Source: a virus. Taken from it: DNA of 24,210 bases. The notes under the pieces were generated by a model. That model made no database searches, had not been told where the DNA came from, and worked only from the letters and a program-made list of their open reading frames with translations. Positions within the stretch are counted from its first letter, which is position 1; each line of letters begins with the position of its first letter. Shown here piece by piece: positions 1 through 24,210 of the stretch. A program made the position numbers and the translations under genes. The stretch spans positions 1 through 24,210 of IMG/VR virus record IMGVR_UViG_3300042879_004171. One strand, given 5' to 3'.

Positions 1-1799
1 CGTCGCCGTACATCCCGGCGCTCGCCGAGAATGACCTGCGGTTCATCCGCGAGTCCGCGCGCATCCTGAGTTCGGCTCTGCGCAAGATCGCCGGCGGCAG
101 CGTGACCTATCCGGTGTGGACGGCAGAGGCGGCAGTAGGCGCGGATGTGGTGCGCGAAAGCACCGACCGCAACGGCTACCGCTACGCCTACAGCGGCGGC
201 ACCACGGGCGAGACAGAGCCGACCTGGCCGACCACCATCGGCGGGACGGTTAGCGATGGCGACGGCACCTGGACCTGCATCGGCCTGACCGTGTGGGCGA
301 TGTGGGATGCAGCGTTCGAGGCGTTCAAGGACGATGCCGACAACCTGTTCGGCATGGCCGACGGCGAGGATCTCTCGCCGCGGATCATCATCGAGGGCGA
401 CACCACGCGCGAAGAGCGCAACCCGCCGGAGCTGTACTTCCAGCGCTACCAAGCGGCGATGAACGAGGTGATCGCAGCGGCCGGGGTCGACCCGGATTTT
501 GAGGGGGCCGGGCTGGACGGAAACCGCGTCTGGACCGATCGCGGCGGGGTGGCATGGTTCGAGTGCACGTCGCACGACCTGCTGCCCATCCAGCCCGGCT
601 ACTACTACCACAGCGCACGTCTGGGCACGGATGACACCGGCCGGCGCGTTCCGGTGTCCACGCAGGAGTTCGGCGTGGGCATCGACATTCCCTGCGAGGC
701 GCTCATCGACGGCGACCGCCTCTCGATCACGATTGACCTGGCCGGCGTGCCGCGGGCGACCTACCAGCAGGGCGATGAGTTCGTGCTGCAGATCAACCGC
801 GCCGAGCCCGTGTCGCTGTCGGGCGGGCAGGACGGCACCGATACGCTGACCTGGAGCGTGATCGGCAGCGTGGCCGGGCGGCTCGACGACTACGCGCTCA
901 GCACCACGGCGCCGGGCGGCTACAGCGACGCGGGGCTGAGCTTCGCCATCGGGCTGGGCGCGGTGCCCTTCGCACTCGGCGACCGCTTCAACTTCCGCGT
1001 GGAGGCTGCGCGCGCGCAGTGGCGACTGAACGGCGGGGCGTGGTCGGCGCCGATCGAGGCGGCCGGCACCGTCGCGCTCACGGCCGGGCTGTCAGCGGTG
1101 TTCAACCCGGGCGTGGCGCCGAGCTGGGTGGCTGGCGACCGCTGGTCATTCCTGGCCGAGGCCATCAACGGACCGGCCCGCGCCCTGCAGCCGACCGACG
1201 ATGCGCTGAGCTGGACCGGCAGCACGGCCATCACGATCACGCCGGCCGCTGGCACCGTCGACGGCCTGCTGATCGCCGACCACACGATCCCGGCCGACGC
1301 GACGATCACGCTGGAAGGCAGCGACAACGGCTTCGCCACCGTGCTCAGCTCGCAGCCCGTGGAGTGGCGCGCGCGGCACATCTGGGTGCCGATCGCCTCG
1401 CCGCGGCTGGCGTATCGGCTGGTGATCAACCGCGGCGGCTCGATCCGCTGGCTCTGGCTGGGCGATGCGCTGCAGCCGTCGATCCCGACTGGCAAGGTCG
1501 AGCTCGGCGCGTTGGTTCGGCGCTACCAGTTGCCCGGAATTGGGCGGCGGCTCGCCAGCGGCGGCACGGTTCGGCACGAGGCGCTGACGCAGGCCGCCGT
1601 GGATAACCTGGTCGAGGCCTTGGCCTGGGCCTGCGAACGCGACCGGCGCCTGATCGGTGTGCTGATCAGCGACAGCGAGGCGGCCATCGTGCGCGTGCCC
1701 GACGACGCGATCGAAGTCGAGGACCTGTTCGATCACCAGCCCGTCGACCTTGCGGCTCGCCGGCTCTCGCTGTCGCTCGACCTCGAGGCCGCCGCATGA
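1..1799 (+). CDS. Phage tail-associated protein, 5' end missing
   Basis: The frame is open from base 3, so the gene starts outside the window; the GTG at base 102 is only an internal Val codon and has no particular merit as a start. At least 598 residues are visible. The N-terminal part has the glycine/threonine/tryptophan-rich segment around bases 200-290 (pattern TTGETEPTWP...DGDGTWTC) that recurs in phage tail and tail-tip proteins; the middle is beta-rich and repetitive. It lies directly upstream of four co-directional genes, and its stop overlaps the next start as ATGA. Position at the end of a late operon supports a virion tail or adsorption role. No enzymatic motif is seen. The precise tail function is not recognised. 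Confidence 0.7.
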   Translation, partial: SPYIPALAENDLRFIRESARILSSALRKIAGGSVTYPVWTAEAAVGADVVRESTDRNGYRYAYSGGTTGETEPTWPTTIGGTVSDGDGTWTCIGLTVWAMWDAAFEAFKDDADNLFGMADGEDLSPRIIIEGDTTREERNPPELYFQRYQAAMNEVIAAAGVDPDFEGAGLDGNRVWTDRGGVAWFECTSHDLLPIQPGYYYHSARLGTDDTGRRVPVSTQEFGVGIDIPCEALIDGDRLSITIDLAGVPRATYQQGDEFVLQINRAEPVSLSGGQDGTDTLTWSVIGSVAGRLDDYALSTTAPGGYSDAGLSFAIGLGAVPFALGDRFNFRVEAARAQWRLNGGAWSAPIEAAGTVALTAGLSAVFNPGVAPSWVAGDRWSFLAEAINGPARALQPTDDALSWTGSTAITITPAAGTVDGLLIADHTIPADATITLEGSDNGFATVLSSQPVEWRARHIWVPIASPRLAYRLVINRGGSIRWLWLGDALQPSIPTGKVELGALVRRYQLPGIGRRLASGGTVRHEALTQAAVDNLVEALAWACERDRRLIGVLISDSEAAIVRVPDDAIEVEDLFDHQPVDLAARRLSLSLDLEAAA

Positions 1800-2122
1800 C
1801 GCCGGTCTGGCTGGTGATCGAGGGCAACCCGGTGCGGCAGTTCTACGCAGACGCCGCGGCCCTGCAGCACATGGATGCGCAGGCCGCGCGGCACGCCATC
1901 CTGCAGCGCGTGGGCACGCTGCGGGCCGATGTCGACGGCGAGGATCCGAACATCAGCATCGAGCTCGCCAACAGCAACGGCGAGGCCTCGGCCCTGCTGG
2001 CGCGGCGTCCGCCTGTCGGCGCTCGCGCTCGGCTGATGACGCCGGCCGGGCAGGTGTTCAGTGGCATCGTCGCCGAGATCCGCCTCGGGCGTGACTCGGC
2101 CAGCATTTCGGTGGAGTCATGA
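1796..2122 (+). CDS. Small tail-operon protein, unknown function
   Basis: This gene encodes 108 residues. Its ATG overlaps the previous stop (ATGA), with GAGG about 7 bases upstream. The sequence is compact and mixed alpha/beta, with no signal peptide or membrane segment. It begins with a WLVIEGNPVRQFY-like strand and ends in a beta-rich segment. Its stop again overlaps the next start, so it is translationally coupled inside the tail operon. A tail-tip or baseplate accessory role is inferred from position only; I do not recognise the family. Confidence 0.7.
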   Translation: MTPVWLVIEGNPVRQFYADAAALQHMDAQAARHAILQRVGTLRADVDGEDPNISIELANSNGEASALLARRPPVGARARLMTPAGQVFSGIVAEIRLGRDSASISVES

Positions 2123-3372
2123 CGCCGCTTTCCGCGCCCCTGCCGCTGCGCACCACGGCCGCATGGCCGGGCTTCCGCGAGCCGGTGGCGATCCCCCATC
2201 GCTACGGGCAGACCGGCGGCCGGCTGCTGCAGTACAGCGCAGACCGGCGCGTGTTCGTGTGGGCCGATCACCCGGTCGCCGGCGTCGATGCCGTGCTGAT
2301 CGGCGGGCAGACGGTCGGCAACTGGCAGCACCGCAACAGCACCGACAGCACCGGGCGCGCGGTGGCCATGGTCGAGTTCGACCAGCCGGTGGAAGAGGGC
2401 GCCGACCTGATCGCGCGCGGCCGCGGCAAGCTCGGCGCGGGTGGCCTGATGGTCAACCCGGCCGACGTGCTCGGCGACATCCTGACCGGCATCGCGGGCC
2501 GCCCGGCGGTCGATCTGTCCGACTTCCGCGGCGCCTGCGCTGCGGCCGGCGTCGAGGTAGGCGGCAGCCTTGAGCGTGCCGACACCCTGCGCGCGGTACT
2601 GCGCAGCCTGTGCGCGAGCATCGGCGCGGTGTTCAGCGACGGCCGCGCTTTCCTCTGGCCAGCCGGTGCGCCGACCGGCGGCTGGCGCATCGGCGGCGAG
2701 GTCGAGATCGACGCGTCCCTGCAGCTCGACACCCTGGCCAACGACCTGACGCTCCGGTTTGCGGCCGAAGATGGCCAGCCGCGCGCTTCGATCCGGATGG
2801 AAGCGCCAGACAGCATCGCCCTGTACGGCCGGCGGGAGCGCGTCGAGGATGCGCCGTGGCTGGCCTCGCCTCGCGTAGCCATCGCCGTCGCAACGCGCGC
2901 GCTGCAGCAGCGAGCCCGGCCGGCGTGGTCTGTTGGCACCGGCCCCATCGAGCGGGTGCTCCGCATCGGCGACGTCGTGGCGCTGGATCATCCGACGCTG
3001 CCGGTGCAGGCCTCGGCCGTGGTGCTGGGCCGCGAGCTGGACGCGCAGGACGGCAGCACGCGCGTGCGCTTCGAGGTGCCGGTGGGCGATGCCCCGGCGG
3101 TGCGTCTGGTCAGCCAGTCGGCAGCGCTGGACGTGCAGCAGTACGAAGGCGTCGTGATCGAGACGGTCGGCAGCGAGCGCGTGCTCACCCTGCGCGAAGC
3201 AGACGGCCGGCCGATCGTGGGCGCGGATTGCCGCCTCAACGACAACATCACTCGCAAGACAGACGGCGCCGGCCGCGTCAGCTTCCCGGCTTCGGCCATG
3301 CCGCCGGGCGTGCATGTGATCCAGTTGCGCACGGCTGACGGCCGAGAGCTTGCAGTCGAGGCGGTGGTATGA
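2119..3372 (+). CDS. Putative tail-tip/hub protein with C-terminal beta-sandwich domain
   Basis: This gene encodes 417 residues, starts in an ATGA overlap and ends in one. Residues about 1-250 are a soluble mixed fold with many short strands. Residues about 350-417 look like an Ig-like or carboxypeptidase-regulatory-like beta-sandwich (pattern LxxREADGRPIVGADCRL...DGAGRVSFP...PGVHVIQLRTADG). Such modules are often appended to surface-exposed tail proteins. Genes of this size near the end of a siphophage tail operon often encode hub or tip components, but this assignment is by position and architecture, not by a diagnostic motif. Confidence 0.65.
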   Translation: MTPLSAPLPLRTTAAWPGFREPVAIPHRYGQTGGRLLQYSADRRVFVWADHPVAGVDAVLIGGQTVGNWQHRNSTDSTGRAVAMVEFDQPVEEGADLIARGRGKLGAGGLMVNPADVLGDILTGIAGRPAVDLSDFRGACAAAGVEVGGSLERADTLRAVLRSLCASIGAVFSDGRAFLWPAGAPTGGWRIGGEVEIDASLQLDTLANDLTLRFAAEDGQPRASIRMEAPDSIALYGRRERVEDAPWLASPRVAIAVATRALQQRARPAWSVGTGPIERVLRIGDVVALDHPTLPVQASAVVLGRELDAQDGSTRVRFEVPVGDAPAVRLVSQSAALDVQQYEGVVIETVGSERVLTLREADGRPIVGADCRLNDNITRKTDGAGRVSFPASAMPPGVHVIQLRTADGRELAVEAVV

Positions 3373-3728
3373 GGCGCTTCCGACTGTCGCCTATCTCGAC
3401 CGCTTCCGGCTTCGCTCAGACGATCGTGCTGCCGCCACCCGTGCGCGCAGCGCGTGCCGAGGCCGATGCGCCCGGCCCTGGCGGCGACTGCACCGGCGTG
3501 GCCGCACCGCCGACGTCGATCGATGTGCTGGGCAGCCTTTTCGGGTGCGGTCCCACAGAGTGGCCGGCGCAATTCAACGCGGACGAATCCAGCCTGCCGG
3601 CCGGCTACTCGCTGGGGCAGCAGGGCGTGTGCCTCGACGAAGAGCCGACGGTCTGGCCAGTGCTCCGCGAGTGCGACGGCGCGACGTTCTTCGTGCCTGC
3701 GGTGGTCACCTACGACGGGGGCGCCTGA
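3369..3728 (+). CDS. Small tail-operon protein, unknown function
   Basis: This gene encodes 119 residues. Its ATG is in an ATGA overlap with the previous gene. The protein is rich in proline, glycine and acidic residues, with four cysteines (CTG..., FGCGPTEWP, GVCLDE, RECDG). It contains two short WP motifs (TEWPAQF and TVWPVL). No signal peptide is visible. The stop overlaps the following start as TGATG. It is probably a minor virion or tail assembly protein by context; the family is not recognised. Confidence 0.6.
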   Translation: MRRFRLSPISTASGFAQTIVLPPPVRAARAEADAPGPGGDCTGVAAPPTSIDVLGSLFGCGPTEWPAQFNADESSLPAGYSLGQQGVCLDEEPTVWPVLRECDGATFFVPAVVTYDGGA

Positions 3729-3859
3729 TGCGCATCAGCTTCCGCCGACAGCAGCCCAAGCCAGCGCCAAAGCGCGCGCCGCCGCCCGACCCAAAGCCGC
3801 CGTGCGAGCGGTGCCGCAAGATCCGCGAGGCCGCCCGGCGTCTGGTTGGGCTCAGGTAG
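3728..3859 (+). CDS. Very small proline-rich CxxC protein
   Basis: This 43-residue reading frame starts at an ATG that shares its A with the previous stop (TGATG), preceded by a G-rich stretch. The sequence is basic and proline-rich in its first half, followed by a CERCRKI motif (a single CxxC) and a basic helix. It closes the tail operon. The tight coupling is the main argument that it is translated. A metal-binding or structural role is possible but cannot be shown. The stop codon lies in the left arm of a perfect inverted repeat. Confidence 0.5.
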   Translation: MRISFRRQQPKPAPKRAPPPDPKPPCERCRKIREAARRLVGLR

Positions 3860-3872
3860 GAAAAGTCCTACC
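3855..3872 (+). repeat. Perfect 7-bp inverted repeat at the end of the tail operon
   Basis: GGTAGGA and TCCTACC are separated by the four bases AAAG. The TAG stop of the 43-residue gene is inside the left arm. There is no T-run after it, so it is not a classical intrinsic terminator. It could be an RNA 3' end or processing hairpin, or a protein-binding site. Confidence 0.5.
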
Positions 3873-4150
3873 CGCAGCCGCGGCATCTGGCCGACGCGCG
3901 CCGCCTGCGGCGGCCGGCACACTGGCACTGCCTTGGAAGCCCTGGCGCCCGCTCCGCCCCGGAGAGTGAGCGCAACCCCTGCAGCGGGTCAGACTGCAGC
4001 AAGCTGTGCCAAGGTGATGCGCCGAGGGCCTGCATGGATGCGGGCCCTTCTTCATGGGACGATCCCGGCGTTCAGCGCTCCAAGGTCAAGATGGCCACGT
4101 CACAGCAGCGCCAGCCCACCGTCCTGCCACCCACCGACCGGAGAACCTGC
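3873..4150. other. Intergenic region after the tail operon
   Basis: No convincing reading frame is present in these 278 bases. The stretch holds the intrinsic terminator at 4025-4052. Just before the next gene is a purine-rich ribosome-binding site, CGGAG, about 7 bases from its ATG. A longer in-frame start at 4034 exists, but it lies inside the terminator and would add a non-hydrophobic stretch before a clear signal peptide, so I do not accept it. No consensus promoter is obvious. Confidence 0.5.
4025..4052 (+). terminator. Rho-independent terminator of the late (tail) operon
   Basis: The arms AGGGCCTGCAT and ATGCGGGCCCT (one U-G wobble) lie on either side of GG and are followed by TCTTC. 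The effective RNA loop is larger than the 2-base spacer because the innermost pairs cannot close. It sits about 165 bases after the last tail gene and before the secreted cargo gene. Confidence 0.6.
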
Positions 4151-4432
4151 ATGCGCACCCTGATCGCTGCCGCCATCCTCGCCGCCGCCGTCGCGGCTAG
4201 CCCCGCCCAGGCCAGCGGCGGATCCCACACCGAGAGCTGCGGCCAGAGCGTCATCACCGTCGGCGACCCCATCACCAAGGTCCGCAACGCGTGCGGAGAG
4301 CCTTGGCGCGTGGTGCAGCTGGAAAACGTCTTCGGCGCCGGCGTCGGCGAGCGCTGGGAGTACGAACGCACCACCGGCATGGTGCAGTTCTGGATTCAGG
4401 GCGGCAAAGTCGTACGCATCGACAGGATCTGA
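4151..4432 (+). CDS. Secreted DUF2845-family protein (putative cargo gene)
   Basis: This gene encodes 93 residues. Residues 1-21 are a typical Sec signal peptide (MRT, hydrophobic alanine-rich core, cleavage after AQA). The mature part matches the DUF2845 pattern: GDPITKVRNACGEP near residue 40, then ERWEYER and a C-terminal beta-hairpin ending in GGKVVRIDRI. This family is common as small periplasmic proteins in gammaproteobacteria; its function is unknown. The start is fixed by the signal peptide and a GGAG 7 bases upstream. It lies between the late-operon terminator and attP, a usual place for lysogenic-conversion cargo. Expression from its own promoter is inferred. Confidence 0.75.
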   Translation: MRTLIAAAILAAAVAASPAQASGGSHTESCGQSVITVGDPITKVRNACGEPWRVVQLENVFGAGVGERWEYERTTGMVQFWIQGGKVVRIDRI

Positions 4433-4435
4433 GTC

Positions 4436-4714
4436 ATGGCCAAGTACGAGTTGACCTTCACGGTGCAGCCGTTGGCCGTCGCCGCTCCTCCTGGCATGCG
4501 GGACGACCCAGACCCCAGCAAAAGCTACGCTGGCTCCGGCTCAGTGCTCACCGTCATGCCTAGCGGCGAGTTCACGCTGGCCGAGTATTCGCGCGCATCC
4601 GGCATCCCTGCGGCGGAGTTTTGCCCGGCCAGCGCAGAGCGCGTTCGGAAGGCCTGCGCCTCAAGGGCTCAGCCGGCTGTCGTCAACGTCAATCACCGGC
4701 CTCTCGACGCCTGA
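4436..4714 (+). CDS. Small hypothetical protein downstream of the DUF2845 gene
   Basis: This gene encodes 92 residues starting 3 bases after the previous stop. It opens with a beta-strand-like MAKYELTFTVQPL, then GSGSVLTVMPSGEFTLAEYSRASG, and a polar C-terminus. There is no signal peptide. The ribosome-binding site is weak (AGGA overlapping the end of the upstream gene), so it is probably coupled to it. It is the last + strand gene before attP. I do not recognise the family. Confidence 0.55.
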   Translation: MAKYELTFTVQPLAVAAPPGMRDDPDPSKSYAGSGSVLTVMPSGEFTLAEYSRASGIPAAEFCPASAERVRKACASRAQPAVVNVNHRPLDA

Positions 4715-4720
4715 ATCTCG

Positions 4721-4730
4721 TTCCGCAATC
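4721..4730 (+). repeat. Candidate integrase arm-type site P-1 (TTCCGCAATC)
   Basis: This is an exact copy of the 10-mer TTCCGCAATC on the left (P) side of the attachment core. Together with the inverted copy at 4780-4789 it makes a 12-bp inverted repeat (bases 4719-4730 and 4780-4791). I found exact copies only in the attP region. Confidence 0.5.
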
Positions 4731-4779
4731 CTAAGCGGCCCCGCGCCGTTGCTGGCTTTCAGAGCGTGATTTCATCGCC

Positions 4780-4789
4780 GATTGCGGAA
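4780..4789 (-). repeat. Candidate integrase arm-type site P-2 (inverted copy)
   Basis: This is an exact inverted copy (GATTGCGGAA), 44 bases left of the tRNA-derived core. It pairs with P-1 as a 12-bp inverted repeat spaced by 49 bases. Confidence 0.5.
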
Positions 4790-4832
4790 CGGGAATAGCG
4801 CGCAAGCTACTGAAAATAGGACTTTTCGGTTA

Positions 4833-4894
4833 GGACTCGAAATCCGGTATACGCCTCCGGCGTATCGAGGGTTCGAATCCCTCCCTCTCCGCCA
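4833..4894 (+). other. attP: attP core: 3' part of a tRNA-Ser(CGA) gene
   Basis: The segment reads as the 3' 62 bases of a serine tRNA. It has GGA/TCC anticodon-stem bases around the loop CTCGAAA (anticodon CGA at 4838-4840), a long variable arm TACGCC/GGCGTA, a T arm GAGGG-TTCGAAT-CCCTC, the acceptor 3' strand CCTCTCC, discriminator G and encoded CCA at 4892-4894. No 5' half is present upstream (bases 4740-4832 cannot form D arm or acceptor), so this is not a working tRNA gene. It is the identity block a phage carries to rebuild the host tRNA on integration. The phage integrase gene lies 0.6 kb to the right. The exact left limit of identity needs the host sequence. Confidence 0.8.
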
Positions 4895-4908
4895 GATACA
4901 AGCGTTTC

Positions 4909-4943
4909 AGGGCCGTCACGGGTAGAGCCGGGCGGCCCTTTCT
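4909..4943 (+). terminator. Intrinsic terminator just after the tRNA fragment
   Basis: AGGGCCG and CGGCCCT form a 7-bp stem around a 17-base, partly self-complementary loop, followed by TTCTG. It reads in the tRNA direction and starts 15 bases after CCA. After integration it would end the rebuilt tRNA transcript on the integrase side. In the opposite direction no T-run follows the stem. Confidence 0.5.
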
Positions 4944-4944
4944 G

Positions 4945-4972
4945 TTCCGATATCTGGATCTATTCCGCAATC
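4945..4972 (+). repeat. Candidate integrase arm-type sites on the P' side
   Basis: An exact TTCCGCAATC lies at 4963-4972, and an 8/10 match (TTCCGATATC) at 4945-4954, in direct orientation 18 bases apart. The exact copy overlaps the last codons of the leftward gene that ends at 4960. Arm sites on both sides of the core are the usual layout for lambda-type integrases. Confidence 0.45.
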
Positions 4973-5502
4973 TGACGCTGGAAGCGCGCTGTAGAAGCCG
5001 CGATCCGGAAGAAGATGGCTTCGCCAAACTGGTTGATCGCAAGGTTGACCGCTGCGCAGACCAGGCGGACGTTGTCTTCGGTGTAGCCGCGCCGCGAATC
5101 GATGCGGTCGATGCTTGGCATCCAAGGCCGAACGCGCTGTCCTGGGTATCGGCAGCCGCTGAAGGGGATTCCTGAGACTGAGCACTTGCCGCCAGAGCTC
5201 GGCATCTGAGCCGCGAGGAACTCGGTTGTCAGGTTGTGCTCCAGTCCGAGCTGCACCGCCCGCTTCCGAGAACGGATCAACATCCCGCCAACCGCATTCT
5301 TCGGCACGGCGACCGCGGCCGTAGTCGGCTTTGCCAGCTCGGCATACCTCACCAGCGCCAGCTGAAGATCGCTGCCCAGAGCAACCTCAGCCCTGCGGCC
5401 TTTCTGACTGGGCTGGCACAGGTAGTAGTAGGTCCCAGACTGTCTCCGCCTAGCCAGCATTCCCGGCGGCAGTTCGAAGTTCCGGAGGCGAGGGCTTCCC
5501 AT
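4960..5502 (-). CDS. Integrase-like arm-binding domain joined to an HNH-like domain
   Basis: This gene encodes 180 residues. Residues about 10-58 (LPPGMLARRR...GTYYYL...GRRAEVALGSDLQLALVRYAEL) match, column by column, the N-terminal arm-binding segment of the neighbouring integrase (LRARKRG..TWFYYD..RREEPLGCDYGLAIQRWAEI). Residues about 75-170 follow the HNH-like pattern: a basic helix, then C107-SVSGIPF, C117, PSIDRID (130-135), GYTEDNVRLVC and an Asn at 153. The usual catalytic His is replaced (DRID where DHID is typical), so nuclease activity is uncertain. It follows the integrase stop by 2 bases, has a weak ribosome-binding site, and is the last gene of the leftward operon before attP. 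There is no tyrosine-recombinase catalytic domain, so it could modulate or compete with integrase at the arms (inference). Confidence 0.65.
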   Translation of the reverse strand: MGSPRLRNFELPPGMLARRRQSGTYYYLCQPSQKGRRAEVALGSDLQLALVRYAELAKPTTAAVAVPKNAVGGMLIRSRKRAVQLGLEHNLTTEFLAAQMPSSGGKCSVSGIPFSGCRYPGQRVRPWMPSIDRIDSRRGYTEDNVRLVCAAVNLAINQFGEAIFFRIAASTARFQRQIAE

Positions 5503-5504
5503 GC

Positions 5505-6527
5505 CTAAAGTGTAGGCGTGACCTTGGCGCCGCGGCGCTTGCGCACGTAGTGCTCAGTCATCGTGACCGTAGCGTGGCCGAGTTGGGCCTGGGCCTGGCG
5601 GATGTCGCCGGCGCTGTCGGCCTTGTCGGTGCCGGCCTTCGCGCGGAGATCGCGGAACTGGATGTGCGGCAGGCGGGCGATATCCCGGGCGCGCTGGAAG
5701 CGGTGCTGCAGGGCGCTCAGGCCGATGGCCTTCCCTTCTTCGTTGACCACCAGCGACAGCGTGTGCACGCGGTAGCCGCGCTTGCGTTCGTTGATGCGGT
5801 CGAGCACCTGCGCCAGCTTGCCGGTGACCGCGATGCGCAGCGGGGTGTTCGTCTTGCTCTGGCGCACCTGCAGGTGACCGTCGCGCACGTCGGTGGCGCG
5901 CATGCGCAGCACGTCGCCCGGGCGCTGACCGGTGAGGTAGGCGAGGTCGAGTGCATCGCGCAGCGGCACGCAGGCGGCTTGCCACAGGGCGGCGAATTCG
6001 TCGTCCTCGATGTAGACGCTGCGTCCTGCCTCCCGGAACCCTTTGATGCCGGCGCAGGGGTTGGCCAGTGCGGTGTAGCCGCGTTCGCGTGCGAAGTTCC
6101 AGATGTGGCTGAGCAGGGCCTTCTCGCGGTTGGCTCGGGTCTGTGCGTTGGCGCCGCGCCAGGTGAGGTACTGCCGGACGTGCTGCGGCTCGATCGCGTC
6201 GAGCGGGCAGGGCGGATCGTCGAAGAACTCCAGTAGCTTCGTGAGCTCGGCGGCGTTGTCGCGCTGGGTGCGCTCGGCCTTCGTCGGGATGATGTGCGCG
6301 CGGTATTCGTTCGCCACCCAGCGGAAGGTGATGGTCTGCTGCACGCGCGGGCTGCTTGCCTCGCGCTCGATCTCGGCCCAGCGCTGGATGGCCAGCCCGT
6401 AGTCGCAGCCCAGCGGCTCTTCGCGCCGCGGGCTGCCGCCGTGGTCGTAGTAGAACCAAGTCTTGGTGCCGCGCTTGCGGGCGCGCAGGCGGGGCACGGC
6501 GTTGGGTTTGCTGGGGCGGCGGCCCAT
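5505..6527 (-). CDS. int: Tyrosine-family site-specific integrase
   Basis: This gene encodes 340 residues, a normal length for lambda-type phage integrases. Residues about 10-55 are the AP2-like arm-binding domain, 65-155 the SAM-like core-binding domain, and 170-335 the catalytic domain. Catalytic residues visible are R202 (TGQRPGD), K225 (QSKTNTP), R295 (FRDLRAKAG; the first position of the HxxR box is Arg, as in many phage integrases of this subgroup), H318 (LGHATV) and the nucleophile Y327 (TEHYVR). It sits 0.6 kb from the tRNA-derived core and is read toward it, at the distal end of the PL operon. It should integrate and, with an excisionase, excise the phage at tRNA-Ser. The ATG follows the upstream stop by 15 bases; the ribosome-binding site is weak. 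Confidence 0.95.
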   Translation of the reverse strand: MGRRPSKPNAVPRLRARKRGTKTWFYYDHGGSPRREEPLGCDYGLAIQRWAEIEREASSPRVQQTITFRWVANEYRAHIIPTKAERTQRDNAAELTKLLEFFDDPPCPLDAIEPQHVRQYLTWRGANAQTRANREKALLSHIWNFARERGYTALANPCAGIKGFREAGRSVYIEDDEFAALWQAACVPLRDALDLAYLTGQRPGDVLRMRATDVRDGHLQVRQSKTNTPLRIAVTGKLAQVLDRINERKRGYRVHTLSLVVNEEGKAIGLSALQHRFQRARDIARLPHIQFRDLRAKAGTDKADSAGDIRQAQAQLGHATVTMTEHYVRKRRGAKVTPTL

Positions 6528-6542
6528 GGTGGTGGGCGTGCC

Positions 6543-6803
6543 TCACTCTTCAGCCGCGGGCGGCGGCGGAAGTGGCATCCAGTGGGTAGGGTCGATGGGG
6601 CAGTACGGGTCTTGCACCGCGTCCATGTAGCAGACCCATGCACCTGCGCCTTTGCGCTCGCCAGACCACCATTTGGCCACGTAGGTGTTGTGTCCGTTGC
6701 ATTCCAGCGCTCTGCCAGTGCTGGTGCCGGGCCAGATGTCGCGCATCACCAGAACGGCTGTGCCATCCATCGGCGCTGTCTCGATTGGCTGCCATTTGTT
6801 CAC
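6543..6803 (-). CDS. DUF551-like small protein
   Basis: This gene encodes 86 residues from a GTG start. The start is chosen because GAGGAAGG lies 4 bases upstream and because it forms a GTGA overlap with the preceding gene; an in-frame ATG 21 bases earlier has no such support. The sequence opens with KWQPIETAPMDGTAVLV, the signature of the DUF551 family found in phages and prophages, and ends in HWMPLPPPPAAEE. It has several Trp and Cys residues and no membrane segment. Its function is unknown; in phage early operons these are non-essential accessory proteins. It immediately precedes the integrase gene. Confidence 0.75.
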   Translation of the reverse strand: MNKWQPIETAPMDGTAVLVMRDIWPGTSTGRALECNGHNTYVAKWWSGERKGAGAWVCYMDAVQDPYCPIDPTHWMPLPPPPAAEE

Positions 6804-7009
6804 GCTGCCTTCCTCGGTTTCCATAGCGGCTTGCCGCCGGCGGGATCTGGTGCGGACTCTACCGCGGAGCGCAGCACCACGGGCCAGCCGCCGGCGTCGA
6901 GGTAGTGCCGGATCCCGTTGCGCACCAAGAACTCGACCTGCCGCCGGCGGATCGGCGTGCGGGTGAGCTCGCGCGTTTCGGTCTTCGATAGGGTCAGGCC
7001 CTCGCTCAC
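6800..7009 (-). CDS. DUF4224-family protein
   Basis: This gene encodes 69 residues from a GTG start that overlaps the methyltransferase stop (GTGA). The pattern LSKTETRELTRTPIRRRQVEFLVRNGI followed by GGWPVVLRSAV is that of DUF4224, small helix-rich proteins commonly coded next to phage integrases. The family is sometimes suspected to be excisionase-like because of this location, but no activity is established as far as I know. Here it is two genes before the integrase and is the best candidate for a recombination directionality factor (inference). Confidence 0.75.
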   Translation of the reverse strand: MSEGLTLSKTETRELTRTPIRRRQVEFLVRNGIRHYLDAGGWPVVLRSAVESAPDPAGGKPLWKPRKAA

Positions 7010-8847
7010 GCGGCCTGCCTTTCCGCACTGTGCACGGGCTCGAGGTTGGCCCTGGCCAGCGCGGCGAGCGGGGGCGGGCTGACGCTGTTGCCGACCATGC
7101 GGACGGCTTGGCTGGTGGTGAGGGCCCGGCCGTCTGCGGTGTGGCTGATGATGTAGTCGCGCGGGAATCCTTGGGCCGCGTAGAGCTCGCGCGGGCGTAG
7201 CATGCGCAGGCCGATGTCGACGATCACGTAGGGCACGCCGCGGACGTGGACGGTGACCAGGGCAAGGCGGTCGCGGGTAGTGACGGTGTCGAGCGGGTCG
7301 CGCAGCTCCAGCGCGGTGCCGTTGCCGTAGTAGTTGACTAGGAAGGCAGCCACGCGCTCCGCGCCGGCGGCGTGCTCGGGGCTGAGCTGGCACTCGACCA
7401 CGGCGTGGTGCTCGCCCTGGGCGGCGATGGTGGCCAGCGGGTTGGTGCTGGCGGCGCCGGTGCTGTGGTGGCGCAGGGTGGCGAGGTGGGCGGTGACCAG
7501 GCGCTGCTGGCTGCCCGTGCCGGTGATTGCGCTGACGGGCTCATCGGCGCCGCGGGCACGGGCCGGGTTGCCGTTGGGGCCGCCGCCGTTGGCCTGCTCG
7601 AGGAAGGCGCAGACCACGGCGGTGTCGGCCTTGGCGGTCGTGGTGTAGCCGGGCTGGTTTGCAGGGCGCGGCTGCGAGTCGCCTGCGCGGCCGCCCACGC
7701 CGGCAATGATCGGGGCCACAAGCGTGGCGCTGGCGAGCGCATGCCCACCGCTGCCGCTGGCAGTGACTGTTCCCAGCAAGGATTCCACCGAAGCGCAGCC
7801 TGCGCCCCAGCGCTTCACGCCGCCGGGCCGGCCTTCGCCATGGCTGGCTTGCACCAGCGTCGGCGATACCAGCAGGTTGCGGCCGTTGCAGGTGGTGACC
7901 GTCGGCAGCGGCTCGCGGGTGCCCTTCGGTGCGTTGTTCGTGTTGTTCGGCACGATGAACGGCTCCGCCGCATCGATCACAAACCGCTTCACCCCGCGCG
8001 CGATGCGGCGCAGCGTGGCGTCGGCCAGCGGGCGCTTGCGCTCGAAGATGCTGGGGCAGGGCTGGGAGAAGTCGATGCAGTCGGCGGCGGTGACGAAGGG
8101 CGCGGTGCGGCCGGGGCCGTGGGTGGGCTCGGGCCAGCGGATCGGTTGGCCGTCGCGGCGCGCCAGCAGGAACAGGCGAGTGCGGCTGGTGCCGGCGCCG
8201 TAGTCGCAGGCTCGCAGCTTGCGCCATTCGACCGCGTAGCCCAGCGCGCGCAGCTGGTCGACAAAGGCGCGCCAGGTGCGGCCGGCGTGCTTCGGGTTGG
8301 GGATCAGGTGTTGCTGTTGCACGGGCACGCGCTCGCCGGGGGCGGCGACGGTGCCGTCCAGCTTCAGCACCCGGCCGGTGCTGGCGCAGCGCTTCGCCAC
8401 GAGCGGGCCCCACTTCAGGATCTGCTCGACGTTCTCCAGGCTGATGATGCGCGGCTGCGCGAGGCCGGCCCACTTGCACACGACCCAGCTCAGGCTGCGC
8501 GTGGCGCGTGATCGCGGCTGGCCGCCCTTGGCCTGGCTGAAGTGGGTGCAGTCCGGCGAGGCGTGCAGCCAGCCGACGGCGCGGCCGGCGATCTCGCGCA
8601 CCGGGTCGGCGTGCCACACGTCCTCGCGCAGGTGGCGCGTGAACGGGTGGTTGGCGGCGTGCATGCCGATGGCGTGTTCGTCGTGGTTGATCGCAATGTC
8701 GGGGTCGCGGCCCAGGGCCTGCAGCAGCGCCTCGCTGGCACCGCCGCCGCCGGCGAATAGGTCGACCACGATTTCGCCCGGGCGCAGCGCGCTGGTGCGG
8801 GTGCGGGGCTTGGGGAAGCGGAAGTGGTGTTGGGTGCCGTCGGCCAT
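7006..8847 (-). CDS. C5-cytosine DNA methyltransferase
   Basis: This gene encodes 613 residues. Motif I is FAGGGGASEA (31-40), which binds S-adenosylmethionine. Motif IV is SPDCTHFS (97-104), with the catalytic Cys at 100 in a PDC rather than the classical PPC context. Motif VI is ENVE (138-141), motif VIII RTRLFLLARR (222-231), a motif IX-like segment RMLRPRELYAAQGFP (548-562) and motif X VGNSVSPP (585-592). The region between VIII and IX is unusually long (about 310 residues) and holds repeated PxxTVTT-like units. A perfect GGAGG lies upstream of the ATG. There is no restriction endonuclease beside it, so it is probably an orphan phage enzyme protecting phage DNA or altering host methylation. 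The target sequence cannot be predicted. Confidence 0.9.
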   Translation of the reverse strand: MADGTQHHFRFPKPRTRTSALRPGEIVVDLFAGGGGASEALLQALGRDPDIAINHDEHAIGMHAANHPFTRHLREDVWHADPVREIAGRAVGWLHASPDCTHFSQAKGGQPRSRATRSLSWVVCKWAGLAQPRIISLENVEQILKWGPLVAKRCASTGRVLKLDGTVAAPGERVPVQQQHLIPNPKHAGRTWRAFVDQLRALGYAVEWRKLRACDYGAGTSRTRLFLLARRDGQPIRWPEPTHGPGRTAPFVTAADCIDFSQPCPSIFERKRPLADATLRRIARGVKRFVIDAAEPFIVPNNTNNAPKGTREPLPTVTTCNGRNLLVSPTLVQASHGEGRPGGVKRWGAGCASVESLLGTVTASGSGGHALASATLVAPIIAGVGGRAGDSQPRPANQPGYTTTAKADTAVVCAFLEQANGGGPNGNPARARGADEPVSAITGTGSQQRLVTAHLATLRHHSTGAASTNPLATIAAQGEHHAVVECQLSPEHAAGAERVAAFLVNYYGNGTALELRDPLDTVTTRDRLALVTVHVRGVPYVIVDIGLRMLRPRELYAAQGFPRDYIISHTADGRALTTSQAVRMVGNSVSPPPLAALARANLEPVHSAERQAA

Positions 8848-8849
8848 GG

Positions 8850-9125
8850 TTATCCCTCCCCGCCCGCGTCGGTGCTGGGCTGCGGCCGAAGTCCGATAGC
8901 GTTCAGCGCTGCAACAGCTTCGGCGTCCACCGGGTCATGCTCTCCAGTCGGCTCGGTGAGCCGAACCTCCGCAATAGCAAGGCGTCGATTTCCGGAAAAG
9001 CCAAGCTGATTGAATAGCGTCATGGCCTTCTCAGCGCCCGATCTGCTGTAGTGAGCACCGTCTACAAGGGTCACGTTGCCGTACTTGTCCAGCTCTGCAA
9101 GCCACCACTGATCGCGCATGCTCAC
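8850..9125 (-). CDS. Hypothetical early protein
   Basis: This gene encodes 91 residues from a GTG start in a GTGA overlap with the gene before it. An ATG two codons later (9119) is 8 bases from the GGAGGGG ribosome-binding site and is equally possible. The N-terminus MRDQWWLAELDKYGNVTLVDGAHYS suggests a small beta-hairpin fold; a helix and an acidic, alanine-rich C-terminus follow. It precedes the methyltransferase by 2 bases and may be coupled to it. The family is not recognised. Confidence 0.65.
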   Translation of the reverse strand: MSMRDQWWLAELDKYGNVTLVDGAHYSRSGAEKAMTLFNQLGFSGNRRLAIAEVRLTEPTGEHDPVDAEAVAALNAIGLRPQPSTDAGGEG

Positions 9126-9394
9126 TTCCCCTCCCTCGCCGCGCGGGCGGCTTCTGACCTGCGCCGTAGCGCGGACCGAATCTGCTCTGGGCTGTCGCGC
9201 TTGAAGTCAATGCAGGGGTGGGTTGTGCTGTCCTGCATTTCTCCATCGTCGCGGTACGCCAACACTCCGGCGTGCGCGCTGCAAAGCAAATCCCGCAGCG
9301 CTTCGTTCTCGGCCCGCAGCCACTTGACTTCCGCCTCGCGCGCAGCCTCTGCGCTGCCGTACAGGGTCGCGGTGAACATCGGTTCGGTGCTCAT
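9122..9394 (-). CDS. Hypothetical helical early protein
   Basis: This gene encodes 90 residues starting at the ATG in an ATGA overlap, with GAAGGA about 8 bases upstream; a longer frame to 9439 has no such support. The middle is a predicted coiled helix (AEAAREAEVKWLRAENEALRDLL) followed by a Cys/His-containing loop (TTHPCIDF) and a basic C-terminal helix. It resembles the many short Ead/Ea-type accessory proteins of lambdoid PL operons in style, but no family is recognised. Confidence 0.65.
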   Translation of the reverse strand: MSTEPMFTATLYGSAEAAREAEVKWLRAENEALRDLLCSAHAGVLAYRDDGEMQDSTTHPCIDFKRDSPEQIRSALRRRSEAARAAREGK

Positions 9395-9849
9395 GCGTTT
9401 TCCTTCGCCGCGCGGGCGGCGTTGATGGCGCGCAGGCAACCACCCCAGCCGCGTGTGTACTCGGTCATGCCCGGCAAGCGCTTTTCGTCCGCACGCAGCA
9501 TCCCTGAATAGCTGGTTTCAGCGCGGTCAAACGCAGCGCGCAGCTTCTCAGCCTCATCCGCCCGCGCCTTCAACTGCCGGATGTGCTCGACCAGCTCGGC
9601 CTGCATCAGCCGGCCTTCGCGATCGCCGGCCGCGGCGCGGATGTCGGCCAGCAGGCTGAGCAGCAGGAATCCGTCGGCAAGGTCTTCGCGCACATAGCCG
9701 ACTTCCTGGCCGCCGATGCTGTCGTGGCACCAGGTGAGGTCGCCCCAGTTGGCCTCGCTCAGTGGCTCGCTGCGGTCTTCGGCGTCGCCGTCGGTGTTGA
9801 CCTGCAGCCAGATTCGCTGCGGCAGGGATTGGGTGAGAGGGTCGGTCAT
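9391..9849 (-). CDS. Hypothetical phage protein with C-terminal coiled coil
   Basis: This gene encodes 152 residues. The N-terminal region (RIWLQVNTDGD...LTWCHDSIGGQEVGYVRED) has the W/C/Y pattern often seen in phage early-region proteins of unknown function. Residues about 65-125 form a long amphipathic helix. The start is in an ATGA overlap and is preceded by GGAG at 7 bases. No catalytic motif is visible. An accessory role during early infection is inferred from position. Confidence 0.65.
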   Translation of the reverse strand: MTDPLTQSLPQRIWLQVNTDGDAEDRSEPLSEANWGDLTWCHDSIGGQEVGYVREDLADGFLLLSLLADIRAAAGDREGRLMQAELVEHIRQLKARADEAEKLRAAFDRAETSYSGMLRADEKRLPGMTEYTRGWGGCLRAINAARAAKENA

Positions 9850-10091
9850 GCGCGTCTCCGGTAGAGCAGGGTGAGTCGGCCGGGCCTGCCGGTCGCGTTG
9901 GCTTTGCGGCGCTCGACGCGCTTGGCGATGTACTGGTCGTACAGGTGGCGGCTGGCGGTCCAGTAGCTGCAGCCGGCCAGCGTGGCGAGTTGGGCGAGGT
10001 CGTATTCCTGCTGGGTGTCCAGCAGTGCGTCGATGCGCTCGGCCACTTCGCGCTGCCGTGTGCCGCGGATGGTTCCGTGGCGCCAGCTCAT
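9846..10091 (-). CDS. Small winged-helix/HTH-like protein
   Basis: This gene encodes 81 residues. The pattern REVAERIDALLDTQQEYDLAQLATLAGCSYWTASRHLYD reads as a helix, then a helix-turn-helix in which LAQLATLAGCS is the first helix and turn and YWTASRHLYD the recognition helix. A basic tail follows (RVERRKA...RPGRLTLLYRRR). AGAGGA lies upstream of the ATG and both ends are ATGA overlaps. It could be a transcriptional regulator or an excisionase-like DNA-bending protein. DNA binding is inferred from pattern only. Confidence 0.6.
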   Translation of the reverse strand: MSWRHGTIRGTRQREVAERIDALLDTQQEYDLAQLATLAGCSYWTASRHLYDQYIAKRVERRKANATGRPGRLTLLYRRRA

Positions 10092-10585
10092 GCGGCTTTG
10101 TCCTCTGGCTCGGCCAGGGTGTGCGGCACAGCGACGGTGGCGCAGCGGATGCGCGGCTTGGGTACGCGGTGGCTGCGGCGGCGCCAGACGTCGCGGATGG
10201 CCTGCGGCGTCACGCCGTAGCGCTCTGCCAGCAGGCGCGCCAGCTCGGCAGACTTGGTTCGCCCCTTGGCGCGGATCTCGACTATGTCGGCCGAGGTCAG
10301 CACCGTGCTGTTGCCAGCGCGGTTAGCGTGGGCCTGAAAGGTCACGTACAGGTGCATCGGGTTGACGCACAGGCGATTGCCGCAGCGCGAGGCCACGACC
10401 AGGCCGTCGGGGATCGGCCCCAGCAGTTGGGTGTAGATCCAGCGGCGGGCCGGTACCGGCTGGCCGCCGAACTGCTTGACCGGGTAGCCGTCGGCCGTGG
10501 CGCGGCCGATCCACTCCCAGCAGGCGTCGCCAGACTTGGGCAGCTTGACCAGAGGTTTCAGGGTAATGCCGGGTTGGTGGCTCAT
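10088..10585 (-). CDS. HNH-endonuclease-like protein, possibly inactive, with C-terminal HTH
   Basis: This gene encodes 165 residues. The N-terminal CWEWIGRATADGYPVKQFGG and the central SRCGNRLCVNPMHLYVTF follow the layout of phage HNH homing-type endonucleases (CxW motif, then HxCxNxxCxNPxHL). In this copy the first His of the HxC step is Ser (SRC), while the NP and HL residues are kept. Residues about 110-140 (SAELARLLAERYGVTPQAIRDVWRR) look like a helix-turn-helix, as in intron-like nuclease DNA-recognition tails. It could be a degenerate homing enzyme or a domesticated DNA-binding protein. It lies mid-operon with 4-base overlaps on both sides. Confidence 0.7.
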   Translation of the reverse strand: MSHQPGITLKPLVKLPKSGDACWEWIGRATADGYPVKQFGGQPVPARRWIYTQLLGPIPDGLVVASRCGNRLCVNPMHLYVTFQAHANRAGNSTVLTSADIVEIRAKGRTKSAELARLLAERYGVTPQAIRDVWRRRSHRVPKPRIRCATVAVPHTLAEPEDKAA

Positions 10586-10773
10586 GCGTGCTGGGCCTGT
10601 TCGAGCTCGCGGGCTTTGGCGAGGTAGTAGTCGTGCCGGCGCTTGCGTTCGTCGGCTGAGAACTGCAGCTCGGTGAGCGCGTGCTCGGCGGCAATGCGCC
10701 AGTGGCGGGCCGTGGCGCGGGTGTCGGGCAGCTTCAGAGGCTGCTGCTTCATGCGGCGGGCGGCGGTGCTCAT
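10582..10773 (-). CDS. Very small basic helical protein
   Basis: This gene encodes 63 residues, starting and ending in ATGA overlaps. The N-terminus is basic (RRMKQQPLKL) and the rest is one or two amphipathic helices (ARHWRIAAEHALTELQFSADERKRRHDYYLAKARELEQ). A second ATG seven codons in could also serve. No family is recognised; it is supported mainly by its place in the overlap chain. Confidence 0.55.
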   Translation of the reverse strand: MSTAARRMKQQPLKLPDTRATARHWRIAAEHALTELQFSADERKRRHDYYLAKARELEQAQHA

Positions 10774-11057
10774 GCGGCTGCGCTTCCTGGCTTGCGTGGC
10801 GGGGCGTCTTGGCGGGGCAGGGCGGGTTGCCAGTCGAGGGCGCGAATCTCGGGGGCGGCGCGGCGCGTGGCGGCGCTGATGGCGATGACGCCGAGGGCGG
10901 CTTTGACGCGCTTGCCGCGGATCTCGCGCAGGCGGAAGTCGGGCTGCAGGTGCAGCTCTTCGTTGCGCACCTTCGCCTGGTACTGCGCGCGGCGGTCGAC
11001 GGTGGTCACGCGCACCAAGTCGCCGGCGGGCATGCGCTGGTAGCTGATGCGGATCAC
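10770..11057 (-). CDS. Hypothetical early protein
   Basis: This gene encodes 95 residues from a GTG start in a GTGA overlap, with GAGG 9 bases upstream; the longer open frame to 11366 runs over the preceding gene and is rejected. The first half is beta-rich and basic (VIRISYQRMPAGDLVRVTTVDRRAQYQAKVRNEELHL), the second contains RGKRVKAALGVIAIS and a proline-rich tail. The protein is strongly basic, which would suit nucleic-acid contact, but no family is recognised. Confidence 0.6.
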   Translation of the reverse strand: MIRISYQRMPAGDLVRVTTVDRRAQYQAKVRNEELHLQPDFRLREIRGKRVKAALGVIAISAATRRAAPEIRALDWQPALPRQDAPPRKPGSAAA

Positions 11058-11554
11058 GGCTCGCAACCTCGCCCGGCGATGCCCGGGTCGGCGGGGTCGG
11101 TGAAGTCCTGCCACGGCACCCAGCCGCGTTGAGCGCAGTGGAAGCCCCACGCGCGGACCACGGGGCCGGTGCAGAACAGGGTGAAGCAGGTGACGGGCAG
11201 CGGGCCGTGCTCGGCCGGGTGCTTGTGCAGCTCGATGCGGTGCGCGCGGCGCGGGCCGCTGATGGCGAGGCTGCCGGCCTGGCGCCAGCGGCGGTGGTGG
11301 ATGCCGCCGGCGGCGATGGTGTGTTCGTAGTAGCCGCCCGCCAGCACCAGGCTGCACCACGCCCACGGGTGGTCGTGTAGCGCGCGGTCGTCGTCGTCGC
11401 GCAAGAAGTGGTGCAGGTACAGGTTGAAGATGCGGTTGCGCGGCAGCACGTGCCAGCGGCGCAGGTAGGGTGTATCGGCGCCGCCGATGATGCCGTCGGG
11501 CGGGCGGCGGGTGATGCGGCGAATGATGGCGTCTGCGAGGCGGCGGAGGATCAT
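11054..11554 (-). CDS. Cupin-like phage protein
   Basis: This gene encodes 166 residues. The pattern YLRRWHVLPRNR..NLYLHHFLRDDDDRALHDHPWAW...LAGGYYEH, followed by HHRRWRQAGSLAISGPRRAHRIEL and WGFHCAQRGWVPW, is that of a cupin-like fold found in many phages and prophages. The HDHPW motif and the later AHRIEL match the two metal-binding cupin motifs. Substrate and reaction are unknown. It is embedded in the leftward operon by 4-base overlaps at both ends. Confidence 0.75.
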   Translation of the reverse strand: MILRRLADAIIRRITRRPPDGIIGGADTPYLRRWHVLPRNRIFNLYLHHFLRDDDDRALHDHPWAWCSLVLAGGYYEHTIAAGGIHHRRWRQAGSLAISGPRRAHRIELHKHPAEHGPLPVTCFTLFCTGPVVRAWGFHCAQRGWVPWQDFTDPADPGIAGRGCEP

Positions 11555-12222
11555 GCGGCGGCCTGCTCAGTGCTGGCTGCTGCCTTGGCGTTGTCGTACT
11601 GCTGGATGCCCCAGGCGATGGCGTAGCAGGCCCAGACGAAGCTGTGGGCGTAGCTCCTGAAGTCGTGATCCCACAGATCGGAGAACCTGTAGCGCGTCTG
11701 CCCTATGCGAAAGCTCCACTCGTTGGCGCACCGGTAGGCATGGTGTTCGTCATCCGTGTCGATGTCAGACAGCAGCTCGCGCAGGTCTTCGAGCATTGCC
11801 GCGCGGTGCTCTTTGTCGTGGCCGTCGGCCTTGGCTTCGCGCAGCAGATCTTTGCCTTGCCGCCGCACGATGGCAGCGAACTTCTCGCGGTCGAACTCCG
11901 TCGCGCCGTCGCTCGGGTGCCGGCCACTGCAGTCGCACGCCGTCAGCTTTTCGGACCAGTAGCTCAGGTTGATGTGCAGGCCCGGGCCGTATCTCTCAGG
12001 CGTGCGGAAGAACTCGAACATGTCGCGAAGGCGAGTGAAGGTCCAGTCGCCCATGTCGCCGGTGACCATCAGGTAGCCGGGCACGGTGGTCAGGTTGAAG
12101 CTCAAGTGGTTGGTGCCGGGCCGCGCGAAGCGGATGTGCCGCACTTCGCCAGCTTCGTGGACGATGGTCATCTGGTGCTGCGCTACGTCGCGCAGGAATG
12201 TGGCTTCGGTGAGTTGGCTCAT
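11551..12222 (-). CDS. Conserved phage protein of unknown function
   Basis: This gene encodes 223 residues. The N-terminal part (VAQHQMTIVHEAGEVRHIRFARPGTNHLSFNLTTVPGYLMVTGDMGDWTFTRLRDMFEFFR) matches a family I recall as frequent in proteobacterial prophages, with the GDMG and DMFEFFR blocks most conserved. A cysteine pair (CDCSGRH) and an acidic segment (DIDTDDEHH) follow, then an aromatic C-terminal region. Composition is less GC-extreme than its neighbours. The biochemical role is unknown. Confidence 0.75.
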   Translation of the reverse strand: MSQLTEATFLRDVAQHQMTIVHEAGEVRHIRFARPGTNHLSFNLTTVPGYLMVTGDMGDWTFTRLRDMFEFFRTPERYGPGLHINLSYWSEKLTACDCSGRHPSDGATEFDREKFAAIVRRQGKDLLREAKADGHDKEHRAAMLEDLRELLSDIDTDDEHHAYRCANEWSFRIGQTRYRFSDLWDHDFRSYAHSFVWACYAIAWGIQQYDNAKAAASTEQAAA

Positions 12223-12419
12223 CGTGCAGCCCTCGCAATGCCCACTGCGCGCGCTGCCGTGCTGGCGCCGACGCGGTGGGTGGTGGTGATGTCCTGCACC
12301 AGCAGGCCGGTGCTCAGCCGCAGCACATCGCGGTTCTGCAGCAGGCGGGCGGCGATGGCGCGGGCGGTGGGGTGGTGGCGCTTCCAGTCGGCCTTGGGCG
12401 GGATCGTGCGCACGGTCAT
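12219..12419 (-). CDS. Small HTH-like protein
   Basis: This gene encodes 66 residues starting at the ATG in an ATGA overlap, with GAGG 8 bases upstream. The sequence (TARAIAARLLQNRDVLRLSTGLLVQDITTTHRVGASTAARAVGIAR) has a C-terminal segment resembling the second half of a helix-turn-helix. The protein is very basic. A DNA-binding role is suggested by pattern only. Confidence 0.55.
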   Translation of the reverse strand: MTVRTIPPKADWKRHHPTARAIAARLLQNRDVLRLSTGLLVQDITTTHRVGASTAARAVGIARAAR

Positions 12420-12670
12420 GCCTGCGGCCTCACGTAGGCCCAGGCGGGCTGGCCGACGGTGCCGCTGTAGTGGCGCACGCGCTGGACAAGGCCGCGGCGC
12501 CACAAGCGCTGCAGCAGTTCCGCGGCGTAGGCCTCGCTGTAGCCGGTGAGGTCGGCGATGGTGCTGGCGAGGGTGGGCACGCCGGCCTGCAGCAGGCGCA
12601 GCACGCGGTCGGCGGCGGTGTCGGGCCGGTCGGGGGTGCGCAGCGGGGTGGTGATGGCGGCGGCGGTCAT
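12416..12670 (-). CDS. Winged-helix DNA-binding protein
   Basis: This gene encodes 84 residues. After a proline/threonine-rich start, residues about 20-80 form a winged helix: DRVLRLLQAG, VPTLASTIADLTGYS (helix-turn), EAYAAELLQRLWRRGLVQRV (recognition helix) and a beta wing ending GQPAWAYVRPQ. This is a MarR/replication-initiator-like layout common in small phage regulators. It is coupled at both ends by ATGA overlaps. The regulated target is unknown. Confidence 0.65.
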   Translation of the reverse strand: MTAAAITTPLRTPDRPDTAADRVLRLLQAGVPTLASTIADLTGYSEAYAAELLQRLWRRGLVQRVRHYSGTVGQPAWAYVRPQA

Positions 12671-12924
12671 GCGGCGACCTGCTGCAGCCGTGCCCACAGC
12701 TGTTCCAGCGCTGCGCGCGGCGTGGCCATGTTGTAATCGGTGCGGATCTTCGCCTCGGCGCCAGGGAAGGCCGGCGGCAACTCGATGGTGGCTTGCCACT
12801 TCATGTTCTTGCTGGAGTAAAGCCACACCTCGCCGTACTGGCTGAGCTCGGCCAGCAGCTGGTCTGTCGTGACCCCTGCTGTTGGCAGGCCGAGGGTCCT
12901 GCTGACGCGCGCGACTAGGCTCAT
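12667..12924 (-). CDS. Hypothetical early protein
   Basis: This gene encodes 85 residues, starting in an ATGA overlap with AGGTGG upstream. The sequence has an N-terminal helix (MSLVARVSRTLGLP), then AELSQYGEVWLYSSKNMKWQATIELPP, which reads as a two-strand sheet, then a C-terminal helix ending LQQVAA. The C-terminal codons double as ribosome-binding site and overlap for the next gene. The family is not recognised. Confidence 0.6.
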   Translation of the reverse strand: MSLVARVSRTLGLPTAGVTTDQLLAELSQYGEVWLYSSKNMKWQATIELPPAFPGAEAKIRTDYNMATPRAALEQLWARLQQVAA

Positions 12925-13271
12925 GCCGCCACCTGCTGCGCCCGCGGCGCGGTGAGGTTGAGGTCGCCGTCGCGCAGCCAGGCGGCGTAGCGGTCGCACC
13001 ATTCGCGGGCGGGGCTGATGTGGAGCGGGTCGAGGGTGATGGCGCAGTGGCCCAGCCACAGCTGGGGGCGGTCCGGCATGACGAAGGTGACGGTGGTAGA
13101 GCGGCCGAGGGTGCGCTGGGTGGTGCGCATCAGGGTCTGGTCGATGTTGGCCTTCGGCTTGATGTCGATGGTCAGCTCGAAGGGGTCGTTGGGCTGGACC
13201 GCGATCTGCACGTACACGTCGCCATAGGTGTACGACAGGGTCAGGCGGCCGGGGTGGTCGGGGCGGCTCAT
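12921..13271 (-). CDS. Hypothetical early protein
   Basis: This gene encodes 116 residues. It has a beta-rich N-terminal half (GRLTLSYTYGDVYVQIAVQPNDPFELTIDI) and a C-terminal aromatic helix (REWCDRYAAWLRDGDLNLTAP). It ends with AQQVAA, encoded by the same CAGGTGGCGGCATGA junction used twice in this operon. No ribosome-binding site is visible before its own ATG, so translation probably depends on coupling to the small membrane protein upstream. Confidence 0.6.
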   Translation of the reverse strand: MSRPDHPGRLTLSYTYGDVYVQIAVQPNDPFELTIDIKPKANIDQTLMRTTQRTLGRSTTVTFVMPDRPQLWLGHCAITLDPLHISPAREWCDRYAAWLRDGDLNLTAPRAQQVAA

Positions 13272-13417
13272 GCGCGCGGGCCCTGGCGGTGCAGCCTGCG
13301 GCTCACGCGGTCGAAATCGGCCAAGCCCAGCGCGTAGCCGATCAGGCACCCCAGCAGCAGGGTGATGCCGGCGCCGATCGCAATCTCGGCGGTGGTGATC
13401 TGCAGGACGGTGCTCAT
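13268..13417 (-). CDS. Small single-pass membrane protein
   Basis: This 49-residue frame has an ATGA overlap at each end, which makes it a real link in the operon despite its length. Residues about 12-33 (IAIGAGITLLLGCLIGYALGL) are a clear transmembrane helix, followed by a basic cytoplasmic-type tail (DRVSRRLHRQGPRA). Orientation by the positive-inside rule would put the C-terminus in the cytoplasm. It could be an inner-membrane effector such as a superinfection-exclusion protein, but this is only a guess from size and location. Confidence 0.65.
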   Translation of the reverse strand: MSTVLQITTAEIAIGAGITLLLGCLIGYALGLADFDRVSRRLHRQGPRA

Positions 13418-13752
13418 GCCGCGCCACCCCCGTGCCAGCGGTCATTGTCGCGAGCGTGCAGCTTGGCGAGCGCGATGCCGGCCTGAACCGCGACGGCGGT
13501 GCTGCGGCCCTTGCGGATTTCGCTGGCCACGCGGCCGAGGCATTCCTCGGTCTGCCACTTGCTGAGGTGCAGGTGCTCGCAGCGGGCGGCCACGGCGCGC
13601 TTGGCGGCCGGGTAGCTGCCGCCACGGGTGCGCGGCAGGTCGATCACGTCGGCGGCGCCCAGCTCGGCGCGGGCGTATTTGCGCTTGCGATGGTGCTGGG
13701 GCATGGCGATCACCTGGGCGATCTCGGGCATGAAGAAGACGGGGGTGTGCAT
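13414..13752 (-). CDS. Hypothetical early protein
   Basis: This gene encodes 112 residues, with a strong GAGGA 5 bases before the ATG and a 1-base gap from the previous stop. The sequence contains a basic segment (QHHRKRKYARAELGAADVIDLPR) and a helical region (YPAAKRAVAARCEHLHLSKWQTEECLGRVASEIRKGRSTAVAVQAG). It starts after a break in the overlap chain and so has its own translation signal. The function is unknown. Confidence 0.6.
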   Translation of the reverse strand: MHTPVFFMPEIAQVIAMPQHHRKRKYARAELGAADVIDLPRTRGGSYPAAKRAVAARCEHLHLSKWQTEECLGRVASEIRKGRSTAVAVQAGIALAKLHARDNDRWHGGGAA

Positions 13753-13753
13753 G

Positions 13754-13960
13754 TCAGTCCTCGATGTGGGCGTCGTTGGCCCAGCGGTTGCGCACGGTGA
13801 TGAGCGCGATGAGGCCGCCGAAGCCGAGGAAGGCGCCGAGGCACAAGCCGGCGATGCCGCGGGCGCTGGTGAGGGTGTCGGCGCCGTGCAACAGCACGCT
13901 GGCGAGCGCCGCGCCGGTGATGAGGCCGAGCCAGAGGTTCAGGCTGAAGAGGCGGGTCAC
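13754..13960 (-). CDS. Small two-helix membrane protein
   Basis: This gene encodes 68 residues from a GTG start in a GTGA overlap, with AGG 6 bases upstream; the longer frame to 14251 runs out of phase over the gene before it. Two hydrophobic segments are visible, about residues 5-25 (LNLWLGLITGAALASVLLHGA) and 35-58 (GIAGLCLGAFLGFGGLIALITV), joined by a short loop, with a polar tail (RNRWANDAHIED). It is an inner-membrane protein of unknown role, close to the second small membrane protein at 13268. Confidence 0.65.
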   Translation of the reverse strand: MTRLFSLNLWLGLITGAALASVLLHGADTLTSARGIAGLCLGAFLGFGGLIALITVRNRWANDAHIED

Positions 13961-14358
13961 TTGGCACCTGCCTTGCGCGACTTCCGCGCAGTCGGCACAA
14001 GCCGGAAGCCCAAGGACTTGGCGTCGCGTTCGAGGCAGCGAAGGTCGCGCGCGCGGGCCTCTTCCTCTTCCTGCTTTGCAGCGAGGTCGCGCATGGCCTT
14101 CACGGCAGCCGCGTCGAGCTTGAAGGCCTTCGCAGCCGCTTCGGCCTCGCGGCTGGTGAGGCGCGCCAGGCGGTACCGCATGCCGATGTGCCGGCTGAGC
14201 GTCAGGGCGAAGACGCCCTTCTCGGTGCGGAAGAAGGCCTGCTTCGAACAAATGCCAGCGCGGGTGGCGCGCGGAATGATCAGCGTGCCCTGCAGTTCAG
14301 CGCCGGGCCAAAGGTCGGCGAAGCGCAGGGTGTCGGCGTAGTTCGGGTCGGTGCTCAT
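13957..14358 (-). CDS. Hypothetical early protein with coiled-coil C-terminus
   Basis: This gene encodes 133 residues, with GGAG before the ATG and an ATGA overlap with the antirepressor gene. The N-terminal part (YADTLRFADLWPGAELQGTLIIPRATRAGICSKQAFF) is mixed; residues about 68-110 are a charged helix with an EEEEARARDL run; the C-terminus is basic (RKSRKAGAK). It follows the antirepressor directly and may be co-regulated with it. The family is not recognised. Confidence 0.6.
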   Translation of the reverse strand: MSTDPNYADTLRFADLWPGAELQGTLIIPRATRAGICSKQAFFRTEKGVFALTLSRHIGMRYRLARLTSREAEAAAKAFKLDAAAVKAMRDLAAKQEEEEARARDLRCLERDAKSLGFRLVPTARKSRKAGAK

Positions 14359-15131
14359 GCGGCGTGCTCCATGGCAGTGGCCGGCTCGCGGGCGCCCGGC
14401 ATCTGCTGGGCGATGGCGGTGAGGCCTTTGGGGGTGATGCGCACCTGGCTGCGGATGCGTTCGATCGGTTCGCCGTTGATGCCGGTGGCGCGGACGGTGG
14501 TGGCCTTGTGTTCAAGCTGGCCGGCCTGCACGCGGTGCTGGTAGCCCAGCCAGTCGCGGGCGCCATGGCGGCGGTAGATCCAGGTGTTGAGGTGCAGCCA
14601 GTCGAACAGGGCCGTCGGGCGCACGCAGAGGTGCTTGGCAGCGTCGGTGATGCACAGGCTGCCCCTGGCGGTGGCGATGCGGTCGAGCGCGGCGGCCTTG
14701 GGCTCCAGCACTGCGACGGTGGCGCGGGCTTCCGCAAGCTCCGTCTCGGCGTCCAGGATCATCTGTGCCAGCTGGGCGCGCGGGATGCGGGCGAGGTCCA
14801 GCTTCGGCGCCTTCGCCCGGCGCTCGCATTCGAGGAAGTACTCGCGCGCCTCAAAGCCGCGCTCGGTGCCGGACATCATGGCGATGTGCTTGGCAGCGTC
14901 GACGGTGAGCGCGAAGTCAGTGCGCGGCCGGCCGCCGCGGGGGTTTTCCCCCTGCTGGGGGGAAACCTCGATGAAGTCGCGGCCGCTGCGCAGGCGGGCG
15001 CGCTCGACTTGGGCGCGGAACCAGTCGCTGAAGTCCTTGGCAACTTCGAGGAAGCCGTGCAGCTGGCGAGCGTCTACGGTGTCGACGGTGGTGTCGCCGA
15101 TGGCACCAGCGGTAATGGCAAGCGCGGTCAT
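14355..15131 (-). CDS. Phage antirepressor (AntA/AntB-type with KilAC-like C-terminus)
   Basis: This gene encodes 258 residues. Residues about 19-105 match the AntA/AntB domain: VDARQLHGFLEVAKDFSDWFRAQV, a DFIEVSPQQGENPRGGRP loop, then DFALTVDAAKHIAMMSGTERG and the REYFLECERRA helix. Residues about 145-245 match the KilAC/ANT DNA-binding domain (ARGSLCITDAAKHL, FDWLHLNTWIYRR, ITPKGLTAIAQ). Such proteins interfere with the prophage repressor and promote lytic growth. The ATG at 15131 is in an ATGA overlap with GAGGTGA upstream; the longer frame to 15194 is not used. A strong hairpin lies inside the gene at 14941-14968. Confidence 0.85.
   Translation of the reverse strand: MTALAITAGAIGDTTVDTVDARQLHGFLEVAKDFSDWFRAQVERARLRSGRDFIEVSPQQGENPRGGRPRTDFALTVDAAKHIAMMSGTERGFEAREYFLECERRAKAPKLDLARIPRAQLAQMILDAETELAEARATVAVLEPKAAALDRIATARGSLCITDAAKHLCVRPTALFDWLHLNTWIYRRHGARDWLGYQHRVQAGQLEHKATTVRATGINGEPIERIRSQVRITPKGLTAIAQQMPGAREPATAMEHAA
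14941..14968 (-). repeat. Strong hairpin inside the antirepressor mRNA
   Basis: On the + strand GTTTTCCCCC (14943-14952) and GGGGGGAAAC (14957-14966) are complementary except for one wobble, extended by flanking G-C and G-T pairs, around a 4-base loop. It covers codons about 55-64 of the antirepressor. It could slow ribosomes or polymerase, or serve as a regulatory RNA target. It also coincides with a glycine/proline-rich protein loop, so it may be incidental. Confidence 0.4.
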
Positions 15132-15559
15132 GCGGTCACCTCGGTCGGGTCGAAGGGGCGGGTGTGGCGCGGGGCCTGAATGCGCAGCCAGCACATGGCG
15201 TGCAACGTGAAGTTGCGCGGCAGCTCGAAGTAGGTGTCGCCGATGTGCAGCTCATCGGTCAGCGCGTTGGGGCGGCGCACGGCGGCGAGGTCGCCCATGT
15301 GCTGCAGCAGCAGGCGGGTACCGGCGATGACGCGGTCGAGGTTGACGGTGTGCTGCTCGACGGTGACTTCGATGCCGGCGCTGTCGCGGTGCACGCGGAT
15401 GCTTAGGCGGCCGGCGCGGTTGCCGATGTGCAGGCCCACCTGGCCGGCGTAGCGGTCGCGCAGCACCGCCTGGTGCAAGGGGTCGATGCCGTAGAAGGTG
15501 TGGCCGTCCTGCGTCCAGCCGCATTCGTAGGCGGGCGTGTTGTGGGCAAGGGTGTTCAT
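15128..15559 (-). CDS. Hypothetical early protein
   Basis: This gene encodes 143 residues. The sequence is largely beta-rich (TFYGIDPLHQAVLRDRYAGQVGLHIGNRAGRLSIRV, then IEVTVEQHTVNLDRVIAGTRLLLQHM), with a C-terminal FELPRNFTLHAMCWLRI segment. Its ATG carries AGGTGG upstream within the CAGGTGGCGGCATGA junction and its stop overlaps the antirepressor start, so the two are translated together. The function is unknown. Confidence 0.6.
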   Translation of the reverse strand: MNTLAHNTPAYECGWTQDGHTFYGIDPLHQAVLRDRYAGQVGLHIGNRAGRLSIRVHRDSAGIEVTVEQHTVNLDRVIAGTRLLLQHMGDLAAVRRPNALTDELHIGDTYFELPRNFTLHAMCWLRIQAPRHTRPFDPTEVTA

Positions 15560-15777
15560 GCCGCCACCTGCACGCCGCGCAGGCGGATCCAGTCGAGCGC
15601 GATGCGCTGCAGGTCTTCGGGGCCTTTGTTGCCCAGGATGGCCAGCGCCATCGTGTCGCCTTTGCCTTCAAGCCGGCCGATGAGGTGGCCGCTTTCGGCG
15701 CCGCCGATGGGGGTGCCGGCGGGGCTGTTGGTTTCCAGCAGGCGCTGGGCCAGTGCGTCGAGGTCGGCCGGGCTCAT
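15556..15777 (-). CDS. Small hypothetical early protein
   Basis: This gene encodes 73 residues. GAGG lies 8 bases before the ATG, which overlaps the stop of the first operon gene. The sequence begins with a helix (PADLDALAQRLLETN), has a glycine-rich loop (GTPIGGAESGHLIG), and ends in a helix followed by RLRGVQVAA. No family is recognised. It is supported by its position in the overlap chain. Confidence 0.6.
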   Translation of the reverse strand: MSPADLDALAQRLLETNSPAGTPIGGAESGHLIGRLEGKGDTMALAILGNKGPEDLQRIALDWIRLRGVQVAA

Positions 15778-16142
15778 GCCGCGGTCCTCGGGCTGTAGCC
15801 GGCGGCCATGCGGGTCAGGGCGCCGGTGACCTTGCTGCGGATCTCGCCCACCGGCATGGCGTTGCTGCTGCAGCTGACGTGCGCGAGCGGTGCCTGTTCG
15901 CCGGCCAGCAGGGCGTCGAGCTGTGGGTTGGCGTGGGCGTAGACCGGGAGCAGCTGCGCGATGTGGCGCGGCGCGATCAGCGGCTCAAGGCCGGCGCGAG
16001 TGCGCTCGACGTTGGCGAGGTTGATCTGGGTGCTTAGGTCGGCCAGGGCATCGGCCGGGCGACGCTCGGTGCTGCGGAAGGCGATGGTGCCCACGACGGC
16101 GGCAAAGCCGGTCTGCGGGCCGTTGCTGATGGCTGCGTGCAT
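15774..16142 (-). CDS. First gene of the leftward early operon, unknown function
   Basis: This gene encodes 122 residues, with GGGAG 7 bases before the ATG and about 40 bases downstream of the predicted PL -10 element. The protein is alanine-rich and mostly helical (FAAVVGTIAFRSTERRPADALADLSTQINLANVERTRAGLEPLIAPRHIAQLLPVY is the helical span, residues about 13-68), with a C-terminal SCSSNAMPVGEIRSKVTGALTRM segment. The first PL gene in lambdoid phages often encodes an antiterminator or an early inhibitor. Nothing in this sequence identifies either, and no arginine-rich N-like motif is present. Confidence 0.6.
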   Translation of the reverse strand: MHAAISNGPQTGFAAVVGTIAFRSTERRPADALADLSTQINLANVERTRAGLEPLIAPRHIAQLLPVYAHANPQLDALLAGEQAPLAHVSCSSNAMPVGEIRSKVTGALTRMAAGYSPRTAA

Positions 16143-16145
16143 GGT

Positions 16146-16181
16146 GCTCTCCCTGGCCGCGGGGTGCGGCGTGGGGAGAGC
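16146..16181 (-). repeat. Nested inverted repeats in the PL leader
   Basis: GCTCTCCC (16146-16153) pairs with GGGAGAGC (16174-16181). Inside them GCCGC (16156-16160) pairs with GCGGC (16166-16170). The inner arm is within any PL transcript. The outer right arm overlaps the predicted -10, so the full structure forms in RNA only if transcription starts further upstream than I predict. Confidence 0.4.
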
Positions 16182-16208
16182 CTACGGAATCCCGTTTGTT
16201 CCTGTCAA
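16179..16208 (-). promoter_or_regulatory. PL promoter of the leftward early operon
   Basis: On the - strand a perfect TTGACA (16203-16208) is followed by an 18-base spacer and TAGGCT (16179-16184). Operator copies lie at 16184-16195, overlapping the -10 edge, and at 16208-16219, touching the -35. The 30-base arrangement is nearly the same as the PR promoter at 17613-17641. This is the layout expected for repression by CI. Confidence 0.7.
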
Positions 16209-16219
16209 CGGGTTTCCGT
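16184..16219. promoter_or_regulatory. OL operators: two ACGG-N4-CCGT sites
   Basis: ACGGAATCCCGT (16184-16195) and ACGGGTTTCCGT (16208-16219) share the dyad ACGG-N4-CCGT with the right operators. Their centres are 24 bp apart. They bracket the PL spacer and -35. Binding by the CI-like and Cro-like proteins is inferred from placement. Confidence 0.7.
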
Positions 16220-16230
16220 AATTCGCCCGT

Positions 16231-16256
16231 AAAAAGTGGCCCGCTCGCGGCGGGCC
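16231..16256 (-). terminator. Intrinsic terminator of the repressor/DUF4124 transcript
   Basis: GGCCCGC and GCGGGCC form a 7-bp stem with a 5-base loop. On the - strand it is followed by AC and five T residues. It lies 6 bases after the DUF4124 stop codon and just before PL, so it insulates the immunity transcript from the early operon. Confidence 0.8.
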
Positions 16257-16262
16257 TTGGCT

Positions 16263-16856
16263 TCAGCTGTTGGGCGGTGGCTCTTTGCTGGCGGCTTCTT
16301 GGGCCCGTGCTTCACGCTCGCGATCCTCAGCTTCGAATCTTTCCTGAAGTTCCTGCTTCCGCCGCAGCGCGTCGTCCTCGCACCGCATGCGGGCTTGATT
16401 GAACAGGGCATCTGCCGAGGAGCGTTCGGTGGCGATGGCGGTTTCCAGGGAGCCAAGCTGTGATCGCATGCCAGACTCCCAGGCGGCACCAGCCAGATTG
16501 TTGTTGGCGTAGCGCATCTGGTTCTCGATGCGGGCTTTGTCGGCCTCAAGCTGTCGAATCCGTTGCTCAGCGCCGCTGTACGCGCTGCTGCTGGCGGCGT
16601 TTATGCAGCGCCGAGTGGCTTCATCGGCCCGCGTGAGTTCCACGTTCCGGGTCATCGCGGTGCGCGCGTCGGGCTGAGCGCTCACTTCCTGCGAGGGTGT
16701 GTCGGCCTTGATCTGGCGAGCTTCGATGGTTGCTGACTCGTCCGCGCAGGGCATCTGCTGGTAGACGGTTCGGCCGCCGGCGCCCTTGCACTTGTAGACG
16801 GTCTGCGCGTGGCTGGCTGCCGGGATCATCAAGAGCAACAGTAAGAGGGCGCGCAT
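16263..16856 (-). CDS. Secreted DUF4124-domain protein with long coiled coil (cargo)
   Basis: This gene encodes 197 residues. Residues 1-18 are a signal peptide (MRALLLLLLMIPAASHA, cleavage before Q). A DUF4124 core follows (TVYKCKGAGGRTVYQQMPC, residues about 20-38), a small domain of unknown function common in secreted gammaproteobacterial proteins. Residues about 85-190 are a charged coiled coil rich in Glu, Arg and Ala. The ATG at 16856 is chosen for the signal peptide and the GGAG 6 bases upstream. It lies 21 bases after the repressor stop and ends at a terminator, so it is probably co-transcribed with the repressor and expressed in lysogens. That is the pattern of lysogenic-conversion genes. 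Confidence 0.8.
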   Translation of the reverse strand: MRALLLLLLMIPAASHAQTVYKCKGAGGRTVYQQMPCADESATIEARQIKADTPSQEVSAQPDARTAMTRNVELTRADEATRRCINAASSSAYSGAEQRIRQLEADKARIENQMRYANNNLAGAAWESGMRSQLGSLETAIATERSSADALFNQARMRCEDDALRRKQELQERFEAEDREREARAQEAASKEPPPNS

Positions 16857-16877
16857 ACAAGTCTCCGGGACCAAGGG

Positions 16878-17576
16878 CTACAAAAAAGTGGGCGTCCAAA
16901 CCGCGCGGCCGATGATTTCAAGCTCGTCAGCGGCCACGTCGATGGGTGCGAACATCGGCGAGGGGTTGTCAGAACGAAGGCGAACCCGACCACCGGGCAG
17001 CCGGTCCAGGCGCTTCAAGTACGACTCGCCGTTTACCACAACCGCGTACACGCGGCCACTCTGGATGGTGGTCTGGCTGGTGTCGATCACCACCGGGCTT
17101 CGATGCTGGATTGTTGGCTCCATGCTGTCGCCCTGAGCGCGAAACACGAAGTGCGTCTCCGGCCGCCACCCCTGAGCCTTGATGAAGTCGCTGCGAAAGG
17201 CCATGCCGGTTTCGCGAAGCTCGGCAGCGTTGGGATCGGGGCCGCCGTGGCCGGCCGAAAGGTGCAGTTCGATCCGCTGGAGAGTGACGTACTGCTCCGG
17301 GTCGAGGTCATCGTTCGAATCCCAAGCTCTGATCGGCGTGAGCCCGTAGGGCGCTGGCCGATCTTCTGCGACGCGGGATGCCTTGCCTGTCTCCAGGAAC
17401 TCAGGCGTCGTCTTCAGCGCAGCGGCGATGCGGTGAAGGGCGGGCGTGGACTTCGTGCGGCCGTTCTCGAGGTCCATGAGCGTGCTGTAGGCGATGCCTG
17501 TCTGCTTGGCTAGGGCCGCAGCAGAGATGCGTAGAGTCTGGCGAGTTGCGCGGATGCGGGAGCCGATGGTTTCCAT
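16878..17576 (-). CDS. CI-like phage repressor with S24 self-cleavage domain
   Basis: This gene encodes 232 residues. Residues about 5-60 are a Cro/CI helix-turn-helix (ISAAALAKQTGIAYSTLMDLENGRT). Residues about 105-230 are a LexA/CI-type S24 domain with Ser151 (GDSMEPT) and Lys188 (YLKRL) as the catalytic pair. A108-G109 (HLSAGHGG) is a plausible cleavage site about 42 residues before the Ser. It should repress PL and PR in the lysogen and be inactivated after SOS induction through RecA. The ATG at 17576 is the first credible start; longer frames run through the operators. No ribosome-binding site precedes it and the predicted start of transcription is at or next to the ATG, so the mRNA may be leaderless. 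Confidence 0.92.
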   Translation of the reverse strand: METIGSRIRATRQTLRISAAALAKQTGIAYSTLMDLENGRTKSTPALHRIAAALKTTPEFLETGKASRVAEDRPAPYGLTPIRAWDSNDDLDPEQYVTLQRIELHLSAGHGGPDPNAAELRETGMAFRSDFIKAQGWRPETHFVFRAQGDSMEPTIQHRSPVVIDTSQTTIQSGRVYAVVVNGESYLKRLDRLPGGRVRLRSDNPSPMFAPIDVAADELEIIGRAVWTPTFL

Positions 17577-17583
17577 GCGCGGA

Positions 17584-17612
17584 TGTTTACGGAGTTCCGG
17601 TACGGATTGCCG
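17584..17612 (-). promoter_or_regulatory. Possible PRM-type promoter for the repressor
   Basis: On the - strand TAAACA (17584-17589) could be a -10, with a poor -35 (CGGCAA, 17607-17612) 17 bases upstream. Transcription would begin at or next to the repressor ATG. A weak -35 is normal for a maintenance promoter activated by CI bound at the middle operator. This is inference from spacing. Confidence 0.35.
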
Positions 17613-17635
17613 TTGACAGGCGAACGGGATTCCGT
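17589..17635. promoter_or_regulatory. OR operators: three ACGG-N4-CCGT sites
   Basis: The sites are ACGGAGTTCCGG (17589-17600, last base off consensus), ACGGATTGCCGT (17602-17613) and ACGGGATTCCGT (17624-17635). The first overlaps the predicted repressor promoter, the second abuts the PR -35, and the third overlaps the PR spacer and -10 edge. This matches the roles of lambda OR3, OR2 and OR1. The degenerate first site would be the weakest for CI, as expected for autoregulation. Confidence 0.75.
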
Positions 17636-17641
17636 AGATCA
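17613..17641 (+). promoter_or_regulatory. PR promoter of the rightward early operon
   Basis: TTGACA lies at 17613-17618, with a 16-17 base spacer to a -10 near TAGATC/AGATCA (17635-17641). The -10 is weak, the -35 perfect. The predicted start is near 17648, so the ATG at 17641 would be outside the message and the ATG at 17650 almost leaderless. Confidence 0.6.
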
Positions 17642-17649
17642 TGCGGCGC

Positions 17650-17880
17650 ATGAGCGAATGGTCTGAGCGAATCTGCCGCATCGAGGCGTCCGGGGTGACC
17701 CTGACGGAACTCGCCGAGCGCATCGGCGTGCCCGTCTCTACGCTTGGCGACATCAAGACGGGGCGCAGCAAGCAGCCGCGCGGAATGACCGCGGTGAAGC
17801 TGTATGAGCTCGCAGCGAATCTTGGCGATCCCGAGCAGCCCGCCACCTCCGCCAGCCCGGCCAAGCAGAGGGCGGCGTGA
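17650..17880 (+). CDS. Cro-like HTH repressor
   Basis: This gene encodes 76 residues from the ATG at 17650 (79 from the ATG at 17641, which overlaps the predicted -10). Residues about 14-35 (VTLTELAERIGVPVSTLGDIKTG) are a helix-turn-helix of the Cro/CI class, followed by a helix (GMTAVKLYELAANLG). The C-terminal tail is flexible and ends QRAA. It is the first gene from PR, divergent from the CI-like repressor, which is the standard place for Cro. It should bind the same operators and favour lytic growth. The last codons lie in a 19-bp sequence repeated at 18325. Confidence 0.8.
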   Translation: MSEWSERICRIEASGVTLTELAERIGVPVSTLGDIKTGRSKQPRGMTAVKLYELAANLGDPEQPATSASPAKQRAA

Positions 17881-17884
17881 GATG
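17866..17884 (+). repeat. 19-bp direct repeat, copy 1 (gene junction)
   Basis: CAGAGGGCGGCGTGAGATG contains a ribosome-binding site, the Cro stop TGA and the next ATG. The identical 19-mer occurs at 18325-18343, 459 bases later, with weaker similarity extending about 25 bases upstream. Confidence 0.8.
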
Positions 17885-18088
17885 TGCGAAGCCCAGCGCC
17901 AGACCCAACTGAACATCCTGCGGCTGCGCGCCAGCGTGCTGCGCCTGCAGGCGGAGGCGCCTAGCGCTGCATGGCGGCGCGAGCTTCTGCTGGCAAGGTC
18001 CAGCCAGCTATCTCTGCATGCAGACAGGCTCGAAGGTCTTCCCAGCTCAGTGAGCGCACCTGCGCAGGGAGCCAGTGATGCTTGTTGA
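17882..18088 (+). CDS. Small helical protein downstream of Cro
   Basis: This gene encodes 68 residues, with AGAGGG about 9 bases before the ATG and a 1-base gap from the Cro stop. Residues about 5-55 are arginine/leucine-rich helix (QRQTQLNILRLRASVLRLQAEAPSAAWRRELLLARSSQLSLHADRLEGL). Codon third positions are GC-rich up to about 17960 and less so afterwards, where an antisense gene overlaps. The 3' part may therefore be constrained by, or belong only to, the antisense gene. The function is unknown. Confidence 0.5.
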   Translation: MCEAQRQTQLNILRLRASVLRLQAEAPSAAWRRELLLARSSQLSLHADRLEGLPSSVSAPAQGASDAC

Positions 18089-18239
18089 TCAGGTAGTGCT
18101 CGATGGCTTCGCGCCCGAGCAATCCAGCGGGAACGGCACCGCTCTCTTCCAGGTAGTCCCCAAAGCACTCGGTGATGAAGTTCTGCTCGGCCTGGGTGAT
18201 GTGGAGCAGGTAGTTCTGGCGCAGCAAGCCAACGTTCAT
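17961..18239 (-). CDS. Antisense small gene within the rightward operon
   Basis: This gene encodes 92 residues. GGAG lies 7 bases before the ATG, and a TATGCT -10-like element about 40 bases upstream could drive it. The sequence (LLRQNYLLHITQAEQNFITECFGDYLEESGAVP, then REAIEHYLINKHHWLPAQVRSLSWEDLRACLHAEIAGWTLP) is varied and protein-like, with an HHWLPxQVR...WEDL...GWTLP block that I believe recurs in prophage proteins of unknown function. It overlaps the 3' end of the + strand gene at 17882-18088 tail to tail. Third-position GC is lower than in flanking genes. It looks like an inserted cargo gene; its role is unknown. Confidence 0.6.
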   Translation of the reverse strand: MNVGLLRQNYLLHITQAEQNFITECFGDYLEESGAVPAGLLGREAIEHYLINKHHWLPAQVRSLSWEDLRACLHAEIAGWTLPAEARAAMQR

Positions 18240-18324
18240 GGGGGTCTCCGGTATGTGGACTGAGTCGCACCACGAAGCATACCGCGAGGCCTCCGCCACC
18301 ACCCCCGCGCCCAGCGCGGCCGAA

Positions 18325-18343
18325 CAGAGGGCGGCGTGAGATG
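18325..18343 (+). repeat. 19-bp direct repeat, copy 2 (gene junction)
   Basis: This copy is identical to 17866-17884. Here too it supplies a ribosome-binding site, a stop (TGA 18337-18339) and the next ATG (18341). The codons before it (from an in-frame ATG at 18253) spell a short tail ending AAEQRAA, echoing the Cro C-terminus (PAKQRAA). This suggests a duplicated gene end. Confidence 0.8.
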
Positions 18344-18745
18344 GCAGACGATCTGAGTTGCGTTGATGGCGCGCAGCGGCGCGCTGAGCTTGGCGCTTTG
18401 CTGCGCGACGTGTTCGGCTCGGCCGACCCATGGCGTGCGCTGCGAGAGGCGGCCGAGGCCGAACTGGCCGCGCATGTGGCTGAGTTCGGCGAGGAAGAGG
18501 CGTTTGCGCGGTACTCGCTGCTTCTCGAAGGCCGCGCGCGCGACATCGCATCGGCGGTGATGGCCACCTCCGCCTGGGTCGACCCTGACCAGCGCTTGGC
18601 GTTTCTGCTCAGCCTGCTCGCTGATGCACGCGTGGCGGCAGCTGCAGTTCTGCCTCCACAGCGCGTAGCTGTGCGATCGCTGCTTGAGCGGCTTCTTCCG
18701 GGGTCATGTAGCTCATGTCCCGGCTCTGAAGGATCGCGCACGTGA
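18341..18745 (+). CDS. Hypothetical rightward early protein
   Basis: This gene encodes 134 residues, with the AGAGGG ribosome-binding site supplied by the 19-bp repeat. The sequence is alanine-rich and helical (GAQRRAELGALLRDVFGSADPWRALREAAEAELAAHVAEFGEEEAFARYSLLLEGRARDIASAVMA, residues about 10-75), continuing through DQRLAFLLSLLADARVAAAAV, with a Ser/Cys-rich end. The last 137 bases are antisense to the gene at 18609-18809, and the C-terminal residues from about 105 look less protein-like. The family is not recognised. Confidence 0.6.
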   Translation: MADDLSCVDGAQRRAELGALLRDVFGSADPWRALREAAEAELAAHVAEFGEEEAFARYSLLLEGRARDIASAVMATSAWVDPDQRLAFLLSLLADARVAAAAVLPPQRVAVRSLLERLLPGSCSSCPGSEGSRT

Positions 18746-18809
18746 GCTGCAGTGCGTACTCGTGCCGCGTCGGCCTGGACTGCTTCTCGACCACTGTCGG
18801 GTTTGCCAT
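18609..18809 (-). CDS. Second antisense small gene within the rightward operon
   Basis: This gene encodes 66 residues. A GGAGGG lies 4-5 bases before the ATG, one of the best ribosome-binding sites in the window. The sequence is MANPTVVEKQSRP, then a helical segment (HEYALQLTCAILQSRDMSYMTPEEAAQAAIAQLRAVEAEL). It overlaps the end of the + strand gene tail to tail. A TACGCT element about 42 bases upstream of the ATG resembles the -10 candidate of the other antisense gene. The function is unknown. Confidence 0.55.
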   Translation of the reverse strand: MANPTVVEKQSRPTRHEYALQLTCAILQSRDMSYMTPEEAAQAAIAQLRAVEAELQLPPRVHQRAG

Positions 18810-19049
18810 GGCGCCCTCCGCTGGGCTGGTTGGTGTGGAAACCCCAGCGTATCAGCGGCAGGGCGCCGCCTTGTCCCGCCCCTCCCTGCAACGCAGTTCC
18901 GCCCTTGCCCTGCGCAAGCGCGCTGCGACCCCCTGCGCGGTGCGCTTGGGGGAGGGGTGGGGCTTCGTCGTTGTGGGCAGTGTCCATGCCCTTCTTTGTG
19001 CCTGCATGAGCCTGTCCGACGCTATCCGACAGGTTCGGAGTGCGTCGGA
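18746..19049 (+). other. Leader region before the CII-like gene
   Basis: This stretch has no convincing + strand gene; an open frame from 18742 to 19053 overlaps the CII-like start but lacks a ribosome-binding site and reads as low-quality protein. It holds the start region of the antisense gene (to 18809), a GC-rich hairpin at 18929-18952 (CCCCC-T-GCGC paired with GCGC-TT-GGGGG) without a T-run, and the hairpin at 19015-19049. It could be a transcription control region for the replication genes. Confidence 0.4.
19015..19049 (+). promoter_or_regulatory. Hairpin or operator covering the start of the CII-like gene
   Basis: TCCGACGCTATCCGA (19015-19029) and TCGGAGTGCGTCGGA (19035-19049) are complementary at 13 of 15 positions around CAGGT. 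The repeat ends on the base before the ATG at 19050 and includes the ribosome-binding GGAG. In RNA it would hide the ribosome-binding site. As DNA it contains four TCCGA half-sites. Confidence 0.6.
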
Positions 19050-19442
19050 ATGAGCCAGATCCCGCTGTGGTTTGACACGTACCAGGATGCGATTCGCGCC
19101 ACTGTGATGGCGCTGGGCGGTTACAAGCAGGTGGGTTCGATGCTGAAGCCCAGCATGCCGCCTGACGCGGCTGGGCGCTGGCTGAACGATACGCTGAACC
19201 CGGAAAAGCGCGAGAAGCTGGACATCAGCGAGCTGGCCTTCATCCGCAAGGAGGCGCGCCGCCGGGGCATCGATACCCTCGCGGCCTATGAAATGCGCGA
19301 GGCGGGGTATGCGGATCCGCAGCCGCTGGTGTTTGAGGATGAAGAGGCCCGGCTGAAGCGAGAGTTCATCGAGGCCGTGAAGGGCTTGAAGTCCATCGAG
19401 GGCCGCATGGAGCGGCTGTCTGCGCTGCGATCGGTGGCCTGA
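19050..19442 (+). CDS. CII-like phage regulatory protein
   Basis: This gene encodes 130 residues. The N-terminal pattern (YQDAIRATVMALGGYKQVGSMLKPSMPPDAAGRWLNDTLNPEKREKLDISELAFIRKEARRRG) follows the phage CII/CP76-type regulators: a helix, KxVG helix-turn-helix, WLNxxLNPEKREKL, then a second helix pair. The C-terminus (EARLKREFIEAVKGLKSIEGRMERL) is a coiled helix suited to oligomerisation. It lies downstream of Cro and upstream of the replication genes, as cII does in lambdoid phages. GGAG lies 9 bases before the ATG but inside a hairpin. Activation of lysogenic promoters is inferred from family and position. Confidence 0.6.
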   Translation: MSQIPLWFDTYQDAIRATVMALGGYKQVGSMLKPSMPPDAAGRWLNDTLNPEKREKLDISELAFIRKEARRRGIDTLAAYEMREAGYADPQPLVFEDEEARLKREFIEAVKGLKSIEGRMERLSALRSVA

Positions 19443-19663
19443 TGCTGCCGGAAGACCTGAGTGCGGAGCCTGACGTGGCCGCCTACGTGGCGGCGTCGGT
19501 GCGCTTGGCTGAGTTGCAGGCGCGTCCTGCGCGGTGTGCGACGGGGCATTCGACGTGTACGCGGGCGCACTTGGGGGCGGGCCCGCAATGCGAGGGCGGG
19601 CGTTGCCATGTGGCCGCCGCGGATCGCGCGGCGCGTGGCGTGGAGGATGTGCCCCATGGGTAA
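19442..19663 (+). CDS. Small cysteine-containing protein
   Basis: This gene encodes 73 residues, with its ATG sharing a base with the previous stop (TGATG). The first half is helical and acidic (PEDLSAEPDVAAYVAASVRLAELQARP). The second half has four Cys and several His (RCATGHSTCTRAHLG...QCEGGRCHVAAAD), spaced as in a small zinc-binding module. The stop overlaps the next ATG by 8 bases. It is probably a regulator or adaptor in the replication cluster; the family is not recognised. Confidence 0.55.
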   Translation: MLPEDLSAEPDVAAYVAASVRLAELQARPARCATGHSTCTRAHLGAGPQCEGGRCHVAAADRAARGVEDVPHG

Positions 19664-19850
19664 GCGCAAGCGGAAGCTGAGCCCGCTGGGCGATAAGTCG
19701 CGACGCCCGTTCGCGCTGCCGCACGTTGAGCGCAAGCAGCGCGAGGCTGAGCGCAGGGCGCTGCAGGCGCTGACGCCTGAGCAGGTGAGTCGCAACCTGG
19801 AGCGTGTGCAACACGCGCTGCAGGCGGCCGGGCTGGAGGGTGAGGCTTGA
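19656..19850 (+). CDS. Small basic protein upstream of the replication gene
   Basis: This gene encodes 64 residues, with GGAGG 9 bases before the ATG. The sequence is strongly basic (MGKRKRKLSPLGDKSRRPFALPHVERKQREAERRAL, residues about 1-36), then a helix (TPEQVSRNLERVQHALQAAG). It overlaps the upstream stop by 8 bases and the next start by 4 (TTGA). A basic, coiled protein here could bind nucleic acid or the replication complex; this is not shown. Confidence 0.6.
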   Translation: MGKRKRKLSPLGDKSRRPFALPHVERKQREAERRALQALTPEQVSRNLERVQHALQAAGLEGEA

Positions 19851-20737
19851 GCGGTGCGTCGCTGATGCTGTTTCCCGAAGAGCTGGAGGCCATCTGCGGC
19901 CTGCCGCATGCGCAGCAGCTGCTCTATCTGGCGATCCGCTGGCGGATGGATGGGCGCAGCTTCCTGGCGGGTGAGCCGGCACGGCTGAGTGACCAGTACC
20001 TGCGCGAGCGCATCGAGGTGACGGCTGAGCGCGGCCGGCGCGAGGCGCAGCTGTTCAAGGCGACGCGCCACCAGCTTCGGTGGCTGCTCGATGCCCTGGT
20101 GACGCGGGGGCTGCTCCAGCGGGTGCAGGGGTGTGAGCTGGTGTTCCGGCTTCCTGTCGCGGCGCAGGCTTCTTCCGTCCGCAGGACTTCCGCGCAGTTT
20201 CCGCGCGCTTCTTCCGCGCAGGGTGTGGATGGGCTGAACGCCAGTGTTGATGCTGGTACCGATGGTGTCGGTGAGTTTGTTTCCGCGCATGACGAAGCGG
20301 CCATTTCCGCGCCCCCTCAGAGATCAGTAAACAGCTACTCCGTAGTAGAGCCTGAGGGAGAGGGTGAGGGTACGCGCGTGGCGCCGACTGTGGCCGGTGC
20401 GCTGTGCCGCCGCCTGCGGGCTGCCGGGGTGCAGGGCGCACAGCCGAACCACCCGCGGCTGCTGGAGGCGCTGGGCGAGGGCATCAGCCCCGAGGCGATC
20501 GAGGCCGTGGCCGCAGAGCTGGTCAGCAAAGGGCAGGGTCCGCCGAAGCTGGCCTACGTGGTGGCGACGGCGAGAGGCAGGGCGAAGGACGGAAAGGGAA
20601 TCGGCAATGGCACTGGAACGGGTAAGCGAGGCGGGTCTGCAGCAGAGCGTGTCGACCGCGCGTTCGAGCTCGGCGAGCAGCGCGCACGCGAGCGAGTCAG
20701 CGGGCTGCGCGTCATCGTTGGAGGTCGAGAGGCGTAA
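19847..20737 (+). CDS. O-like phage replication initiation protein
   Basis: This gene encodes 296 residues. The start is taken as TTG at 19847: GGAGG lies 7 bases upstream and it forms a TTGA overlap with the previous stop; the alternative is the ATG at 19865. Residues about 5-100 read as a winged-helix region (FPEELEAICGLPHAQQLLYLAIRWRM..., HQLRWLLDALVTRGLLQRVQGCELVFRLPVA). Residues about 105-180 are a low-complexity linker whose DNA carries the iteron cluster. The C-terminal 110 residues are helical (AGALCRRLRAAGVQG, SPEAIEAVAAELVSKGQG). This matches lambda O in layout: origin-binding domain, origin inside the gene, C-terminal contact to the helicase loader encoded next. The sequence itself is not close to lambda O. 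Confidence 0.7.
   Translation: MSGASLMLFPEELEAICGLPHAQQLLYLAIRWRMDGRSFLAGEPARLSDQYLRERIEVTAERGRREAQLFKATRHQLRWLLDALVTRGLLQRVQGCELVFRLPVAAQASSVRRTSAQFPRASSAQGVDGLNASVDAGTDGVGEFVSAHDEAAISAPPQRSVNSYSVVEPEGEGEGTRVAPTVAGALCRRLRAAGVQGAQPNHPRLLEALGEGISPEAIEAVAAELVSKGQGPPKLAYVVATARGRAKDGKGIGNGTGTGKRGGSAAERVDRAFELGEQRARERVSGLRVIVGGREA
20188..20349 (+). other. Putative replication origin: iterons inside the O-like gene
   Basis: Five directly repeated TTCCGCGC cores start at 20188, 20199, 20212, 20281 and 20305; two read TTCCGCGCAG exactly. They are followed by a locally less GC-rich stretch (about 20317-20349) with the inverted repeat CTACT-CCGT-AGTAG (20335-20348). The cluster sits in the linker-coding part of the initiator gene, as the lambda origin does in gene O. 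Confidence 0.6.
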
Positions 20738-21332
20738 GGCAGTGCTGCGCCGGCTGTGGGTGCGCATGGCTGCGATCTACCCGCATCGGTGGGTGAGCGG
20801 CGTGGGTGAGTCGCCCGAGCGCGAGGACGGCCGGCTGAAGCCGCAGGGCGATGAGTGGATGCGTTCCATCGCAGGCCTGAGCGACGACCAGATCGCGGCC
20901 GGGCTTGAGGCCTGCCGCCTGCATGGGACGCCCTACGTGCCGACGCCTGCCGAGTTCCGCAGCCGCTGCCTGGGCATCCCTGACCTGGCCGTGGTGCGCG
21001 ATGAGATCGACACGCGCACCTACTCGCGCTTTACGCTGCTGGTCCTGCGTGGTGGAGTCGACGCCAACGGCGTGCGATGGCCGGGCCTGGACTGGTCGCG
21101 CTATCGCAGCGAGCCCGCGGCCTCGGCCATCCGCCTGCTCGATCTGACCTATCGCCGAGCCCATGACCACGTCATGAGAGGCGGAGAGCTGCCCGAGCTG
21201 CCGGTCGCCGCGATCGAGGAAGAGCCGCGAGAGTTCAAGCCAGCCGACCCGGCCAAGGTGGCCAGCCACATGGCCCAGCTCGAACGCCTGCTAGGCGTCG
21301 GCCGGCCGGACTCGCCCGGGGTGCCCGCGTGA
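20607..21332 (+). CDS. P-like DnaB helicase loader
   Basis: This gene encodes 241 residues from the ATG at 20607, overlapping the upstream gene by 131 bases. A GTG at 20742, with GAGAGG upstream and just after the O-like stop, would give 196 residues without overlap. The conserved block is VLRRLWVRMAAIYPHRWVSGVG, DEWMRSIAGLSDDQIAAGLEACRLHGTPYVPTPAEFRSRCLG; this matches the lambda P family (RM..IY..RW, W...L.GL....I..GL..C......PT..EFR..C). The C-terminal half carries RSEPAASAIRLLDLTYRRAHDHVMRG. It would recruit the host helicase DnaB to the origin bound by the O-like protein. I keep the longer start because family members usually have an N-terminal extension. Confidence 0.75.
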   Translation: MALERVSEAGLQQSVSTARSSSASSAHASESAGCASSLEVERRKAVLRRLWVRMAAIYPHRWVSGVGESPEREDGRLKPQGDEWMRSIAGLSDDQIAAGLEACRLHGTPYVPTPAEFRSRCLGIPDLAVVRDEIDTRTYSRFTLLVLRGGVDANGVRWPGLDWSRYRSEPAASAIRLLDLTYRRAHDHVMRGGELPELPVAAIEEEPREFKPADPAKVASHMAQLERLLGVGRPDSPGVPA

Positions 21333-21450
21333 AGGCGAACCTCAGCGTGCGGGTCCTCTCCAGCAGAGAGGGATGCGGGTGTTCTGGCCGCATTTCCTCG
21401 CTAGTTGTGGCCTATTCCCTAGGGGGTTGTGCTGGTAGGTGGTTGACCTG
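21333..21450. other. Intergenic region before terminase: possible cos site
   Basis: This 118-base gap separates the replication genes from the Nu1-like gene, where cos lies in lambda-type phages. It contains a perfect hairpin (CCTCTC-CAGCA-GAGAGG, 21355-21371), a direct repeat of TGCGGGT (21348 and 21374) and the palindrome CCCTAGGG (21417-21424). No cohesive-end sequence can be proved by reading. AGGTGG about 8 bases before 21451 is the terminase ribosome-binding site. Confidence 0.4.
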
Positions 21451-21966
21451 ATGGACCTTTCAGGCGCCATCACGCAGCAGCAGTTCGGCGAGCTGGTCGG
21501 TGTGTCGCAGCAGGCGGTGTCCGATCTGGTGGGCCGGGGCGTGCTCACCCCGGGCGACACGGCATCGGAATGGCTGCTGGCGTACTGCGACCACCTGCGC
21601 GAGATGGCTGCCGGCCGCGGTGGCGAGGATGGCGTGAACCTGGTGCGCGAGCGAGCGTTGCTGGCCCGCGAGCAGCGCATTCGCGTGGCGATCCAGAACG
21701 CGGAGAAGAAGGGCCAGCTGGCGCCGGTCGCCGCGCTCGAGCAGGCGCTCGCCAGCGCCGGCGCCAAGGCCAGCAAGATTCTGGCGACGATCAAGGGCGA
21801 GATCCGTCTTCACTACCCGCAGCTCAGCGCCTCCGGCCTCGCGGCTGTTGACGTGATCGTGGGCAAGGCACTGAACGAAGTCGCCTCGATGTCGCTGTCC
21901 GAAGACGACGAGGATGAAGACGCCGAGCGCGAAGCGCCTGCGGATCCGGAGGCCGAGGCCGCATGA
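21451..21966 (+). CDS. Terminase small subunit, Nu1-like
   Basis: This gene encodes 171 residues from the ATG at 21451 (a GTG at 21439 is the alternative). Residues about 6-35 (AITQQQFGELVGVSQQAVSDLVGRGVL) are the helix-turn-helix typical of lambda Nu1 family DNA-recognition subunits. WLLAYCDHLREMAAGRGG and a charged helix (VRERALLAREQRIRVAIQNAEKKG) follow, with an acidic C-terminus (DDEDEDAEREA). It should bind cos or pac DNA and recruit the large subunit, whose start overlaps its stop as ATGA. It marks the start of the late/packaging region. Confidence 0.85.
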   Translation: MDLSGAITQQQFGELVGVSQQAVSDLVGRGVLTPGDTASEWLLAYCDHLREMAAGRGGEDGVNLVRERALLAREQRIRVAIQNAEKKGQLAPVAALEQALASAGAKASKILATIKGEIRLHYPQLSASGLAAVDVIVGKALNEVASMSLSEDDEDEDAEREAPADPEAEAA

Positions 21967-24210
21967 CCTTCGACGCCGCTGGCTCTGACCTGCCGCTGGA
22001 GGAATCCGACTACCAGCCGACCATCAAGGCTGCCGTTGCCCGCGGCCTTGGCGCCTGGAAGGTCCGCAAGCCGATGGGGCTCGACGAATGGGCCCGCGAG
22101 CACTTCTACCTGAGCGCGGAGTCCAGCTACGTCGAGGGGCGGTGGCATGCCTGGCCGTTCCAGCGCGCCATCATGAACCTGCTCAGCAACGACGACGTCG
22201 AGCAGGTAACGGTCAAGAAGTCCGCCCGCCTCGGCTACACGAAGATCGTCCTGGCCTTCCTGCTGTACTCGGCGCATCAGCTGCGCCGCAACACCTGCAT
22301 CTGGCAGCCGACCGACGGCGACCGCGATGAGTTCGTCAAGGATGAGCTCGAGACAGCCCTGCGCGACTGCGCAGTGATGCGCGAGGTCATGCCGCGCGTC
22401 CACAAGCGCAGCAAGGACAACACCCTCGAGCGCAAGGCCTTCCTCGGCAGCAAGCTCGCGATGAAGGGCGGTACCTCGGCCACCAACTTCCGCCGCATGA
22501 GCGTCGACAACGCCGTGCTCGATGAGCTGTCCGGCTTCGATCGCAACATCGACAAGGAAGGCACCCCGACGGTGCTGGCGTGGAAGCGCACCGAAGGCGC
22601 CACGTTCCCGAAGAAAATCGCCGGCAGCACCCCGAAGCTCAAGGGCTTCTGCCTCATCGACGAAGAGTTCCGCGTCGCCGATGTGCGCATGACGTTCCAG
22701 ATCCCGTGCCCAAGCTGCGGCGAGTTCCACGCCATCACCTGGGGCGGCAAGGATGCGCCGCACGGCTTCAAGTGGCGGGACAAAGACCCGAGCACCGTGC
22801 ACCACCTGTGCCCGCACAACGGCTGCTCGATCACGCAGGACCAATACCTCGCCGTCGCGCACCTCGGCCTCTTCATCAGCGAAGACGGTCAGCTGCGGCT
22901 TGACCTGGAGGGAAAGTTCACCGACTCCGACGGCAATCCAGCGCCGGCGCCGAAGCACGTCGCCGTGCACCCGTGGACAGCGCTCAGCCCCAAGGTGGCG
23001 TGGTCGCAGATCGTCAAAGAGTTCCTCGAAGCCCACGAAAAGCTGGTCGAGGGCGACACCGACAAGATGCAGACCTTCACCAACACCACGCTGGGCGAGT
23101 GTTGGGAGGGCGAGATCGAGCGCACCGAAGCCAGTGAGCTGCAGGCCCGGGCCGAACCTTTCCCGCTGCGGCTGATGCCGCGTGGCTGCCTGCTGCTGCT
23201 GGCCTCGGCCGACACCCAGGACAACCGCATCGAGGTCGCTGTGTGGGGCTACGGCCGCGGCGGCGAGATGTGGACCATCGACCACCTGGTGTTCTTCGGC
23301 AACCCCGCACTGCCCGCCGTGTGGGCTGAGCTCGAAGAGTGGGCGCGCACCGTCGAATACCCGCACGTCAGCGGCTTTCCGCAGCGGATCCACGCCGGCG
23401 CCATTGACTCCGGCGGCCACCATGCCGACGCCGTCTACGCCTTCGCCCACCGCATGCGCGATCGACGCTGGCACGCGGTCAAGGGCTACAACGGCCGCGA
23501 GCGCGCGATCGAGCAGGGCAACGTCAAGGTCGGGTTCCGCTGGAACGGCCGCATCGAAAAGCACGGCCCCACGCTGTGGCACGTCGGCACCAACCTCGCT
23601 AAGGACCGTTTCCAGTCGCGGCTTGAAGTGCCGAGCCCGGGCCCGGGCTACGTGCACCTGGCCAAGGACCTGAGCGACGAATGGTTCAAGCAGTTGGCCG
23701 GCGAAGTGCGCGCCGTGCGCCGCATGCAGGGCGGTACCGAGACGCGCTGGACGAAGACCCGCGCGCGCATCGAGGTCAAGGACTGCCTCACCTATGCCAT
23801 CTGGCTGGAAGAGCGCCTGGCGCTGTGGCACCCCAGCAAAGCCAAGTTCTGGGACGGGCTGGAAGCCACGGTGCAGCCCGAGGGCGACCTATTCGCCGCG
23901 GCTGCGATGCGCTCCGCGCAGCCTATCGCGCTGCCTGCGGAGTTGCCTGCTGCCCCAATCGCGCCAAGTCAGCTTCAGCCGCAGACAAAGATCACGGCTC
24001 TGGCAGCGCTTGCGGAAGTTGAGCGGCTTTGGCGCAGCCAGCCCAGTCAGCCTGCGCCGACCGATCGGATCACGGATTGGGCTGGGGTTGTCGATGGCAA
24101 TCCGATCCACCTGACGCTGCTGCGCGTGGTGCTGGATCAGTTGTCAGGCCCGCCGCAACCGATCGCAGCCCAGCTGGATGCCGCGCTGATCCAGAACATC
24201 AAGGCGCTGA
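21963..24210 (+). CDS. Terminase large subunit (GpA family), 3' end beyond the window
   Basis: 749 codons are open to the window edge. The start overlaps the small-subunit stop (ATGA). The ATPase has a GpA-type P-loop KSARLGYTK (residues 86-94) and a Walker B-like VLDELSGF. Cysteine pairs (CPSCGEFH and LCPHNGC) suggest a metal site. The nuclease part has ADTQDNRIEV and AIDSGGHHADAVY, with acidic residues placed as in the GpA family (PF05876). It packages DNA into proheads and cuts it at cos. Lambda gpA has 641 residues. Here the core ends near base 23900 and more than 100 further codons follow, with more A/T-ending codons than the core. Confidence 0.93.
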   Translation, partial: MTFDAAGSDLPLEESDYQPTIKAAVARGLGAWKVRKPMGLDEWAREHFYLSAESSYVEGRWHAWPFQRAIMNLLSNDDVEQVTVKKSARLGYTKIVLAFLLYSAHQLRRNTCIWQPTDGDRDEFVKDELETALRDCAVMREVMPRVHKRSKDNTLERKAFLGSKLAMKGGTSATNFRRMSVDNAVLDELSGFDRNIDKEGTPTVLAWKRTEGATFPKKIAGSTPKLKGFCLIDEEFRVADVRMTFQIPCPSCGEFHAITWGGKDAPHGFKWRDKDPSTVHHLCPHNGCSITQDQYLAVAHLGLFISEDGQLRLDLEGKFTDSDGNPAPAPKHVAVHPWTALSPKVAWSQIVKEFLEAHEKLVEGDTDKMQTFTNTTLGECWEGEIERTEASELQARAEPFPLRLMPRGCLLLLASADTQDNRIEVAVWGYGRGGEMWTIDHLVFFGNPALPAVWAELEEWARTVEYPHVSGFPQRIHAGAIDSGGHHADAVYAFAHRMRDRRWHAVKGYNGRERAIEQGNVKVGFRWNGRIEKHGPTLWHVGTNLAKDRFQSRLEVPSPGPGYVHLAKDLSDEWFKQLAGEVRAVRRMQGGTETRWTKTRARIEVKDCLTYAIWLEERLALWHPSKAKFWDGLEATVQPEGDLFAAAAMRSAQPIALPAELPAAPIAPSQLQPQTKITALAALAEVERLWRSQPSQPAPTDRITDWAGVVDGNPIHLTLLRVVLDQLSGPPQPIAAQLDAALIQNIKAL

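Follow-up and report, generated by a model that had tools for sequence, protein, structure and literature searches.

What a gene that joins an integrase-like N-terminus to an HNH-like nuclease does between an integrase gene and a phage attachment site is the question raised by a virus record of 24,210 bases (the whole stretch analysed, hereafter the window), in which this reading frame begins 2 bp past the integrase stop codon (Table 1). The original prediction described the fusion and offered two kinds of role, an accessory that sets integration versus excision or a selfish nuclease targeting att DNA. Sequence matches and predicted structure confirm the fusion of an integrase-type arm domain with an HNH domain, and the comparative data (recurrence, occupied and empty sites, sporadic presence and low G+C) favor the selfish nuclease. 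We consider it somewhat probable, on comparative sequence grounds, that the product is a free-standing homing-type endonuclease that targets attP through its integrase-type arm-binding domain. As to the phage itself, the tail genes of the window (30-3826) are about 83% identical to those of Cylindrospermopsis phage Cr-LKS3.

The first 58 residues had been said to resemble the arm-binding segment of the adjacent integrase, and they do: residues 13-62 share 32% identity with it (blastp, E = 8e-5), none of 5000 shuffled controls reaches the score (z about 9), and the domain is closer still to other integrases of the same clade (40-43% identity, E down to 2e-8). Its similarity score against integrase N-termini is 107, with a null maximum of 55. 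An AlphaFold2 model of the nuclease, based on a 24-sequence alignment (pLDDT 88.7), predicts for the N-domain a three-stranded sheet and a C-terminal helix (b15-18, b24-28, b39-43, a46-57). In VIA-align, run on the chains ranked highest by Foldseek, the solved structures nearest to residues 9-63 are those of the lambda Int N-domain (1z1g, Z = 5.9; 1kjk, Z = 5.8), so that the structural comparison agrees with the predicted likeness; the arm domain of the HPI integrase (3jtz) gives Z = 4.8. Modest Z values are expected for a small domain of 49 residues, and the sequence backs the assignment. One relative (L053) clears the Pfam arm-domain cut-off, with 22.2 versus 22 bits. A Pfam search of the window nuclease at E up to 10 returned zero matches, AP2 included; the catalytic recombinase domain is thus absent, as predicted, and an HNH domain follows the arm domain.

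In a PHROG search this C-terminal part matches phrog_3322 (endonuclease; residues 74-170, E = 1.6e-23). The bba-metal fold has PacI (3ldy) as its top match in Foldseek (prob 1.00, E = 6.8e-3), and PacI also ranks first in VIA-align of residues 66-175 (Z = 8.7 over 107 residues). In the phmmer alignment, where SIDRIDSRRGYTEDNVRLVC of the nuclease is aligned to VDRSDSFEGYSPQNARLAC of PacI, the nuclease has Asp-Arg, Tyr and Asn at the PacI positions and no catalytic His. The metal in PacI is held by Asp and Asn, and Tyr replaces His as the general base (PMC4081073). The earlier observation that the usual catalytic His is replaced therefore stands, with R133 in its place, but this does not amount to the loss of the active site, since PacI has the same arrangement, with Tyr in the role of His. 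Nine distant HNH relatives all keep D132, R133, Y140 and N153, and so do 24 sequences (the window protein and 23 relatives with an arm-type N-terminus, 24-38% identical to it), an invariance that is partly built in because the relatives were retrieved by patterns holding parts of the active site (GY..N and P.PSIDR). No decayed copies of the active site were seen among the relatives retrieved. This invariance makes it likely that the window nuclease, as predicted from its sequence, is active. In the close nuclease pair L049/L050, synonymous and non-synonymous changes number 6:1, this being the one informative pair; L269/L270 are too similar to judge. It was also observed that PHROGs 4592 and 1400, named Srd or decoy of sigma70, match the PacI-like HNH domain, so that some Srd/decoy annotations may be relatives of this nuclease.

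Table 1. Features of the window around attP, and loci in which the nuclease gene ends at an arm repeat
Feature	Position	Strand	Basis or remark
Chimeric arm-binding / PacI-like HNH nuclease gene, 180 aa	4960..5502	-	ORF list, PHROG 3322, structure/fold matches, absent in L002
Tyrosine integrase, 340 aa	5505..6527	-	Pfam PF00589, E 1.3e-17
Integrase-type arm-binding domain, residues 9-63	5314..5478	-	blastp to adjacent Int; lambda Int N-domain, Z 5.8-5.9
PacI-like bba-metal nuclease domain, residues 66-175	4978..5307	-	phmmer to 3ldy, VIA-align Z 8.7
D132; R133; Y140; N153	5107-5109; 5104-5106; 5083-5085; 5044-5046	-	Invariant in alignment A3
Arm repeat 1, GATTGCGGAAT, 1 mismatch	4962..4972	-	GATTGCGGAAC in L002
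Arm repeat 2, degenerate GATATCGGAAC	4944..4954	-	Intact GATTGCGGAAC in L002
attP core, 3' part of tRNA-Ser gene	4830..4894 (about)	+	Sequence; Rfam RF04351 sub-threshold
Arm repeat 3, intact GATTGCGGAAC	4780..4790	+	
Arm repeat 4, intact GATTGCGGAAC	4720..4730	-	
Loci with nuclease 3' end at an arm repeat			Window, L049, L072/L269/L270, L075, L109, L200, L273, L073, L143, L144, L134

The nuclease gene adjoins attP, as the original prediction had it: the 3' end of a tRNA-Ser gene has GATTGCGGAAC-type repeats on both flanks. The Rfam RF04351 match at the core is sub-threshold and on the minus strand, and was taken as an antisense tRNA-Ser; ARAGORN found no whole tRNA there. Four repeats are present, two on each side of the core, and the two on the integrase side are altered. 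Arm repeat 1 encodes the last three residues of the nuclease (IAE) and continues into its stop codon. Many relatives of the window integrase (L003-L038) keep the same order, with arms right after the integrase stop, then the tRNA end and an outer arm, and their repeat varies around a TTGCGGA-like core while the layout stays.

A related phage, L002, has an integrase 89% identical to that of the window and no nuclease gene between the integrase and the first arm repeat. There the integrase stop leads directly into GATTGCGGAACAG-ATCAGG-GATTGCGGAACAG, with the tRNA core and then the outer arms beyond it. Between integrase and core, the window has an additional insert of about 540 bp that contains the gene, its arm 1 differs at one base and its arm 2 is degraded, and we infer that the window gained the gene rather than that L002 lost it. 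A second indel also abuts an arm repeat: a 92-aa ORF of the window (4436-4714), which has no PHROG match, is missing from L002, and the gap falls exactly between the ORF at 4034-4432 and the outer arm at 4720-4730.

A similar pair of states is found with GTATTAGACAG-type arms. In L269 and L270 the nuclease lies between int and the first such arm, whereas in L271, L276, L277 and L267 two arms come straight after int and there is no nuclease. Arm 1 of L269/L270 is inside the last codons of the nuclease (GTATTGGACAG), and arm 2 is degenerate with its spacing unchanged. L269/L270 and the L271 group differ in addition along the tract as far as the core, which was therefore probably exchanged as a block. 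L273 and L224-type phages provide a third, looser comparison of occupied and empty sites. At about ten loci the 3' end of the nuclease gene falls inside an arm-like repeat or a few bp from one (Table 1), and even in L049, where the gene is across the core from int, it ends in such a repeat; in L128, L160, L190, L156, L164 and L091 a short-repeat search found no arms. By eye, the attachment site of KHG-type phages (L264, L267, L271, L276, L277 and L288) appears to be the 5' end of mutS, with an HTPMMQQY-like sequence after the arms.

The gene is sporadically distributed. None of the 37 relatives of the window integrase (L002-L038) has it, although about 16 of those contigs end just after int, and in another integrase clade it is present in 5 of 80 members. 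In all 20 loci compared, the G+C content of the nuclease gene is lower than that of the neighbouring integrase gene (by 6.5 points on average); the values in the window are 62.8% and 69.5%. At the same place in L029 (5088-6517), a window-type integrase is followed, as judged by eye, by a Vsr-like endonuclease and a C5 methyltransferase.

No relatives came up when viral and genome contigs were scanned with the single protein, and alignments were needed to retrieve the family. Scans with the HNH domain gave 110 distinct HNH proteins, 25 of which have an integrase-like N-terminal region (arm-type, a score of at least 60 against integrase N-termini, the shuffled maximum being 55). When these fusions were surveyed for neighbouring integrases, as had been proposed, 23 of the 25 lay within 1.5 kb of a tyrosine integrase, compared with 14 of the 85 other HNH proteins (P = 4.5e-12, Fisher's exact test, on loci that are not fully independent). 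Most arm-type nucleases come immediately after int (-22 to +24 bp between the two genes), and among 42 control records PF00589 is found in 3 and no integrase match in 39. Outside these phages, five query proteins found no convincing full-length relative in cultured phages, the matches listed with more than 80% cover being weak HNH-type proteins (about 23-32% identity) or a two-gene match (H1), and in 368 gammaproteobacterial genomes, leaving aside that of the query, a single partial match (positions 38-149 of 176) turned up. Two arm-type nucleases, L129 and L130, are in bacterial contigs (Rhodocyclaceae and Hyphomicrobiaceae MAGs) with no integrase found alongside.

The pairing extends to the type of arm domain. 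The N-domain of the nuclease is more similar to its own neighbour integrase than to other integrases (0 of 20,000 permutations reach the observed value), and in its relationships it agrees better with the neighbouring Int (Mantel r = 0.61-0.62) than with the HNH half of the same protein (r = 0.24), from which we infer that the two halves have been recombined. The window nuclease gets better scores with the integrases of L049 and L134 than with its own, so the correspondence is one of integrase type. At four loci (L188, L190, L196 and L206) the N-domain fits another integrase type much better than that of its neighbour; in L188 (5256-5857) it is of KHG type and the neighbouring integrase is not, and a GTATTAGACAG arm lies about 40 bp past the nuclease stop. 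HNH relatives that lack the arm domain are found between terminase genes and in similar places, which free-standing homing genes typically occupy. In L051 (4959-5684), L139 and L140, a PacI-like HNH protein without the N-terminal arm domain carries, as judged by eye, a C-terminal AP2-like stretch, and in L051 its gene overlaps the integrase gene.

The precise presence and absence of the gene next to its presumed target, its sporadic spread, deviant composition and conserved active site are typical of free-standing homing endonuclease genes, and together suggest arm binding, cutting of attP and copying by repair. In a homing reading, the arm-binding domain would place the nuclease on the arm repeats of attP, and the PacI-like HNH domain would cut nearby, with D132 and N153 binding the metal, Tyr140 as the general base and R133 conserved beside them. 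The arm repeats beside the gene would then be the recognition site of the nuclease, and its recurrence beside different integrase types argues that nuclease and integrase may recognise the same arms. If a related phage with matching arms and without the gene were co-resident, its attP would be cut beside the first arm, and recombination repair from the carrier would copy the gene, together with flanking int/att sequence, into the break, so that the gene would come to lie just past the integrase stop and ahead of the first arm. Such cutting would also handicap a competitor. The altered inner arms of the carrier may be an escape from its own nuclease; because its outer arms (4780-4790 and 4720-4730) are intact, self-protection requires the assumption that paired or inner arms are needed.

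The main rival to homing is an attack on competitors in the manner of Odn, the origin-directed nuclease of phage ICP1, in which an HEG-derived T5orf172 nuclease carries a RepA_N domain similar to the one in its satellite target (PMC10448857, PMC8263062). The chimeric nuclease would here be domesticated and kept because it is protective, destroying the attP, or circles that carry att, of phages or satellites that compete with its bearer and have the same arms, without homing. Odn provides an experimentally shown precedent (PMC10448857, PMC8263062), the N-domains of the four mismatched loci fit an integrase type other than the neighbour's, and the operon-like coupling to int, with overlapping or nearly overlapping genes, could point to a domesticated role and against homing. 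However, the Odn domain resembles a protein of the enemy, whereas the domain here is in most cases like that of the adjacent integrase; the gene sits at an arm site of its own, as a homing gene would; low G+C and sporadic presence indicate mobility; and PADLOC gives no match. We regard this explanation as unlikely, though it deserves to be taken seriously. It is more doubtful that the protein regulates its own integrase by occupying the arm sites, competing with or assisting Int and so setting the balance between integration and excision, while cutting would be minor or would not occur. Both proteins have the arm-domain fold, the genes are coupled and an arm-only binder would compete with Int; yet the PacI-type residues are invariant, which is unexpected if binding alone mattered, and nearly all relatives of the window integrase lack the nuclease while their attP arm layout is complete. 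For these reasons we consider a regulator improbable, and the accessory role of the original prediction found no specific support.

Two further explanations appear very improbable. That PacI is a restriction enzyme and that a C5 methyltransferase gene of the phage (7006-8847) lies about 1.5 kb from the nuclease would fit half of a restriction-modification system with arms protected by methylation, but the empty relative L002 also has the methyltransferase. A general pairing with C5 methyltransferases was rejected, as PF00145, the only methyltransferase family covered, exceeded its cut-off in just 4 of the nuclease records tested. A chance fusion or a degenerate, functionless integrase fragment would account for an N-domain that corresponds to part of an integrase-type protein. 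Against this, such genes are found next to several types of integrase, their frame intact and their catalytic residues invariant, and the changes in the close pair mentioned above are mostly synonymous (6 versus 1).

We thus return to a homing-type nuclease aimed at attP. The recurrence of the pairing in many phages suggests a gene, selfish or competitive, that targets the sites by which phages enter the chromosome. A broader proposal, which we hold to be evenly balanced, is that these genes form a widespread undescribed class of attP-directed chimeric nucleases, in which a PacI-type HNH domain has repeatedly acquired an arm domain that matches the local integrase in type, so that both proteins read the same sites and the gene spreads or competes by cutting the attachment sites of rivals. 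If so, phage attachment sites would themselves be contested, by nucleases that find them with the address-reading domain of the integrase; a recurring unannotated gene between int and attP would be explained, and a natural source of arm-site-specific nucleases would be at hand.

The statement that no system of this form has been described holds in part: NCBIfam and PADLOC have no family for the window nuclease, and the papers searched include none on an arm domain joined to a PacI-type HNH domain, but HNH-AP2 homing endonucleases and Odn are clear analogues, and the parts and logic (PacI, arm domains, HNH-AP2 homing enzymes and Odn) are already known. With PacI (3ldy), an HNH type II restriction endonuclease, the nuclease shares the bba-metal fold and the D-R...G-Y...N...N motif; PacI contains structural zinc motifs, has an 8-bp specificity of its own and lacks an arm domain, whereas in the window nuclease the full set of zinc Cys is not seen and an integrase-type arm domain leads. 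Residues 9-63 have the sheet and helix of the lambda-type arm-binding domain (Arm-DNA-bind_1; 1kjk, 1z1g and 2wcc), but no core-binding or recombinase domain follows as in a lambda-type integrase. F-CphI (DHHRN, Endo VII-type) is a free-standing phage homing endonuclease of the bba-metal fold (PMC6083498), with a DHDH motif containing His and zinc Cys pairs that the window nuclease does not have. HNH-AP2 (IPA-HNH) homing endonucleases, also free-standing in phages, combine HNH with a small DNA-binding domain (PMC10448857); their HNH is N-terminal and AP2 C-terminal, whereas here the arm domain is N-terminal, the nuclease is PacI-type and the gene is at attP. Like Odn, the window nuclease carries a DNA-binding domain resembling that of another protein, and hence would be aimed at that protein's site; if our reading is correct, it would be the second example, after Odn, of a nuclease retargeted by taking the DNA-binding domain of another protein. 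Odn is aimed at the origin of a satellite, while the window nuclease, with its HNH and arm domains, is apparently aimed at the arms of attP and, unlike Odn, lies beside its own presumed arm site.
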